In this document: one piece after another, positions 1 through 64,000 of the stretch
Layout of the letters: every line of letters begins with the position of its first letter
Numbering within the stretch: position 1 is the stretch's first letter
NCBI GenBank assembly: GCA_947449135.1
Contig: CANFQO010000006.1
Span: forward strand, 1 to 64,000
Source of the DNA: Planctomycetaceae bacterium
GTDB lineage: Bacteria > Planctomycetota > Planctomycetia > Pirellulales > UBA1268
Reading direction: 5' to 3'
Length of the DNA: 64,000 bases
Notes under the pieces: model-generated
What the model saw: the letters and a program-made list of their open reading frames with translations, nothing else
The model's database searches: none
What the model was told of the DNA's origin: nothing
Translations under genes and position numbers: made by a program

Positions 1-103
1 GCTTGCGAAACAGGGCGTAGTTCTTCCGAAGCTCGTCGTGATCCACGATGAACAGGGGCGTGCCGTGCTTCTTGGCGAGTTGCTGGAGCGTTTTTTGATT
101 CAT
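1..103 (-). CDS. PLP-dependent decarboxylase (ornithine/DAP/arginine type), 5' end only
   Basis: Only the first 34 codons lie in the window; the gene continues past the left edge. The peptide runs from MNQKTLQQLAKKHGTP through LFIVDHDELRKNY. The phrase 'HGTPLFIVDHDELRKNY' resembles the N-terminus of fold-type III PLP decarboxylases (diaminopimelate, ornithine and carboxynorspermidine decarboxylases), where it precedes the barrel strand carrying the PLP lysine. That lysine is outside the window. The ATG start at 103 has a GAGA sequence a few bases upstream. Family level is fairly secure from this short match, but substrate specificity cannot be assigned. Confidence 0.6.
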   Translation of the reverse strand, partial: MNQKTLQQLAKKHGTPLFIVDHDELRKNYALFRK

Positions 104-255
104 GGGTCTCGTCTGAAAACGGTTCGCTGCGCAGGATGATCGGAAACGGCCGGGAGTATACTGAAAACTTCGCCTGAGGAGTGCCTGCCTCCGGTTCGCT
201 GCCGGCACGGCAAGCAGCGCCACGCCACGGCACGAGGTCGGGATCAGGTTTTCCC

Positions 256-639
256 ATGCACTCGCTCACACATATCGCGTTGCTTGCCCTCGCCGGTGCC
301 GTCGGCACGCTCCTCCGCGCCGGCTGTACGACCCTCGCCACGAAGCTGATCGGCGTTGGCTTTCCCGTGGGCACGCTCGTCGTGAACGTGGCCGGCTCGC
401 TGGCTTTTGGGCTGCTGGCGGGGTTTATCCGGACCCGCGGAAACATCTCTGTGTCGCTGGAGATGATCCTGCTCGTCGGCCTGATGGGAGGGTTCACGAC
501 CTTCTCCAGCTACGCCTTCCAATCGGTGGAGATGCTGATGGGCGGTCGCGTAATCCCAGCAGTCGCCTACGTCGTCGCCACCAATGTCGCGGCGTTGTTG
601 GCCGTCTGGGTGGGCCTGAGGATCACAGGCGGGGTGTAA
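256..639 (+). CDS. crcB: fluoride-specific ion channel FluC/CrcB
   Basis: A 127-residue protein, the usual length for the family, with four hydrophobic segments. Recognisable family signatures occur in order: GAVGTLLR near residue 14, GTLVVNVAGSLAFGLL near residues 39-54, and GLMGGFTTFSSYAFQ in the middle, which contains the conserved Phe/Thr/Ser residues lining the fluoride pore. Family members form dual-topology dimers in the inner membrane that export fluoride. I chose the ATG at 256 because the reading frame upstream (from GTG 181) is not family-like. It is convergent with the exosortase gene. I could not fit a fluoride riboswitch to the leader. Confidence 0.9.
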   Translation: MHSLTHIALLALAGAVGTLLRAGCTTLATKLIGVGFPVGTLVVNVAGSLAFGLLAGFIRTRGNISVSLEMILLVGLMGGFTTFSSYAFQSVEMLMGGRVIPAVAYVVATNVAALLAVWVGLRITGGV

Positions 640-705
640 CGTCAAGCGGAGCTGTTGGTCGAGCCGCGTGCCGGCGACGACACCGCATCGTTGAGCGTGG
701 CACGC

Positions 706-2391
706 TCACCCCCACTCGGACCATGATCCGGTCGCAATCACATAGCCGCTGAGCAGGGCGTTTGTCGTTGCATGTGCAACCACGGCGTCGCAGAGCCGTC
801 GTTGCCAGTAGAGCGCCGCGGCAAACAACATGCCCGCCACGATGCCCGCCAGCCAGGCCTCGCCGTGAAGAAAGCCAAACGCAGCGGAAGACGCGAGGAA
901 AGAGAACCACGAAAACTGTCCCTCAGGCACGCTCTCGGTGTCTTCCGCGATACAGCGACGGATCACGAACCCACGGAAGAACAACTCTTCGGCGATCGGC
1001 ACGGTGACCACCGATCCCACGATTCGAAAGAGGAGCCAGAGGGCCGCCCATGGCTGGCCCAACTGGTAGGGATCTAAGTGCAGGGAGTTCTGCTGCGCGA
1101 CATGTGCGACTGAGGCGTCCGCGGTCGCGTGCGTCAGGGCTATCCATGCCGCGAACGCCACCACGCCGATGGCCACCGCCACCGGTGAGATCCGCCACTC
1201 CCGCCACGCAGACGACGGCCGCAGATAGAGCAGCACCGCCGCCACGCAGACCACCCGCACCGGATAGAGAACGTCAAACCCGCTCGTAAATGCCCTCGTG
1301 AGCATGGTGACGGCGGTGAGGGCCACAAAAGGGAGGATGCAGGCGACGGCAGGAGTGTTCGCGGGATGTCCCGCGTCGACATCGGCGCGGATCACGCCCT
1401 GACCGACCAGCGGCGGTCCGCTCTCCTCTGCCATGCCGATCGGCGCCGCCATGGCACGGGTGAAGAACGGCATCCGCGACGCAGTCCAGATGATTCCCAG
1501 GCCGACCGTGAGAAAGGCGATCCAGCCTGCGGTGGAATGAAACCCGTCCACGGCGATCTCCGGCGAGATCCAGATGCCGACCAGAATCAGCGACGTGATG
1601 CGAACCACATTGGCCAGCCAAACCAACGCGATGCCGACGGGAATTAGCAGCAACGACTGCGGAAAGCGATGCAGCCGTCGGAACCACCAGAGGTAACCGG
1701 CCAGCAGCACTGTGATCAGGCCGATGCCATGAAAGCCCGAGCAGGCAGGAGCTATCCTGACCTGAAAGGCGTCGGTGCCGATGATGAACGGCTCAGGCCT
1801 CACGACCGGCCCACCGGCAAAAGGACGAAGCAGGAGTTCCACAAGCCTGACGGTCGTGTCGCCAGTGCGGCTCCAGAAGCTCTGAGTGAGGTCGCCCATG
1901 TTCCAGGCCGCGACGGCAAATATTGCACACACTCCCGCACTGCCGATGAGCGTCCACGCGAGGGCCCTGCTGGGGGCAATCCCCGCCAGCGAACACGCGA
2001 GCCACGCTGCCGCCGGCAGCGTTACGGCGAGTGTCGTTCCCCAATCGCCTGGGGCCAGCCGCAAGGCCCCAGTGGACAGCCCGCCGAGCGCGGCTAAGAC
2101 GCCAGCAAACGACAGCAGTTGGCCAGCGATGAGTGGCCAGTAGACACGGGCCGACCGGTACTCGGCGCGGTGCTGCTCAATATGGGCCCACAACCCGCCG
2201 AGCATGCCCACCAGGGCGATCGCCACGACCCGCTTCCCAGGAATCGCCAGCAGCCAGCCACCGTAGAACCAGCCGACAACACAGCCTTCGACGGCAAGGA
2301 TCACGGCGAGGATCGCGAGAGCTCGCCACGCCTGCTCTGGTTCACCACCCGAAGCCTGCCGTGCCTGTGTATCAGAGTGCATGGCAGACAT
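706..2391 (-). CDS. xrtE: exosortase E / CPBP-family protease fusion (VPEID-CTERM system type)
   Basis: A 561-residue polytopic membrane protein with two enzymatic halves. Residues about 20-310 are exosortase-like, with the catalytic Cys in APACSGFHG (C217), Arg in NVVRI (R264) and His in GFHSTAGW (H285). Residues about 370-560 form a CPBP (Abi) intramembrane metalloprotease domain, with EELFFRGF (E468, E469, R473), FGFLHG (H509) and HATTN (H540, N544). Exosortases process C-terminal sorting signals of exported proteins; the E subclass is known as this natural fusion. An internal ATG at 2382 is an alternative start. No substrate with a recognisable CTERM tail was seen in this window, so the target must be elsewhere or diverged. 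Confidence 0.87.
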   Translation of the reverse strand: MSAMHSDTQARQASGGEPEQAWRALAILAVILAVEGCVVGWFYGGWLLAIPGKRVVAIALVGMLGGLWAHIEQHRAEYRSARVYWPLIAGQLLSFAGVLAALGGLSTGALRLAPGDWGTTLAVTLPAAAWLACSLAGIAPSRALAWTLIGSAGVCAIFAVAAWNMGDLTQSFWSRTGDTTVRLVELLLRPFAGGPVVRPEPFIIGTDAFQVRIAPACSGFHGIGLITVLLAGYLWWFRRLHRFPQSLLLIPVGIALVWLANVVRITSLILVGIWISPEIAVDGFHSTAGWIAFLTVGLGIIWTASRMPFFTRAMAAPIGMAEESGPPLVGQGVIRADVDAGHPANTPAVACILPFVALTAVTMLTRAFTSGFDVLYPVRVVCVAAVLLYLRPSSAWREWRISPVAVAIGVVAFAAWIALTHATADASVAHVAQQNSLHLDPYQLGQPWAALWLLFRIVGSVVTVPIAEELFFRGFVIRRCIAEDTESVPEGQFSWFSFLASSAAFGFLHGEAWLAGIVAGMLFAAALYWQRRLCDAVVAHATTNALLSGYVIATGSWSEWG

Positions 2392-2660
2392 CGCACCGGC
2401 GGCTGGAAAACAAGCATTCCGAAAAGCGGGACAAACAACAAATCAAGAGCTGCAGGTTTCCGCCGGCGACTTCGTGCGGCCACCGGCTCCAACTTCGATG
2501 GAGCTAGTCTACCCCGGAAACTGGCTCACCACTGGCGATGCTGCAGAGGGCATCCCAGACTGATCGGCTGCCATCGATGACGCCCGTTTTTGCGGAGGCT
2601 CCGCCCCTCCGACAGAGCCGCTTTACGATCCTTTCCCGGCAGATGGTAGTCTGCTCGCCC

Positions 2661-3698
2661 ATGGCTTCCGACTCATCGCAGACGCCGGGATTTCAGCCCC
2701 CGTGGTGGCTGCGTGGCCCGCACGCCCAGACCATCGGCTCCGCCCTCATGCCCCGCAGCCCATCCGAGCACCGCGCCATCCTGCGAAGAGTGGAACTCGA
2801 CGATGGCGACGCGCTGGCCGTCCATGACGACATTCCCAGCGGCTGGCAGCCCGGTGGGCGGGTCGCCATTCTCTCGCACGGCCTGGCCGACCACCACCGC
2901 TCACCACTGCTGGTGCGGCTGACCGACAAGCTTACGCAGCGGGGCGTGCGGGTGTTTCGTTGGGACATGCGCTGCTGTGGTGCCGGGCTCACCTGGGCTC
3001 GACGTCCTTACCACGCAGGCTGCTCCGACGATCTGGCGGCGGTCGTCAACGGCGTGCTCGCTTGGTGCCGCGAAGAGGCCGGCAGCGGCGGGCCCGATCC
3101 GGATCTGTCTCTCTTCGGCGTGTCGCTCAGCGGCAACGTGCTGCTCAAATATCTCGGCGAGGCTCCCGACCGGGTGCCTGCAGCGGTGCGGTGCGCCATC
3201 GCGGTCAATCCGCCGATCGATCTGATCGTCGGCTGCGAGTCGATCGCCAGCCGGTCCAACAGGATCTATGACCGGCACTTCACCGGGATGCTCGTCAAGC
3301 ATCTGGAAAGCTGGTGGCAGGCCCGACCGGATGCCGTGCGGCCGGCCGGAACGATCCGTCCGCGAACACTCCGGCAGTTCGACGACTGGTTCACCGCTCC
3401 CGCCATCGGCTACCGTGACGCCATGGACTACTACCGCCATGCCAGCGCCGCTCAGTTCATCCCCACCATCCGCCTGCCCACGACGATCATCACATCTCGC
3501 GACGATCCGTTCGTGCCGTTCGAGATGTTCGCCGCCGATCGGGTGGCATACCCGGAATGCGTGCGGCTGCAGGCCACTGATCAGGGCGGGCATGTCGGCT
3601 ACATCGGCCGGGCGGGGGACGATCCCGACAACCGCTGGCTCGACTGGCGGGTCGTGGAGATCATCGACCCGCTCTCCACGGAGTCATCCGCAGAGTGA
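2661..3698 (+). CDS. YheT-family alpha/beta hydrolase
   Basis: A 345-residue cytoplasmic alpha/beta hydrolase. The N-terminal PPWWLRGPHAQTI matches the YheT family opening, followed by the oxyanion region SHGLADHHRSP. The nucleophile elbow is FGVSLSGNVLLKYLGE with Ser155; the acid lies in TSRDDPFVPF and the His in GGHVGYIG near the C-terminus. Family members are putative esterases of unknown natural substrate. The ATG at 2661 was chosen because family similarity begins just after it; the frame is open from 2538 but that extension is not family-like. The 269-base gap to the divergent exosortase gene contains a GGAGG/CCTCC stem-loop near 2604. The P450 gene follows 75 bases downstream on the same strand. 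Confidence 0.85.
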   Translation: MASDSSQTPGFQPPWWLRGPHAQTIGSALMPRSPSEHRAILRRVELDDGDALAVHDDIPSGWQPGGRVAILSHGLADHHRSPLLVRLTDKLTQRGVRVFRWDMRCCGAGLTWARRPYHAGCSDDLAAVVNGVLAWCREEAGSGGPDPDLSLFGVSLSGNVLLKYLGEAPDRVPAAVRCAIAVNPPIDLIVGCESIASRSNRIYDRHFTGMLVKHLESWWQARPDAVRPAGTIRPRTLRQFDDWFTAPAIGYRDAMDYYRHASAAQFIPTIRLPTTIITSRDDPFVPFEMFAADRVAYPECVRLQATDQGGHVGYIGRAGDDPDNRWLDWRVVEIIDPLSTESSAE

Positions 3699-3773
3699 TG
3701 CACCGCGTGCGGGGGAATCGCCTCAGCCGCGAGCATTCTTCCATCGTCCTGCTCTCCCCGGGATCCATACAGC

Positions 3774-4910
3774 ATGACCGACATTCCCGATCCCTTCCGC
3801 GACACGCGCCGCACCGACGGCGTTCTCTCCTGCCCCTATGGGAGCGAGGAGATTCTCATGATTCTCCGCCACGAGGATGTCCGACGGGCGGCGAAGGACT
3901 GGAAGACATTCAGCTCCGATGCACCGTTTCGCGTGCCCGTTCCCTCCGAGGAGGATCTGCGGACGATGCGGCAGCTGCCGATCGAGGTCGATCCTCCGGA
4001 GCACACCGATTACCGCCGGCTCGTCGAGCCTTTCTTCCTGCGTGCCCGGGAGCCCGCCTTCCAGGCACGCATCGAAACCCTGATCCGTGACATGCTCCGC
4101 GAGGCGATCGCCCGCGAGTCGATCGAGGTCGTCAATGGCTTTAGCCTGCCGCTCCAGTCGCGGGCCCTCGCCGTCCTGCTCAACCTCCCGCAGACGGAGG
4201 CCGATGTCTGGATCAACTGGGGCATTCATGTGTTTCATGGTGCCGGCGGCAGCCAGGGCGCAGGCCTCGAGGCCTATCACCATGCCCAGTTCGACCGGGC
4301 CGCGGCCAATCCGGGCGACGACTTCTTCAGTCTGCTCACCCAGGCCACCTTCCGGGGGCGGCCGCTGTCGCGTGAGGAGATGATGGGGTTCGCCAACCTC
4401 ACCTTCGCCGGCGGCCGTGACACGATCATCCACACCGTCGCCTGCGTGATCCACCATCTGGCGACGCACCCCGCAGACCTGGAATTCCTGCGGGAGGACC
4501 GCGGCCGGATCATCCACGCCAGCGAGGAATTTTTCCGTGTGTTCATGCCGCTGACGCACATCGGGCGGGTCTGCCCGGTGGAGACCGAAGTTCATGGCGT
4601 GAAGGTCGAGGCGAACCACCGCGTCTCCCTCGGCTGGGCGTCGGCCAACCTCGACGAGCAGGCGTTTGAGTCGCCCGGCGAGATTCGGCTCGACCGAAAA
4701 CCCAATCCTCATGTCTCGTTTGGATTTGGGCCGCACCTCTGCCTGGGAGCGGCACACTCCCGCACCGTGCTGCGGGCACTGCTCGCGGTCTGCTGCGACG
4801 AGGTGGGCGGCATCCGGGTGCTCGGGGCGCGGAATCGCGTGGAGCAGACCGCGGCTTATGACCGGCCGTTGGGGTTTGACTCGCTGCTGGTCGCCATGGA
4901 GCCGACCTGA
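3774..4910 (+). CDS. cytochrome P450
   Basis: A 378-residue soluble bacterial-type P450. Diagnostic features: IEVDPPEHTDYRRLVEPFF (B/C-helix region), an I-helix with FAGGRDTIIH near residues 209-218 (the AGxDT oxygen-activation motif with an extra Gly/Arg), a K-helix ExxR within SEEFFRVF, and the heme-binding loop FGFGPHLCLG with the axial cysteine near residue 323. The enzyme would use an external ferredoxin and reductase; neither is encoded nearby. The short spacing after the YheT-like hydrolase suggests possible co-transcription. Substrate unknown; carotenoids, lipids or xenobiotics are all possible. Confidence 0.93.
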   Translation: MTDIPDPFRDTRRTDGVLSCPYGSEEILMILRHEDVRRAAKDWKTFSSDAPFRVPVPSEEDLRTMRQLPIEVDPPEHTDYRRLVEPFFLRAREPAFQARIETLIRDMLREAIARESIEVVNGFSLPLQSRALAVLLNLPQTEADVWINWGIHVFHGAGGSQGAGLEAYHHAQFDRAAANPGDDFFSLLTQATFRGRPLSREEMMGFANLTFAGGRDTIIHTVACVIHHLATHPADLEFLREDRGRIIHASEEFFRVFMPLTHIGRVCPVETEVHGVKVEANHRVSLGWASANLDEQAFESPGEIRLDRKPNPHVSFGFGPHLCLGAAHSRTVLRALLAVCCDEVGGIRVLGARNRVEQTAAYDRPLGFDSLLVAMEPT

Positions 4911-4930
4911 CACACGAGCGTACAAGAAAG

Positions 4931-5003
4931 TCGGGGCGGAGAGATTCGAACTCTCGACCTCCTGGTCCCAAACCAGGCGCGCTGCCAACTGCGCTACGCC
5001 CCG
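4931..5003 (-). tRNA. tRNA-Pro (anticodon TGG)
   Basis: Read on the minus strand the sequence folds as a tRNA of 73 nt without an encoded CCA. The acceptor stem is CGGGGCG pairing with CGCCCCG, with discriminator A. The D-arm contains the AGTTGGCAGC loop region, the anticodon arm is CCTGG-TTTGGGA-CCAGG, and the T-arm contains GTTCGAATC. The anticodon TGG reads CCA/CCG proline codons. No 3' CCA is present in the DNA. Confidence 0.97.
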
Positions 5004-5155
5004 AATCCGGCACCGCGTCGGCCGGGCCAGACAAGGAGTCTACCGCATCGGGCCGTCGCGTCACCCCGGCATCTGCTCTTCAACGCGTGAAGAGCGTCGC
5101 GAGCAGCGGCCGAAATCGTGTCATGCCCGGACAAAAGAGGGGGTCGCAGGCAAAC

Positions 5156-5185
5156 TTTGCGGCCGGCGACGGTTTTGGGAATACT
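5156..5185 (+). promoter_or_regulatory. possible sigma-70-like promoter for the 5.2-15.5 kb gene group
   Basis: TTTGCG at 5156-5161 and AATACT at 5180-5185 are separated by 18 bases, about 45 bases before the first start codon of the cluster. The match to consensus is modest (4/6 in the -10) and overlapping alternatives such as TACTAT exist. No experimental support; proposed only because this is the upstream gap of the cluster. Confidence 0.25.
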
Positions 5186-5229
5186 ATATGGAGCGCGTTG
5201 TGAGGGATTCCGCCGCCTGAGAGACACCC

Positions 5230-7815
5230 ATGGATAAGCCCGCGTTGCCGATCGCACTTCAGAGCCGTCCGTGGCATTTCCGCCCGACCGCCCTGACCGG
5301 CTCCCTGCTCTGCCGGGTGATCGCCGCGGTCGTCCTCGTCGGGCTGCCGGGCAGGGTCCCGCTGGCTGCCGACCCGCCGGCCGGCGAGCAGATCGTGATT
5401 TCCACCGGGGAGCCGGGGAATGGCCCGGTCCGTGTCATTGGCACCGAGGGACATCGCCAGCTCGTCGTCAGTGCCGTTCCCGCCGGGGCCGACTCCGAGC
5501 AGGCGCGGGACGTCACGCGGCAGGCCACGTATAGAGTCGAGCCCGAAACCCTCGCCAAGGTCACGCCCGAGGGGGTCGTCGTTCCCTCCGCGGACGGCCA
5601 GGGCGAGATCGTTGTCAGCGTCTCCGCCGTGCCCGGCCTCACCGGCCTGCCTGAGACCCGCGTGCCGCTGGTCGTCGAGCGGTTCGGCAACGACCCGCCC
5701 GTCGAGTTCTACGGCCACGTCGTGCCGGTGTTCACCAAGTATGGCTGCAACGGCGGCGGCTGCCACGGCAAGAGCGGGGGCCAGAACGGCTTCCGACTCT
5801 CGCTGCTCGGCTTCGAACCGGCCGAGGACCACGAGCACCTCGTCAAGGAGGCCCGCGGCCGGCGGCTCTCGATCACTGCTCCCGACGAGAGCCTGCTGCT
5901 CCTTAAGGCCGCGGCCATCGTCCCACATGGCGGCGGCAAACTCATCGAGACCGGTTCCCCGGCCTACCGACTGCTCTCCCGTTGGATCGCCGAGGGGGCA
6001 CAGCCGGGCGATGCCAATGCCCCGAGGGTGGTTGGCATCGAGGTCTTCCCCACGGTGCGGGTGATGCATCCCGGTCAGTCGCAGCAGATCCGCGTGATGG
6101 CGATCCTCTCCAACGGCTCCCGGGAGGATGTGACGCCGATGGCGCAATATGAAGTCAACGCCCCGGAACTGGCGAGCGTCGACAAGACAGGGCTCGTGTC
6201 GGCCGCCGACCGTGGCAACGGCCCACCGCGAAGCGGTGTCGCCGCCCTGATGGTCCGCTACCAGAGTCAGGTGGCGGTTTTCCGGGCGACGATTCCTCTC
6301 GAGTCACCGGCCGACCGAATGTCTGCCCGCAGCGACTTCGCCCGCAACTTCATCGACCGTCACGTTCTCGACAATTTGGTCGCGCTCTCCCTCCCCCCGT
6401 CGGGCCGCTGCGACGACGCCACCTTCCTTCGCCGGGTGACGATCGACATTGCCGGCCGCATTCCCACGCTCGACGAGACGCGGGCGTTCCTCGCGAGCAC
6501 CGATGCCAACAAACGCGACAAACTCGTGGACCGGCTCCTCGACAGCCCCGACTACGCCGACTCCTTCGCCAACAAGTGGTCGGCGATCCTGCGGAACAAG
6601 CGGACCAACGACACGCTCCACCGCCACGGCAGCTACGCATTCCACGACTGGATTCGCGCGAGCCTTGCCGAGAACAAGCCCTACGATGAATTCGTCCGCG
6701 ACCTCGTCACCGCATCCGGCGAGGCCGTCGGCAACCCCGCCACGATCTGGTACCGGCAGGTGGTCGACGCCAACCAGCAGGTCGAAGACCTCTCCCAACT
6801 CTTCCTCGGCCTGCGGCTCCAGTGCGCCCGCTGCCACCATCACCCGTTCGAAAAGTGGGGCACGGAAGACTATTACCAACTCTCCGCCTTCTTCTCGCGG
6901 ATCGGGCGAAAGAAGGGGGCCCAGCCGGGCGAGGAGCAGATCTTCCACAACCGCGGCACGCCGCAGGCCGCAGGCCCCAAGGGCACCCATCCGGCAGCAG
7001 TGCTCGGGGGCAAGCCGGTGGAACTTCCCGCCGACGTCGATCCGCGTGTGGCGCTCGTCGACTGGATGACCACGCCAGAGAATCCGTTCTTCGCCCGCTC
7101 GATCGTCAACCGCTACTGGAAGCACTTCTTCTCCCGCGGCCTGGTCGAGCCCGAGGACGACATGCGGCTGACCAACCCGCCGACCAACCCCGCCCTCCTC
7201 GACGCGCTGGCCGACGACTTCGTCCAGCACGGCTACGACCTCAAGCACCTCGTGCGGACGATCTGCCGCTCGAACACCTACCAGCTTTCGGCCGAACCCA
7301 ATGAGTTCAATGCCGAAGACAGGCAGAGCTATTCGCGGTTCTACCCGCGGCGGGTTGCTGCGGAAGTGGCTCTCGACGCCATCGACTCGCTCACCGGCAA
7401 GCAGACGTCGTTCGCCGGCGTGCTCGCCGGCACCAGGTCGATGCAACTGCCCGACCCCAACTTCGGCAACTACTTTCTCACCGTCTTCGGCCGTCCCAAC
7501 GGCGACAGCGCCTGCGAGTGCGAGCGGGTCTCGGAGGCGAACCTCGCCCAGAGTATTCACCTGATCAACTCAGCTGACATCCTCGGCAAGCTCGGCGGTG
7601 ACGGCCGGGCCTCAAAACTCATCGCCGACACCGATCGCGACGACGCGGCGAAGATCGCGGAGCTCTACCTGCTGGCATTCTCGCGGCCACCGACGGCCGC
7701 CGAGAGCGGGCTCGTGCAGACGTATCTCGCCGGGCATGCCGACAACCGTCAGTCTGCCTACGAGGACGTGATCTGGTCACTGCTCAACACCAAGGAATTT
7801 CTCTTCAACCACTAA
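5230..7815 (+). CDS. DUF1549/DUF1553 cytochrome-like protein with Ig-like (BIG2) N-terminal region
   Basis: An 861-residue exported protein with a long signal sequence. Residues about 50-150 resemble an Ig-like fold. A cytochrome-like segment follows with C-N-G-G-G-C-H near residue 172, so the spacing is CX4CH rather than CXXCH. A second BIG2-like stretch covers about 270-350. DUF1549 covers about 365-570 and includes CARCHHHPFEKW near residue 531, and DUF1553 covers about 590-855 (NRYWKHFFSRGLVEPEDD). These Planctomycetes-specific domains are of unknown biochemical role, presumed periplasmic electron transfer. It heads a plus-strand group with a PPC protein, a WD40 protein and a DUF1501 protein. 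Confidence 0.9.
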   Translation: MDKPALPIALQSRPWHFRPTALTGSLLCRVIAAVVLVGLPGRVPLAADPPAGEQIVISTGEPGNGPVRVIGTEGHRQLVVSAVPAGADSEQARDVTRQATYRVEPETLAKVTPEGVVVPSADGQGEIVVSVSAVPGLTGLPETRVPLVVERFGNDPPVEFYGHVVPVFTKYGCNGGGCHGKSGGQNGFRLSLLGFEPAEDHEHLVKEARGRRLSITAPDESLLLLKAAAIVPHGGGKLIETGSPAYRLLSRWIAEGAQPGDANAPRVVGIEVFPTVRVMHPGQSQQIRVMAILSNGSREDVTPMAQYEVNAPELASVDKTGLVSAADRGNGPPRSGVAALMVRYQSQVAVFRATIPLESPADRMSARSDFARNFIDRHVLDNLVALSLPPSGRCDDATFLRRVTIDIAGRIPTLDETRAFLASTDANKRDKLVDRLLDSPDYADSFANKWSAILRNKRTNDTLHRHGSYAFHDWIRASLAENKPYDEFVRDLVTASGEAVGNPATIWYRQVVDANQQVEDLSQLFLGLRLQCARCHHHPFEKWGTEDYYQLSAFFSRIGRKKGAQPGEEQIFHNRGTPQAAGPKGTHPAAVLGGKPVELPADVDPRVALVDWMTTPENPFFARSIVNRYWKHFFSRGLVEPEDDMRLTNPPTNPALLDALADDFVQHGYDLKHLVRTICRSNTYQLSAEPNEFNAEDRQSYSRFYPRRVAAEVALDAIDSLTGKQTSFAGVLAGTRSMQLPDPNFGNYFLTVFGRPNGDSACECERVSEANLAQSIHLINSADILGKLGGDGRASKLIADTDRDDAAKIAELYLLAFSRPPTAAESGLVQTYLAGHADNRQSAYEDVIWSLLNTKEFLFNH

Positions 7816-7835
7816 GGCGCATCTCATTCAGCTGG

Positions 7836-7957
7836 AGCGGCCTATTCGACAGCTCCCTATTCGACCTTCGGAGGAGCCGGGGGTCGGGGGAAGCCGAAGC
7901 GAGTAGGGCTATCCTGCCCCCGAGTCGGAGGCTTTCGCCGCCCCCGGCGGTTTGGGC
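7836..7957. repeat. dispersed intergenic repeat, copy 1
   Basis: The gap between the first two genes of the cluster carries a sequence found again at 54031-54165. Shared parts are AGCGGCCTAT(T/C)CGAC at 7836-7850, a 60-base core at 7871-7930 identical at 56 positions, and CCGCCCCCGGCGG near 7938-7950. The core contains a GGGC-TATCCT-GCCC hairpin. It does not code. It looks like a REP-type or small mobile palindromic element. Confidence 0.8.
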
Positions 7958-8028
7958 CGCTCGAGAGATTCCCCAGCGTTCGCGCCCACGGCACGCACCC
8001 CGCCCGCCCCTCCTGCGAAACACACCCT

Positions 8029-10875
8029 ATGGCCCGCCTCCCTTCCCGCCTCGATCCACGGCATGGCATCCCCCTGCCGTTCCTGATCCTGTTGCTCGCG
8101 GTGGCGTGCCTCCATCCCTCTGCCAACGCCGACTTTCCCCGGGCGGTCCTGAGCGCGATCCAGCCGACAGGAGGCCGGCAGGGCTCCCAGGTGACGGTCA
8201 GCCTGCTCGGCGCCGATCTCGACGGTCTCGAAAAGCTCACGTTCTCCCATCCGGGCATCACCGCCACGCCGGCGATGACCGAGGCCAGCGAGGTTGATCC
8301 CCAGCCGCGTGCCATTCCGGGCCGAATGGTGGTGACGATTCTCCCAGACGTCCCCGCGGGGCTCTACGACATGGTCGCGGTCGGACGCTACGGCGTGAGC
8401 AACCCGCGAGTCTTCGCTGTTGGCACCGCGGCCGAGGTGGCGAAGGAGGGTGAGCCCGACAGCCCCGCCAAGGCCCAGAATGTGGCGGTCGAATCGACGG
8501 TGACCGCACGGGCGACGGCAGGCAAGTCGGATCACTACGCCCTCAGCCTCAAGGCCGGGCAACGGATCCGGGCCGAGGTCTGCGCCCGGCGGATCGACTC
8601 GCGGATGACGCCAGTCTTGGAACTGCTCGACGCCAACGGCAGCCTGCTTGTCAGCGCCCGACGGCATCACGCGGACGACCCATTCATCGATTTCACCGCG
8701 CCGACCGCCGGGCGTTACCTGCTGCGGATCCACGATCTCTATGCCGGTGGCGGCGACGACAACCACTACCGGCTCACCGTGTCGGCGGCACCGCAGATCG
8801 ACTTTGTCTTTCCCCCGGTGGCCAGGATCGGCGAAACAGTAAAGGTCGATCTGTATGGCGTTGGACTGCCCGGTGGCGTTCCTGCGGGGCTCTCCGGCGG
8901 ATCGTCGCAGGACGACGCAGCGGCTCTTGAAAAGATCACGCTCGACGCCCGGGCTGGCGATCCGGCGCGACCCGCCACCACGCGCACGGGCCAGCGACTG
9001 CTCGCGCCGCGAGACGCCGCCGCCGATCTGGTCGATCTCTTCGGCGATGTTTCCGGCACCGCGAGGCCGCTCGCGCCGGCCCTCCTCGCGGCCTCGGCAA
9101 CTGTTGTCGAAGCCGAACCGAATGACAAGCCGGCCGCAGCCCAGAGCGTGACATTTCCCGCCACGCTCTCCGGCCAGTTTTATCCACGGGGCGACCGCGA
9201 CTGGTTCACCTTCGAGGCGAAGGCCGGCGACACGATCGTCTTCGACCTCATCTCCAATCGTCTCGGGCTCCGGACCGATCCCTGCTTGACGATCGAGAGC
9301 GTCTCGACCGGCGCTGATGGAAAGCCAGTCGGCAAGGAGGTCGCCTTCGTCGACGACGGGCCCGCGGAGTTTGTCGGCGGTGCGATCGACCGGCCCTCCG
9401 CCGACCCCACGATCGAGTTCAAGGCCCCGGCCGACGGCACCTACCGACTCCTTGTCCGTGACCTCAAGGCCGATTCACGGACCCTTCCCGAAAATGCCTG
9501 GGTGCTGGTGGCCCGGAAGCCGGCCCCCGACTTCCGCCTCCTCGTGCTCCTGGCGGAACAGAATCGGGTCGATGCCACCAAGGCACACTTCGTCCCGCCG
9601 GCGATCGATGGCGGCGGATCGCTGACGCTCGACGTGATGGCGTTCCGCTCCGATGGATTCGCCGGCGACATCACGATCGAAGCCGAGGGGCTGCCACCGG
9701 GTGTGACCGCCGCACCAACTGGCCCTCCCAACGCCTCACGGTTCCAACTGGTGCTCTCGGCTGCCGAGGGAACAGCTCCGTGGTCCGGCTCGGTGAGGAT
9801 CATCGGCAAGGCAAAGATCGCTGATGCCGACGTCGTCCGCACGGCGCGGGTGGCCACACTCCGCTTCAATGCCGACAACGACAGTCTGCCACGGATCGTC
9901 CGCGAGTTTCATGAACTGCCGCTGGCGGTGACCGCCGACGCCGCGCCACTGACGGTTGCCCCAACTGAGACAAAGACCTGGGAGACGGCCCGGGGCGGTA
10001 AGGTCTCGATCCCGCTCTCCGTTGTCCATCGGCCCGGCGCCAAGGGGGATGTCGCGCTCACGGCAGCTGGTCTGCCGGGCGAACTCAAGCTGCCGGAGAT
10101 CAAGATCACCGAGACGGCCACTGCAGCCACTGCTGAAATCAACCTCGACCCCAAGCTGCCGGCGGGCACCTATCAAATCCTCCTTCGCGGCTCCACGAAG
10201 ATGGCCTATGCCCGCAATCCACAGGCGGCGGAACTCGCCAAGGCCGATCACGAACGGATCGCAGCGCTCGCCAAGGAGCGCGTCGCCCAGTTCGAGGCGG
10301 CGAAGACGGCCCTCGTCGCCGCCGACAAGGTGATCGCCGACCTCCAGGCCACCGGCACGCCTCCAACGGTCGAGCAGCTTGAGGCCAAGACGAAGGCTGA
10401 ATCGCTCGTCAAGGAAACTGAGGCTAAGGCCAAGGCCACTGAGGACGAACGCGTCCGCCGCGAAAAGGCGGCCACCGATGCTGCCGCCGCTGCCGCCCCG
10501 AAAGACATCGACGTGCCGGTGGTCGTGCCTTCGATCATGCTCCGGGTCGCGGAGGTGCCGCTCGAGTTTGGCGGCCTCCCCGAGCAGGTGACGCTCAAGC
10601 AGTCCACCTCCGCAGGCGTTACCGTGCCGTTCGAACGCCGCTACGGACTGACGGGCGAGGTGGCCCTTGAAGCGGCTCCGGCGAATCCGGTGCCGGGGCT
10701 CTCCGTCGCGGCGGTCACGGTGCCTGCTGACCAGGTGCAGGGCGGCCTCACGATCGTCACGACGGGCGAAACGCCCCCCGGACGCTACGAGTTGGCCCTG
10801 AAGGGCAAAGTAAAATTCTACGAGCGGGATGTCGTTGCCGAACGCAAGGTCGCCGTCGTCGTCGAGGCGCCGTAA
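8029..10875 (+). CDS. secreted PPC-domain (pre-peptidase C-terminal-like) repeat protein
   Basis: A 948-residue exported protein; residues 1-34 form a signal peptide ending near SANA. It contains an IPT/TIG-like N-terminal segment (AIQPTGGRQGSQVTVSLLGADL) and at least two PPC-type beta-sandwich regions, recognisable by DHYALSLKAGQRIRAEV with APTAGRYLLRIHD, and by RDWFTFEAKAGDTIVFDL with APADGTYRLLVRD. Residues about 729-825 are an Ala/Lys/Glu-rich coiled coil. PPC domains are accessory folds on secreted enzymes; no catalytic domain is visible here, so this is likely a structural or substrate-binding partner. It lies 37 bases before the WD40 gene, indicating co-transcription. Confidence 0.8.
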   Translation: MARLPSRLDPRHGIPLPFLILLLAVACLHPSANADFPRAVLSAIQPTGGRQGSQVTVSLLGADLDGLEKLTFSHPGITATPAMTEASEVDPQPRAIPGRMVVTILPDVPAGLYDMVAVGRYGVSNPRVFAVGTAAEVAKEGEPDSPAKAQNVAVESTVTARATAGKSDHYALSLKAGQRIRAEVCARRIDSRMTPVLELLDANGSLLVSARRHHADDPFIDFTAPTAGRYLLRIHDLYAGGGDDNHYRLTVSAAPQIDFVFPPVARIGETVKVDLYGVGLPGGVPAGLSGGSSQDDAAALEKITLDARAGDPARPATTRTGQRLLAPRDAAADLVDLFGDVSGTARPLAPALLAASATVVEAEPNDKPAAAQSVTFPATLSGQFYPRGDRDWFTFEAKAGDTIVFDLISNRLGLRTDPCLTIESVSTGADGKPVGKEVAFVDDGPAEFVGGAIDRPSADPTIEFKAPADGTYRLLVRDLKADSRTLPENAWVLVARKPAPDFRLLVLLAEQNRVDATKAHFVPPAIDGGGSLTLDVMAFRSDGFAGDITIEAEGLPPGVTAAPTGPPNASRFQLVLSAAEGTAPWSGSVRIIGKAKIADADVVRTARVATLRFNADNDSLPRIVREFHELPLAVTADAAPLTVAPTETKTWETARGGKVSIPLSVVHRPGAKGDVALTAAGLPGELKLPEIKITETATAATAEINLDPKLPAGTYQILLRGSTKMAYARNPQAAELAKADHERIAALAKERVAQFEAAKTALVAADKVIADLQATGTPPTVEQLEAKTKAESLVKETEAKAKATEDERVRREKAATDAAAAAAPKDIDVPVVVPSIMLRVAEVPLEFGGLPEQVTLKQSTSAGVTVPFERRYGLTGEVALEAAPANPVPGLSVAAVTVPADQVQGGLTIVTTGETPPGRYELALKGKVKFYERDVVAERKVAVVVEAP

Positions 10876-10912
10876 CGGCCCGCGGAGAATCGCACGAACA
10901 GAGAAAAGCACC

Positions 10913-13900
10913 ATGAGCAACCACCGATTCCGTACGACGCGGGCATGCCTGCTGGCGGTCACCGCAGCAGCCCTCGTCAGTCCCGTCGCGACCCATGCCG
11001 ACGGCCTGCCGATCAGTCCTCCAACCCGTGCCGACATTGTCCGCTTTCAGGACGAGATCCTGCCGATCCTCGCGGCCAACTGCACCGCCTGCCACAACCC
11101 GAAGATCCACGAAGGGGGTCTGATCCTCGACTCGCTCAAGGAGATCCTCACCGGTGGTGATTCCGGCCCAGGCGTGGTTGCCGGTAAGTCGGCCGAGAGC
11201 CTGCTGTTTCTCCGCGCAGCGCACCTTCAGGAAGACTTCATGCCTCCCCCCGACAACAAGGTCGGGGCCAAGGCGTTGAGCCCCGAGCAGCTTGGCCTTC
11301 TCAAGCGGTGGATCGACGAGGGCGCGACCGCCGGCCCGAAAGTGGAGAGAATGCCGATCGTCTGGCGGCCGATCCCCGCGGGCACCGGTGGTGTCCTCGC
11401 GGTGGCGATGAGCAACGACGGCCGTGTCACGGCTGCGGCCCGAGCCGGACGATTGAGCCTCTTCGACAGCGGCTTCGGCGGCCTGCTCGGCACGCTCATC
11501 GATCCGGCAACCGTCGATGGAGGCGGCCCTGCCGACACTGCGCACCGCGACACGATCCTGTCGCTGGCAATGTCGCCCACCGACGACATGCTCGCTTCAG
11601 GCTCCTTCCGCACCGTGAAGCTCTGGCAACGGCAGCGAGCCGCGCGGATCGCCGAGGTGGCCGAGACCGCCGGAATCACCTCGATTGCATCGGCCGGCAG
11701 CACTGCCCTCTGTGGCCGTCCCGATGGCAGTTTGATCCTCGTCGATGCCCCCAGCGGCGCGGTTCGGAAGGCCGTTCTGGCCCACACCACAGCCGTCATG
11801 GCGGTGGCAATCACCGCCGACGGCGGCACCATCTACTCGGCTGGCGCCGACGGGAGCATCGTGGCCACCAACCCAACTGACGGGACTCCGACCGGCCGGC
11901 TCATGCTTCCATTGGCTGTCCGTGCCCTGGCCGTCACGGCTTCCGGCTCGCAACTCGCAGTGGCGAGCGTCGACGGCGCGGTCCGCACCTTCCCGCTGCC
12001 GCTCCCCACGTCACCGGTCGATCTGGTATCAGCAGCCCTCACGCCGACCAAGGAGCTCAATGCCGGTGCCGGTCCGGTCGCCTCCCTGGCCGACACTCCC
12101 ACGCTGCCCGGCCACATCCTCGCCGGCGGTGCCGATGGCACCGTCCGCCTCTGGAACATCGAGGGAGGTGTTGTCGTCCGCCAGTTTGCCCACGGCGGTC
12201 CGCTCGGTGGCATGGCGATCAAACCCGATGGATCGCGGCTGGCGACGGTTGGATCAGTGCCCGGAGTCAAGCTGTGGAACGTCGCCGACGGGACGCTCGT
12301 TGCCGAATGGAAGGGGGACGTTCGAATTGCCGAGAAGCTCCGGCTGGCTGACATCGACGTCGCCATCCGCAGGCAGGACGTCGACTATGGTAAGGCACAG
12401 GTGACCACGGCGGAAAAGGCGGTCGAGGCCGCTACCACCGAGATGACGCAGTCGAACGAAAAGCTCGCTGCCGCCGACAAGGCTCTTGGCGAGAAGGCCG
12501 AAGCCGTGAAGACGGCCGCGACGGCTTCCGATGAGGCAGCCAAGCTGGCGGAGGTCGCCAGCACGGCACTCGCGCAGTCAACCGCGGCCCATGAGGCGGC
12601 GACGAAGGCAGCGGCCTCCATCGTCGCGGCGATGGAGGGAACGGTCGCCAGCAGAGACGCCTTCGCGGTGGTCGCGGCTTCGAGCGCGGGTGATGCCGCC
12701 GCCATCGAGGCCCTCAAGAGTTTCGAGGCAGCCTCGGTAGCAGCGGCTGCCGCACGTGTCGCCGCCGATCAGGCGGTGGCTCAGGCCGCGCAGCAGATCG
12801 AGCGGGTGAAGGCAAAGGCAGACGAGGCAACCAAGAAGATGGAGGAGATGAAAAAGGCCGCCAACACCGCCGAGGAGGCGAGGAAAGGGGCCGACACCGC
12901 CGTCATCACCGCCAAGCGAGCCATCGAATTTGCCCAGACACAGCTGACCCGTTGCAACGAGGCTCTTCCCAAGCGGAAGGAGGAGACGGCGAAGTCGGAG
13001 GCCGCAGCGGCCGCTGCGGAGCAGGTCCGCCAAGCGATTGCCGATCAGAAGACCGCCTCGGAGAAGCCCGCCGCTGCGGTGGCGTTCTCCCCCGATGGCA
13101 ACTGGATCGTCTGCGCCGGGGCCGACGGCGTGGTGTCGCTCCATGGCGGTCTGGACGCGATTCCGCGTGACACGTGGGATGGCGGCGCCGGTGAATCAAA
13201 AGCACTCGTTACGTTCCTCGACAATCAGCGCGCCCTGATCGGTGGCGGCGCGTCTGTGGCCGGCATCTGGCAGGTCTCGCCGCGGTGGACACTTGTGCGG
13301 ACGATCGGCGGCGAACTGACGCCGCCTGCCAGCGGCGACGATCCGGGCATCCCCCCGATTGACCGCGTGACATCGCTCGCGTTCTCTCCGGACGGGAAGA
13401 TGCTCGCCACCGGCAGCGGCCGCGCGAGCCGCTCTGGCGAGATCAAACTCTGGAACGTCGCCGACGGAACGCTCGTGCGTGAGTTCGCAACGCCGCATTC
13501 CGATGTGGTGACCGCGCTCGAATTCTCACGGGATGGCACGTTCCTCGCCTCGGGGGCGACCGACCGCTTCGTGAAGGTCCACGCGGTCGCCGACGGAAAG
13601 CATGTGAAGAACTTCGAGGGGCATACCGGCCACGTCCTCGGCGTCGCCTGGCAGGCCAACGGCCGCCGCCTCTCGAGCGCTGGCGCCGACAACGCAATCA
13701 AGGTCTGGGACGTGGTCACGGGAGAACAGCAGCGAACGATCACCGGCCTCAAGAAGGAGGTCACCGCCATGACGTTCATCGCCCCTGGCGATGAGGTGAT
13801 CGCCTGCTCCGGCGATCCCACCGTGCGGATCTACAATGCTGCCAACGGCAGCACCGTCCGCGAATTTCCGGGCGCCACCGACTTCGTGCAGTCGGTCACG

Positions 13901-14020
13901 GCGGGGCCGACCTGGCTGGCTGCCGGCAGTCAGGACGGCAAACTGCGGATCTGGACGATCTCCGACGGCAAGCTCATCCACACCCTTGAGCCCTCCCCCG
14001 CCCTGCCTTCAGCCCAGTAG
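10913..14020 (+). CDS. planctomycete cytochrome c (PSCyt1) + WD40 repeat protein with internal coiled coil
   Basis: A 1,035-residue exported protein. After a signal peptide (to about residue 30), a PSCyt1 domain has CTACHN near residue 57 and the typical distal MPPPDN. WD40 repeats occupy about residues 145-470, for example DGTVRLWNIEGG and PGVKLWNVADGT. An Ala/Glu/Lys-rich coiled coil spans about 473-715, and further WD40 repeats cover about 718-1025, for example GEIKLWNVADGT and NAIKVWDVVTGE. The coiled coil therefore splits the propeller series. The ATG at 10913 was chosen for its signal peptide; the frame is open from 10829 but overlaps the previous gene. Probable role: a scaffold or electron-transfer partner of the neighbouring DUF1549 protein. 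Confidence 0.87.
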   Translation: MSNHRFRTTRACLLAVTAAALVSPVATHADGLPISPPTRADIVRFQDEILPILAANCTACHNPKIHEGGLILDSLKEILTGGDSGPGVVAGKSAESLLFLRAAHLQEDFMPPPDNKVGAKALSPEQLGLLKRWIDEGATAGPKVERMPIVWRPIPAGTGGVLAVAMSNDGRVTAAARAGRLSLFDSGFGGLLGTLIDPATVDGGGPADTAHRDTILSLAMSPTDDMLASGSFRTVKLWQRQRAARIAEVAETAGITSIASAGSTALCGRPDGSLILVDAPSGAVRKAVLAHTTAVMAVAITADGGTIYSAGADGSIVATNPTDGTPTGRLMLPLAVRALAVTASGSQLAVASVDGAVRTFPLPLPTSPVDLVSAALTPTKELNAGAGPVASLADTPTLPGHILAGGADGTVRLWNIEGGVVVRQFAHGGPLGGMAIKPDGSRLATVGSVPGVKLWNVADGTLVAEWKGDVRIAEKLRLADIDVAIRRQDVDYGKAQVTTAEKAVEAATTEMTQSNEKLAAADKALGEKAEAVKTAATASDEAAKLAEVASTALAQSTAAHEAATKAAASIVAAMEGTVASRDAFAVVAASSAGDAAAIEALKSFEAASVAAAAARVAADQAVAQAAQQIERVKAKADEATKKMEEMKKAANTAEEARKGADTAVITAKRAIEFAQTQLTRCNEALPKRKEETAKSEAAAAAAEQVRQAIADQKTASEKPAAAVAFSPDGNWIVCAGADGVVSLHGGLDAIPRDTWDGGAGESKALVTFLDNQRALIGGGASVAGIWQVSPRWTLVRTIGGELTPPASGDDPGIPPIDRVTSLAFSPDGKMLATGSGRASRSGEIKLWNVADGTLVREFATPHSDVVTALEFSRDGTFLASGATDRFVKVHAVADGKHVKNFEGHTGHVLGVAWQANGRRLSSAGADNAIKVWDVVTGEQQRTITGLKKEVTAMTFIAPGDEVIACSGDPTVRIYNAANGSTVREFPGATDFVQSVTAGPTWLAAGSQDGKLRIWTISDGKLIHTLEPSPALPSAQ

Positions 14021-14106
14021 ATCCATGGCCGATAATGACTGCAGATGACCGCCTCAGAAAAAGAACATCTGGCCGTTTTTTTACCGCTGCCCGATCCCGA
14101 GCTCCA

Positions 14107-14136
14107 TTGACACCGCTGATCTGACAATCCCAGAAT
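14107..14136 (+). promoter_or_regulatory. candidate sigma-70 promoter upstream of DUF1501 gene
   Basis: A perfect TTGACA at 14107-14112 is followed after 18 bases by CAGAAT (4/6 match) at 14131-14136, 32 bases before the ATG at 14169. Just upstream, CAGATG (14042-14047) can pair with CATCTG (14066-14071), followed by a run of seven T at 14076-14082, which might terminate part of the upstream message. This suggests the DUF1501 gene can be transcribed separately. Confidence 0.45.
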
Positions 14137-14168
14137 TTGGGACTCGCGCCCCCAGGAAAACACTCACC

Positions 14169-15515
14169 ATGCTCACGATCCCCGGAAGCACCGCCGGCCG
14201 GTTCTGCGATCGCGCCAGCCGCAGGCAGTTTCTCCGCATTGGAGGCCTGGCAGCGCTCGGCACCGCCGGCCCGGGGCTGTCGCTCACCGATATTCTCCGG
14301 GCCGAGCAGGCCACCGGAGCGTCGGCCAGCCAGAAGGCCGTCATCATGATTTACCTGCCTGGCGGACCGCCCCACCAAGACATGGTCGATCTGAAGCCCG
14401 ATGCGCCGAGCGAGGTGCGGGGTGAGTTCAAGCCGATCGCAACCAATGTCCCCGGCATCCAGGTCTGCGAACTGATGCCGCGGCTGGCGTCGATGATGGA
14501 CAAGTTTGCCATCATTCGCTCGATGGTCGGTGCGACTGGCGCCCACTACTCCTTTCAGTGTCTCACCGGCCGCAGCGATCAGCGGCAGCCGCCCGGGGGT
14601 CATCCGGAGTTCGGCTCTGTGGTGGCGAAGCTGAAAGGCGCCGCTCGGCCATCGGCGCCTCCCTACGTCGGCCTCTCCCCGCGGATGCAGCACCGTCCCT
14701 ACAACTCCGGCAACGCTGGCTACCTCGGCCCGTCCTGCAGCCCCTTTCAGCCCAACGGCGACGGTGCCGGCGACCTCGTCCTCTCCGGCCTCACGCTTGA
14801 CCGGCTCGGCGACCGGGGCAGCCTCGTGCGGTCGCTCGATTCCTTCAACCGCACCGCCGACCGCACCGGGATGATGGATGGGATGGACGCCTTTCAGCAG
14901 CAGGCCTTCGGCGTCCTCTCCTCGAGCGCCCTGGCCGAGGCACTCGACGTTTCGAAGGAGCCGCAGTCGGTCCGCGACGAATACGGCTACGGCACCACGA
15001 AGCATCAGGGGGATGGCGCCCCGCGGCTCATGCAGCAGTTCCTCGCCGCCCGTCGGCTCGTCGAGGCGGGGGTCCGCTGCGTGACGATCAGCTACAGCTT
15101 CTGGGACTACCACGGCAGCAACTTCGCCAACTGCCGCGAAAACCTGCCTCAGCTCGACCAGGGCGTGACGGCGCTGGTCAACGACATCCATCGCCGCGGG
15201 CTCGACAAAGATGTGACCGTGGTGGTGTGGGGTGAGTTCGGAAGGACACCGAAGATCAACAAGGACGCCGGCCGCGACCACTGGCCCAACGTCTCCTGCG
15301 CGCTCCTGGCCGGCGGCGGCCTGCGGACCGGGCAGGTGATCGGCTCGACAGATCGGATTGCGGGTGAGGTGAAGGATCGTCCGGTGCGGTTCGAGGAGGT
15401 TCACGCCACGCTCTACCAGCGGCTCGGCATCGATCATCTTACGACGATCAATGATCTTTCCGGCCGACCACAGTTCATCACCGACCACTACGCCCCGCTA
15501 CCCGAGTTGGTCTGA
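14169..15515 (+). CDS. DUF1501 domain-containing protein (Tat-exported, alkaline-phosphatase-like fold)
   Basis: A 448-residue protein. The N-terminus carries a Tat-type signal, [16 protein letters not shown], around residues 16-31. DUF1501 covers the rest: [41 protein letters not shown], and a C-terminal [14 protein letters not shown] with GRDHWPN. DUF1501 belongs to the alkaline phosphatase/sulfatase superfamily, but its reaction is not established; the GEFGRTP and RDHWP motifs carry likely metal ligands. In planctomycetes it nearly always sits next to DUF1549/DUF1553 genes, as here. It ends the first cluster and is convergent with the sugar isomerase-like gene across a repeat-filled gap. 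Confidence 0.92.
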
Positions 15516-15570
15516 ACACGGGTCTCCGCCGGTTGGTGCTCACTCGTCTCTCCGGGCATGGCGCGTCTCA

Positions 15571-15627
15571 TAAATAAAAAGCGCCGGACGGAGGTCCGGG
15601 GACACCAGACCGCTGGGCTTTTCCCGG
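15571..15627 (+). repeat. palindromic repeat unit A (of three)
   Basis: First of three copies of a ~55-base element that fill the 318-base gap between two convergent genes (15516-15833). The unit starts with AATAAAAAGCGCCGG and ends with GACCGCTGGGCTTTTCCCGG, and aligns with unit B in the same orientation. No gene is present in this gap. Confidence 0.8.
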
Positions 15628-15640
15628 ATCGGCATGGCAC

Positions 15641-15693
15641 GCGGGAAGGTGCTCGCACCCGGAGTCCCCCGGCTTCCGCCAGGGGCTTTTATT
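15641..15693 (-). repeat. palindromic repeat unit C, inverted
   Basis: Inverted copy of the same element. GGCTTCCGCC-AGGGGCTTTTATT at 15671-15693 is nearly the reverse complement of the start of unit B (18 of 21 positions), and the similarity continues outward through GTCCC and CGGGAA. Transcribed through, units C and B would form a long stem. Confidence 0.75.
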
Positions 15694-15731
15694 CAAACGG
15701 TGCGTTCCCCAAACCGGCTGCAGCATCCACA

Positions 15732-15787
15732 AATAAAAGCCCGGAGCGGAAGCGATGGGACACCGGACCGTTGGGCTTTTCCCGGGA
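15732..15787 (+). repeat. palindromic repeat unit B
   Basis: Third copy, same orientation as unit A. It starts AATAAAAGCCCGGAGCGGAAG and ends GACCGTTGGGCTTTTCCCGG. The 29-base GGGACACC...TTTTCCCGG segment (15757-15785) matches 15599-15627 at all but two positions. Confidence 0.8.
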
Positions 15788-15833
15788 AATTACGTTCCCT
15801 GCCGAAACAAATTGTAGCACGTCGTGTTTTTCG

Positions 15834-16802
15834 TTACCCAAACAGTGCCTGCTCCATCTGCTTTCGCACCTCAGTGAGCCAGGCGACGTCGCCGCCTCGC
15901 ACCTCGGCGGTCGCCCAGCCGGCAAAGCCGATGTCGGAGAGTGCCTGGCGGACTTCGCCCCAAGGCACGTCATCGTCGTCGCTGGCGATCTCGACGAAGG
16001 CGTTCTTCTTGCGGCTGAACCCCTTGATGTCGAGCTTCACGCAGCGATGACCGAAGGCGTGGATCCAGTCCCTGGGCTGGCCATACTTCCAGTGATTGCC
16101 AATGTCGTAGTACATCCCCACCCAAGGGCTCTTGAAGCTGTCGACGAAGGCGATGAACCGCTCCGGCCCCTGCTCCGGCGGCGCATCGTGGTCGTACATC
16201 ATCCGGTTCCAGACATTCTCGACGAGGATCGGCTGGCCAAGCGATGCCGCCAGCGGCAGCACCTTCTTAATCTCGGTCCGGCAGCGTTCCTCGATCTCGG
16301 CGGCGGGCCCGTCTTCCCCCTTCCCGACGACGATGAGCACGCCGCTGCCTCCCGCGGCATGGGACACGCGGAGACAATGCTCGAGGTTGGCGACAGCAGT
16401 GGCCCGGTCGTCGGGCGAAGGACTCGTCAGCCGCTTGTTCCAGTGCTCGTGGTTGATGGCGTTGTGGACGAAGACCCCCGACTCGCGGACGGCCGCCCGG
16501 GCCTCGCTCGTGGTGATGGAGCCGGCCTGATCGAGATCGACGCCGTCGAAGCCGGCTGTGTCGGCCATCTGCAGCCGCTCGACGAGCGAGAGCGGTTTTC
16601 CAGCCGCCTCGCCGGGAATCATGCCGAGCTTGCAGGAAAGGAGGATCCGCTTCCCCGCTGGCGGCTCGATGAGCGTGTCGACCGGCACGGTGTCGGCAGC
16701 GACGGCAGCTGAAAAGGCTCCGTGAGAGGCAATCGCCAGAGCCGCCGCCGGGGCGGCGGCGATGAGTTGGCGACGGGAGAGGCCGGACTGGTCAAAAGAC
16801 AT
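15834..16802 (-). CDS. sugar phosphate isomerase/epimerase-like protein (xylose isomerase-like TIM barrel), Tat-exported
   Basis: A 322-residue protein. The N-terminus LSRRQLIAAAPAAALAIASHG is a Tat-type signal. The remainder is an AP-endonuclease-2-like TIM barrel: RLQMADTAGFDGVDLDQAG, NAINHEHWNKRL, PILVENVWNRMM, VGMYYDIGNHWKYG and CVKLDIKGF supply the Glu, Asp and His residues that usually bind divalent metal. Family members include hydroxypyruvate isomerase-like and sugar epimerase-like enzymes; specificity is not readable. The ATG at 16802 follows GAGGAG with a 7-base spacing (a GTG lies one codon upstream). It is 39 bases downstream of the beta-lactamase/SGNH gene, so the two probably form an operon. 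Confidence 0.85.
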   Translation of the reverse strand: MSFDQSGLSRRQLIAAAPAAALAIASHGAFSAAVAADTVPVDTLIEPPAGKRILLSCKLGMIPGEAAGKPLSLVERLQMADTAGFDGVDLDQAGSITTSEARAAVRESGVFVHNAINHEHWNKRLTSPSPDDRATAVANLEHCLRVSHAAGGSGVLIVVGKGEDGPAAEIEERCRTEIKKVLPLAASLGQPILVENVWNRMMYDHDAPPEQGPERFIAFVDSFKSPWVGMYYDIGNHWKYGQPRDWIHAFGHRCVKLDIKGFSRKKNAFVEIASDDDDVPWGEVRQALSDIGFAGWATAEVRGGDVAWLTEVRKQMEQALFG

Positions 16803-16841
16803 CACACTACTCCTCGGGGATCTACGAACAGTGTCATCCGC

Positions 16842-18659
16842 TCATTTGGCCATCGGGGCCTTGGGCTGGTCACCGAAGAGCTCGGCCACCTTCGGCTCGA
16901 TCGCCTCGGCCCAGATGCGATGCCCCAGCGGACTTGGATGCTCGTAGTCGGGCATGAGGTCGCCTGGGATCGAGCCATCCGGGCGGACGAACAGTCGATT
17001 GACGTCCATGTAAAAGACCTGCTTGTCGTCGGCCAGCTTGGCGATGATCTCGTTGGCCGCCGCCAACACTTCCCGCTCGGGCGTCGGCTTCTCCCGTCGC
17101 TGGAAGATGCCCTGCAACAGTATCTTGGTCGAGGGCAGTTTCTCACGCAGCAGCCTGACGATATCGGTCACGCCGGCGGCGATCTCCTCCGCCGAGTTGT
17201 GACCGCCGTTGTTCTGGCCGATCATCACGATGGCAACCCGGGGGGAGAGTCCGTCGATGTTGCCGTTCTGCAGCCGCCAGAGCACATGCTGCGTGCGGTC
17301 GCCACCAATGCCCAGGTTCAGCGGCCGCCGCGAGCCGTAGTAATGGTCCCACGACTCCTTGCCCTGGCGAAGATAGTTCTCGACGATCGAGTCGCCGATG
17401 TAGACCAGATCGACGCCGCCCTGGGCGGCCTGTCGGTTCATCGCCTCATGCTTGGCCTGCCATTTCTTCGAGTCGAGCTTCGGCACGGGCCAGGTGGCGG
17501 TATTGGCACCGGCCTCAGCGGAACGGACCGTGAGATTTCCAAGCGTCTCGCGGAGCCGGGCTTCGGCGACCGGATCGGCCGGAAGCGCCGCTGAACCGAG
17601 CGCCGGAAGCAACAGGTTCCAGACCAGATTGAGCTGCTGCTGCATGTCTCCCGTCTGGGAGGTGATGGCGACCACCGCGTCGTGTTCGGGCAGCACGATG
17701 CAGAACTGTCCCTTGGCGCCGTCACCACGGTAGGCATTGTGGCGGCACCGCCAGAACTGGAAACCGTAGCCCTGATCCCAGTCGCGTTCCGGATCGCTGC
17801 CGTTGGACACCTGCCGGGCGGTCGCCTGCTCCACCCATGCTTTTGGCACCAACTGCTGGTCATGCCAGCGGCCCTTCTGCAGATAGAGCTGGCCGAATTT
17901 GGCGATGTCTTCCGTGCGGAGATAGAGCCCTGAGCCGCCGATCGTGTTGCCCTGCGGGCTGGTGCCCCACTCGGGCGCCGCGATGCCCAGCGGCTGAAAG
18001 AGCCGGGGCGTGAGGTACTCGAGCACCGTTTCACCGGTCACCTTTCGCACGATCGCCGAGCAGATGTGCGTGGCGGGCGTGTTGTAGAGAAAGTGCGTGC
18101 CCGGCTTGAATGGCACCGGATGGGCGAGGAACGTCTTCACCCAGGGTTCACTCTCGGAAAACTTCGGCTCGGAATCCTGGCCTGTCGACATGGTGAGCAG
18201 GTCGCGGACCCGCATCGAGGCCAGATGCTTGGAGGACTCGGCCGGCGCCTCCTCCGGAAAGAATCCCAGCACCTTGTCATCGAGGCTGAGTTTTCCTTCG
18301 GCGATGGCCAGCCCGACGGCTGTAGACGTAAAACTCTTGCTGAGCGAGTAGAGCACATGGGGCTTCTCGGCAGCCTCCGGCTTCCACCATGCCTCGGCGA
18401 CCACATAGCCGTGTCGCACGAGCATGAAGCTGTGCATGGTGTCGACCTGCTGATTGGCCGCCTCCACGAACGCGCGGATACCGTCTGACGACACTGCCTG
18501 CGCCTCCGGCGCACTGCGGGGCAGCAGGCCTGTGCCGGGCGTCTGGCCATTGGCTGCTCCAGCAAGACAGCACCAGATGAGCAGCAACGGCAGCGGGCGG
18601 CGCCGACTGGAGCAGCAAGGAGCATCAGCCAGAACGGCAGCTGGTAGTGCGGGCAACAT
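16842..18659 (-). CDS. serine beta-lactamase-like hydrolase fused to SGNH/GDSL hydrolase
   Basis: A 605-residue exported two-domain protein. After a signal peptide, residues about 50-390 form a class C beta-lactamase/esterase fold: SLSK (S-x-x-K, near residue 105) in YSLSKSFTSTAVG, and a YNTPATHI motif corresponding to YxN. Residues about 410-600 are an SGNH hydrolase with all four blocks: VYIGDSIVENYL, LGIGGDRTQHVLW, MIGQNN, and PDYEHPSPLGH. The second domain resembles PAF-acetylhydrolase-type esterases. Together they suggest a periplasmic carbohydrate-ester or peptide hydrolase; resistance is not implied. The ATG at 18659 follows GGGGGA at suitable distance. It is co-oriented with the isomerase-like gene downstream. 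Confidence 0.85.
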   Translation of the reverse strand: MLPALPAAVLADAPCCSSRRRPLPLLLIWCCLAGAANGQTPGTGLLPRSAPEAQAVSSDGIRAFVEAANQQVDTMHSFMLVRHGYVVAEAWWKPEAAEKPHVLYSLSKSFTSTAVGLAIAEGKLSLDDKVLGFFPEEAPAESSKHLASMRVRDLLTMSTGQDSEPKFSESEPWVKTFLAHPVPFKPGTHFLYNTPATHICSAIVRKVTGETVLEYLTPRLFQPLGIAAPEWGTSPQGNTIGGSGLYLRTEDIAKFGQLYLQKGRWHDQQLVPKAWVEQATARQVSNGSDPERDWDQGYGFQFWRCRHNAYRGDGAKGQFCIVLPEHDAVVAITSQTGDMQQQLNLVWNLLLPALGSAALPADPVAEARLRETLGNLTVRSAEAGANTATWPVPKLDSKKWQAKHEAMNRQAAQGGVDLVYIGDSIVENYLRQGKESWDHYYGSRRPLNLGIGGDRTQHVLWRLQNGNIDGLSPRVAIVMIGQNNGGHNSAEEIAAGVTDIVRLLREKLPSTKILLQGIFQRREKPTPEREVLAAANEIIAKLADDKQVFYMDVNRLFVRPDGSIPGDLMPDYEHPSPLGHRIWAEAIEPKVAELFGDQPKAPMAK

Positions 18660-18922
18660 CACGATGAATCCCCCGAGAAAAAGTGGTGGTGTCAGGCGCT
18701 GCCATGCTGGCGTATCGCCGCGACTCCGACAGCGTTTTTACACGCCCGCGGGTTCCTGCCCAAGAGGCCGTGGCTGCAAAGAACCGAAACCGCAGACTCA
18801 AACGTCGTCGAAGTGGCACGAGCGTAGCCCCGACTCGCCCAGAACATTGCTTTCCGGGCGGTGTGATCGCTACCCTACAGATAGACAGTATCACCATGAC
18901 TTCCGCAGCGGAGCCCGCCCAG

Positions 18923-21586
18923 ATGACCGGCCACCACTTTTCGCACCCGTTTTGGCTGCTCGTGCTGGCCTGCGCCGCTGCCGTGGGGACCGCTCAGGAG
19001 GCAGCCACGCAGCAGAGCCCGTCGTCCGCCCCGACCGCCACGGTTCGGAAACCGCGTCTGCCGGTGCCGGCAGCATCAGATATCAAGGCGGCCAGCGAGG
19101 TGGTGCGGGATGCCTATGCGGCGAAGATGGTGGAGCCGCAGGCTTCTGCCTTACAGACGTATGACGAAGTTCTCGCGAAGATGCGGTCCGACGCCGACAA
19201 GACCAGTGATCCCGCCCGGAAGTATGCCCTGCTGATCGAGGCGGAGCGAATGGCGGTAAACGCCGAGGAATACACGCAGGCCTTCGCCACGGCCCGCCAG
19301 CGGGCGGAGCAATTTGAAATCGACCCGCTCACCGCCAACATCGAGGTGGTGGAACTGTTTGCCCAGCCGCCGGTCAGCGAAGACCAGGAGGCGCTGGAGT
19401 ATGCCATCGACGTCGCCAAGGAGGCACTCGGCGACCATCGATTGGAAGACGCCGGCAGGGCGGGCACTGCGGCCGCCGCGATCGCCAGGGCCATCGGCGT
19501 TCGCGACCGGGTCAACATGACCGAGATCCGCAAAAAAACAAGGTTCAAAATGCTGCGGTTCAACGACATCCCGCCTTCTGACCGCTACGCGGCCAAGGTG
19601 GCCGCCCTCCAGAAGAAAATCGCGGCGGCCCGCGACGCAAGGATGAACTACGAGGCGGCGGTGGATGCCCTGAAGAAGCCCTCAGGCGCTGCGGCTGATC
19701 ACGAGGTGGCCGGTCGCTATGAATGTTTTGTTCAAGGGAAGTGGAATTCTGGCCTGCGTCATCTCGCGCGCGGCAACACGCCGGAACTGAAACAACTGGC
19801 GGCGCTCGAAGACGATCTGAAATCGAAGGAGAGCATCACGTCGGTAAGCGATCCGCTCTTCAAGCTCGCGGCCAACTGGTGGAGCCTGGCAAGCGAAAAG
19901 GGGGTGCTGACCGCGGTGGAACAGGAGGCTGCAAAAGCGCACGCCGCAAGGCTCTATAAAGACCTCTCGCCACTCCTCACCGATGCCGTGGACATCGCCA
20001 TGGCTGACAATCGGCTGGTCGCAGCACCCTGCCCCCAGTTGCTGCAAGCGATCGAGGCAGATGCGGCTCGGAGCCGTTCAGCGTCCGAGGCAGCCCAGCA
20101 CTACAAGATGCTGCTGGCCAGGGACGACGTGACCCCAGAGGTTCGGGAGGCGGCCGAGGTACGGCTAGCCCACTGGGAGAGCCTAGCGAAAGAGGGCAAG
20201 GTACGACTCGGGGAGAACTGGGTCACGCCACAGCAGCGGGCTGATATCGCCAAGAAGGCCGACGTCATGGTTCAGCACAGTCTTGAGTTGCTGCGGCTCG
20301 GCACCTACGACCTGGCCCGTGAAGAACTCCGTGCCGCCAGCAAGCTCAATCCTGAAAATTTCCACGCCGAGTTTCTGATGGGCTTTATCTATTCGTTCGT
20401 TGTCGGCAACGACGTGATGGGTACCTACCACTTTACGGAGGCCGTTCACCGCAGCGACTCGCAAAACGCCTTTGCGCTCAACAATCTGGCCGTCTGCCAG
20501 ATTTTCATCCGTCGCTACCACGATGCCGCGATCAATTTTCGAAAGGCGCTCGAACTGATGCCAGGCGAGCAGACGATTGCCGACAACATCGGCACCATGC
20601 TGGCGATGTCGCGCTTGAGCGAGATTATCGGCCTGCCCGATCCGGTGAGAAACTCCCTCAACGATCTCTACCGCACCGCAGTCCACGAACTGAATCTCAA
20701 GCCGGTTTCAAAGACAGACCGGTTTTTTCTGCTATCTCCCTACGGCAAGGCGGGGGACCCGCGTGAGAATGGCGGCCAGGATGGGCTCAAGGGAATGCTG
20801 GAGGAGCCGCCGGAATCGGTGGTGGGCATCGCAAGCGGCACGGGATTTGTCATCGCCCCCGGATACGTGGTCACTAATAACCACGTGGTCGAAGGCGGCA
20901 GCGATCTGGTCATCATGGATCCGAAAGACCACGAACGACAGTTCCCGGCCACCGTGGTTGCCACGCTTACAGATCCCGATATCGCCCTGCTGAGGTGTGA
21001 ACAGCTGGATGCGCCGTCGCTACCGCTAGCCGCCGGCATGCCCCGAAACGGCACCGACATCATGGCGTTGGGCTACCCCGGAGGCTCGCTCCTGGGCATG
21101 GAACAGAAAGTGACGCGAGGCACGGTTATCTCTCAGAGCGATCCGCAGATGGACGGCGGCAACTTTCTGCACAGTGCCACGGTGAATCCCGGCAACAGTG
21201 GCGGGCCGATCGTGAATGATCAGGGGCACGTGGTGGGGGTGGTGGTGGCTGTTGTGCGGACCGCGACCATCGGCAATGCCTACAGCATTGGAATTCCTGT
21301 GGAGCGGATCTGGCCATTCCTGAGTGAGCATCTGACGGAACTCCAGCCTGCCGAACCTGATGCAGAGGTGAAGACCTGGCCCGACGTGGGTGACGCCGCC
21401 GGCCCTGGCACCGTCTTCATCAGTGCCAAGATCAAGCGGGTGTCGAAGAAGAAACCCGCCAACGCCGCGCCAGATGCGGCGCCCGCCGTGCCGCCTCAAG
21501 GAGCGCAACCGACTCCGCCCGTCACACCGACGCCACCAGCCGCTCCCGCGACGCCCGATTCACCGGCGCCCACCGACGAGAACTGA
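18923..21586 (+). CDS. exported trypsin-like (S1C/DegP-type) serine protease with TPR-like region
   Basis: About 887 residues. The signal peptide is MTGHHFSHPFWLLVLACAA followed by AVGTAQEA. Residues about 60-460 are helical and uncharacterised. A TPR-like region at about 465-570 includes LELLRLGTYDLAREELRAASKLNPENF. The protease domain at about 625-800 has His in TNNHVVEGG (about 651), Asp in DPDIALLRC (about 684) and Ser in NPGNSGGPIV (about 757), the order of DegP/HtrA. No PDZ domain follows; instead there is a Pro/Ala/Thr-rich tail. I prefer ATG 18923, which has GGAG nine bases upstream and a clean signal peptide; ATG 18896 is possible. Its role may be quality control or processing of exported proteins. 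Confidence 0.85.
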   Translation: MTGHHFSHPFWLLVLACAAAVGTAQEAATQQSPSSAPTATVRKPRLPVPAASDIKAASEVVRDAYAAKMVEPQASALQTYDEVLAKMRSDADKTSDPARKYALLIEAERMAVNAEEYTQAFATARQRAEQFEIDPLTANIEVVELFAQPPVSEDQEALEYAIDVAKEALGDHRLEDAGRAGTAAAAIARAIGVRDRVNMTEIRKKTRFKMLRFNDIPPSDRYAAKVAALQKKIAAARDARMNYEAAVDALKKPSGAAADHEVAGRYECFVQGKWNSGLRHLARGNTPELKQLAALEDDLKSKESITSVSDPLFKLAANWWSLASEKGVLTAVEQEAAKAHAARLYKDLSPLLTDAVDIAMADNRLVAAPCPQLLQAIEADAARSRSASEAAQHYKMLLARDDVTPEVREAAEVRLAHWESLAKEGKVRLGENWVTPQQRADIAKKADVMVQHSLELLRLGTYDLAREELRAASKLNPENFHAEFLMGFIYSFVVGNDVMGTYHFTEAVHRSDSQNAFALNNLAVCQIFIRRYHDAAINFRKALELMPGEQTIADNIGTMLAMSRLSEIIGLPDPVRNSLNDLYRTAVHELNLKPVSKTDRFFLLSPYGKAGDPRENGGQDGLKGMLEEPPESVVGIASGTGFVIAPGYVVTNNHVVEGGSDLVIMDPKDHERQFPATVVATLTDPDIALLRCEQLDAPSLPLAAGMPRNGTDIMALGYPGGSLLGMEQKVTRGTVISQSDPQMDGGNFLHSATVNPGNSGGPIVNDQGHVVGVVVAVVRTATIGNAYSIGIPVERIWPFLSEHLTELQPAEPDAEVKTWPDVGDAAGPGTVFISAKIKRVSKKKPANAAPDAAPAVPPQGAQPTPPVTPTPPAAPATPDSPAPTDEN

Positions 21587-21595
21587 AGCCGCGTA

Positions 21596-21634
21596 GGACG
21601 GTCGCTCAGGGATAGACGAGGGATTCGACCGTCC
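21596..21634. terminator. stem-loop between convergent genes
   Basis: GGACGGTCG at 21596-21604 pairs perfectly with CGACCGTCC at 21626-21634 around a 21-base loop, just after the protease gene and before the end of the convergent DUF1501 gene. No T-run follows, so intrinsic termination is uncertain; it could act as a bidirectional barrier or simply protect mRNA ends. Confidence 0.35.
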
Positions 21635-21745
21635 CTCAGGGAGCGGGCCATGCTCAGCGACAAGCGTTTTGTGGGGGCTCGTGAACCATTCTGTTGTCTG
21701 TCGGCGGTTCTCTTGTCGACCGGCACGCGTCGCCGACCAGACGGC

Positions 21746-23215
21746 TCAGGCAAGAATCGCCTCAATCGGCAGACCATGGTCGATCGCCAGCCGCTTGCGG
21801 CCGGGGATTTCCAGCCGGTGTGAATCGAGCCCAAGCAGCTTGAGGATCGTGGCGTGGATGTCGGTGACATAGTGCCGATGCTCCACGGCATGAAAACCGA
21901 GTTCGTCGGTCGCGCCGTGGGCGATGCCTCCTCGCACTCCCCCGCCCGCCATCCAGACTGAAAACGCAAACGGATGGTGATCGCGGCCATCGGCCCCCTG
22001 CGACCCGGGCGTCCGGCCGAATTCGGTGGCAAACACCACGATCGTCTCGTCGAGCAGCCCCCGGCGGTGGAGATCTTCGAGCAACGCCCCGATCGGCTGG
22101 TCGACCGCCAGCGAGAGCTTGGTGTGGTTGTTTCGCAGGTCGCCATGGGCATCCCAGGCACCGGCCCCGCCGCCGCCATGCTGGATCTGGATAAACCGCA
22201 CCCCTCGCTCCACCATCCGCCGGGCCGCCAAAAGCTGCATGCCGAAGTCTCGACAGTGTGGCTGATCGAGGCCGTAGAGCGTTTTGGTCTCCTCGGTCTC
22301 CTGCGAAAAATCGACCAGATCGGGCACACTCGACTGCATCCGAAACGCGAGCTCATACGAAGCAATCCGCGCGGCGGTGGCAGGATCTGGTGCGTGGTCA
22401 GCGGCCGCAAGACTGTTGAGCCGCTTGATGAGCTGAAATCCCTGCTCCTGGGCCTGCCGGGACATGGGCCGCTCCGGAGTGCCGAAATCGAGCGGATTGG
22501 CCGGGTCGATCCGCAGGGGCACCGCGTCGTGGGCGGGGCCGAGGTAGAGGCCGTCTTTTTTGTTCCAGTATTCCCGCGTGCCGAGTGAGACGAACTGTGG
22601 CAGGTTGTCGTTGAGGGACCCGAGGCCGTAGTGCACCCAGGCGCCGAGTGTGGGGAATTCCCCGTCGAGCATGTTGCGGCCGGTGTGAAACTGCGTCTGG
22701 GCCATGTGGTTGGAGTCGGTCGTCCACATCGAACGCACCACCGCGATCCGGTCGATCTGCCGGGCCACGTGCGGAAACCAATCGCTCACCTCGATGCCGC
22801 TCTGACCATGCTTGCGAAATCCTGTCTGAAGCGGGAAGAGCACGTTCCGCTGCTGTCCGTTGGCATCGGGAACCATCGCCCGCTCCAACTTCAGCTTTTC
22901 AGGATTCTGCACGTCGGCATAAGGCGTCTCCGCAATCGTCCGGCCGCCGTATTTGGTGAGCATCGGCTTCGGATCGAAGCTCTCCATGTGGCTCACGCCG
23001 CCGTTCATGAACAGCCAGATCACGCTCTTCGCCCGAGGAGCAAAGTGCGGCCGACCGTCGGGCGCGGTCCATCCGACAGGGTTGGCCAAGGCTCGCCCGC
23101 GATCGCGATCGAGAAGCGCTGCCAGCGCCACGCCGGCGATCCCCTGCCCCATGCCATGGAGGAAGCGACGCCGGGCCGGCACACGCAACGACGGATGATC
23201 GGGAGTGCCACACAT
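21746..23215 (-). CDS. DUF1501 domain-containing protein (module 2)
   Basis: A 489-residue protein. [22 protein letters not shown] is a Tat-like signal. The DUF1501 body has [21 protein letters not shown] near the start, then [61 protein letters not shown] and a C-terminal [17 protein letters not shown]. Likely metal-dependent and in the alkaline phosphatase superfamily, but with no known reaction. It begins 9 bases after the stop of the DUF1549/DUF1553 gene, so the two are co-transcribed. Confidence 0.92.
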
Positions 23216-23224
23216 GACGGAGAC

Positions 23225-25960
23225 TCAGCGGATGGTAAGAAATTCGGTGTGGTTGAGCAGCGACCAGACCAGTTGCATGCGGCTATGGTCGCCGGCGGGA
23301 GCGGGCGTTCCATCGGCCGAAGCCTGCCCTCGCCAGTCGGCAAGTGACTCCAGACAGACAGCCGTCTCGGCCGCCGTCGGCCGTCGGCCGAGGATGGCCA
23401 CAAACGCCCGCGCTGTAAAGCCGCTGTCGTCGAGTGTGGTCGCGGTGGAGGCCGCGGCAGCGCTCGCGTCGCCAAGCCGGTCGGCGATCGCAGCGGCGGA
23501 ATCGTGCACGAGAGCCGCATTGGAAAGCGCAAGAGCCTGCTGGGGAACGATGCTCTGATCACGCCGATAGCATTCCTTCACATCGGCCTCGTCGAAGGCC
23601 GTCAGGAATCGATTGCGGTCGATGTTGGAATGAAAGAAATAGAGGCTGCGCCGACGTGAGGCAGCCTGTTCGGCAGTCGGCACAGGCGGCCCACCCATGG
23701 TCGAGTCGAGCGTGCCCGCGATGGCGAGCATGCAGTCGCGGACTGCCTGCGATTCGAGCCGGATTCCCTCCCGCCGCCAGAGAAACCGGTTGTCAGGATC
23801 GCGGGACGCGGTCGCATCGCCGCCGACGGGGCTGGAGGCCATCCGATAGGCGGCCGAGGTCACGATCAGACGGTGCAGGTGCTTCATGCTCCAGCCGCTG
23901 TCCACGAGTTCGCTCGCCAGCCAGTCAAGCACCTGGGGATTGAGCGGAGCGTTGCCCTTGCGACCAAAGTCAAACATCGTCGTCACGAGCGGCTGCCCCA
24001 TGTGCCGCAGCCAGATGTGGTTGACCGCGACGCGGGATGTGAGCGGATGACGCGGATCGGTGATCCACTCCGCCAGCGCCCGGCGCCTTCCAGTGCTGAC
24101 GGCTGGAAAAGCGACGATCGGATCTTTTCCCTTGGTTCCATTGAAGTGAGTCTGCACCCATGCTGCCCCCACCAGGGGCGTGAAGGATTCGCCCGGCACA
24201 TCGACCGCCGCCAGCGCCGACTCCAGTTCGCCGCGTGCTGAGGTCAGATCGGCGGCGATCGCCCCCTTCGGGTCGCCATCCGTCGCCTTTTTTCGAACCT
24301 CCACTTCCGCCAGTTTCTGACGCGCGCTGGCGACGGCCAGTTCGCGTTCGGCCCGCACTGCCGATCGGGCCAGTCCTCGCACGAGCGGTGGCTGGTCGCC
24401 TCCTGTCTTCAGTTCCTCCCACTCCCAACGGGCCCGAGCGGCTTCGATTCGCCGCTCGAGACTCGTGCACGAGGCGCGGGCCACCGCCAGTTTCGCTTCC
24501 GCGACAGTGGTGTCTTTCCCCGCGGCAATCTCTCCAACCGCCTGTTCGGCGGCAGCGACCGCTCGCCGCGCGGACGCCATGTGGGCCTCGGCCGCCCACG
24601 GCTGCCGCTCGGGCTCCGAGGCGATCTTGGGCAGCGGAACGGGCTCGATGGAGATCGGACGAAAAGCGACGAACTCGGGCACCCCCGGCGGGATGGAGCG
24701 AGACCGATCGGGCCGCGATTCCTCTCCCCTCACAAACAGATACGTGGGGGCATCGCAGACGCCATCGAAGACGCGTGGAATCCCGTCGCGGCTGAGATCG
24801 GCCTCTCCAGGCACCATATCGAGCCGCACATGATATGGCTCGAAGAATGCCCGCAGCCTGTAATAGTCGGCCTGTGGGATCGGGTCGTATTTGTGGTCGT
24901 GACACTTGGAGCAATTCATCGTCAGGCCCAGAAGGCCCTTGCCAACGTGCTCCACCGTTTCGTCGAGCCACTGATGGCGGTTGTAGACGAAGAAATTGCG
25001 GGCGAGGTAGCCGGTGGCACGGAGCTTGGCTGGATCGTCCGGGTAGAGTTCGTCGGCGGCCAGCATCTGCCGGAGCATCTCGTCGTAGGGCAGGTCGGCA
25101 TTGAGGGATTCGACGATCCAGTCGCGCCAGTGCCAGATGTGCTTCTGACTGTTGCGGTGTTCTTCACCCAGCCCCCACCAGTCGCTGTAGCGCCAGACAT
25201 CCATCCAGTGGCGGCCCCATCGCTCGCCATGCCGCGGATCAGCGAGCAGTCGCTCCACCAAGTGCTCGTACCAATCGCTGGCGGCCGTGGCTTCGATGTC
25301 GGCAATCAGCCCCGGCTCCGGCGGCAGGCCGATCAGGTCGAGATGGAGCCGGCGGATGAGCATCGCCCGGCTTGCCTCAGGCTGCGGAGAGAGGCCCTGT
25401 TGCTGGTGGGCCTGCGAGAGAAACGCATCGATCGGGTTTTTCACCCAGGCGGCGTTGGCAACGGCCGGCACTGCCGGCCGCACTCGTGGCTGAAACGCCC
25501 AGTGATCCGCGGGCGAACTCTCAGGCTGTTCATTCGCCGGCGCAGGAGCCCCGGCGGCGATCCAGGCAGCGACCTGCGCCACCTGCTCTGGCGTGAGCGG
25601 CTCTCCCTCCCCTTCCGGCGGCATCCGCTGTGAAGGATCGGCATCCGCCACGCGCGACAGCAGGAGGCTTGCATCTGCCTGGCCCGCGGCAATCGCGGCC
25701 CCCGAGTCACCCCCCTGTCGCATCAAGGAGACGGTGTCGAGCCGCAGTCCGGCCTCCTGCTTGAGTCCGCCATGGCAGGAATAGCAACGCTCGGCCAGCA
25801 GCGGCTTGAGCGTGTCGGTGTAGACAGCCAGCGGCTCGGCAGCCACCGCGCTGACAGCGACCGCGGACAGCCCGCCCATGCTGACGGCCAGACGCACGGC
25901 TACGCACGCCAGCCATGCCAGTCCCGAATGGAGCGAGCGCGTTGGGGAGAGTCCTGCCAT
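23225..25960 (-). CDS. PSCyt1/DUF1549/DUF1553 cytochrome-like protein (module 2)
   Basis: A 911-residue exported protein. The signal peptide ends near VSAVAA (residues 36-41). The PSCyt1 heme motif CYSCHG is at residues 59-64, with distal QRMPPEGEGE. DUF1549 begins around KNPIDAFLSQAHQQQGL and contains CSKCHDHKYDPI near residue 352, a second potential heme site. A central coiled-coil-like stretch (AARRAVAAAEQAVGEIAAGK and following) separates it from DUF1553 (NHIWLRHMGQPLVTTMFDFG). The ATG at 25960 has GAGG nine bases upstream and fits the signal peptide; the frame is open to 25981. It is upstream of and co-transcribed with DUF1501. Confidence 0.9.
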   Translation of the reverse strand: MAGLSPTRSLHSGLAWLACVAVRLAVSMGGLSAVAVSAVAAEPLAVYTDTLKPLLAERCYSCHGGLKQEAGLRLDTVSLMRQGGDSGAAIAAGQADASLLLSRVADADPSQRMPPEGEGEPLTPEQVAQVAAWIAAGAPAPANEQPESSPADHWAFQPRVRPAVPAVANAAWVKNPIDAFLSQAHQQQGLSPQPEASRAMLIRRLHLDLIGLPPEPGLIADIEATAASDWYEHLVERLLADPRHGERWGRHWMDVWRYSDWWGLGEEHRNSQKHIWHWRDWIVESLNADLPYDEMLRQMLAADELYPDDPAKLRATGYLARNFFVYNRHQWLDETVEHVGKGLLGLTMNCSKCHDHKYDPIPQADYYRLRAFFEPYHVRLDMVPGEADLSRDGIPRVFDGVCDAPTYLFVRGEESRPDRSRSIPPGVPEFVAFRPISIEPVPLPKIASEPERQPWAAEAHMASARRAVAAAEQAVGEIAAGKDTTVAEAKLAVARASCTSLERRIEAARARWEWEELKTGGDQPPLVRGLARSAVRAERELAVASARQKLAEVEVRKKATDGDPKGAIAADLTSARGELESALAAVDVPGESFTPLVGAAWVQTHFNGTKGKDPIVAFPAVSTGRRRALAEWITDPRHPLTSRVAVNHIWLRHMGQPLVTTMFDFGRKGNAPLNPQVLDWLASELVDSGWSMKHLHRLIVTSAAYRMASSPVGGDATASRDPDNRFLWRREGIRLESQAVRDCMLAIAGTLDSTMGGPPVPTAEQAASRRRSLYFFHSNIDRNRFLTAFDEADVKECYRRDQSIVPQQALALSNAALVHDSAAAIADRLGDASAAAASTATTLDDSGFTARAFVAILGRRPTAAETAVCLESLADWRGQASADGTPAPAGDHSRMQLVWSLLNHTEFLTIR

Positions 25961-25995
25961 GAACCACAGCCTCGAGAACACGAAAACCAGTGATC

Positions 25996-26025
25996 ATTCT
26001 ACGTTCCCCGCGGGATCTCCGCCAA
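25996..26025 (-). promoter_or_regulatory. candidate promoter of module 2
   Basis: On the minus strand TTGGCG (26020-26025) and TAGAAT (25996-26001) are separated by 18 bases, about 35 bases before the ATG at 25960. The same TAGAAT hexamer occurs in the candidate promoter at 38043. Confidence 0.35.
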
Positions 26026-26119
26026 AAAGCGGCACAATCGCGGCCAACTTCCCGAGACCGCAGTCGTCTCCCAACGCCGCGGCTGCTGCACGCCGGCTGC
26101 TGAACGTCGGCAGGCACTC

Positions 26120-27781
26120 TCACCCCGCCGCTGCCGGCTCGGCCGGCTTCCGGTTCTTCTTTTTTGCTCCAGCCTTCGGAGGCGGCGCGGGAATGACGTG
26201 AGCCCGCTCTGCCCAGACCTGCCAGCGGGCGGCAAGCTCGGCCGCCAGATCCGGACGCTCGCCAGCGAGATCGTGCTGCTCCGTCCGGTCAGCTGCCAGG
26301 TCATAAAGCTCCCAGGCCCCCGTGCTCCCCTTCCGGACCAGTTTCATCGCGCCCGCGCGGATCGCGGCATTTCCTTCGTGCTCCCAATAGAGCGCCGACC
26401 GCTCGAACTCGCCGTTGCGGAAGGCGGGCACCAGACTCTGGCCCTCAAGGGGCTGGATCGGCTGGTCGCGGAACTGTTTGGGATAGGTGGCTCCGCTGAC
26501 CTCCACCACCGTCGGCATGATGTCGATCAGGTGCGCGGGCTGCGTCCGCAACTCACCCCGGGTGGTGATGCCGGCCGGCCAGTGAACCACCAGCGGCGTG
26601 GCAATGCCCCCTTCATGATTGAAATGCTTGTAGGAACGCAGCGGCGTGTTCTGGAGAAACGCCCAGCTCTCTCCGCAGAACCAGTCGGAATCGCCCTGTG
26701 TGGGATCCCCCTCCGTGCGGCCGTCGGGCCCCAGTTCCGCGTTGCCGCCGTTGTCGCTCATGAACAGGATCAGCGTGTTGTCGAAGACGCCGCGGGCCTT
26801 GAGCCCGGCAACCAGATCCCCCACCGCCCGATCCATCCGCTGCACGCAGGCCGCGTAGGTCGCCATGATGTGGTCGAATCGATCCTGCTCGTTGGCGGTG
26901 AGCGATGCCCACGCCTTGATGGCAGCGGGCCGCGGAGCAGGCTCCCAGGCCGGATCGATGATGCCCATCTCCACCTGTCGGGCGAGCCGTCGCGCGCGGA
27001 GTTCGTCCCAGCCTGCAGCATACGAACCGCGGAGTTTCGCGATCGCGTCTGCCGGCGCCTGCAACGAGAAGTGGGGGGCGTTGTGGCAGAGGTGCAGATA
27101 GAACGGTTTCTGTTCTGCCAGCGCCTCGTCGATGAACCGCAGCCCGAAGGTCGTCCAGAGATCGGTGGAATACCAGTCTGCTGGTAGCCGCGGATCGTCG
27201 GTGGCGATGGGATCGCCGTTGAGAAAAAGCTCGGCCCTGGGGTGGGATGCAAAATAAAATCCGCCGGCTGCCGCGTTGAGGCTCCGGTCGAAGCCTCGGG
27301 TCCAGGGGGCGACTCCACGTTTCTGTCCTAGGTGCCACTTGCCGGTCATGGCCGTGAAGTAGCCCGCCGGACGCAGCACTTCGGCCATTGTCACGCACTG
27401 ATCATTGAGCCGCCCTCGATAGCCGGGCAGATCATGGTCCTCGTTCATGTGGCCCACGCCCGCCTGGTGGGGATAGAGGCCAGTGAGAAGCGAGGCCCGC
27501 GTCGGGCAGCAGCGGGCGGTGTTGTAGAAACTGGTGAATCGCAGGCCGTTGTTGGCAAGGGCATCGAGATGAGGCGTGGCGATCTCGCTGCCGTAGCAGC
27601 CCAGATCGGAAAAGCCCATGTCATCGACGAGAATGACGACGATGTTGGGCGGCGCGGCGACAGGCGCGGCCGCCAGGCATGCTTCCTGTCGTGGCACGAA
27701 CCCCAGCATGAACACGCCCAGAAGCACCGAGAGTCGGGCGATTGTGACCACGGTGACCATCGTGCAACGAATCATCTGCAT
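26120..27781 (-). CDS. exported sulfatase (arylsulfatase family)
   Basis: About 553 residues. After an N-terminal signal segment (VTIARLSVLLGVFMLGFVP), the sulfatase fold opens with PNIVVILVDDMGFSDLGCYG, giving the metal-binding Asp pair. CCPTRASLLTG near residue 92 is the C-x-P-x-R motif whose Cys is converted to formylglycine; KWHLGQ and FMSDNGGNAE are further active-site blocks. No maturase (FGE or anSME) gene is nearby. Planctomycetes encode many such enzymes for sulfated polysaccharides; the substrate here is unknown. The ATG at 27781 has GGAG seven bases upstream; the frame upstream to 27922 would overlap the divergent Kup gene and is rejected. The C-terminal tail is Lys/Pro/Ala-rich. 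Confidence 0.93.
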   Translation of the reverse strand: MQMIRCTMVTVVTIARLSVLLGVFMLGFVPRQEACLAAAPVAAPPNIVVILVDDMGFSDLGCYGSEIATPHLDALANNGLRFTSFYNTARCCPTRASLLTGLYPHQAGVGHMNEDHDLPGYRGRLNDQCVTMAEVLRPAGYFTAMTGKWHLGQKRGVAPWTRGFDRSLNAAAGGFYFASHPRAELFLNGDPIATDDPRLPADWYSTDLWTTFGLRFIDEALAEQKPFYLHLCHNAPHFSLQAPADAIAKLRGSYAAGWDELRARRLARQVEMGIIDPAWEPAPRPAAIKAWASLTANEQDRFDHIMATYAACVQRMDRAVGDLVAGLKARGVFDNTLILFMSDNGGNAELGPDGRTEGDPTQGDSDWFCGESWAFLQNTPLRSYKHFNHEGGIATPLVVHWPAGITTRGELRTQPAHLIDIMPTVVEVSGATYPKQFRDQPIQPLEGQSLVPAFRNGEFERSALYWEHEGNAAIRAGAMKLVRKGSTGAWELYDLAADRTEQHDLAGERPDLAAELAARWQVWAERAHVIPAPPPKAGAKKKNRKPAEPAAAG

Positions 27782-27870
27782 GGCATGTCTCCAGAATGGC
27801 ATCACGATGATCACAAGGAACGTATGGTAGTCTCTGCGGGCTCCACGCACCCAGCACGCAGAGCCTCTCG

Positions 27871-29811
27871 ATGACCGCGTCCGAAACCAGCCACACCACG
27901 AGCACACCGGCCCCCGCAGCACACTGCCGACCCGCCGGCATCTGGCAGCTTGCGTTCTGCTCGTTGGGCATCGTCTTCGGCGACATCGGCACGAGCCCCC
28001 TCTACACGCTCAAGGAGTGTCTTCACGTCGCCTCCACCCACGGCGAGACCTTCGACCGGGTCGACCTGTTCGGCATCCTGTCGCTAATGTTCTGGGCGCT
28101 GATCCTGGTGGTGACCGTCAAGTACGTCATGTTCGTGATGCGGGCCGACCACAATGGCGAGGGGGGCATCCTGGCGCTCTTGTCGCTTGTGCCCGAGCGG
28201 TATCGCACCGGGCCCGGCGGCATCGGCGGCGTGTCAGGCATGACACTGCTGGCCGTGATCGGCGCCGCATTGCTCTACGGCGACGGCGTGATCACGCCGG
28301 CCATCTCCGTGCTCAGCGCCGTGGAAGGACTGGCCGTGGCCAGCCCGGCCCTCAAGGATGGCGTCGTGCCGATCACCTGCCTGATCCTGCTGGCGCTCTT
28401 CTCCATCCAGCAGGCTGGGACGGGAATCGTGGGTCGGCTGTTCGGGCCGATCATGCTCGTCTGGTTCCTGACGCTCGCTGGTTTAGGGGCGAACCAACTC
28501 GTCCGCGAACCCACAGTGCTCGCCGCGATGAGCCCTTGGTATGGCGTCGAATTCTTTTTGCGTCACGGCTTCCGCGGCCTGCTGATCCTCGGCTCGGTCG
28601 TGCTCGTCGTCACGGGTGGCGAGGCCCTCTACGCCGACATGGGCCACTTCGGCCTCAAGCCGATTCGCAAGGCCTGGATATGGCTGGTGCTGCCGTCGCT
28701 CGTGCTTGCCTATTTCGGGCAGGGCGCGCTCCTGCTGCGGGATCCTGCGGCAGCGGCTAATCCCTTCTATGCGATGGTGCCCGCCGGACCGGCGACCTAC
28801 GCTCTGGTTATCCTCGCCAGTCTTGCCACCGTGATCGCCTCTCAGGCGCTCATCTCCGGGGCCTTCTCGCTGACGCGGCAGGCGATGCTGCTCGGGTTCC
28901 TGCCTCGCGTGACGATCCGCCACACCGCCTACGACAACGAGGGGCAGATCTACATCCCCGAGGTCAACGTGCTGCTCGGCGTCGGCTGCCTGGCGCTCGT
29001 GCTCACCTTCCGCGAGTCGGTGAAGCTCGCGGCGGCCTACGGCCTTGCGGTCACCGGCACGATGGTCGTGACCTCGATCCTCTACTACCTTGTGATCCGC
29101 CACACCTGGGGCTGGAGCCGCTGGGCCTCGTTGGGAACGCTCGCGCTCTTTCTGGGCGTTGATATCCCCTTCCTGCTAGCCAACATGTTCAAGTTCTTCG
29201 ACGGCGGCTACGTGCCGATGCTGATCGGAGCGGCCTTGATCGCGGCGATGCTCATCTGGAGCCACGGCCGCACGGCGGTGATGGCCCAGTATTCCGGCCA
29301 GTACGGCCCCTTTGAGACCGAGTGGCCGCAACTCCGGAAGTCGATCGTCTCCCGGGTGCCAGGCTCCGCGGTCTTCCTCGCCGACAGCCGCGCCCACACA
29401 CCGCCGGTGCTCGTGCACTACGTGGAGCGGTCGCGATCGCTCCATGAGACGGTCGTGCTGCTGCAGGTGATCGATGACCCGCAGCCCGAGATCATCGCCG
29501 GCCCTCGCTACACTGTGGAACGGCTCGTCGACGGCTTTTATTTTGTCGCCGTCCGCTTCGGCTACATGGAACAGCCGCTGCTCGTGCCCTTCCTGCGGCA
29601 GGTGGCCGCCGCCGAGAAGATCCCGCTCGATCCCGACACCGCCACGTTTTTCATCGGCCATTCCGAGATCACGCCGCAGGATGGCGGTCGCCTGGAATTG
29701 ATTCCCGAGGCGATCTTCGCCTATCTCAAGCGTAATGCCGTCCGCGAGGAAAAACGCTACGGCATGCCGGCTGATCAGGTGATGGAGATCGGCGAACAGA
29801 TCTCCTTGTGA
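27871..29811 (+). CDS. kup: KUP-family potassium transport protein
   Basis: A 646-residue protein, the expected length, with about 12 hydrophobic segments over residues 25-440 and a soluble C-terminal domain. The family opening GIVFGDIGTSPLYTLKEC is at about residues 34-51, followed by MRADHNGEGGILALL and GDGVITPAISVLSAVEGL. Members are inner-membrane K+/H+ symporters for potassium uptake. The gene is divergent from the sulfatase, with 89 bases between starts, and convergent with the WD40 gene downstream, where a GGGCT-GAC-AGCCC hairpin lies at 29821. Chromosomal housekeeping gene, apparently unrelated to its neighbours. Confidence 0.95.
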   Translation: MTASETSHTTSTPAPAAHCRPAGIWQLAFCSLGIVFGDIGTSPLYTLKECLHVASTHGETFDRVDLFGILSLMFWALILVVTVKYVMFVMRADHNGEGGILALLSLVPERYRTGPGGIGGVSGMTLLAVIGAALLYGDGVITPAISVLSAVEGLAVASPALKDGVVPITCLILLALFSIQQAGTGIVGRLFGPIMLVWFLTLAGLGANQLVREPTVLAAMSPWYGVEFFLRHGFRGLLILGSVVLVVTGGEALYADMGHFGLKPIRKAWIWLVLPSLVLAYFGQGALLLRDPAAAANPFYAMVPAGPATYALVILASLATVIASQALISGAFSLTRQAMLLGFLPRVTIRHTAYDNEGQIYIPEVNVLLGVGCLALVLTFRESVKLAAAYGLAVTGTMVVTSILYYLVIRHTWGWSRWASLGTLALFLGVDIPFLLANMFKFFDGGYVPMLIGAALIAAMLIWSHGRTAVMAQYSGQYGPFETEWPQLRKSIVSRVPGSAVFLADSRAHTPPVLVHYVERSRSLHETVVLLQVIDDPQPEIIAGPRYTVERLVDGFYFVAVRFGYMEQPLLVPFLRQVAAAEKIPLDPDTATFFIGHSEITPQDGGRLELIPEAIFAYLKRNAVREEKRYGMPADQVMEIGEQISL

Positions 29812-29851
29812 GCATCGGGAGGGCTGACAGCCCCGCTCCACCGCAGTTTCC

Positions 29852-30919
29852 TCACGCTTCCACTCGATAGACCTGTACCCGCCCCCAGGAAGGCCACTCG
29901 CCAGCCTTGGGCTGGGGTTGGGCGCTGGCGCCGGCGAGGATGAGCTGCTGGCCGTCGGCCGAGAAGCGGGCCTGCGTGATCCGGTTCTTGGCGTCCTCCG
30001 AATGGACCAAGCTGCCGTCGGCGGCGGAGAAGATCGCGGCATTCCACGTTCCCTGGGCCTGCCGACCGGCCATCACAAAGTGCGTGCCGTCCGGCGACCA
30101 GGCGACTGTCTCCATCAGGCCGGTTCCGTGCTGGCCGTCCTTGATCTGGTCGATCCGTTCGCCTGTCCGCCAGTTCCAGCGCTGCCAGGTCATCTTGCCG
30201 TTGCCCGCCATTGGATCGGTCATCGATCCCATGCCGCAGCCGAGAAGCGAACTGCCATCGGGCGAGAAGGCGAGGGCGTAGATGCCGCCGCAGAAGTGGT
30301 GGCTCTTGGTCGTGCCCCAGGAGGTGAAGTCGGGCGACGTCCACTGGGCCACCGGCGCAGCGTCGGCACCGGCCGCCAGATCCCACACCCGCACTTCGCC
30401 AAGCATGTTCGCGGCGGCGAGATGCTGGCCATCCCGACTGAAGCCGCAACTCAGCACCGGAGGCGTGTGGCTGAAGGCGGCCACGAGTTCACCACTAGCA
30501 GTATCAAAGACCTTGACCGACGGCTCGCTTTCCACTGCCGGCTCATACTTCCAGCCGCCTGGCAGATACTGTCCCGTGCTGCTGGCCACGCGGCGGCCAT
30601 CCGGAGAGAGCGCCAGTTGCCAACTCCAGAACCGGTGGGCACGGACACGACGCACCTCCTGCCGCGACTCCAGATCGTGCCAGATCAGCTGGCCGTCATA
30701 CCCGCCGGAGATCGCCGTGCGGCCATCCGGCAGCAGCACGCAGCCGCTGGCGTAGGAGTCGTGCTTCGCCGCCAGGGCTTCGGCCTCTCCGGTGACCAGA
30801 TCCATGCTGGACACCAGACCGTCGGCACAGGCGGTAATCCCGCGGGTGCCATCGGGGGTGAGTGCCATCCCCAGCACGCCGGTCGCGAGTTTGTAGGTGT
30901 GAATGCGGGTGAGTTTCAT
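29852..30919 (-). CDS. WD40 repeat protein (module 3 accessory)
   Basis: A 355-residue protein consisting almost entirely of WD40 repeats forming a probable seven-bladed propeller. Examples: GMALTPDGTRGITACADGLV, YASGCVLLPDGRTAISGGYD and GTWNAAIFSAADGSLVHSED. There is no obvious signal peptide, unlike the other cluster members, so it may be cytoplasmic or exported by another route. The start ATG at 30919 lies four bases after the DUF1501 stop, so it is the last gene of the module-3 operon. WD40 propellers usually act as protein-binding scaffolds; the partner is plausibly the cytochrome-like protein of the same operon (inference). Confidence 0.85.
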   Translation of the reverse strand: MKLTRIHTYKLATGVLGMALTPDGTRGITACADGLVSSMDLVTGEAEALAAKHDSYASGCVLLPDGRTAISGGYDGQLIWHDLESRQEVRRVRAHRFWSWQLALSPDGRRVASSTGQYLPGGWKYEPAVESEPSVKVFDTASGELVAAFSHTPPVLSCGFSRDGQHLAAANMLGEVRVWDLAAGADAAPVAQWTSPDFTSWGTTKSHHFCGGIYALAFSPDGSSLLGCGMGSMTDPMAGNGKMTWQRWNWRTGERIDQIKDGQHGTGLMETVAWSPDGTHFVMAGRQAQGTWNAAIFSAADGSLVHSEDAKNRITQARFSADGQQLILAGASAQPQPKAGEWPSWGRVQVYRVEA

Positions 30920-30923
30920 GCGA

Positions 30924-32267
30924 TTAGGCGAGCAGGTCGCGGATCGGTTCCGCCTTGTTTTCGACCCGGTGAAACGTCGGCATGCCGGGCAGATCGTATT
31001 CCGCGTAGGGATCGATCCCCAGTGCCGTGAAGATGGTGGCAAATAGGTTTTGCTCGTTGAACGGCTTCTCGATCACGTCCACGCCATCGGCATCCGTGGC
31101 CCCGACGACCATGCCGCGTTTCAGCCCGCAGCCCGTCATCATCAGGCTCCAGGCATTCGGATAATGGTCGCGACCACGGGCGGCATTCAACCAGGGAGTG
31201 CGGCCAAACTCGCCCATCGCAATCACGAGCGTGGAATCAAGCAAGCCGCGCTCCTCCAGGTCACGGACGAGATGGTAGAGCACGCGGTCAAGCTCCGGCA
31301 CCAACATCTGATGGATCTCATGCTGGAACACGTGGTTGTCCCAGTTCATGCCATTGGCGACCATCACGAACGGAGCACCATGCTCCACCAGATGCCGCGC
31401 CATCAGGGCGTGCTGGGCGAAGCTTCCCGCCCCATATCGCTCGCGATCTCTGGCCGGAAGCTTGGCGACGTCGAAGAGGTCGGCGCTCGCCGCCATGCCC
31501 TTCATCCGCTCGAACGCCGCATTCTGACTGCGAGCGACGCTGCTCCCGCGATCGCGTTCATACTTTTTCGTCAGGACTTTCCTGAGTATTTCGCGGGCCT
31601 CGCGGTCGTGCTGCGGAATGGCATCGACGCTGGCGTTGACCATCTGCGTGTAATCGCCGCCCAGTCGCACCGGGGCGTGTTCGGCACCGAGCCATCCCGC
31701 CCAGTTGCCCGCCTTAAACGTCTCGAACTCATTCCCACCAGGAATGGGATCGATGAATATGAAGTTCGGGATCGGCGAATCCAGCTGCCCCATCGCCTGT
31801 GACAGCGCGCTGCCAAGCGACGGGCGGGTGAAGCCGGCCCGCTCGGGATTGCCTCGCTGCAGCAGCGTGATGGCCTGCAGGTGCTCCGGCTGGGTCGTCT
31901 TCATGCTGCGGACGATGTTCAGCCGGTCCGCGATCCCGGCGCAGTGAGGCATGAGTGACGAGAAGTGCACGCCTGGAATGGCGGTCGGCATGCTCCCAAA
32001 CGGCCCGCCGCTCGGCCGGCCCGGCTTCGGGTCCCATGTCTCAAACTGGCTCGGTGCGCCGCAGAGCCAGAGCAGGATGCAGTGCTTCTGCGCCTTCTTC
32101 GTTTCCGCCGCAAACACCGGATTGTGAAACAGCCCGGTGAAACTGCCGACACTCGCCACCGCACCGCCGGAAAGCCCCTGGAGAAAGAGACGACGGTGCA
32201 CCCGGTGCTCGTCGCTCGGGCACTGGCCGGGACTCAGGTGGTGCGAAGGACGGTTCATCGTCATCAC
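30924..32267 (-). CDS. DUF1501 domain-containing protein (module 3)
   Basis: A 447-residue protein. The Tat-like signal is HRRLFLQGLSGGAVASVGS around residues 24-42. DUF1501 hallmarks include HCILLWLCGAPSQFETWDPKP, IVRSMKTTQPEHLQAITLLQ, VIAMGEFGRTPWLN and GRDHYPNAWS, ending with LGIDPYAEYDLPGMPTFHRV. It differs from the other DUF1501 proteins here in lacking the [12 protein letters not shown]-type Met and is closer to the subset that accompanies WD40 proteins. It starts 10 bases after the DUF1549/DUF1553 stop. Several in-frame ATGs exist within the first 12 bases. Confidence 0.9.
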   Translation of the reverse strand: MMTMNRPSHHLSPGQCPSDEHRVHRRLFLQGLSGGAVASVGSFTGLFHNPVFAAETKKAQKHCILLWLCGAPSQFETWDPKPGRPSGGPFGSMPTAIPGVHFSSLMPHCAGIADRLNIVRSMKTTQPEHLQAITLLQRGNPERAGFTRPSLGSALSQAMGQLDSPIPNFIFIDPIPGGNEFETFKAGNWAGWLGAEHAPVRLGGDYTQMVNASVDAIPQHDREAREILRKVLTKKYERDRGSSVARSQNAAFERMKGMAASADLFDVAKLPARDRERYGAGSFAQHALMARHLVEHGAPFVMVANGMNWDNHVFQHEIHQMLVPELDRVLYHLVRDLEERGLLDSTLVIAMGEFGRTPWLNAARGRDHYPNAWSLMMTGCGLKRGMVVGATDADGVDVIEKPFNEQNLFATIFTALGIDPYAEYDLPGMPTFHRVENKAEPIRDLLA

Positions 32268-32277
32268 GATTCTATAC

Positions 32278-34209
32278 CTACGGTACGGTCAGGAATTCTG
32301 CGCTTGTCAGCAGCGCCCAGAGCAGATCCCGGACCGCCTCGGCGGGCCGGTCTGACCGTGTCTCCAGAAAAGCAGCAGCCTGCGCAGCCTCGTCGGCATC
32401 GGGCATCCGGCCGCATGCGGCAAAGAAGGCCCCGCGAACGCGGGCACCGTTGTCTGGCAGTTCGACAAGACGGGCCGCGGTGCTGCCGGCTACAGGCTTC
32501 AGGATTTCGGTCAGGGCCGGCGCATTGGAGAGGAACTGCGCCTGTTGGAAGGTGGCGTTGTAATCCCGCGGCAACACGTCGGGCAGAGCGCTGATGGTCG
32601 CGCGCCGTAATGCGTCGTCGTCGGGTGACAGGCCGGCGGCGATCCGCCACGACCGTGCGAGCTGCTCGGCGGTGAGCGGCCGCTCCCGAACGCCGGCAAA
32701 CGCGTCCGGCGGCACTGTTTCTGCAGCCGGCCCCACTGCGTAGACCTGACTCAGCACGATGCCGCGGATCAGGCGGCGAATGTCGTAGCCATGGGCGGCG
32801 AAATCCTCTGCCAGCCAGTCAAGCAATTCCGGGTGACTGGGCGTGTTGCGGGCGTTCATCTCGTCGACTGGCGAGACGATGCCCCGGCCCGTCAGCACGG
32901 CCCAGAGCCGGTTGACAAAGCTCCGGGCGAGCAAGGGATTACCCCGCGTGGCCGCATCGGCGAAGGCTTCGCGCCTTGAGAACTTGGGCACGCGGGGCGA
33001 TGCCGCTGGATCGACATACTTGTCGTCGCTGTCTTCCTCCTTCTGATCCCCCGCCGGCCAGTTCTCTGGCAGCGTGCGGCCGTTCAAGAGCGTCAGTAGG
33101 GCGGGCTGCGACTCTTTCTTGAGGTTCGTGAAGTTGACGAAGCCGCCCACGGCCGACTCCGCCACATTGGTCGTGCCCTCCACGTTCTTGCCGCGATTGA
33201 AGGCCGCCACCAGGCCCCAGTAATGCGCCTGTTTGATCTCCCGGGCGAGCGGATGGTCATGACACTGGGCGCAGTCGATCCTCGTGCCATACACGACCGG
33301 GGCGACAGCTTCGGCGATCACCTGATGGTCATTGCGGCGTTCATACAAGAACCACGACGCCCCCTTTGTCTCGGGGCTGTCGGGCCGGGCGATCAGCATC
33401 TCGCGAACCGTTTCATCCCAGGGGCGGTTCGTGCGGAAGGCGTTCTCAAGAAAGGCCCACCAGCCGTTCTGCCGGCGCCGGTCTTCATGGCCTCCTCGCT
33501 TGACGCGGCCCATCAGAAACACATCCCACAGTTCGCGCATCCGCACGGCGTAGTCATCTGAGACGAGCAGACGATCCACGAGCGTGCTCCGCCGCGTCTC
33601 CGCGGGCAGCGACAGAAATTCGTCACATTCCGCCGCCGTGGGGATCCGGCCGGCGAGATCGAGAGAGACACGCCGGCACCAGGTGCGGTCGTCCACGGGG
33701 GCCGCCGGCTGCACGCCGCGGCTGGTCCAGCCTTCTGTAATAAAACCGTCGATCGCTTCTGTCACCGTCGCGAACTGCCGGCGGGACGCCGCGTGGTTTG
33801 TCGCTTGATTCGTCGGCCGGTTCGTCAGCTGTGCCGTCGGTTCAGCCGGCTCGGCGGCCAGGGCGACGATCCATTCCCGGATGATCTCGCGATCAGCTTC
33901 CGTGAGCTGCTTCTCTGGCGGCATGTGCTGGTCGGCATCTGCCGCGAGGTTCTGAAACAGACGGCTCGCCTCGGGCTGTCCCGGTACTACCACCGCGCCG
34001 TCGTCGCCCCCCTTGAGTACGGCGGCGGGCGTGTCGAGTTCCAGGCCGCCATGCTGGTCGATCGGACCGTGGCACTTCACGCACTGCAGGTCGAGGAGGG
34101 GCTGCACCTTGCCCGACCAGAGCGCCGTCGGATCGGCTCCGCCCGCGCGGCCTGCGGCTGTAAATGCAAGCACCAGCAGGAGCAGGGTGACATGATGTCG
34201 GTGGTGCAT
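32278..34209 (-). CDS. PSCyt1/DUF1549/DUF1553 cytochrome-like protein (module 3)
   Basis: A 643-residue protein, the shortest of the six in the window. Signal peptide residues 1-24 (HHVTLLLLVLAFTAAG). The PSCyt1 heme motif CVKCHG is at residues 43-48, with distal QHMPPEKQ. A linker follows with a repetitive TNRPTNQATN segment, then DUF1549 (VTEAIDGFITEGWTSRGVQP) with CAQCHDHPLARE as second potential heme site, and DUF1553 (NRLWAVLTGRGIVSPVDEMN). The ATG at 34209 was selected for the signal peptide; the frame is open to 34332. It is the first gene of the module-3 operon with DUF1501 and WD40. Confidence 0.88.
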   Translation of the reverse strand: MHHRHHVTLLLLVLAFTAAGRAGGADPTALWSGKVQPLLDLQCVKCHGPIDQHGGLELDTPAAVLKGGDDGAVVVPGQPEASRLFQNLAADADQHMPPEKQLTEADREIIREWIVALAAEPAEPTAQLTNRPTNQATNHAASRRQFATVTEAIDGFITEGWTSRGVQPAAPVDDRTWCRRVSLDLAGRIPTAAECDEFLSLPAETRRSTLVDRLLVSDDYAVRMRELWDVFLMGRVKRGGHEDRRRQNGWWAFLENAFRTNRPWDETVREMLIARPDSPETKGASWFLYERRNDHQVIAEAVAPVVYGTRIDCAQCHDHPLAREIKQAHYWGLVAAFNRGKNVEGTTNVAESAVGGFVNFTNLKKESQPALLTLLNGRTLPENWPAGDQKEEDSDDKYVDPAASPRVPKFSRREAFADAATRGNPLLARSFVNRLWAVLTGRGIVSPVDEMNARNTPSHPELLDWLAEDFAAHGYDIRRLIRGIVLSQVYAVGPAAETVPPDAFAGVRERPLTAEQLARSWRIAAGLSPDDDALRRATISALPDVLPRDYNATFQQAQFLSNAPALTEILKPVAGSTAARLVELPDNGARVRGAFFAACGRMPDADEAAQAAAFLETRSDRPAEAVRDLLWALLTSAEFLTVP

Positions 34210-34355
34210 CGGCTGATGGTCGGCGACGGCAGGAAATAGTGACAGCTTGCAGCCTCTCAATGGTATTCGGAGGGCTCGACCGGGCAACGGCACTTTTTCC
34301 GGCCTGCCGACACAGGAACAACAGAAGCACAACTCAGCGGGAAAACCTGCGATCG

Positions 34356-35801
34356 CTACGCCAGCAGGTCGTTCACCACGCTCCCCGCCACATCGGTCAG
34401 CCGAAAGTCGCGTCCCTGGGCTCGAAACGTCAACTGCTCGTGATCGATGCCCAAAAGATGGAGCACGGTGGCGTGGAGATCGTGGACGTGCATCGGTTTC
34501 TCAACGGCGTGGTAGCCGAATTCATCGGTGCCACCATAGGTCAGTCCGGAACGCACTCCCGCTCCCGCCATCCACATCGTGAAGCCATGCGGATGATGAT
34601 CGCGGCCCCAGGTCGCCCCGGATACCTGAGCCACCGGCGTGCGGCCAAACTCACCGCCCCAGATCACCAGCGTGTCGTCGAGAAGCCCCCGTTGCCTGAG
34701 GTCAGCCAGGAGCGCGGCGATCGGCCGGTCAGCGGCGGCACATTGCCGTGTGTGTTCGGCATCGATGTCGGTGTGCGAATCCCAGCCACGGTCGTAGAGC
34801 TGGACGAATCGAACCCCGCGCTCCACCAGACGCCTGGCCAGCAGACAGTTCCGCGCCAACGACGGCTTGGCGGGATCGGCCCCATACGCCTCGAACTGAT
34901 GCGCCGGCTCGGAGGTGAGATCGGCGAACTCCGGCACGCTGGCCTGCATACGAAATGCCAGCTCGTAGGAGGCGATGCGGGCAGTAATTTCTGGATCCCC
35001 CAGAGACTCGTGCTGCCGACGATTCATCCACTGCACGAGATCAAGCTCAGAACGTCGGGTGGCAGCGGAGACATTGGGTGGGTTATCCAGATGAAGCACC
35101 GGTGGCCCACTGTTGCGGAGAGGAACTCCCGCATGCTGGGCAGGGAGAAACCCATTTCCCCAGAAGTTCTGCAGCAGCGGCTGGCCGTCACTGACGCCAC
35201 TGGTCAGCACGACATAGGCCGGGAGGTCCTCGTTCTCCGTCCCCAAGCCGTACGACAGCCAGGCTCCAAGCGTCGGCCGATCTCCCTGCACGCTGCCGCC
35301 GTTCAGGAAATGGACAGCGGGGTCGTGCACGTTGGTGGTCGTGTGCATCGAACGGATCACGGTCAGTTCATCCGCCACCGTTGCCAGGTGCGGCAATAGC
35401 GAGGAGATCACGATGCCCGACTGACCACGAGGCTGGAAGTGGTACGGAGATCCCTTGAGGCTCGGGGTCCCGCGGATGAGGGCGAACTGTTGATGATTCT
35501 TGAGGAGCTCTGGCGGGATCGTGGCGCCGTCCATGCGATTGAGCAGGGGCTTGGGGTCGAACAGGTCGATGTGCGACGGGCCGCCAGCCATGAACAGAAA
35601 GATCACACGTTTGGCCCGGGGACGGATCGCCGGCGGAGGCATGCCAGCGGTGGCAGGCCGCAGCAGCGTGGCCAACGCGATGCCGCCGAGCCCTGCTGCG
35701 GATGCACCCAGGCCTGCTGCCGCTGCGCCAAGGCCTGCTGCCGCTGCGCCAAGAAAGGCCCTTCGCTGCAGACCGTCTGTGGAAATAGGATGGAATGCCA
35801 T
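34356..35801 (-). CDS. DUF1501 domain-containing protein (module 4)
   Basis: About 481 residues. The Tat-like signal LQRRAFLGAAAAG is extended by a repeated AAGLGA(A/S) peptide encoded by a 21-base tandem repeat. DUF1501 motifs: RVIFLFMAGGPSHIDLFDPKP, IRSMHTTTNVHDPAVHFLNG, VIWGGEFGRTPVAQ and GRDHHPHGFTMWMAG, ending LLGIDHEQLTFRAQGRDFRL. The ATG at 35801 has GAGG nine bases upstream; ATG 35828 would overlap the preceding gene. It is 23 bases downstream of the module-4 cytochrome gene and presumably co-transcribed. Enzymatic role unknown as for the family. Confidence 0.9.
   Translation of the reverse strand: MAFHPISTDGLQRRAFLGAAAAGLGAAAAGLGASAAGLGGIALATLLRPATAGMPPPAIRPRAKRVIFLFMAGGPSHIDLFDPKPLLNRMDGATIPPELLKNHQQFALIRGTPSLKGSPYHFQPRGQSGIVISSLLPHLATVADELTVIRSMHTTTNVHDPAVHFLNGGSVQGDRPTLGAWLSYGLGTENEDLPAYVVLTSGVSDGQPLLQNFWGNGFLPAQHAGVPLRNSGPPVLHLDNPPNVSAATRRSELDLVQWMNRRQHESLGDPEITARIASYELAFRMQASVPEFADLTSEPAHQFEAYGADPAKPSLARNCLLARRLVERGVRFVQLYDRGWDSHTDIDAEHTRQCAAADRPIAALLADLRQRGLLDDTLVIWGGEFGRTPVAQVSGATWGRDHHPHGFTMWMAGAGVRSGLTYGGTDEFGYHAVEKPMHVHDLHATVLHLLGIDHEQLTFRAQGRDFRLTDVAGSVVNDLLA
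35689..35751. repeat. 21-bp tandem repeat inside a Tat signal peptide
   Basis: Two identical 21-base units (35710-35730 and 35731-35751, AGGCCTGCTGCCGCTGCGCCA) follow a diverged unit at 35689-35709. They lie in frame in the DUF1501 gene and encode seven-residue repeats of the type AAAAGLG in the hydrophobic part of its signal peptide. Confidence 0.85.
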
Positions 35802-35824
35802 AGAAGAACACCTCGTCGTTGCCG

Positions 35825-37999
<2,175 letters not shown>

Positions 38000-38042
38000 T
38001 GCAACGCACCTCGGACCCGATTCTCCGCTTGCTGCAGCAAGG

Positions 38043-38072
38043 ATTCTACTACCCCGAGCACTTAGGAGTTAA
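38043..38072 (-). promoter_or_regulatory. candidate sigma-70 promoter of module 4
   Basis: On the minus strand TTAACT (38067-38072) and TAGAAT (38043-38048) are spaced by 18 bases, about 44 bases before the ATG at 37999. Four of six -35 and five of six -10 positions match consensus. Confidence 0.45.
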
Positions 38073-38096
38073 CTGTTTCGAATGCAGATTCCGTGA

Positions 38097-38301
38097 GGGG
38101 CTGACCGGGCCCCAAGAGCCGGCGTTGCTGACAAGCGCAGGCAGGCTGCCGGAGCGCAGTCAGCATCGAGTGAGCGGAGGCGGTGCCATGAGCCGGGCTT
38201 CGCCCGGCGAACGTAAGCCGGAGGCGACGCCGGGACGGCGGCGACGGCGCGAAAGCCGCAAGGCCATAGCGAACGTCCGGCGATGGGGTTCGGTCAGCCC
38301 C
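38097..38301 (+). ncRNA. candidate structured RNA or palindromic mobile element, unknown class
   Basis: Lies in the 410-base gene-free stretch 38000-38409. Its ends (38097-38114 and 38284-38301) can form an uninterrupted 18-bp stem; 16 pairs are Watson-Crick and two are G-U only if the plus strand is transcribed. Inside are an arm TGCTGAC-AA-GCGC...GCGC-A-GTCAGCA (38126-38165), a perfect GCCGGGC-TTC-GCCCGGC hairpin (38192-38208), and further GC-rich palindromes to about 38265. No known RNA class was recognised: core sequences of tmRNA, RNase P, SRP and 6S are absent. It may instead be a non-autonomous inverted-repeat element. The rest of the gap holds the module-4 promoter and nothing else evident. 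Confidence 0.4.
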
Positions 38302-38409
38302 GAACCGCCGCCAAATTGTGAGGTGCAAGCGTCAACTATTGGATGCTCCCCGTAGGAACACGGTCCACGGCGTCTTCCGAAGAGCCCGACGGTTGACGAT
38401 CCGGCTCGT

Positions 38410-39828
38410 CTACCCCGGCAGATATTTGGTTGTGGACGGCTTTGGGTCGATGATCGCCGCTGCCTCGGGAAGCCCCACGGCAGAGCAGGTGGCCGCATCC
38501 CACGCGATCGGCTGCTGCATCCGCAGGGCCAGCACGCCGAGCATGCCCACCTCGGTGATCCGGGCGCCAATTTCAAACGGCGAATAGGTCTTCGCATTGC
38601 CGGCACAGGCCAACACCCACTCAAACATGTGGGAGTTGTTGACCTTGCTCCACCGCGGCCGCTCCCCCTTTGCCACCCGGGCCGGATCCCACTTGAGTGT
38701 TTCGGTATCGATTCTCGGCTGTGTCTTTTCGAGCCTTGCCACCTCCGGCTGATCGGCTCCGCGAAACTCATCCGCCCCCTTCAGCCGCACCTGGCAGTCG
38801 GTGTTCCACAGTCCGGCCGACAGCGTTCCCTCGGTCCCCACCAGCATGCAGCCGGTCGATCCGGCCGCTCCGCGCGTCACCTCCTCCGGCGGAGGATTGT
38901 CTTTGCCGGAGTGGAAAAAGACCTTCACTGCGCCGCGGTCGCCCTTGGGGGCGAAGTCGTAGCGGATCGTGCAGCGGGTGGGATACGACTCATGCCCCAG
39001 ATCATCCCCAGTCGCTTCGATCCGCGTGGGGGCATCGAGGTCGAGTGCCCGGTAAGCCAACTGAAACCCGTGGCAGCAGAAATCGGCGATCGACCCGCCA
39101 CCGAAGTCGTACCAGCCCCGCCAACTCCCTGGATGGTAGATGCCTGCCTTATAAGGACGGGCCGGCGCCGCTCCGAGCCAGAAGTCCCAGTCGAGCCCTT
39201 CGGGAATCGGATCGCTATCTGCGGGGCGGTCGACTCCATTGGGCCAGCCATGCGCCGGATGCCAGACATGCACTTCCCCGATCGGCCCGAGCAGCCCCGA
39301 CCGCACCACCTCGAAGCTGCGTCGAAACCCTTCGGTCGAGCAGCCCTGATTGCCCGTCTGTGTCGCCTGCCCGGGATGATCGATCGCGAGCTTCTCAAGT
39401 GCCCGGCATTCGGCCACCGAATGCGCCAGCGGCTTCTCACAATAGACATGCTTGCCAGCGGCGAGCGCAGCTCGGCAGATCGGCACATGCCAGTGGTCGG
39501 GCGTGCCGATGATCACGCCATCCACACCGCTTTCCTTCGTCAGCAGGTCGCGGTAGTCGGCATAGACCCGCGCCTCTGCGAGTTCCCCCATCTTCCGGGC
39601 GACCTCGATCTGCTGCCGGTCGACATCGCAGATCGCCACGATCTGCTGATCGAGCTTGGCCAACTCCGGCACCAGATAGTTCCGCATCTGGCCCCCCATG
39701 CCGATGCAAGCGAACGTCAGCGGCTTGTCAGCCGATCTCTCTACTGCCCGTGACATGCAGGCGGGCAACGCCGCGGAGGCGACGGCGGTCGATTGGACAA
39801 AACGACGACGGGAAAGCAGACGCGACAC
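38410..39828 (-). CDS. Gfo/Idh/MocA family oxidoreductase, Tat-exported
   Basis: A 472-residue protein. The Tat-type signal LLSRRRFVQSTAVASAALPA opens the protein. The Rossmann domain begins with KPLTFACIGMGGQMRNYL and has VDGVIIGTPDHWHVPICRAALAAG and VYCEKPLAHSVAECRALE, the EKP motif of the family. The substrate-binding domain follows, including CCHGFQLAYRALDLDAP. Members oxidise or epimerise sugars with NAD(P). The GTG start at 39828 is supported by GGAGG six bases upstream. It is divergent from the sigma factor gene, with a 247-base gap containing two GGATCCTCGA direct repeats (39858-39867, 39886-39895). Confidence 0.92.
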   Translation of the reverse strand: MSRLLSRRRFVQSTAVASAALPACMSRAVERSADKPLTFACIGMGGQMRNYLVPELAKLDQQIVAICDVDRQQIEVARKMGELAEARVYADYRDLLTKESGVDGVIIGTPDHWHVPICRAALAAGKHVYCEKPLAHSVAECRALEKLAIDHPGQATQTGNQGCSTEGFRRSFEVVRSGLLGPIGEVHVWHPAHGWPNGVDRPADSDPIPEGLDWDFWLGAAPARPYKAGIYHPGSWRGWYDFGGGSIADFCCHGFQLAYRALDLDAPTRIEATGDDLGHESYPTRCTIRYDFAPKGDRGAVKVFFHSGKDNPPPEEVTRGAAGSTGCMLVGTEGTLSAGLWNTDCQVRLKGADEFRGADQPEVARLEKTQPRIDTETLKWDPARVAKGERPRWSKVNNSHMFEWVLACAGNAKTYSPFEIGARITEVGMLGVLALRMQQPIAWDAATCSAVGLPEAAAIIDPKPSTTKYLPG

Positions 39829-40075
39829 AGACCACCTCCAGAGTGTTTTCGTGCGTGGATCCTCGACATCAATTCATCGACATTGGATCCTCGATAGCGG
39901 CCACCACGGCAAGACCATCCGTTCAGCCGCCAGCGGATTGGACATTTTCTCGGCTGGGAAAGCGAGTGATTGCCCCTCAGAGGGCGGGAAGCCGCCGGAA
40001 CAAACAGCTTCTTTTGTGCGGAAAATAAAAATGTCCAGATCTCGAAGCTCGAAGCGGACTACTCTCAGAAGGACC

Positions 40076-40627
40076 ATGGACGACTCCGATGCCCACGCCC
40101 GGTTCACCCGGCTGCTGCAGGACCACCAGCCCGACATTCTCCGGTCTGTCCGGCTGCTGGTGCCCCACGCTGCCGACGCCCAGGAGATCGTGCAGGAGAC
40201 GTCCGTCGCTCTCTGGAAACAGTTTGCCACCTACGACCCCAGCCGGTCGTTTGGGCAGTGGGCGCGGGGCTTCGCCAGAATCGAGGTGCTGCGCTTCAAA
40301 AGAAAGCGAAGCCGACGGCCGGTGCTCTCGGAACAGGCTTTGGAACTCCTGGCGACGACCGAGCTGGAGATGGCGGCAGAACTGGATGACCGGACCGAAC
40401 ACCTCCGCGAGTGCCTCGCCCGCCTTCCCACGCAGCAACGCAGGATGATCCACCACTACTACAGCGAGGAGATGGATGTGGCTGCGATATCGGCAGCCCA
40501 GTCCCGCACTGTGGAGGCAGTCTACAAGTCGCTGCAGCGGGTCAGACGCACGCTGCTGGACTGCATCGAACGCAAACTGAACCAGCCCACCTTGGATCAA
40601 CACACACCGGTGCGGAATCGACCATGA
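40076..40627 (+). CDS. ECF-type sigma-70 factor (Rhodopirellula/Verrucomicrobium family)
   Basis: About 183 residues. Region 2 spans roughly 10-80 (DILRSVRLLVPHAADAQEIVQETSVALWKQF, then FGQWARGFARIEVLRFKRK), and region 4 about 110-170 (LPTQQRRMIHHYYSEEMDVAAISAAQSRTVEAVYKSLQRVRRTL), whose helix-turn-helix recognises the -35 element. It overlaps the next gene by ATGA, a coupling typical of ECF sigma/anti-sigma pairs. ATG 40076 (AAGG just upstream) and ATG 40031 are both plausible starts. It probably directs transcription of the downstream cluster and perhaps its own gene, in response to an extracytoplasmic signal relayed by the FecR-like partner. Confidence 0.92.
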   Translation: MDDSDAHARFTRLLQDHQPDILRSVRLLVPHAADAQEIVQETSVALWKQFATYDPSRSFGQWARGFARIEVLRFKRKRSRRPVLSEQALELLATTELEMAAELDDRTEHLRECLARLPTQQRRMIHHYYSEEMDVAAISAAQSRTVEAVYKSLQRVRRTLLDCIERKLNQPTLDQHTPVRNRP

Positions 40628-42033
40628 ATCTCGCCGACCTCGAGACGTTGATCCACAGCCACCTCGACGGCCGCATCACGGCCTCCGAGATGGAACAGCT
40701 GTCTCACGAACTGGAGACAGACTCCCAGTCCCGGCGGGTCTACCTGCGACTGGCTCATCTCCACGCCTCCCTGGGGTCGCTCGAGCCGCCTGATCGCGAG
40801 GCTCTCGAAGCGGCTGGTTTATCCAGCGCTGCCCAGCCGTGGCATGCCACTCGACCAACGCGAGCCGCGCAGATTGCGGTGCCTCTTGCCGCACTCCTGC
40901 TCACCGGGCTTGTCCTGCTGATGTGGCAGCCGTGGAGGCGGGAACCAGCACCCGAAGAGGTGGCCACTCCGACATCAATCGCCCGGCTCGCGAGCCTAAA
41001 AAACTGCCGCTGGGTCAACCCGCAGACTCTCTTCCAGGAAGGAGACCGTCTGGCGGCAGGCCAGCGGCTGGAACTCGCCTCGGGAGAGGCGCAAATTGAG
41101 TTTGATCACGGGGCGGTCGTGGTGCTCTCAGCACCGGCGATTTTCGACATCGTCTCGTCGCACGACACGTTCCTGATGCTGGGTCACGTTCAGGCTGAAG
41201 CCAACACGGAGGCGTCGCATGGGTTCTGTGTGCGGACCCGCACGGCCCGGTTTATTGACTTCGGCACGGCGTTCTCGGCGGTGGCGGCAGCGGATGGCCA
41301 TAGCCAGGTGGAAGTGACTTCCGGAATGGTGGAAGTGCAACTGGCCAACACGTCCGCCCGCCACATGCTGCGGGCTGGGGAATCGATGGGGATCGAGCCA
41401 GGCCAGTCGGCAGCGACTACCCGCATCGAAAGCGGCGACGGCACTGCGGCGTTTCGGTTCCCCACGATCGAGCCCCCTTCCGCCGCCGACCATGCCGATC
41501 GGTCGCAGGGGCTGGCGGTGCTTTCCTGCCGGCGCGGTGAACTCGACGGGCGGAGCGGTCCGCTCGACGTGCTCCGCGACGGAAAGGGGCAATCCCAGGC
41601 CGATGCTCCCGAGGAAAGCCTCTTTTTCAGAACGGATGAGGCGGGGCTGTTGCTGCTCGACCTCGGCCGGGCTCTGCCGATCACTCGGATCAACACCTAT
41701 AGCTGGCACCAGGACCACGGCTCCGACACCAACCGGATCCGGGCCACGCAGAAGTTTTATCTCTACGGCTCCGCGGAGGCCGAACCTCCCGGCACAGACG
41801 GCCCACTGGCCGAACAGGGCTGGGTGTTGCTGGGACGGGTGAACACCGACGAATTCTTCGATGTCTCGCAGCCACGCAACCGGCCGGAGCAGCAGGCCAC
41901 GTCGATCGCCGCTCCCCGCGGCGCCATCGGCACCTACCGCCACCTGCTCTGGGATGTCCGCCCCAGCCGCAGCGGCACGCAGACCGTGGAAGACAGCACG
42001 TTCTATGGAGAGATCGATGTCTATGTGGAATGA
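40624..42033 (+). CDS. FecR-domain transmembrane regulator, probable partner of the ECF sigma factor
   Basis: A 469-residue protein. The N-terminal ~75 residues are helical and cytoplasmic (LETLIHSHLDGRITASEMEQL, LETDSQSRRVYLRLAHLHAS), resembling a sigma-binding region. One membrane segment lies at about residues 83-103 (AVPLAALLLTGLVLLMW). A FecR-like beta domain spans about 130-240 (GDRLAAGQRLELASGEAQI, GAVVVLSAPAIFDI, FIDFGTAFSAV), and a C-terminal galactose-binding/discoidin-like sandwich about 330-469 (LLLDLGRALPITRINTYSWH). The start overlaps the sigma factor stop, giving translational coupling. The periplasmic carbohydrate-binding-like domain suggests it senses a sugar ligand (inference). 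Confidence 0.87.
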   Translation: MNLADLETLIHSHLDGRITASEMEQLSHELETDSQSRRVYLRLAHLHASLGSLEPPDREALEAAGLSSAAQPWHATRPTRAAQIAVPLAALLLTGLVLLMWQPWRREPAPEEVATPTSIARLASLKNCRWVNPQTLFQEGDRLAAGQRLELASGEAQIEFDHGAVVVLSAPAIFDIVSSHDTFLMLGHVQAEANTEASHGFCVRTRTARFIDFGTAFSAVAAADGHSQVEVTSGMVEVQLANTSARHMLRAGESMGIEPGQSAATTRIESGDGTAAFRFPTIEPPSAADHADRSQGLAVLSCRRGELDGRSGPLDVLRDGKGQSQADAPEESLFFRTDEAGLLLLDLGRALPITRINTYSWHQDHGSDTNRIRATQKFYLYGSAEAEPPGTDGPLAEQGWVLLGRVNTDEFFDVSQPRNRPEQQATSIAAPRGAIGTYRHLLWDVRPSRSGTQTVEDSTFYGEIDVYVE

Positions 42034-42063
42034 CACCCATACAAACACAAGGAAGCAACGCCC

Positions 42064-43383
42064 ATGCCCAACACCCCGAATCGTTCGACCCGTCGAGCGT
42101 GGCTGAAAGACACTGCCGCCATCAGCACGGCGCTGGCCGCTCCCAATCTGCTCGGCCTGCCTGCCGTTCACGCGGCCGGGGACGACCGCATCCGTGTGGG
42201 GCTCGTCGGCTGCGGCGGCCGGGGCATGGGTGCCGCCAGCCAGACGTTGAGCGTGGCCGGCTCAAACGTCGTGCTCACCGCGGTGGCCGATGCGTTTGAG
42301 CAGCGGGCTCTGGCGGCGCCCGCCAGCCTCAAGGAAATGCATGGCGACAAAGTGGACGTGCCGGTGGAGCGACGATTCTTCGGGTTCGATGCCCACCGGC
42401 AGCTGCTGGAACACTGTGATCTGGTGCTCCTCTGCACGCCGCCGTCCTTCCGGCCGTTTCAGTTTCAGGCAGCCGTGGAAGCGGGCAAGCATGTGTTCAT
42501 GGAAAAGCCGATCTGCGTCGATGCCTTCGGGGCGAGGATGGCGCTGGCGGCCGCCGCAGAAGCCGACCGGAAAAACCTCAAGGTGGTGATGGGGCTGCAG
42601 AAGCGGTACGAGCCCTGGTATCAGGAGACCGTGCAGCGGGTGCGGGACGGTGCCATCGGCGAGATCACGAGCGCGCAGGTGTACCGGATGGCCGGACCGA
42701 TGTGGTACAAGACCCGCGAGGCGGGCGCCAGCGAGCTCGCGTTTCAGGTGAACAACTGGACGCACTTCAACTGGCTCTGCCCCGGCGTGCAGGTGGAGGG
42801 GCACGTTCACGAGCTCGATATCGTCAACTGGCTCCTCGATGCCCATCCGGTGAGCGCATCCGGTATGGGTGGGCAGCAGGGGCAGCCCCGCGATCTCCCC
42901 AGCCAGGTGTTCGATCATTTCTCGATCGAGTATCGCTATCCCAACGACGTGGTGGTCAACAGCCAGTCGCGGCAGATGCCCGGCTGCAAGAACGACGTCC
43001 GCGAGGAATACCGCGGCACCAAGGGGATCCTGCGGGCGCCGATGGGGGAGATGCGTGACTACTCCGGCAACCTGATCTGGCGGTACGAGCCCACCAGCAA
43101 GAAAACGCCCAATCCCTACCAGATCGAGCACGATGTGCTGCATGCGGCGATCCGCAGCGGCCAGCCACTCAACAACGGCCACTACGGCGCCACCAGCAGC
43201 TTCACCGCAGTGCTGGGGATGTATGCCGCACTGACCGGTGAGGAGATGGGCTGGGATGCAGCATTGGCCCTGTCCCACCGGACGATGCCCGAGAACCTCT
43301 CCTGGGAGACTCCCGCGCCGGTCGTGCCCGACGCCGATGGGCAATACCCGCTGCCCGTCCCGGGTGTTTTCAAACTGGTGTGA
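42064..43383 (+). CDS. Gfo/Idh/MocA family oxidoreductase, Tat-exported
   Basis: A 439-residue protein. The signal STRRAWLKDTAAISTALAAPN is Tat-like. The Rossmann domain opens with DDRIRVGLVGCGGRGMGAAS and contains CDLVLLCTPPSFRPFQFQAA and HVFMEKPICVDAFGARMALAA (EKP motif). The C-terminal domain includes NNWTHFNWLCPGVQVEGHVH, which positions a likely catalytic His, and EHDVLHAAIRSGQPLNNGHYG. The gene starts 30 bases after the FecR-like gene with AAGGAAG eight bases before the ATG, indicating operon membership. It most likely oxidises a sugar in the periplasm with a tightly bound nicotinamide cofactor. Confidence 0.93.
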   Translation: MPNTPNRSTRRAWLKDTAAISTALAAPNLLGLPAVHAAGDDRIRVGLVGCGGRGMGAASQTLSVAGSNVVLTAVADAFEQRALAAPASLKEMHGDKVDVPVERRFFGFDAHRQLLEHCDLVLLCTPPSFRPFQFQAAVEAGKHVFMEKPICVDAFGARMALAAAAEADRKNLKVVMGLQKRYEPWYQETVQRVRDGAIGEITSAQVYRMAGPMWYKTREAGASELAFQVNNWTHFNWLCPGVQVEGHVHELDIVNWLLDAHPVSASGMGGQQGQPRDLPSQVFDHFSIEYRYPNDVVVNSQSRQMPGCKNDVREEYRGTKGILRAPMGEMRDYSGNLIWRYEPTSKKTPNPYQIEHDVLHAAIRSGQPLNNGHYGATSSFTAVLGMYAALTGEEMGWDAALALSHRTMPENLSWETPAPVVPDADGQYPLPVPGVFKLV

Positions 43384-43414
43384 TCCGCTGCTTGCTGCAA
43401 TGGAAACGAGTTTC

Positions 43415-46400
43415 ATGAATCCTCTTCGTCTCTGTGGGCTGCTGGTGGAGCATCGTCTGACAGTCTTCGCGCAGTTCGTCCTGATGGTGGCCTGCCTGCC
43501 GGCAGTGGCTGCAGAACCGGAGCCCGCCAGATCAACGGATGACCGACCGCTCCGCGCCCTCTGGCTCGGGGTTCCGCATGCCGATGTCACACCTGATCTC
43601 CTGGTCGAGCGGATCAAACGGCATCTCGACTGCGAGATCGTCGTCCGACAGGACTGGCAGCAGGCCCTGCGCGAGCCCGATTTCGCGGCCGGTTTTGCGG
43701 CGGTGATCTATTCGCCGTGCGATCCGGAATGCCGCGACATGGAACTGGTCAATCGGGCGTTGGCCACGGCGAACAGCGGCGTGGGCACGGTGTTTGTCCA
43801 CTGCGCGATGCACACGTTTCGCCACGTGCCGGAGTGGACGCAGCTGCTGGGGCTGCGAACGATCACGCATGATGGCTACCGGCCGCTCGAGCTGAAGGCC
43901 CCCGCCGACCCGCCTCCGTTCTTCGCTGGCCTGCCGGCCACCTGGCAGACCGAAGGCGACGAACTCTACCCCCACGACGCTCTTCTGGATGGTGTGACAC
44001 CGCTGCTGAAAGCCTACAGCGTCGAACGGCAGGCCGATCATGTCGTGGCCTGGACACACAATTATGGCCAGGGACGGGTGTTTGGCATGTCGCTCGGCCA
44101 CGATCTCAAGACGGTCGACGCGCTTCCCTATCAGCAGTTGCTGGCGCGAGGGCTTGCATGGGCGGCAGGGCGGAAAGAGCCGGTTGGCGCCCGCACTCCT
44201 CTCGCCGGAAAGGAAGCGACGTCATTCACCCTGCGGAATGGCGACCGGGTGGTATTCCTCGGCGACACGCTCATCGAACGCGAAGGGACAGACGGTGAAC
44301 TGGAGGCCCGACTCACTGCCGCGTTTCCCGGCGTGCAGGCCACGTTCCGCAATCTCGGCTGGAGCGGCGACACGCCGACCGGCCTGTCACGCGGGTCGAT
44401 CGAAACTGGCCCCGATCGGTTCGCTGTTCTGAAGAACCAACTGGCTGCCGCCCGGCCCACGGTGCTGTTCATCGGCTACTCCGACACTACCGGCATTCGC
44501 CCGCTGATCGCGGCGGCCCGAGAGATCGAGCCCTCTGTCCGCTGCGTGCTCGTGTCGCCCATCAGGCCCGAGCCCCTTGGCCCCCCCTGGCCCGACATGG
44601 CTCCACGAACAACCGCAGCGGCCGCTGCCACGGCAGAACTGCGGAGCATCGCCGAGGAACTTTCCCTGCGGCTGGTCTCTTTTTTCGATGGCGTGCCGGC
44701 CGGGCAACGCGGGCTCACCGACAACGGTATCCATTGGAATGCCGAGGGCTACCGGACGGGTGCTGCGATCATGGCAGAGCAGTTGGCCTTACCAGCCACG
44801 ACGCTCACGGCCGCCCAGCAGAAATCGCTGCGAGAGGCGATCGTCGCCAAAAATAGATTCCATTTTTTCCAGTGGCGGTTTCAGAACTGGATGTATCTGG
44901 CCGGGTCGCGTCGAGCGGAGCAAGGACGCATGACGGCGGAACTCCCGCTCTTCGATGCATCGATCACGGCGGCCGAATCCCGCATCGGCAGGCTCGCCCG
45001 CGGTGAGGCGGTGCCGGTGGCTGATGAGCCAGCGCAGCCGGAGGCGATCGAACCGCAGCGGCCGCTGCCGGAGTTTCAGCTCGCGGACGGCGTGCAGATC
45101 GAACTCTTTGCCGAAAACCCGTTGATCGGCAAGCCGGTGCAGATCTCGTTTGACGAGCGTGGGCGGATGTGGGTCGTCTGCTCGTCCTCCTATCCGCAGG
45201 CCAGCCCGACTGCCCTGCCCGACGACCGGATCTACGTGCTGGAAGACACCGACCGCGACGGCGTGGCCGACACCTCCACGCTGTTTGCCGATGGCCTCAC
45301 GATTCCCTGCGGCGCCGAGCCAGCCAACGGAGGCTGCTATGTGGCCGCCAGCACGGAACTGCTGTTTCTGAAAGACACCGATGGCGACGGAAAAGCTGAT
45401 TCACGACGCGTCGTGCTCAGCGGCTTTGGCACCGACGACACGCATCACCTGATCCATTCACTCCGCTACGAGCCGGACGGCTGCCTCTCTTTCAACCAGT
45501 CGCTCTTCATCCGCACGAATGTCGAAACGCCCCAGGGCACCGTGCGTGCAGAGCGGGCCAATGTGTGGCGGTTCGATCCTCGCGACGGTAGCCTTCGCAC
45601 GGTAGCGCACGGCTGGATCAACCCTTGGTCGCGAGCCGTCGATGCCCATGGCAACTATTTCACTGACGACAACGCCGGCCGCGGCATCATGTGGACGTTC
45701 CGCGATTCGGTCCACGATCTTGGGTCGGCGCCGCGGATGGCCCCCGCCGCCGGGCCGGAGGGCTCCCCCAAACTGTGCGGCCTGGAGGTGCTCGAAGGCG
45801 AGCATTTTCCTGATTCGTGGCAGGGCCACATGATCGCCGGTTCCCACACCGGCCTGGCACTTCTGCACTATGACGTCACTGACCGCGGGGCAGGCTTCGG
45901 CGCGACGCAACTGCCCGATCTGGTCCGGTCGCAGGACAAATCATTCCGTCCGGTCGACGTGCGGCTGGGGCCCGATGGCGCGCTCTATGTTGCCGACTGG
46001 ACCAACCCGATCATCAACCACGGCGAGGTCGATTTTCGTGATCCGAGACGCGATCTCGTTCACGGTCGGATCTGGCGGGTGAGCATGAAGGACCGACCAC
46101 CGGCCCGCTGGCAGCCGCTGTCAGGCCTTACCAATCTGCAACTCTGCGACCAGCTCGCGACGCCGAATGCGTGGGCCCAGTATCAAGCGCGACGACTCCT
46201 CATGGAACAGGGAGCCGCGGTGCTGCCAACGGTGCGGGAGTGGGCTGCCCGACACTCCGACGAGATGGCGGGGCTGGAGGCGCTCTGGGTCTGCGAATCG
46301 GTCAACCAGTGGGATGAAGCATTGCTCGACAGGAATCTGCGGGCCGGCGATGGGAGGATCCGCGCCGCGGCCACGCGGGTGCTCAGCCGTTCGATCGCTG

Positions 46401-47968
46401 ACCGGCCGGCGAACGTCGAGCATCTCTTCTCGCTGGCCAAGGACGCACATCCGCGGGTGCGGCTTGAGGCGGCGCGGGGGCTGGCGGTCGTGCCCTCGGC
46501 TGAGTCAGCCGCCGCCGTGCTGGCCATGCTTGAGATGCCGGTCGATGCGGATCTCGACTACGCGCTCTGGCTGAGCATCCGGGAGCTGGCGCCGGTCTGG
46601 GTGAAAGCCATTACCAGTGGCGACTGGTCACCGGAGGGCCGCGAGAAGCAGCTTGCATTTGGGCTATCGGCCATCGAGCCCCGCTACGCCGCAGAAACAC
46701 TGGCCTTTCTTCTCAAGGATCGATCGCTCGCCCGTGACGGCAGTGGGCCGTGGCTGGAACTGATTGGCCGGGCCGGCGATAGCCAGGCGGTGAACCGGCT
46801 CTATGCACAACTTCTCGGGCCGTCTCTGTCAGTTGCCACGCCACCCAACACTTCAGCCACCGACACAGCGAACAGCGGTGCTGCTGCCAGTGGATTTGAC
46901 GAGCGGGCCTTTCCAGCTGTACTCGAGGCGCTCGCTGAGGCGGCAAGGCTCCGCGGCGTACGACCGAGCGACAGGCGGGGTGAACTCCGGCGATTTCTCT
47001 CCACCGGCAAAGAGCAGATGCAACTACCTGCCGTGAGGCTGGCGGGGGCGTGGCGGGAAGGAGAACTCGGCGACGCGTTGGTGACTCTTGCCGCCGCGGC
47101 CGACACTTCCGAACCGCTGCGATCAGCCGCCTTCGACAGCCTGCTGGCGTGCGGCGGGGGCACCGGCCTGCCAGGACTCGCTACGCTCACGGCTCCGGGC
47201 ACACCGACGAACCTCCGCCGCCGCGCCGTCTTCACGCTGGCCAGTTGTGATCCGGCCGCCGGCGACCCCGCAGTGCTGGCGCTGCTGCGCGAAACGTCGT
47301 CGCCCGAGGCGACGGAGCTGTGGCGTGAACTTCTCCGCTATGCCGGCGTCGTGGGCCGCCTGCGGGAGCTCATCACTGAGCATGAGCTGCCGGCGGAGGT
47401 GCTCGCCGAAGGATTCCGACAGATGCAGTCGGCCAACATCGGCGACGCGGAACTGCGTCGGTTGCTGGCGACGAAATCGGGCAATCCGCCACCGGCCTAC
47501 GGCTGGGGCGACTACCACAACATAGCCACCCGAGCGATGCAGCAGGGAGACGCCGCCCGCGGTGCCTTGGTCTATCAGCGGCCAGAAATGGGCTGTGTCG
47601 GCTGCCATGCGATCGCAGGCGTGGGCGGAAAAGTCGGTCCCGATCTCAGCACGATCGGCGCGAGCGCCCCGTTGGACTACATCGTCGAATCACTGCTCAC
47701 GCCCGGGGCCGCCGTGAAGGAGGGCTACACCGCATTGCTGGTGGTCACCGACGATGGCCGCCAACACCTCGGCCTGCCGGTGAGTGAGACAGAAACAGAA
47801 TTGGTGCTGCGTGATGCCAAGGGGCAGGAGATCAGGCTGACGAAAGCAACGATCGAGGAACGCACATCAGCCGGCTCGATGATGCCCGCCGGCCTGACCG
47901 ACCCGCTTCCGCCGGGCGATCTGCTCGACCTCATCCGGTTCTGCGCGGAACTGGGCAGATCACCCTGA
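43415..47968 (+). CDS. ThuA + SGNH-like + PVC membrane-bound dehydrogenase + HEAT + cytochrome c multidomain protein
   Basis: A 1,517-residue exported protein. Signal peptide residues 1-33. ThuA-like domain about 45-255 (LRALWLGVPHADVTPDLLVE ... GRVFGMSLGHD). SGNH-like domain about 272-480, with VVFLGDTLIER in place of the GDS motif, LGWSGDTPTG, and DNGIHWNAEGY. Beta-propeller dehydrogenase about 550-890 (NPLIGKPVQISFDERGRMWV, DSWQGHMIAGSHTG, GPDGALYVADWTNPI). HEAT-like repeats about 900-1330. C-terminal cytochrome c near 1390 (GCVGCHAIAG ... KVGPDLSTIG) with later MMPAGL supplying a Met ligand. Such PVC proteins are thought to oxidise sugars at the membrane. The ATG at 43415 was chosen for the signal peptide. 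Confidence 0.92.
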   Translation: MNPLRLCGLLVEHRLTVFAQFVLMVACLPAVAAEPEPARSTDDRPLRALWLGVPHADVTPDLLVERIKRHLDCEIVVRQDWQQALREPDFAAGFAAVIYSPCDPECRDMELVNRALATANSGVGTVFVHCAMHTFRHVPEWTQLLGLRTITHDGYRPLELKAPADPPPFFAGLPATWQTEGDELYPHDALLDGVTPLLKAYSVERQADHVVAWTHNYGQGRVFGMSLGHDLKTVDALPYQQLLARGLAWAAGRKEPVGARTPLAGKEATSFTLRNGDRVVFLGDTLIEREGTDGELEARLTAAFPGVQATFRNLGWSGDTPTGLSRGSIETGPDRFAVLKNQLAAARPTVLFIGYSDTTGIRPLIAAAREIEPSVRCVLVSPIRPEPLGPPWPDMAPRTTAAAAATAELRSIAEELSLRLVSFFDGVPAGQRGLTDNGIHWNAEGYRTGAAIMAEQLALPATTLTAAQQKSLREAIVAKNRFHFFQWRFQNWMYLAGSRRAEQGRMTAELPLFDASITAAESRIGRLARGEAVPVADEPAQPEAIEPQRPLPEFQLADGVQIELFAENPLIGKPVQISFDERGRMWVVCSSSYPQASPTALPDDRIYVLEDTDRDGVADTSTLFADGLTIPCGAEPANGGCYVAASTELLFLKDTDGDGKADSRRVVLSGFGTDDTHHLIHSLRYEPDGCLSFNQSLFIRTNVETPQGTVRAERANVWRFDPRDGSLRTVAHGWINPWSRAVDAHGNYFTDDNAGRGIMWTFRDSVHDLGSAPRMAPAAGPEGSPKLCGLEVLEGEHFPDSWQGHMIAGSHTGLALLHYDVTDRGAGFGATQLPDLVRSQDKSFRPVDVRLGPDGALYVADWTNPIINHGEVDFRDPRRDLVHGRIWRVSMKDRPPARWQPLSGLTNLQLCDQLATPNAWAQYQARRLLMEQGAAVLPTVREWAARHSDEMAGLEALWVCESVNQWDEALLDRNLRAGDGRIRAAATRVLSRSIADRPANVEHLFSLAKDAHPRVRLEAARGLAVVPSAESAAAVLAMLEMPVDADLDYALWLSIRELAPVWVKAITSGDWSPEGREKQLAFGLSAIEPRYAAETLAFLLKDRSLARDGSGPWLELIGRAGDSQAVNRLYAQLLGPSLSVATPPNTSATDTANSGAAASGFDERAFPAVLEALAEAARLRGVRPSDRRGELRRFLSTGKEQMQLPAVRLAGAWREGELGDALVTLAAAADTSEPLRSAAFDSLLACGGGTGLPGLATLTAPGTPTNLRRRAVFTLASCDPAAGDPAVLALLRETSSPEATELWRELLRYAGVVGRLRELITEHELPAEVLAEGFRQMQSANIGDAELRRLLATKSGNPPPAYGWGDYHNIATRAMQQGDAARGALVYQRPEMGCVGCHAIAGVGGKVGPDLSTIGASAPLDYIVESLLTPGAAVKEGYTALLVVTDDGRQHLGLPVSETETELVLRDAKGQEIRLTKATIEERTSAGSMMPAGLTDPLPPGDLLDLIRFCAELGRSP

Positions 47969-48058
47969 ACCGCAGGGGCGAGAAGTCCCTGATTCTCTCT
48001 CTGAGCGTGTATAAAAAATGCCGGTTCATCTGAACACTCTCATGGTTGGAAATCGTTC

Positions 48059-49891
48059 ATGATCCGTGCGTGCATTGCCGCTGTTTTCGGCGTCCTCATC
48101 CCGATCATGGCATTCGCCGCCGATGCACCCAAAGCCCCCGGCACCGTCGAAGAACTCTGGGCGGACTTCGATCCCCGACAGGATGAACTCGATGTCCACG
48201 TGGTGCGGGAGTGGGAGAGCGACGGCATCGTCTATCGCTACGTCACCTATCGCATTGGCACTTTCAAAGACAAACCGGCCCGTATGGCAGCCTTCTTCGG
48301 CTACCCAAAGGGAGCGACGAATCTGCCCGGGCTACTGCATCTTCACGGCGGTGGCCAGCGAGCCTTTCTCCATCAGGTCGAGTTCTATGCCAAGCTTGGC
48401 TACGCCTGCCTGTCGATCAATTGGGGTGCCCGGGAAATGGAAGACGCCAAGGATGGCGACCCGAATACGGACTGGGGAGTAGTCGACCCGACGCAGAAAA
48501 ACGTGCCGGGATATTTCAACCTTAAGCCCGGCGACACATACCTCGATCCGTTCGAGTCCCCTCGCAACAACAACTGGTACCTGCTCACGCTCGCAGCCCG
48601 ACGCGGCCTGACATTTCTGGAACGCCAGCCGGAGGTCGACGCCGACCGCCTCGGCGTGTATGGCGATTCGATGGGCGGCAGCCTGACGGTCTACGTCGCC
48701 GGCTCCGACAGCCGGGTCAAGGCTGCGGCACCTTCGATCGGCGGCTCAGGCTTCCGTACCAAGCCGTGGCCGCTGCTGCCACAGCAGGCGAGCATTGAAG
48801 CACCGAACGGCGACCTGACACTGTATGACGCGACCATCGGTTTCGAGTCGTATGCGCCGCACATCAAAGCTCCATTGCTCTGGCTGGGAACGACCAACGA
48901 TTTTCATGGGATCATCGACGACACCTATCGCACCGGCGGGTTGATCCCACACCAGAACGTCCGCTACGCGTTCACGCCGCACACAAACCATCGCTTCACA
49001 CCAGAGTTCGCCGTCACGCGACGACTCTGGTTCGACCAGTACCTCCAAACACGCTTTACGTTTCCAGCAACACCGGAATCGACGCTGGACCTCGCCACAG
49101 AAGACCACGTTCCCACGCTGCAGGTCATTCCTGATTCGTCGCAGGAAGTGACGGGGGTTCACATCTACTATTCGGTCGATCCTGATCCACGAGCGAGGTT
49201 CTGGCGATCAGCCGAAGCCACGCAATCGGATACCTCCTGGACGGCCAGACTGCCGATCCTGACCGTCGATCAACCCCTCTTCGCTTTTGCGAACGTCAGC
49301 TACGGGCTGCAAAAGACGGCATCGGAACCGTACGCCCACCCGACCGAACACTTTGCAATCAGTTCCCTGCTCCACGTGGCTGTTCCCGACGAACTCAAGC
49401 GCGCGGGCGTGACGGCAACGGACACACCTTCCGCGTTGATCGACGACCTCTCACGCGGCTACCAGGACTGGTACCTGCTGTCGGCAGACAACCCACATCA
49501 CTGGGAATACTCAACGCGAAAACTCACCGACCCAAAGTGGCAGGGACACTCCGGGCAGCGGCTCACGCTCGATGTCGAGGCCGAGAAACCAAACGAACTG
49601 ATCGTCATCCTGACGGAAAACCTCTTTCGTCCGTACCGCGGCAGGTCGCAGGAGTTCGTGGTGGTCGTGAAGCTTAACGGCGGTGCTGGCACGCAATCGG
49701 TGTCACTTGAGCCGGCCGATTTCAAGACCATCGACGGCGAGGCGATGTCTTCGTGGAAGAATGTCGATCTCCTCAGCGTGCGGGCGTATTACGAGAATTC
49801 TGGAACGATGCTCGGCAGCAAGAACTGGGCGGGGAGTCAGCCGAAGCTTCGAAAAATCTGGTGGCAAGCTCCTGATGGCCTTTCTCCGTAG
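48059..49891 (+). CDS. exported alpha/beta hydrolase (acetylxylan esterase/dienelactone hydrolase-like)
   Basis: A 610-residue protein with signal peptide MIRACIAAVFGVLIPIMAFA. The hydrolase domain spans about 75-350: LLHLHGGGQRAFLHQVEFYAK (oxyanion loop), LGVYGDSMGGSLTVYVAG with nucleophile S204, then LWLGTTNDFHGI (acid) and TPHTNHRFTPEF (His). Residues about 360-600 are beta-rich and unassigned, possibly carbohydrate-binding. Similar proteins deacetylate polysaccharides. TATAAA at 48010-48015 may mark a separate promoter, as the gap from the previous gene is 90 bases. Co-orientation with the oxidoreductase and dehydrogenase genes suggests a shared glycan pathway. Base composition looks slightly less GC-biased than its neighbours. 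Confidence 0.85.
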   Translation: MIRACIAAVFGVLIPIMAFAADAPKAPGTVEELWADFDPRQDELDVHVVREWESDGIVYRYVTYRIGTFKDKPARMAAFFGYPKGATNLPGLLHLHGGGQRAFLHQVEFYAKLGYACLSINWGAREMEDAKDGDPNTDWGVVDPTQKNVPGYFNLKPGDTYLDPFESPRNNNWYLLTLAARRGLTFLERQPEVDADRLGVYGDSMGGSLTVYVAGSDSRVKAAAPSIGGSGFRTKPWPLLPQQASIEAPNGDLTLYDATIGFESYAPHIKAPLLWLGTTNDFHGIIDDTYRTGGLIPHQNVRYAFTPHTNHRFTPEFAVTRRLWFDQYLQTRFTFPATPESTLDLATEDHVPTLQVIPDSSQEVTGVHIYYSVDPDPRARFWRSAEATQSDTSWTARLPILTVDQPLFAFANVSYGLQKTASEPYAHPTEHFAISSLLHVAVPDELKRAGVTATDTPSALIDDLSRGYQDWYLLSADNPHHWEYSTRKLTDPKWQGHSGQRLTLDVEAEKPNELIVILTENLFRPYRGRSQEFVVVVKLNGGAGTQSVSLEPADFKTIDGEAMSSWKNVDLLSVRAYYENSGTMLGSKNWAGSQPKLRKIWWQAPDGLSP

Positions 49892-50024
49892 GTGCGGCCT
49901 CTCTCCATTATGTCCATTTTTCGGTTCCAGAAGCGGAATACCCTTCAGAACGAAGGTCGCACTCCCTGCCGTCCACTGACTATCATGCTGAGAGCGGCCG
50001 CCGCGCCTGCCAACGCCACGGAAC

Positions 50025-52502
50025 ATGAACACACTCATGCCCACACACCTTCCGGCCGCCAGCCTCGCTGATCGACCCACGGCTCTCCATTTCCGTGGGC
50101 TCGGCCTGACGGCCGCAGCGATGATCGTAATTGTCGTGGGTAGTCCAGCCGCGGCGGTCGACTTCGCGCACGATGTGGTGCCGATCCTGCGTGTGCACTG
50201 CGGCAAGTGCCACACCGGCGCCGCGCGACAGGGGGGCTTCTCGCTCAACACCCGTGAGACGACGCTTGCCGGCGGCGACTCTGGCACGGCCGGCTTCGTG
50301 GCAGGAAAGGCGGCCGAGAGCGAACTGATCGCCCGTGTCACGAGTGCCGACCCCGACTACCGGATGCCGAGCGAAGGGGAGCCGCTGCCAGCAGAGGCGA
50401 TCGCCATGCTCAAGGCCTGGATCGACGAACAGGCCCCATGGACCGAGGGATTTTCATTCCAGGGTGAACTCTATGAGCCGCCGCTGCGACTGCGGGAAGT
50501 CACGCTTCCGGCGGCGCAGGATGGCCGCATCAATCCGATTGATCGCATCATCGATGCCTATCAGCAGTCTAAGGGCATCCCGCGGGCTCCCGGTTGCGAC
50601 GACCGCACGTTCATCCGTCGGGTGAGCCTCGATCTGGTCGGCTTGCTGCCCGATTCCGAGAGTGTCGAGGCGTTTGTCGCCGACTCGAGCCCCACCAAGC
50701 GGCAGCAGCTCGTCCGCACGCTGCTCGACGATAAAGTCACCTATGCCGAACACTGGATGACGTTCTGGAACGACTTGTTGCGGAACGACTACACCGGCAC
50801 CGGCTTCATCACCGGCGGCCGCCGGCAGATCACCAGCTGGCTCTATCGGGCGCTCGTCGACAACATGCCCTACGACGAGTTTGTCCGGTCACTGGTGGCC
50901 CCCACCGACGCCTCGCGGGGCTTCATCGATGGCATCGTCTGGCGGGGCGAGGTGAACTCCAGCCAGACCGTGCCAATCCAGTTCGCCCAGAACATCGGCC
51001 AGACATTTCTCGGCATCAATCTCAAGTGTGCCAGCTGCCACGACAGCTTCGTCGATCGCTGGAAGCTTCAGGAGACCTACGATCTCGCGGCGATCGCCGC
51101 ACCGACCGAATTGGAGCTCTACCGCTGCGACAAGGCGACCGGCGCAAAGGCGACGCCCGGCTGGATGTTTGCCGATCTGGGGCAGGTCGATCCCGCCGCG
51201 TCTCCCGAGCAGCGGCTGGCACAGCTGGCCGCGCTGATGACCAAGCCCGAGAACGGCTGGCTGTCGCGGAACCTCGTCAACCGGCTCTGGCAGCGGCTGC
51301 TGGGTCGGGGACTGGTGCATCCGGTCGATGCCCTGCGAACCCGCCCCTGGAGTGAGGATCTGCTCGACTGGCTCGCCGGCGACCTTGTATCTCATGGCTG
51401 GGACACCAAGCATGTGCTGGAGATGATCTGCACGTCGGAGGCCTATGGCGAGATCACGCCATCGCTCGACGCCCCGGCACTCGGCAACGCCTATGCATTC
51501 GCCGGGCCGCTCTCCCGTCGCATGACGGCGGAACAATTCACCGATGCACTCTGGCAGCTCACCGGCGCCGCTCCGGTGAAGCCCGACGCCGAGGTGGTAC
51601 GGTTTGAAACCCCTCCGGCCACTGACGGCCCGCCCCCCTCCACCTGGATTTGGACGAATGCGACCGGCGCCGCTGAGCCGGGCGAGAAACGGACGTTCCG
51701 AGGAAAGCTCGCACTCTCGGCCGAACCGCTGCATGCGGTGGCCGTGTTCTCCGCCGACAACCGGGCGGTGATGTTTGTCAACGGCCAGCGGATTGCAGCC
51801 TGCGAAGATTGGGCACACCCACTGTCCCAGCAGATCACCGTCCCGCTCCATGCCGGCGAGAACACGATCCTGGTCGTGGTCACCAATGGCGAGGCGGGCG
51901 GCCCGGCAGCGTTGCGAGCAGAAATACGAGCGCGACTGGTCGACGGCTCGGAGGCGAGCCTCTCGACCGACTCCACCTGGGAATGGACGGTGCAGAGGCC
52001 GATCGACAAAGGGAAGTTCCCCGAAGACAGAGATCCTGGTGACTGGCAGTCTGGCGTAGTGATCACGGATCAATCGGTCTGGAAGGGGGCGGATGCGGCA
52101 TTTGCTGATGGCCTGCGTGCGGCGGCACCTGGTCCGCTCCCGATGGTGCGGGCGGTGCTCGTGAAGGGCACATCGCTGATGGCAGCGCTCGGTCGGCCGA
52201 ATCGGGATCAGGTGGTTACGTCGCGGCCGAGTGATCTGACGACGCTCGAGGCGATCCAACTGGCCAACGAGCAGACGCTTTCAGACTGGTTTGTCAGCGG
52301 CGGGGAGCGAATTCTTGCCGCCCACGGGCCGCGGAGCGACGACGTTATACAATGGATGTTTGCAGCAGCGCTCTCCCGCGGGCCCACCGCCGCCGAGGCC
52401 GTCGCCGCCGCCGAGATCCTCACCCCCACGCCAACGGCCCAGACCGTGGCCGATTGCCTGTGGGCTGTCTGCATGCTGCCGGAGTTTCAACTGGTCCGCT
52501 GA
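50025..52502 (+). CDS. PSCyt1/DUF1549/DUF1553 cytochrome-like protein with carbohydrate-binding-like insert (module 5)
   Basis: An 825-residue exported protein; hydrophobic segment LGLTAAAMIVIVVGSPAAA at about 26-44. The PSCyt1 heme motif CGKCHTG is at residues 59-65. DUF1549 contains CASCHDSFVDRW near residue 335 rather than CHDH; the second His is replaced. DUF1553 is interrupted at about 525-670 by a beta-sandwich-like insert (WIWTNATGAAEPGEKRTFRG, AVMFVNGQRIAACEDW, VPLHAGENTILVVVTNG) resembling galactose-binding modules of glycoside hydrolases. A DUF1501 gene follows 40 bases downstream. Confidence 0.9.
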   Translation: MNTLMPTHLPAASLADRPTALHFRGLGLTAAAMIVIVVGSPAAAVDFAHDVVPILRVHCGKCHTGAARQGGFSLNTRETTLAGGDSGTAGFVAGKAAESELIARVTSADPDYRMPSEGEPLPAEAIAMLKAWIDEQAPWTEGFSFQGELYEPPLRLREVTLPAAQDGRINPIDRIIDAYQQSKGIPRAPGCDDRTFIRRVSLDLVGLLPDSESVEAFVADSSPTKRQQLVRTLLDDKVTYAEHWMTFWNDLLRNDYTGTGFITGGRRQITSWLYRALVDNMPYDEFVRSLVAPTDASRGFIDGIVWRGEVNSSQTVPIQFAQNIGQTFLGINLKCASCHDSFVDRWKLQETYDLAAIAAPTELELYRCDKATGAKATPGWMFADLGQVDPAASPEQRLAQLAALMTKPENGWLSRNLVNRLWQRLLGRGLVHPVDALRTRPWSEDLLDWLAGDLVSHGWDTKHVLEMICTSEAYGEITPSLDAPALGNAYAFAGPLSRRMTAEQFTDALWQLTGAAPVKPDAEVVRFETPPATDGPPPSTWIWTNATGAAEPGEKRTFRGKLALSAEPLHAVAVFSADNRAVMFVNGQRIAACEDWAHPLSQQITVPLHAGENTILVVVTNGEAGGPAALRAEIRARLVDGSEASLSTDSTWEWTVQRPIDKGKFPEDRDPGDWQSGVVITDQSVWKGADAAFADGLRAAAPGPLPMVRAVLVKGTSLMAALGRPNRDQVVTSRPSDLTTLEAIQLANEQTLSDWFVSGGERILAAHGPRSDDVIQWMFAAALSRGPTAAEAVAAAEILTPTPTAQTVADCLWAVCMLPEFQLVR

Positions 52503-52542
52503 CGGTTTCACCGCTTGTTGTCCACAGTTTGAGGAGAGGCCA

Positions 52543-54006
52543 ATGCTCCACGACCCACGCCACCTGAGTTCTCTCCGCCGTGCCGCAACGCGGCGCGAGT
52601 TCGTGCAAAGTCTGGCGGCGGCCGCGACGGCCACGCTCGGGCTCCCCGAGCCGCGGGCCCGGGCCAGCACCGCTGGCGACGCGATCGCGCATCCGGCGGC
52701 GCGGGCTGATGCGATCATCGTGCTTTGGATGGCCGGCGGCATGGCCGCACCGGACAATCTTGACCCGAAGAAATACAAGCCGTTCGAGCCAGGGCTGGCG
52801 GTGCCGGACGTGATCAGCACGTTCCCTGCGATCCCCACGGCGGTCGATGGCGTGCAGATCTGCCAGGGGCTGGAAGAGATCGCCTCGGTCCTCGATCGGG
52901 GCACGCTCATCCGCTCGCACGTGCAGCCCGATCTGGGCAGCATCCTGCACTCGCGGCATCAATACCACTGGCACACAGGCTACGTGCCGCCGCAGACCGT
53001 CGCCTGCCCGCACATCGGCGCCTGGATGAGCCGGGTGCTCGGGCCTCGCCAGTCGGTGATGCCCGCCTTCATCAACATCGGCCAGCGGCTGGAGGGTGTT
53101 GGCGAGAACGAGGAACTCAAAGCCTTCACCACCGCCGGGTTCTTCGGCAGCGAATTCGGGCCGATGAACCTGCCCTATCCGGAGGAGGCGGCGCTCGCCG
53201 TGCGGCCGCCGAAGGGGATGGAGCCGGGCCGTTTTTCCAGCCGTTACGAGCATTTCAAGCGACTGGTCGCGGGATCGCCAGGCCGGGAGTTCACCAGCGA
53301 CTTCCATCAGGAATCGATGCTCCGCAGTCTGGAGAATGCCCATCGGCTGCTCTCCGCCAAGGAACGTGAAGCGTTTGACATCGGCCTGGAGCCGAAGGAA
53401 GTGCAGGAGCAGTACGACACCGGCCGGTTCGGCCGCGGCTGCCTGCTGGCCAGGCGGCTGGTGGAGAATGGCGCGCGATATGTCGAGGTGACGACCGAAT
53501 ACGTCCCCTTCCTCCACTGGGACACGCACGACAACGGCCACGACACCGTCGACAGGATGCACAAGGAGATCGACCGCCCGATCGCCACGCTGATCCGTGA
53601 TCTGGAGGCTCGTGGGCTGCTCGACCGCACGCTCGTCGTGATTGCCAGCGAGTTCAGCCGCGACATGATCACCGAGGGCCGTCCCGGCTCGAAGGCGAAT
53701 GATCAGGCCAATTCCCCCAAGGATTTCCTCCAGTTGCCCAACCACTACGGCCAGCACCGCCACTTCACCGGCGGGTCGACCGTGGCGCTGTTCGGCGGCG
53801 GCGTGAGAAAGGGATTTGTCTACGGCAAAACCGCCGACGAGCGGCCCTGCCTGGCAGTGGAGAATCCGGTCACGATCAGCGACCTGCATGCCACGCTCTT
53901 CACGGCCATGGGAATCAGTCCCAAGACGGTGTTTGAGATCGAAGGCCGCCCCTTCTACGCCACCGAAGATGGCCACGGCAAACCGGTCGAGGCGATCTTC
54001 GGCTGA
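52543..54006 (+). CDS. DUF1501 domain-containing protein (module 5)
   Basis: A 487-residue protein. The Tat-like signal RAATRREFVQSLAAAATATL spans about residues 13-32. DUF1501 motifs: AIIVLWMAGGMAAPDNLDPK, IRSHVQPDLGSILHSRHQYH, VVIASEFSRDMITEGRPGSK, and LTAMGISPKTVFEIEGRPFY-type ending. The usual GEFGRTP box reads SEFSRDM, so this is a divergent subgroup that may use different residues. The ATG at 52543 is supported by GAGGAG at ideal spacing. It is the last gene of the plus-strand series that starts with the sigma factor. Confidence 0.88.
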   Translation: MLHDPRHLSSLRRAATRREFVQSLAAAATATLGLPEPRARASTAGDAIAHPAARADAIIVLWMAGGMAAPDNLDPKKYKPFEPGLAVPDVISTFPAIPTAVDGVQICQGLEEIASVLDRGTLIRSHVQPDLGSILHSRHQYHWHTGYVPPQTVACPHIGAWMSRVLGPRQSVMPAFINIGQRLEGVGENEELKAFTTAGFFGSEFGPMNLPYPEEAALAVRPPKGMEPGRFSSRYEHFKRLVAGSPGREFTSDFHQESMLRSLENAHRLLSAKEREAFDIGLEPKEVQEQYDTGRFGRGCLLARRLVENGARYVEVTTEYVPFLHWDTHDNGHDTVDRMHKEIDRPIATLIRDLEARGLLDRTLVVIASEFSRDMITEGRPGSKANDQANSPKDFLQLPNHYGQHRHFTGGSTVALFGGGVRKGFVYGKTADERPCLAVENPVTISDLHATLFTAMGISPKTVFEIEGRPFYATEDGHGKPVEAIFG

Positions 54007-54030
54007 GTCGAGCGGCTGCCCGAGGCTTAG

Positions 54031-54165
54031 AGCGGCCTATCCGACTGTTTGAGGAGCCGGGGGTCGGTGGAAGCCGGAGCGAGTCGGGCTATCCTGCCCT
54101 CGAGTCGGAGCCCCTCCGCGGCCGGGGCGGCGGACTTAGGCGTGTGACCGCCCCCGGCGGCTTGG
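54031..54165. repeat. dispersed intergenic repeat, copy 2
   Basis: Second copy of the element at 7836-7957, in the same strand orientation, placed between two convergent DUF1501 genes. The 60-base core is at 54051-54110. This copy lacks a 15-base stretch present in copy 1 after CGAC but has an extra GCCGGGGCGG (54121-54130) able to pair with CCGCCCCCGGC (54149-54159). Confidence 0.8.
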
Positions 54166-54179
54166 CCATCCGAACCGCC

Positions 54180-55676
54180 CTACGCCATGATTTCGTGGAT
54201 CGGCTCCACGTGCTCGACGCCCACGAGCTTCTGGTCGAGGCCGCCAAAGAAGTAGCTCAGCCGGTTGGGCTCGAGCCCGAGTTGGTGCAGGATCGTGGCG
54301 TGCAGGCTCTTCACGTGGAACCCGGTCCGGCCATCGTGCACGGGTGCGATCGCCGCGGCGCCGAGTTCGTCGGTTTCGCCCACGCTCACGCCCCCCTTGA
54401 TGCCACCGCCGGCCATCCACATCGTGAATCCGTAGGCGTTGTGGTCGCGGCCGGTGCCTTCGGCATACTCCGCCGTCGGCTGGCGGCCAAACTCTCCACC
54501 CCACACCACCAGCGTGCTGTCGAGCAGGCCACTTCGCTTGAGATCGGTGAGCAGGGCCGCGATCGGCTGATCGGTGTTACCCGCATGGAAGTTGTGATTC
54601 TTCTCCAGGTCGCCGTGGGCATCCCAGTTGTCGTCGTTGTGCGCGCCGCCTGAATAGAGCTGCACGAACCGCACGCCGCGTTCCACGAGCCTCCGCGCCA
54701 AGAGGCAGCGGCGACCGAAGTCTGCTGTCCGTGGATTCTCCAGCCCGTAGAGCTGCTTGGTCTCCTCGGTCTCGCTCGCCAGATCGACCGCCTCAGGGGC
54801 ATGCTCCTGCATCTTCCAGGCCAGTTCGTAGGAGGCGATCCGCGCTGCCAGATCGGTGTTGTCGCCACGTGGCAGCAGGTGAGCCGTGTTGGCGTCACGC
54901 AGGGCATCGAGCATAGCCCGCTGGCTCTCCAGCGACATGTCATCCGGCGGGGCCAGATCCAGGATCGGCGCCCCCTTCGACCGCAGCAGCGTGCCCTGAT
55001 AGGTGGCGGGCATGTACCCGCTCGACCAGTTCTTGGCACCCGAGATCGGCCCTCCCGTGGGATCGAGCATGACGACGAACCCGGGGAGGTTGTCATTGAC
55101 GCTGCCCAGGCCGTAGTTGACCCACGAGCCGAGGCAGGGCGCCCCGCTCTGAATCTTGCCCGAATTCATCTGCAGCATCGCCGACCCATGGATCGGCGAA
55201 TCAGCGGTCATCGAATGGAGGAAGGCGATGTCGTCGACATGGCCGGAGAGATGCGGGAACAGGTCGGAGACCCACTTGCCGCACTCGCCATACTGGTTGA
55301 ACTTCCACTTGGGTCCCACCACCCGGCCCTTGCTCTTCTCGCCACCTCTACCCTTCGTCTTCACATCGATCGTCTGGCCGTCGAGGCCGTAGAGCGTCGG
55401 CTTGTAGTCAAAGGTGTCCACGTGGCTCGGGCCACCGTACATGAACAGGAAGATCACGCTCTTGGCCTTGGGCGCGAAATGGGGCGGCTTCGCTGCCAAG
55501 GGATTGGCAAACGCGGTCACCCCATCGGCAGCACGGGTCTGCTTCGCAAAAAATCCCTGTTCGAGGAGGCCGGCAAGCGCCAGCCCTGTGAACGAGCCGC
55601 CCGCCTCCCAGAAGAACTCGCGACGCGTCCGCCGGCAGAAGCTGCCGTCACCGGAGAAGTCGGATGGATTGTGCAT
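54180..55676 (-). CDS. DUF1501 domain-containing protein (module 6)
   Basis: A 498-residue protein. The Tat-like signal CRRTRREFFWEAGGSFTGLAL spans about residues 14-34. DUF1501 motifs are canonical: SVIFLFMYGGPSHVDTFDYKP, LHSMTADSPIHGSAMLQMNSG, GVRFVQLYSGGAHNDDNWDAH, VVWGGEFGRQPTAEYAEGTG with RDHNAYGFTMWMAGGG, and LGLEPNRLSYFFGGLDQKL. It lies 67 bases after the stop of the module-6 cytochrome gene, on the same strand, so the two are very likely co-transcribed. Reaction unknown, as for the family. Confidence 0.93.
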   Translation of the reverse strand: MHNPSDFSGDGSFCRRTRREFFWEAGGSFTGLALAGLLEQGFFAKQTRAADGVTAFANPLAAKPPHFAPKAKSVIFLFMYGGPSHVDTFDYKPTLYGLDGQTIDVKTKGRGGEKSKGRVVGPKWKFNQYGECGKWVSDLFPHLSGHVDDIAFLHSMTADSPIHGSAMLQMNSGKIQSGAPCLGSWVNYGLGSVNDNLPGFVVMLDPTGGPISGAKNWSSGYMPATYQGTLLRSKGAPILDLAPPDDMSLESQRAMLDALRDANTAHLLPRGDNTDLAARIASYELAWKMQEHAPEAVDLASETEETKQLYGLENPRTADFGRRCLLARRLVERGVRFVQLYSGGAHNDDNWDAHGDLEKNHNFHAGNTDQPIAALLTDLKRSGLLDSTLVVWGGEFGRQPTAEYAEGTGRDHNAYGFTMWMAGGGIKGGVSVGETDELGAAAIAPVHDGRTGFHVKSLHATILHQLGLEPNRLSYFFGGLDQKLVGVEHVEPIHEIMA

Positions 55677-55743
55677 GGTGTGGTCTCCGCGATCGTTCTG
55701 CCGGCGGCGTGCCGGCGGTGGTTTGGACCAATGTCAGCCGAGG

Positions 55744-58647
55744 TCAGTCGAGATAGACAAATTCGTTGAGGTTGAGAACCATCAGGCAAAAGAGTTCGAG
55801 GCTGCGGGTGGGACCGACCCCATCCTGGTCTTCCAACTGGTCGACCAGCGCCACACCCCGAGCCACCTCCGCATCGGTGACCGCCCGCGTGAGCGCGATC
55901 TCCAGTGCCCGGCGAACCTCCGCCGGCGTGTTGTCGGCGTCGGGGCCTCCCACCTCGCGTTTGACGCGGGCGGCAAACGTCCGCGCCTGCTTCTGCAGAA
56001 ACTCACCGTTCATCATGCCGAGGGCCTGCGTGGGCTGCGTCGTGGCAAACCGCACCGGGCAGGGCGTGTCGGTGTCGGCCAGATCGAAATCGGCGAGGAT
56101 CGGCGTGATGAGCGACCGCTTCACCTGGATGTAAACGCTGCGCCGGGCCTGTTCTTCGGCCGGCGAATTGCCCCAGCCATCCCCTGGCCGCGACTGCCCA
56201 GCCAGCACCTCCTTGGGGATGTCGACAAACACCCCGGGGCCGCCCATCTTGGGATTGAAGTCGCCGCTGGCCAGATGAATCGAATCGCGAATTTCCTCCG
56301 CGGTGAGCCGGCGCATGTCAAACCGCCAGAAGCTATCGTTGAGGGGATCGCTCTGCATGGCGTTGGCCTCGCCCGTCGATGCAGCCTGATAGGTCTGCGA
56401 CAGCATGATCAGCCTGTGCAGCGGCTTGAGGTGCCAGCCACCAGCGACCAACTCCGCGGCAAGCCAGTCGAGCAGTTCGGGATGCGTGGGAGGATCGCCC
56501 ATCATGCCGAAGTTGCTGGAACTGCGGGTCAGCCCTCGGCCGAAGTGATATTGCCAGATGCGGTTGGCCAGGACGCGAGGCGTGAGCGGGTTCTCTGGCG
56601 ATACCAGCCACCTTGCCAGCACCGTCCGCCTGCCGGTGGAAGTGGCGCCTGGAGGCGGTGCTGGAATCACCGGCTGCTTCGCCTTGAGAATCCCGGGGAA
56701 CGCCGGCTCCACCCTGTTTTCGGGCTTGGTCTCGGCGTGCGGGTTGCCGCGGTAGAGCACGAACGTCTCGGGCGCCTGCGACCCCTGCTCGGTCACGACC
56801 GATGCCACGTCGACCGGCACGGTCTCCTTCTTCACCGCCTCGAGCGCCGCCACCTTCGCGTCGTAGTCACGCTTGCCGTCGGCACCGAGGATCTTTTCTC
56901 CTTCGGCGGCGATCGCCTCCGCGAGCTTACTCGCGGCGGCCTTGTCCTTCTTTCCAGCAGACGACAGGAGCCGTTTCTCAAAGCCCGGGCCCGACCAGCC
57001 AACACTGAGCCCCTTGCGATGCTCCCACTGGAAGTAGTCGAGCCGGATCGGCAGTCGGCCCGCCTTCAGCGGCACCGTCGCCGTCTTCGGCTGCCCAATG
57101 CCGTGGATGCCGTCATGCTCGAGCACCATGCTGCCGCCGATGGAGAGCCGGGAGCCGTCATCGGAATCGAGCGTGAAGGTGTAGTCACCATCCGCAGGAA
57201 CTTTCAGAAAACCGGTGAAGACATAGCCGAACGAGTCTGGCCGCAGCGACGGCGCTACGGTGATGTCAAACCGCTGACTCGCCACGGGACCGACATCCTC
57301 CGCCTTAAGGCTGTCGAAATCGGGGAGTTTGGTCCAGGTATCGCGATAGAAACGGAAGGCGAGGTCGTCGATGTCAGTGGACTCCGCAGCCGCGTCGTCC
57401 GGCTTCTCCCAGGCGGCGCGAAACTGGTTTTCCACGGCGGTCACGGCCTGCTGTGCGGCGTCGATGCGGCGTTGCCGATCGGCCACGCGGGCCTCATGCT
57501 CGGCGCGTGCTTCGGGGCTTGCGAAGATCGGCCGCTCCACCGACGGCCCCTGCACGATGTTTTGAAAGAACGAGAGCAAGCTGTAGTAATCGCGCTGCGG
57601 GATCGGGTCGATTTTGTGATCGTGGCAGCGGGCGCAGTTGACCGTCAGCCCCAGAAAAGTCTGGCCGGTGGTGGCGACGATGTCGTCGAGCCAGTCATAG
57701 CGGAACTGCGCCCTGTCGGCCGGTTCGTCGTCCCACACACCGAGCCGGTAGAAGCCGGTGGCGATCAGCGCGTCGTTTGACGGCTCTGGGAGTTCGTCGC
57801 CGGCGATCTGCTCGATCGTGAGCTGGTCGAACGGCTTGTCAGCGTTGAACGAACGGATCAGATAGTCGCGGTATCGCCAGGCGTGGGGCTTAGCGCCGTC
57901 CCGTTCAAAGCTATTCGTGTCGGCATACCGCACGAGGTCGAGCCAGTGGCGGGCCCATTGCTCGCCGTAGTGGGGCGATGCCAGCAGCCGATCAACGACC
58001 CTCTCAAAAGCCTGCGGCGACTCGTCGGCGAGAAAAGCCTGTAGTTCAGCCTGAGAGGGAGGCAGGCCGGTGAGGTCATAGGTGGCACGCCGCAATAACG
58101 CAGTCTTGTCTGCCGGCCCGGGAAAGGGCAGGCCACGCCGGGAGAGCCCTTCGCGGATGAAGGCGTCAATCGGGTTGGACGCTGCGGCACCGCCGGCAAC
58201 GATGGGCACGGGAGGCCGCTCCAGTGGCCGGAATGCCCAGTGCTCCTGCCACGTCGCCCCCTCGTCAATCCAGCGGCCAAGGGCATCGACCTGCGTTTCG
58301 CTCAGGCGCGGTCCCTCCGGTGGCATGCGGATGTCGGGATCGGTGGACGTGATGCGTTCCAGAATCAGGCTCGATGCCCGGTCGCCGGCCACGATCGCCC
58401 GACCACCACTCTCCAGTTCGGCCACAGCCCCCGCCGGCTGATCGAGACGGAGGCCTCCCTCCTGCTTGTCGGGGCCGTGGCAGGCAAAACACTTCCTCGC
58501 CAGGAGCGGCTGAATCTCCCTGGAGAAATCGACGGGGGCCGCCTCAATGGGAGACATGGCGACCGAGAAAACCACTCCCATCATCCATGCCACACGCCGC
58601 GCAAGGCAGTGAGTCAGATTCAGACTCTTGTGTCGCGGACAATGCAT
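55744..58647 (-). CDS. PSCyt1/DUF1549/DUF1553 cytochrome-like protein with PA14 domain (module 6)
   Basis: About 967 residues. Signal segment CLARRVAWMMGVVFSVAM, then PSCyt1 with CFACHG at residues 53-58 and distal IRMPPEGP. DUF1549 starts at SNPIDAFIREGLSRRGLPFP and contains CARCHDHKIDPI. A PA14 domain at about 430-560 (SFGYVFTGFLKVPADGDYTF, LDSDDGSRLSIGGSMVLEHD) is inserted before DUF1553 (NRIWQYHFGRGLTRSSSNFG). PA14 commonly binds carbohydrate. The ATG at 58647 has GAGAG five bases upstream; a GTG four codons earlier (58659) is also possible. Confidence 0.92.
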   Translation of the reverse strand: MHCPRHKSLNLTHCLARRVAWMMGVVFSVAMSPIEAAPVDFSREIQPLLARKCFACHGPDKQEGGLRLDQPAGAVAELESGGRAIVAGDRASSLILERITSTDPDIRMPPEGPRLSETQVDALGRWIDEGATWQEHWAFRPLERPPVPIVAGGAAASNPIDAFIREGLSRRGLPFPGPADKTALLRRATYDLTGLPPSQAELQAFLADESPQAFERVVDRLLASPHYGEQWARHWLDLVRYADTNSFERDGAKPHAWRYRDYLIRSFNADKPFDQLTIEQIAGDELPEPSNDALIATGFYRLGVWDDEPADRAQFRYDWLDDIVATTGQTFLGLTVNCARCHDHKIDPIPQRDYYSLLSFFQNIVQGPSVERPIFASPEARAEHEARVADRQRRIDAAQQAVTAVENQFRAAWEKPDDAAAESTDIDDLAFRFYRDTWTKLPDFDSLKAEDVGPVASQRFDITVAPSLRPDSFGYVFTGFLKVPADGDYTFTLDSDDGSRLSIGGSMVLEHDGIHGIGQPKTATVPLKAGRLPIRLDYFQWEHRKGLSVGWSGPGFEKRLLSSAGKKDKAAASKLAEAIAAEGEKILGADGKRDYDAKVAALEAVKKETVPVDVASVVTEQGSQAPETFVLYRGNPHAETKPENRVEPAFPGILKAKQPVIPAPPPGATSTGRRTVLARWLVSPENPLTPRVLANRIWQYHFGRGLTRSSSNFGMMGDPPTHPELLDWLAAELVAGGWHLKPLHRLIMLSQTYQAASTGEANAMQSDPLNDSFWRFDMRRLTAEEIRDSIHLASGDFNPKMGGPGVFVDIPKEVLAGQSRPGDGWGNSPAEEQARRSVYIQVKRSLITPILADFDLADTDTPCPVRFATTQPTQALGMMNGEFLQKQARTFAARVKREVGGPDADNTPAEVRRALEIALTRAVTDAEVARGVALVDQLEDQDGVGPTRSLELFCLMVLNLNEFVYLD

Positions 58648-58723
58648 CAAAGCTCTCACAGGTCACCCTTCGTCCAGAGGTGCCGGGCCGCCATCGCTTC
58701 CATCCAGAATACTCGGACAGTAC

Positions 58724-58752
58724 ATTGTAAGCGTCGTTAACAAAACTGCAAA
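58724..58752 (-). promoter_or_regulatory. candidate sigma-70 promoter of module 6
   Basis: On the minus strand TTTGCA (58747-58752) and TACAAT (58724-58729) are 17 bases apart, with five of six -10 positions matching. The site sits in the 117-base gap shared with the divergent ROK regulator gene, so that regulator could bind here. Confidence 0.45.
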
Positions 58753-58776
58753 CTCTGCGCAGAAACACCTCTTCTG

Positions 58777-59946
58777 ATGACGCTGCCCCACAACCGCGTC
58801 GAGTCGGCTCTGCTGCGGCGGATCAACGAGCGACGACTGCTGGAAGTGATCCAGCAGCAGGGGCCGTCGTCGCGGGCCGCATTGACCCGCTCCAGCGGCC
58901 TCACCGCCCCGACCGTGTCCAAGGTGGTCGATGCCCTCCTCAAGCGCGGGCTGGTCGAGGAAATCGATCCGCTCGGGCAGACGCTGGGCCGGCCGGGGCG
59001 ACTGGTCCAGATGGCGGCAGAATCAGCGGTGATTCTCGGGGTGGTGATTGATGCCACCACCTGCTGCGTGGTGGCAACCGGCCTGGATGGGCGAGTGGAG
59101 GAGTCGCGAACGCGGCGTTTCACCACGCCGGCCAGCTACAAACACCTGCTTGATTCGATCGAGACCCACTGCCGCGTATTGCTCCAAGACACAAACCGCA
59201 CCGTGCATGCCATCGGCGTGAGTGTGCCTGGGCTGGTCAACGAGCGACTGCAGGAAATCGTCTTTTCCCCGAATCTCCGTCTGCTCGACAAGCGCAACCC
59301 GGCGATCGATCTGGAGCAGCGGATGGCCGCGAAATGCCTGCTGCTGCAGGAGACGAGCGGGCTGTGCCTGAGCGAGCGGCTCTACGGCGACGCCAAAGGG
59401 CTGCACGACTTCGCCATGCTCGACGTCAGCACCGGCCTCGGCATGGCGGTGATGAGCGGGGGGCAGTTGCTCGCCGGGCATGGCGGCATGGCCGGTGAGG
59501 TCGGGCACATCACCGTTGATCCCACGGGCCTCCGCTGTGGCTGCGGCAACCGGGGATGCCTGGAGACGCTCGCCACCGATTCGGCACTGGTCCGCAGGAT
59601 GTCGGAGCGCATCGGCCAGCCCCTGTCGGTCGAGGAGGCGGCCGGCCGGCTGGCCGCGACTCCTGAGGAATTCGGGGCCGATGTGGAATGTGTCAGCGAA
59701 TACCTCGCCATCGCCATGGCCGCTGTCATCAACATCTTCAACCCCACCACGCTCTTCGTTCACGGCACGTTGCTCGTCGCCGCGGAGGATCGCTTCGCCC
59801 GCGTGCTGGAACGCGTGAGGCAACGCACCCTCACCGCATCACTGGCCGACTGCACGATCGTGCCCACCCGACTGAGCAAGCGACAGGGGGCGATCGCCGG
59901 TATCATGCACCACCTGACCAACACCTGGGCCCCGCCGTTTCGTTGA
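58777..59946 (+). CDS. ROK-family transcriptional regulator (NagC/XylR-like)
   Basis: A 389-residue protein. The N-terminal winged helix covers about residues 12-75 (LLEVIQQQGPSSRAALTRSS, GLTAPTVSKVVDALLKRGLV). The ROK sugar-kinase-like domain follows, with ILGVVIDATTCCVVATGLDG, GVSVPGLV, ISTGLGMA-type DVSTGLGMAVMSGGQLLAGH, the HGGMAGEVGHITV block, and the zinc-binding CGCGNRGCLETLAT near residue 254. Members repress sugar-catabolic genes and respond to a sugar or sugar phosphate. It is divergent from module 6 and 49 bases upstream of the SDR gene, so both are likely targets. No clear SD precedes the ATG at 58777. Confidence 0.92.
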   Translation: MTLPHNRVESALLRRINERRLLEVIQQQGPSSRAALTRSSGLTAPTVSKVVDALLKRGLVEEIDPLGQTLGRPGRLVQMAAESAVILGVVIDATTCCVVATGLDGRVEESRTRRFTTPASYKHLLDSIETHCRVLLQDTNRTVHAIGVSVPGLVNERLQEIVFSPNLRLLDKRNPAIDLEQRMAAKCLLLQETSGLCLSERLYGDAKGLHDFAMLDVSTGLGMAVMSGGQLLAGHGGMAGEVGHITVDPTGLRCGCGNRGCLETLATDSALVRRMSERIGQPLSVEEAAGRLAATPEEFGADVECVSEYLAIAMAAVINIFNPTTLFVHGTLLVAAEDRFARVLERVRQRTLTASLADCTIVPTRLSKRQGAIAGIMHHLTNTWAPPFR

Positions 59947-59995
59947 TCGAGCCCAGCATTCCATCCCCTTGGTTTCACCCAGAGAGTGTTTTGCC

Positions 59996-60778
59996 ATGCC
60001 TGATCCGACAGCATCCCAGATGTCCCCCTTCTCTCTGGCCGGCCGCACCGCTCTGGTCACCGGCTCATCGACCGGGCTGGGACTGGCCACCGCCCGCTGC
60101 CTCGGGCTCGCCGGCGCGAAAGTGGCGGTCAACTACGCCAACTCCCGCCCGCGTGCCGAAAAGGCTCTGGCCGACCTGCGGGCCGCCGGCATCACGGCCG
60201 ACCTCTTCCAGGCCGATGTCAGTGACGAAGCAGAAATCGACTTGATGTTCACGGCGATCGAGAAGTCGCTCGGGCCGGTCGACATCATCGTCGTCAACGC
60301 CACGCCGGCGCAGCCGCAAAAGCCGATCGAGGAATACGACTGGGACTTCTACCAGCAGATGCTCGACTTCTTCGTGAAGAGCCCCTTCCTGCTGGCCCGG
60401 CGGGCCCTGCCCGGCATGAAAGAGCGACGTCACGGACGTCTGATCAACATCACAAGCGAAGTCTTCCTGCTGGGAGTCTCCCCCTTCTCCGCCTATGTGG
60501 CGGCCAAGGGCGGGCAGGTCGGCTGGTCGCGGAGCATGGCCCGCGAACTGGCCCCGTTCGGTGTGACGGTCAACATGATCGCGCCAGGCTGGATTCCGGT
60601 CGAGCGGCATGTCAATGATCCACAGGCCGACAAGGACGGCTATCTGGCCACGATACCAGCAGGCCGCTGGGGAAAGCCCGAGGAGGTGGGTTGGGCAGCC
60701 GTCTATCTGGCCAGCCAGGAGGCAGGGTTCGTGACCGGCCAAAGCATCGCCGTCAATGGTGGCAAGACGGTCTGGTAA
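59996..60778 (+). CDS. short-chain dehydrogenase/reductase (SDR)
   Basis: A 260-residue classical SDR. Cofactor-binding TGSSTGLG is at residues 22-29, the NNAG position reads NATP in IIVVNATPAQ, the catalytic Ser is in NITSEVF, and Y167/K171 form YVAAK. The C-terminal INVNGG-type motif reads SIAVNGGKTVW. The changed NNAG box is unusual but the triad is intact. The ATG at 59996 follows GAGAG. It is downstream of the ROK regulator and probably in one transcript with it; a sugar or sugar-acid dehydrogenase role would fit (inference). Confidence 0.92.
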   Translation: MPDPTASQMSPFSLAGRTALVTGSSTGLGLATARCLGLAGAKVAVNYANSRPRAEKALADLRAAGITADLFQADVSDEAEIDLMFTAIEKSLGPVDIIVVNATPAQPQKPIEEYDWDFYQQMLDFFVKSPFLLARRALPGMKERRHGRLINITSEVFLLGVSPFSAYVAAKGGQVGWSRSMARELAPFGVTVNMIAPGWIPVERHVNDPQADKDGYLATIPAGRWGKPEEVGWAAVYLASQEAGFVTGQSIAVNGGKTVW

Positions 60779-60795
60779 GCGGTGCGACGTTCTGT

Positions 60796-63018
60796 TCAGC
60801 GGCGTGACAGCGCGGCGAAGGCCGCAGAGACGGCCCCACAGCCGGAAGACCGCTGCGCCGAACCGCTGCCCGGCAACGCCGCAGTCACTCCTGCCGGAGC
60901 CGCCCACGTCAGCCAGTCGGATGGAGCCACACCGTCGTCATTCACGGCCGCGACGCGAAACTGATACGACCGTCCGCTCCGCAACCCGTTCACGCTGATG
61001 CTTGTCGAGCCGGCATCCACCCACGCCGAGGCCTGGCCTCGAGCCCCGGCTTCTGCCGCATACACCATGTAGCCGGTGGCCCCTGCCACTGGCGACCACG
61101 TCAGCGTCCCGGCGCTACCCGCCTGCGTGAACGACAGTTTCTGCGGAGCCGAGAGTGCAACGACCGCCGGCAGTGTCACGCTCACCCACGGCGAGGTGGC
61201 GGAACTCGTCGCGTTATACGCCGTCACGGCGAAGCTACTGGTCGACCCCGCCGTCAGGCCGGTGAACTTCACCGACGTCGTACGCGAGCTGACATTCGCC
61301 ACCTGCGTCGTCGTGGTGCCGTCCGTCCAGAGCACAATGTAGCCGCGAGCGCCAGACACCGCGTTCCACGAGACCTGCACCGATGTCTTTGAAAGCACCC
61401 TGATCGCTACATTGCTCGGTGCCGCAATCGACGCCGCGGCCAGCGTGGAGACCTGCGTCGTGGCCGACGCCGTGCCCACGGTGTTGTAGGCATCGAGCCG
61501 GAACGTGTAGGCCGTGCCGGCCGACAGACTACTGACGGTCGCGGATGTCGTGCCGGCCCCAAAGCTGGCCAGCAGCGTCGACGTGCCGCCCGAGACCTGA
61601 TAGAGCCGGTAGCCATCCGCTCCCGTCGACGCGTTCCAGGTGAGGCTCACCTGGGTCGTGGAAATCCCGGTTCCAACAAACGACGTCGGGGCCGTCGGCG
61701 CGGTCGTTGTCGTGGGTGGCGTGGACGTGGCACCCCATGTGACCAGATCGGCGATCACGAGATTCGCGACGGGCGTGCCCCTGCCGGTGACCAGGTCATA
61801 CCCGGCGGTCGCCGAGTATTTGGGCAACCCGGTGCTGCCGCCGGTCGTCACGTCATGAAAGTCGCTGGCCGCCAAGCTATAGATCGCGGGCAGCAGTTGC
61901 GTGCGACCGTCGAGGGCGCCCAGGCCGGCAATCGCCCGGCCTTGATCGACGATAGCAGTCAGTGCGGCCCACTGCGGTGCGGCGGCACTCGTGCCGCCAA
62001 ACTGGGTCCACGGCGTCGCGGTGCCGTTGTTGTAGGAGTCGTAGACGGCGAAGCCCGTGGCGGGATCGGAATTGTAGGAAACGTCGGGATTGGCCCGCTT
62101 CGTGGTCGACTGCGTCACGACGCCCTTCTGGTAGGACGGCTGCGACTCATAGGCACTGATTCCGCCGCCGCTACCGCCCCAGCCCGACTCCGACCCGTAA
62201 TTGCCAGAACTGAGTCTGAGCGATGTGCCACCGACCGACACGACGTTCGGGCTCACGGCGGGATAGCTCGCCGGCGCGCCGGTGTCGCCGCTGGAGGCGA
62301 AGAACGCCACGCCACCGTGGCCGGCCGGCGTCGTGAAGTAGGAATCGTAGGTCGTCTCGCCGCTGAACTCACCACCGCCCCAACTCATCGAGACGGCCAC
62401 CACGCCCGGCTGCCTGCGGGCATAGTCCACCGCCGTCATGAGATCGGTGTAGGAGTTGCTGTTGGCCTCGACGAGCAGGATGCTCGCACCGGGCGCGATG
62501 GCGTGCGCCCATTCGACGTCGAGCACGATCTCCGAGGCCCAGCCGGCATTCGCGGCGGGCATCGTCGTGCCACCGGTCTGATTGACCTTCGTGAATACGG
62601 GGTTCGGCAGGCCGAACTGCAGACTGAACTGGCGGAGGTCGTTGGCAACGTTCGGATTGTCGTAGGCATCGACGATGGCGATCGTCGTGCCCGTGCCGTC
62701 GGCGGCGGCCGCCGCGAACGACACCGAGTCAAAACCGTAGGCATGCCGAATCTGCGCCGGGGCAAAGCCCGTCGGGCCGGCTGTGGCCATGGCAACCGCC
62801 GCATCGCCGGCATGACTGCGAAGAATGGTGCTGGCGGCGAATCCTACGGGACAGCCCGACAGCATCTGCCGGCCTTCCATCGTTTCAAACGCCAGCGATC
62901 CGAGGCCCTGCCTCGGGAGGCGGTCTGCCTTACGAGCCGACAACGTACGAGCCCCCACCGTGCGAGCACTCGACCGCGAAGCCTTCCTGCTTAGGACACC
63001 GGGAAGTTGCCGATTCAT
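60796..63018 (-). CDS. secreted sedolisin (S53) protease with fibronectin type III domains
   Basis: About 740 residues. The N-terminus is Arg-rich and contains FETMEGRQMLSG (about residues 44-55), a variant of the LEPRxLLS motif of planctomycete extracellular proteins. The S53 domain spans about 85-390: catalytic Glu and Asp in SEIVLDVEWAH (near 163-167), oxyanion Asp in SSGDTGAP (about 245), and Ser in GGTSAAAPQWA (about 343). Three FN3 domains follow (PTSFVGTGISTTQVSLTWNA; PSNVAIRVLSKTSVQVSWNA; PQKLSFTQAGSAGTLTWSP). There is no propeptide like that of fungal sedolisins. The ATG at 63018 has AGGA eight bases upstream; the frame is open to 63102. It is convergent with the SDR gene. Confidence 0.9.
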   Translation of the reverse strand: MNRQLPGVLSRKASRSSARTVGARTLSARKADRLPRQGLGSLAFETMEGRQMLSGCPVGFAASTILRSHAGDAAVAMATAGPTGFAPAQIRHAYGFDSVSFAAAAADGTGTTIAIVDAYDNPNVANDLRQFSLQFGLPNPVFTKVNQTGGTTMPAANAGWASEIVLDVEWAHAIAPGASILLVEANSNSYTDLMTAVDYARRQPGVVAVSMSWGGGEFSGETTYDSYFTTPAGHGGVAFFASSGDTGAPASYPAVSPNVVSVGGTSLRLSSGNYGSESGWGGSGGGISAYESQPSYQKGVVTQSTTKRANPDVSYNSDPATGFAVYDSYNNGTATPWTQFGGTSAAAPQWAALTAIVDQGRAIAGLGALDGRTQLLPAIYSLAASDFHDVTTGGSTGLPKYSATAGYDLVTGRGTPVANLVIADLVTWGATSTPPTTTTAPTAPTSFVGTGISTTQVSLTWNASTGADGYRLYQVSGGTSTLLASFGAGTTSATVSSLSAGTAYTFRLDAYNTVGTASATTQVSTLAAASIAAPSNVAIRVLSKTSVQVSWNAVSGARGYIVLWTDGTTTTQVANVSSRTTSVKFTGLTAGSTSSFAVTAYNATSSATSPWVSVTLPAVVALSAPQKLSFTQAGSAGTLTWSPVAGATGYMVYAAEAGARGQASAWVDAGSTSISVNGLRSGRSYQFRVAAVNDDGVAPSDWLTWAAPAGVTAALPGSGSAQRSSGCGAVSAAFAALSRR

Positions 63019-63291
63019 GGCCCTTTTCCTTTCATTGATGCAGCGCCCCTGCACGAGGCTCTTGAAGTCGTCGGCAGCCCTCTGGCGACCGCCTTGGACC
63101 AAAAACCTCGTCCGCGAGTTTACGTCTCAATTCCCCAGGCGGCAAACCGGCTTTTCCGGTACCGCGAAAATGACTCACCGGACAAGCACTTGACCGCACA
63201 TACCATCCACACGGTCGATCGGGCCTCGGGCTCATGCAGCCGCCGCTGAAGGACCGCGTCACGCCAGAACAACGGCAAGTACACTGCCTGC

Positions 63292-64000
63292 ATGACGTTG
63301 CGACGATCATCCCCTGCTGCGATGGCCACACTGCTGCTGGCTGGATGGTGTCTGTCGGTAGCCGCTGCACCTCCGGCGATCACTCGCCGTCTCCCCCCTG
63401 AAGGAATCGATCCGGCCCTGCTGGCCGCGCAGCTTGATGACGCGGGCCGGCAGGCCTGGGAGGAAGTACCCGACAGGTTGCAACGGCTCCGGCAGCGGCT
63501 GGCCAAGCTGTCACTCGACGACGAGACAGCACACCCGGAGGTCGAGGTCCTTCTCAAGGCAGTGGATCATGCGCTCGCCGGCGGCGAATGGTGGCAGCCG
63601 GAAGATCTCAAGCGAGCAACATGGGCGCTCGACCTGGCAACGGAGCGACTGGGCCAGATCGACGCAGGCACCGCCCCCTGGCGGACGCAGACGGGGCTCG
63701 TGCCACTCGGTTTCCGCTCGCAACTGGATGGATCGGTGCAACCCTACGGCCTCTGGATCCCCGACGGTCTCGACGCCACCCGTCCGGCCCCACTCTGGAT
63801 CTGGCTGCACGGCCGCGGTGACAAGGAGACCGACCTGGCGTTTCTCCATGGGCGGGCACAGAAGCTGCCGGAATTTCAGCCCGCCGATGCGCTCGTGCTA
63901 CTGCCCTTCGGTCGATATTGCAACGGCTGGAAGGGCCCTGGCATGGTCGATGTCTTCGAGGCGATCGCCGCCGCCGGGACGGTGCGGCCGATCGATCCCG
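63292..64000 (+). CDS. exported alpha/beta hydrolase/esterase-like protein, 3' truncated by window
   Basis: 236 residues are visible and the frame is open at the right edge. A signal peptide (MATLLLAGWCLSVAAAPP, after an Arg-rich start) is followed by a helical region and then the beginning of a hydrolase fold, PYGLWIPDGLDATRPAPLWI leading to WLHGRGDKETDL, the oxyanion loop of prolyl-oligopeptidase/esterase-type enzymes. The nucleophile and His would lie beyond the window. The 273-base gap to the divergent sedolisin gene contains nothing else I could identify. Confidence 0.75.
   Translation, partial: MTLRRSSPAAMATLLLAGWCLSVAAAPPAITRRLPPEGIDPALLAAQLDDAGRQAWEEVPDRLQRLRQRLAKLSLDDETAHPEVEVLLKAVDHALAGGEWWQPEDLKRATWALDLATERLGQIDAGTAPWRTQTGLVPLGFRSQLDGSVQPYGLWIPDGLDATRPAPLWIWLHGRGDKETDLAFLHGRAQKLPEFQPADALVLLPFGRYCNGWKGPGMVDVFEAIAAAGTVRPIDP

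Follow-up and report, generated by a model that had tools for sequence, protein, structure and literature searches.

An exosortase E/protease fusion in a planctomycete as the candidate processor of dispersed VPEI-type C-terminal tails

Introduction

The described systems closest to the locus analysed here are exosortase E with VPEID-CTERM tails, exosortase A (EpsH) with PEP-CTERM tails, and myxosortase with MYXO-CTERM tails. The pairing of exosortase E (TIGR04162) with VPEID-CTERM (TIGR04161) is already present in the names of the NCBI models. The PEP-CTERM tail is a tripartite C-terminal signal with the motif VPEP, found on dispersed substrates, and exosortase A is not known to have a fused protease. 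In myxobacteria a CPBP protease is itself reported as the sorting enzyme; the myxosortase MrtX has 239 residues, lacks an exosortase half and is reported to have dozens of substrates, and its tail has an invariant Cys (PMC11980579). A search of the open literature found no paper joining an exosortase with VPEID-CTERM, and none of the open papers containing the letters 'vpeid' was, by its title, on protein sorting.

The gene studied here lies in a window of 64,000 nucleotides, by which we mean the whole stretch of planctomycete DNA that was analysed. Its product, XrtE, resembles the exosortase E/VPEID-CTERM system in scoring above the family cut-off, in the layout of the tails found in the same genome (PEI motif, helix, basic end) and in the closeness of a tail gene to that of the enzyme, seen in most of the best 80 of 272 related loci. 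The system differs in that this genome has no partner adjacent to the enzyme gene, that its five dispersed tails are below the TIGR04161 cut-off or unmatched by that model, and that up to 34 tails per genome occur in its family. With PEP-CTERM/exosortase A it shares the tripartite signal and the dispersed substrates, and one passenger family bears either tail, depending on the genome; in contrast, the motif is VPEI[D] here, and XrtE falls below the exosortase A cut-off. With myxosortase it shares a CPBP protease, but XrtE falls below the myxosortase cut-off as well. What is new is the spread of the tag within the family, its exchange on a passenger, and the occurrence of very small substrate-like proteins, here called mini-substrates.

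Results

The gene at 706..2391 (-), stop codon included, starts with ATG and encodes a protein of 561 aa. As the original prediction held, this is an exosortase fused to a CPBP protease: Pfam placed Exosortase_EpsH (PF09721) at residues 42-305 (E 3.5e-10) and an Rce1-like CPBP domain (PF02517) at residues 452-546 (E 4.6e-14; 52.9 bits against a cut-off of 22.4), and in NCBIfam the protein scored above the cut-offs of TIGR04162 (196 bits against 150), which upholds its assignment to exosortase E, and of TIGR03008 (136.4 bits against 81.05). It scored below those of exosortase A (XrtA; TIGR03109, 35.2 bits against 208) and of myxosortase (Mrt_core, 23.3 bits against 100). XrtE belongs to an established family, exosortase E/protease. 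Using PF09721 and an AF2 model of all 561 residues, we delimited the exosortase half to residues 1-306 (1474..2391, (-)), a linker to residues 307-347 (1351..1473, (-)), which was assigned to the cytoplasmic side by charge, and the CPBP glutamic intramembrane protease half to residues 348-561 (709..1350, (-)), on the basis of PF02517, TIGR03008 and a separate AF2 model of this part. Both catalytic sets had been predicted to be intact, and both are present together in the one chain: the exosortase nucleophile Cys217 (codon 1741..1743), Arg264 (1600..1602) and His285 (1537..1539) in the first half, and Glu468-Glu469 (985..990) and Arg473 (973-975) of the EExxxR motif, His509 (865..867) and the HxxxN motif from His540 to Asn544 (760..774) in the second, all on the (-) strand. 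In an alignment of 71 fusions all of these residues, with Asn544 in addition to those predicted, were invariant.

For the full-length protein the AF2 model had a mean pLDDT of 87.2, with low confidence in the linker (pLDDT <50 at residues 322-338), and gave the exosortase half eight predicted membrane helices, of which helix 5 is long, with short strands ahead of Cys217. The CPBP half, modelled alone as residues 345-561, had a mean pLDDT of 92.2. A fold search with the whole-chain model against solved structures gave no significant relative, a sequence search with the 71-row fusion profile matched no PDB chain at E up to 10, and Foldseek alone gave no match at E 0.001 with the CPBP-half model. 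Fold comparison of that same model placed SpdC (6u0o; Z 7.7, 4.5 A over 139 aligned residues) and Rce1 (4cad; Z 6.0, 4.9 A over 158 aligned residues) in the top rows, both middling scores (Z <8), with the next row at Z 4.1. The topology was read by applying the positive-inside rule to the charged loops between the AF2 helices. Averaged over the 71 sequences, the presumed inner loops 74-84, 237-246, 304-347, 390-402, 476-494 and 530-533 carry 2.1, 3.0, 3.5, 2.9, 3.2 and 1.6 K+R, and the short outer loops only 0.1-0.8; the exceptions are the presumed inner loop 139-143, which is weak (mean 0.8 K+R), and the long outer stretch 171-219, which averages 3.1 K+R and 4.1 D+E. If this reading holds, C217, R264 and H285 would each sit close to the outer end of a helix and E468/E469 close to an inner one. 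H540 would then be near where the last long helix ends on the inside, and H509 would be flanked by two short helices entering from that side. This placement of the residues suggests that the active sites are on opposite membrane faces, with the exosortase site outward and the protease site inward.

The original prediction had also stated that no protein in the window carries a sorting signal and that the substrate was therefore unknown. The first statement was borne out by both scans of the window: a 33-tail profile matched none of its 894 closed ORFs of at least 40 aa at an E below 1.8, and a simple scan for a motif, a hydrophobic stretch and a basic end returned no candidates. The second holds for the window only. 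In the genome, which is 96% complete with 3.69 Mb on 169 contigs, a search for C-terminal tails yielded five of VPEI type, all on other contigs. Of five weak matches to the VPEID-CTERM model TIGR04161, three read as genuine C-termini; the remaining two, on contigs C67 and C32, were rejected, as they were not tails when read. A profile of these first three tails added two more, the next match being noise (E 3.7). The five proteins end in tails of the form VPEI[D/A/T]P...G-[S/V]-L-x-L-x-ERR: L008, VPEIDPASFGSALALLLGSLGLVERRSRRK, on a GDSL-type hydrolase (Pfam); L013, VPEIDPGSFGSVLALVMGSLALLERRKML, on a mini-protein some 57 aa long; L014, VPEIDPNSLGSVLALVLGSLGLLERRRLKAA; L015, VPEIAPNSLGSVLALVAGVLGLIERRR..., carried by a ubiquitin-domain protein (PF00240, E 2.7e-13); and L016, VPEITPHSFSSVVCLLVGSLALLERRK.... 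Relative to the TIGR04161 cut-off of 33 bits, three of them scored 24.0, 17.1 and 9.4 bits, with the other two not listed, and a second scan of three of the proteins gave 20.1 bits, 16.6 bits and no match; with the threshold set this loosely, 9 of 14 control genomes had matches to the model as well, all of them under the cut-off. Because the tails are below this cut-off or unmatched we file them only as VPEID-like, and the candidate substrates of this genome are, as judged from their tails, a variant that the curated tail model does not cover. Neither this NCBI model nor the open literature searched gave substrates already catalogued for this lineage.

Of 272 confirmed loci related to XrtE the best 80 were compared, whose titles name planctomycetes, acidobacteria, gammaproteobacteria, myxobacteria and others, with Methylobacter and Singulisphaera among them. 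The profile built from the five tails of our genome, which is independent of the tails in these loci, gave 60 matches in 45 of the 80 loci among 17,855 ORFs; 54 of the 60 end within 1.5 kb upstream of the fusion on the same strand, three lie at 1.5-5 kb upstream, three within 1.5 kb downstream, and none farther away. A pattern requiring PE[IVLFM] served to select the locus tails, and an all-tail profile built from them found at least one tail gene near the fusion, mostly just upstream, in 58 of the 80 loci, a count that is partly by construction because the profile derives from the same loci. Nine of the 22 loci lacking a tail match have less than 500 bases of upstream sequence. Adjacency occurs in several phyla among these 80 loci. 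In L056 (60% identity) a mini-gene stands immediately upstream of the fusion, and its tail agrees with one from our genome at 25 of 29 positions. In our own genome, unlike most of the 80 loci, the XrtE contig yielded no tail gene. The only opposite-strand tail gene among the profile matches in these loci lies just past the 3' end of the fusion (L109:11132-11338 (-)).

A further conserved neighbour gene was not found among 659 neighbour ORFs of the same 80 loci: in this clustering, whose 110-aa limit most tail genes fall under, the largest cluster beyond tail genes comprised eight loci and was SdrD-like, and the single scanned representative of a cluster of five loci was a polysaccharide export protein. 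In the eight loci (L064, L071, L076, L081, L084, L086, L106 and L129), all planctomycete by title, a large SdrD_B/SpaA-like protein, identified by Pfam scans of two of the eight, is encoded downstream of the fusion on the same strand; in L076, where the start of this protein is ambiguous, the open frame and the fusion overlap. The PEID tail is absent from the three of these proteins that have a stop in view. A tail mini-gene lies upstream in six of the eight loci, and in the remaining two the fusion is at a contig end. The arrangement has the appearance of a planctomycete three-gene cassette of tail mini-gene, XrtE and giant SdrD_B/SpaA-like protein.

Tail proteins were examined as a set of 74, comprising 73 from the best 80 of 272 loci and one from our own genome, with start codons and signal peptide cuts taken from crude in-house scores. 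The PEI motif is preceded by at most 30 residues in 29 of the 74 and by at most 36 in 38, and the total length is at most 65 aa in 36. About half of the neighbouring tail partners in these loci are thus mini-proteins of 49-65 aa in which a signal peptide runs almost straight into the PEID tag, and since the length ahead of PEI is about that of a signal peptide they carry almost no passenger. Several longer partners have low-complexity bodies rich in Gly, Pro or Lys, and a few have long ordinary bodies. One locus (L124:8388-9389) has five tandem mini-genes of 49-52 aa upstream of XrtE, each with a signal peptide-like stretch and a PEID tail. TIGR04161 at the loose threshold of E up to 10 matched 51 of 66 tail proteins, a set that leaves out eight of the 74 (L059, L065, four of L091, L111 and L112), all long-bodied. 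The 73 locus tails, which had been picked by pattern, and the five of our genome aligned without gaps into PEI motif, helix and basic end. Position 4 is Ile in 70 of the 78 tails and position 5 is Asp in 66; within the helix Leu stands at position 15 in 77 and Gly at position 18 in 68, followed by Arg at position 26 in 68, whereas P2 and E3 were required by the selection and are not evidence of conservation. There is no invariant Cys in VPEI tails.

Co-occurrence of tail and fusion, a check proposed along with the original prediction, was assayed in our genome and 58 relatives. A fusion was counted only where both halves matched, since many relatives match the CPBP half alone; both were present in 16 of the 59 genomes, in two of which (G405 and G411) they are on different contigs. 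The tail was present in all 16 and in none of the other 43, so that tail and enzyme agree without exception (Fisher p 9e-15, a value that ignores kinship, many of the compared genomes being close relatives). One of the 16, G394, has an in-frame TAG in its fusion (L151), yet eight tails in its genome. In an even, phylum-wide sample of 392 genomes, ours included, eight have the fusion, seven above the family cut-off and G017 at 118 bits. Among the best 20 candidates per genome the 33-row tail profile found a tail in six of these eight and in none of the 384 without a fusion; two rows of that profile come from G373 and kin of G103, and the matches in those two genomes are therefore not independent. 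With the same limit on candidates the five-tail profile matched three of the eight, our genome among them, and one of the 384. This last genome (G352) was rejected as a case, because its match is not VPEI and reads as an ordinary VPEP PEP-CTERM tail. A diverged PEID tail adjoins the fusion in G340, a seventh case, with a profile E of only 0.011; around the most diverged fusion, that of G017 (24% identical), there was no recognisable tail within about 8 kb, nor was there one genome-wide among the best 20 candidates. Some exosortase is present in 159 of the 392 genomes, including the eight with the fusion, and among the best 20 candidates per genome a VPEI tail was found in none of the 151 having only non-fusion exosortases. 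As judged from these genome sequences, the pairing of enzyme and tail is well supported.

The number of tails varies widely among the genomes that have them. Our genome has 5, and the other fusion-bearing members of the family, 14 in all with ours, have 8, 11, 8, 1, 31, 27, 16, 7, 9, 34, 13, 7 and 24 (E up to 1e-4); at the same threshold one tail each was found in two fusion genomes from other families of the order. In the phylum sample the other five genomes with a tail match have 1, 3, 1, 1 and 2 tails among the best 20 candidates per genome.

Exchange of tails was assayed with one passenger only, that of L016 without its tail, which was searched in 106 genomes, our own and relatives, and matched in 14. 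Five genomes with the fusion, G000, G393, G395, G400 and G411, have it with a VPEI..[E/Q]RR end, whereas in G408 and G422, both fusion-less and 65% identical in the passenger, the ends are VPEPATWFA... and VPEPALVGW...RTRRR. The copy in G394, which bears the fusion, has no tail in its frame. In G458 and G467 the tail is VPEI and in G473 VPEP, all three belonging to genera of which other members were examined for the fusion. One of two copies in G441, which is without the fusion, ends in LPEPS, and neither the other copy nor that of G466 has a terminal tail in the frame read; the passenger of G477 ends in VPEPASL. Such exchange would be expected of a tail that serves as an exchangeable address for whichever enzyme the cell has.

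Our own genome also encodes a second exosortase (L007, contig C11:22445-22720), which scored 63.9 bits against the TIGR04178 cut-off of 23 and has no CPBP match on its contig. Four proteins (L134-L137) end in VPEPST PEP-CTERM tails; these matches are weak (E 0.03-0.4), at a threshold at which 12 of 14 control genomes match, two above the cut-off; we accepted them on the ground that each of the four, when read, is a VPEPST tail. They may be substrates of the second exosortase. Because of these four tails and the second exosortase beside XrtE, the genome appears, from its sequence, to run two parallel sorting systems.

Discussion

We propose that XrtE is very probably the enzyme that processes the C-terminal VPEI[D]-type signal on at least five predicted secreted proteins of its own genome, for which it is the best candidate. 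Substrates would enter by way of an N-terminal signal peptide and be held in the membrane by the tail, with the PEI-D motif outside, the hydrophobic stretch with its conserved Leu and Gly next, and ER/RR inside. The exosortase half (Cys217/Arg264/His285), at the outer face, would most likely cut at PEI-D, after which the protein could be released or passed to an acceptor, and the CPBP half (Glu468/Glu469/Arg473/His509/His540), in the inner half of the membrane, would most likely cut or clear the helix and its basic stub. Intramembrane proteases often need a helix-breaking residue. This two-sided division of labour, in which Cys217 would make the outer cut and the CPBP half an inner one in the stub, is drawn from the topology of the modelled sites and from the conserved tail positions I4, D5, L15, G18 and R26; we put it forward tentatively, as a possibility that falls somewhat short of being probable.

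Other assignments of the cut, or no cut at all, have to be weighed against this proposal. A CPBP half that removes the tail by itself, as a myxosortase would, with the exosortase half serving only as a transferase or persisting as a relic, is in keeping with the reported cleavage of MYXO-CTERM tails by MrtX, a CPBP protease (PMC11980579), and with the invariance of EExxxR, His and HxxxN in the 71 fusions. However, C217, R264 and H285 are just as invariant in the same 71 fusions, the VPEI motif is of the PEP-CTERM type, and the invariant Cys of MYXO-CTERM is missing from VPEI tails, so we consider this explanation unlikely. It is far less probable, indeed highly improbable, that the second, unfused exosortase (contig C11) is what processes the VPEI tails while XrtE serves another target. 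That enzyme does exist, well above its cut-off, but the VPEPST tails of the same genome would suit it; moreover, none of the 151 sampled genomes with only other exosortases has a VPEI tail among its best 20 candidates, and a survey confined to XrtE neighbourhoods gave a nearby tail gene for 58 of the best 80 of 272 loci.

The tail might instead be a plain membrane anchor that is never cut, its co-occurrence with the fusion arising from shared ancestry; many of the compared genomes are close kin, and cleavage itself is something that we infer. An anchor would have no need of the Leu (77 of 78) and Gly (68 of 78) conserved inside the helix, and neither adjacency in several phyla among the best 80 of 272 loci nor a passenger that swaps its tail type along with the enzyme content of the cell agrees with this explanation, to which we give hardly any credence.

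Returning to XrtE as the processor of the VPEI tails, the observations can be joined in a broader account, which we regard as doubtful as a whole. XrtE would have begun as the maker of a very short surface peptide, with a processed product of a few to about fifteen residues, perhaps an anchor or primer, eight planctomycete loci having the giant SdrD-like protein after the enzyme gene; its substrate would be cut twice, once from each membrane face; and the tag would later have escaped, in this planctomycete family, to dozens of ordinary secreted proteins, displacing PEP-CTERM tags. For the fused exosortase-protease of planctomycetes, the results define a pair of enzyme and signal and put names to the candidate substrates, and a sorting tag is seen spreading within a family and taking the place of another tag on the same passenger. 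The nearly passenger-less minimal substrates are suited to the mapping of cut sites and to work on the chemistry of the exosortase product.

Two minor observations were made along the way. A cytochrome P450-like heme motif, FGFGPHLCLGAAH, was spotted by eye in the window ORF at 3774-4910 (+). The protein with the L015 tail (L207; contig C124 of our genome, ORF 514-1341) is a predicted secreted ubiquitin-domain protein ending in a VPEI tail; a literature search for ubiquitin-like proteins with PEP-CTERM found none, and in G394 the C-terminal part of the protein L161 is very similar to L015 and has the same type of tail.

Follow-up and report, generated by a model that had tools for sequence, protein, structure and literature searches.

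The 205-nt segment at positions 38097-38301 of the window (the whole 64,000-nt stretch of DNA analysed here) is an expanded copy of a dispersed repeat of about 131 nt, and not a single-copy RNA gene. Searching its own draft assembly (3.69 Mb, 169 contigs) with the segment gave about 40 scored places, and a covariance model based on copies of the repeat from different genera found at least 51 copies at E ≤ 0.001 in the same genome.

Distribution of the repeat and fold of the window copy

The usual form of the repeat is 131 nt long. A search of planctomycete genomes, as the sequence-only reading had proposed, matched the covariance model in 32 of the 36 genomes and 11 of the 12 genera of the GTDB family, many genomes having 50-75 or more copies each, several 1-9, and four no detectable copy. 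Other families of the same order gave no match (0 of 23 genomes), and the phages, plasmids and viral contigs searched gave zero. Comparison with Rfam returned no family at gathering score and only chance-level matches at E > 0.2. Among the matches listed, the contigs with the core pattern were all labelled as planctomycete MAGs, several of which are probably mislabelled at genus level. The family-specific repeat is present on contigs of MAGs named as Candidatus Kuenenia stuttgartiensis and Planctomicrobium piriforme, names that are probably wrong. As far as searched, the repeat is limited to one family of freshwater planctomycetes living in lakes. MAG contigs often ended inside a copy (e.g. 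G000:C7:79336-79466 and G002:C72:8-139); since the repeat breaks short-read assemblies, the copy numbers are lower bounds.

The window copy had a minimum free energy of -122.6 kcal/mol, whereas shuffled versions averaged -96.7 (sd 4.4; z -5.9), and none of 200 shuffles was as stable; the minus strand folded more weakly (-113.9). The computed fold bore out the unbroken, bulge-free outer helix proposed from the sequence (38097-38114 with 38284-38301; 17 bp plus A-U), including the G-U pairs on the plus strand at 38108-38109 with 38289-38290. Both proposed internal arms, 38126-38165 and 38192-38208, were also present, but the latter is part of a module of about 80 nt that most family members lack (Table 1). 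The flanking feet are short and conserved: the 5' foot pattern occurred at 39 sites in the source genome (reversed-pattern control, 1) and the 3' foot pattern at 44 (control, 0).

Table 1. Parts of the copy in the window and the evidence for each.
Feature	Position	Strand	Evidence
Entire element, a 205-nt expanded form of the ~131-nt repeat	38097..38301	+	own-genome search, alignments
Outer stem P1, 5' side, also inverted terminal repeat	38097..38114	+	fold; family compensatory changes
Outer stem P1, 3' side	38284..38301	+	fold; family covariation
Inner stem P2, 5' side (GCCGGCGTT)	38118..38126	+	fold, covariation
Inner stem P2, 3' side (AACGTCCGGC), within highly conserved block AGCGAACGTCCGGCGA	38272..38281	+	conservation, covariation
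Arm 1 (P3): TGCTGAC/GTCAGCA stem, GNA/GNA internal loop, apical hairpin	38126..38165	+	fold, alignment
Arm 2 (P4), apical tip swapped for module A	38166..38271	+	own-genome search, alignment
Module A insert, ~80 nt, holding the 38192-38208 hairpin	~38182..38261	+	own-genome search, alignment
Conserved 5' foot TCCGTGA	38090..38096	+	flank conservation
Conserved 3' foot GAACCG	38302..38307	+	flank conservation

The neighbouring genes, a PSD1/PSCyt gene with its start at 37999 and a GFO/IDH/MocA oxidoreductase gene with its stop at 38410, both lie on the minus strand, so that the divergent promoter assigned to this site in the sequence-only reading was mistaken. When window positions 37848-38309 were compared with contig C117 of genome G004 (locus L078), the PSD1 gene there had a short-form copy upstream, and gene order broke exactly at the 3' end of the element, which suggests a rearrangement at the repeat. 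Elsewhere in the window, positions 15658-15766 showed 78% similarity to the 5' flank of another copy (L011) and are probably another dispersed repeat.

Covariation, strand asymmetry and arm modules

The family architecture consists of a closing stem and two similar arms. Across 106 aligned matches, 96.2% of the pair cells were standard pairs, compared with 85.1% after shuffling and 35-41% with slid partners. Double changes occurred in 29 of the 43 pairs, and compensatory double-change cells numbered 423 against 115 expected from shuffling; because shuffling keeps relatedness, the covariation argument rests on the slid control and on how many pairs have varied. In the outer stem, where compensatory changes had been suggested as the check, 15 of 17 P1 pairs showed them across the family. 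G-U pairs outnumbered A-C cells on the plus strand by 146 to 21, leaving out six of the 106 alignment rows that were weak reverse-strand matches to already counted copies, and by 58 to 6 and 50 to 7 in sets selected without the core pattern. Of 125 copies, the plus strand was the more stable of the two in 95% with RNA parameters and in 98% with DNA parameters. On this comparative evidence, the fold is selected on the plus strand only.

The window copy is 205 nt long because module A takes the place of the arm 2 tip. Missing from the standard 131-nt form, module A sits in either arm of other copies, as does a shorter module B. Both arms share the motif GC-GNA-GGC(C)-loop-(G)GCC-GNA-GC. At loci L348-L367 of G041, the copies are preceded by another hairpin module (CCGGCCGCAG...CAGGCCGTCC) that varies in a compensatory manner, and full copies have partial ends, left and right, nested around them. 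Other palindromic repeats, GGTTGAAAACCTGTGCTAC and GACAGGCTGAAGCCTGTCCCAC, adjoin copies in related genomes (L095, L108, L053, L107).

Placement, replication polarity and turnover

Copies lie at the 3' ends of genes and keep clear of divergent promoters. With gene context approximated by a simple codon-based gene caller, the intergenic regions with an element were 56 convergent, 80 tandem and 6 divergent, versus 19, 127 and 77, respectively, among those of at least 100 bp without one; as the loci were picked for having elements, these counts describe placement and not density. In tandem regions the element ran in the direction of the genes 36 times and opposite to it 42 times. Divergent sites being few and either orientation being used, copies are kept off promoters but not arranged relative to transcription. 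Flank conservation gave no conserved promoter beside the copies. A role as intrinsic terminator was rejected, as no U-tract follows the stem and, in tandem regions, half of the copies run antisense to the preceding gene. Of the structured plus-strand RNA proposed from the sequence, the one-strand fold therefore stands, with covariation and the excess of G-U over A-C in its favour, while a dedicated ncRNA gene finds no support in the genomic context, because copies face either way with respect to the genes beside them and the locus has no divergent promoter pair.

Relative to replication, by contrast, copies are strongly oriented, with the plus strand on the C-rich (lagging) strand. GC skew of the flanks along the element plus strand was negative (intercept -0.0147 +/- 0.0027), independent of gene direction. 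In the source genome, 28 of 36 copies followed this negative-skew rule; the skew test was significant, whereas contig-level concordance by itself (13 of 17) was not. Following the first skew result, orientation was tested in other genera: on five long contigs of G007, with 20-kb flanks, 18 of 20 copies were oriented against the skew, and 40 of 41 listed copies of G041 lay on the contig-majority strand (contigs with two or more). On contig C21 of G041, orientation was uniform despite a weak, sign-changing skew. In each of G000, G007 and G041, the G-rich strand carries the ribosomal L14 gene, and the copies on the same contigs mostly point the opposite way. The leading strand was set from the position of L14 and from the sign that GC skew usually has, ribosomal genes being taken as co-directional with replication; on this premise, the element plus strand coincides with the lagging strand, and the complement of the plus strand lies on the template for lagging-strand synthesis. 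Gene direction alone does not mark the leading strand here, because long ORFs of G007 lean to the C-rich strand.

The MITE-like alternative offered in the sequence-only reading came nearer the truth, in that the family is high-copy and dispersed, but no target-site duplication at fixed offset was detected in 157 flank pairs. Like a MITE of a DDE-type IS, the element has terminal inverted repeats (17-18 bp), but an autonomous IS with the same ends was not found: the conserved ends paired at 131-208 bp spacing in the draft genome, with no ORF-sized pair around a gene in an assembly whose contig ends could hide one. No transposase, reverse transcriptase or other partner of the element was identified. 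Copy presence and absence between congeners was found, although no insertion junction could be read precisely, because the intergenic DNA of congeners is too diverged to align. One orthologous tandem intergenic region of genus g7 holds a copy in G041 and G019 and is empty in G010. The G041 copies were 99% identical to one another and 74% identical to those of G019; G019 and G010 copies were more diverse. At the site orthologous with G041, the G019 copy is of the G019 subtype. The homogeneity of G041, together with a separate subtype at the shared site, implies overwriting or repeated turnover within genomes; copies have been homogenised in at least one genome.

Candidate explanations and relation to known repeats

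On balance, we favour a non-autonomous mosaic intergenic repeat that is kept, via its single-stranded plus-strand fold, by a replication-linked process. Such a process would copy and overwrite the repeats, handling the plus strand as a folded single-stranded nucleic acid; multiplication may be by a mobile or a gene-conversion route, and insertions would survive mainly where no promoter or gene is struck. Polarity could arise through insertion coupled to the fork, or through loss of any copy that would place its better-folding strand on the template of the lagging strand; loss would require no new enzyme for polarity but would leave amplification unexplained. Against this explanation we count that searches found neither an enzyme partner nor a readable insertion junction, that the internal arms covary more strongly than a passive hairpin needs, that the polarity may itself be under selection for a function instead of arising as a by-product, and that in the source genome contig-level concordance fell short of significance. 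It is possible, if rather improbable, that the repeat represents a new class of mobile or chromosomal element that needs a specific folded single strand (probably RNA) for its spread or function and is replication-coupled and HUH-free. If true, an HUH-free, replication-coupled element would place uniformly oriented, self-homogenising copies across a chromosome.

The covariation of nearly all helices would also be expected if the element acted as a transcribed RNA, alone or in 3' UTRs, with arms binding a protein such as CsrA via GGA loops; it would then be a sponge or an mRNA-stability element, and its dispersal the spread of an RNA gene family. The purine GNA/GNA internal loops and GGA apical loops are conserved in the family, CsrA occurs in most family genomes as several paralogues, and the plus-strand G-U preference runs against the deamination bias expected for the lagging template. 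However, orientation is indifferent to gene direction, the flanks have no conserved promoter, and CsrA is also found in every genome without the element. The loops themselves vary: arm 1 ends in GGA in 90 of 100 relatives but in GGC in the window copy, arm 2 in CGA in many genus g7 copies, and the arm 2 GGA counts are inflated because the search pattern itself selected for them. We regard an RNA role, and with it a sponge or stability function, as unlikely.

Among known repeats, REPINs, BOX and ERIC come closest. REPIN/BIME elements (REP doublets) are high-copy and intergenic, with inverted ends, a single-stranded DNA or RNA fold, compensatory changes and mosaic arrangement (PMC3116915, PMC6006769). 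The repeat resembles them in its inverted ends, single-strand hairpin, high copy number, extragenic sites and mosaic arrangement, and differs in its longer multi-branch core with covarying internal arms and its strong replication polarity. Movement of a REP/REPIN-type element as single-stranded DNA by a Y1 (HUH) transposase would fit the inverted ends, hairpin, short conserved feet, lack of a fixed target-site duplication and replication-linked orientation, and the source genome has one Y1_Tnp gene. That gene, however, is not adjoined by an element, and Y1_Tnp (RAYT) was undetected in at least seven copy-rich genomes that are at least 93% complete (G010, G015, G017, G019, G039, G044, G046), so that REP/RAYT is not a general driver now. 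The conserved foot is TCCGTGA or RCGA, not a tetranucleotide of the GTAG/CGTC type, and the folded plus strand is on the leading-strand template, opposite to the prediction of lagging-template HUH transposition. REP/RAYT membership thus fails on the tested features, and Y1-driven movement is improbable. Equally improbable is a polar chromosomal mark, one orientation of a long folded site being kept for a role in replication, segregation or repair akin to that of KOPS or Chi: orientation is near-uniform along contigs, copies are homogenised within a genome and the repeat is retained over 11 genera, but KOPS and Chi are short motifs that work in duplex form and show no covariation, and family genomes with no detectable copy or only 1-9 speak against such a service.

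For the favoured replication-linked, non-autonomous repeat, a REPIN/BOX/ERIC-like lifestyle is the best reading by analogy. BOX and RUP of Streptococcus pneumoniae are tightly folded and MITE-like, with paired termini, and are enriched away from promoters, BOX being modular; their reported leading-strand fraction of about 61% mirrors coding bias (PMC3049150). The repeat shares the tight fold, paired termini, MITE-like form, location away from promoters and, with BOX, modularity, but it is GC-rich, lies on the lagging strand independent of gene direction and gave no target-site duplication signal. ERIC, a 127-bp enterobacterial intergenic imperfect palindrome, is a candidate small mobile sequence (PMC2229807, PMC2759123); by description the repeat is likewise an intergenic imperfect palindrome of similar length and a candidate small mobile sequence, but its hosts belong to a different phylum. 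As in Rfam structured RNA families, its one-strand structure covaries, though none of them matched.

In place of a single-copy RNA gene, the analysis yields a new repeat family that is intergenic, structured, mosaic, high in copy number and polar relative to replication. Bacteria commonly carry small intergenic repeats, and their means of spreading when no transposase is evident is still an open question. The present family brings together, in testable form, a one-strand structure with very good support, interchangeable arm modules, homogenisation and, in one genome, near-perfect polarity. For freshwater planctomycetes, the repeat is a family-level marker and accounts for many contig breaks in their draft genomes.
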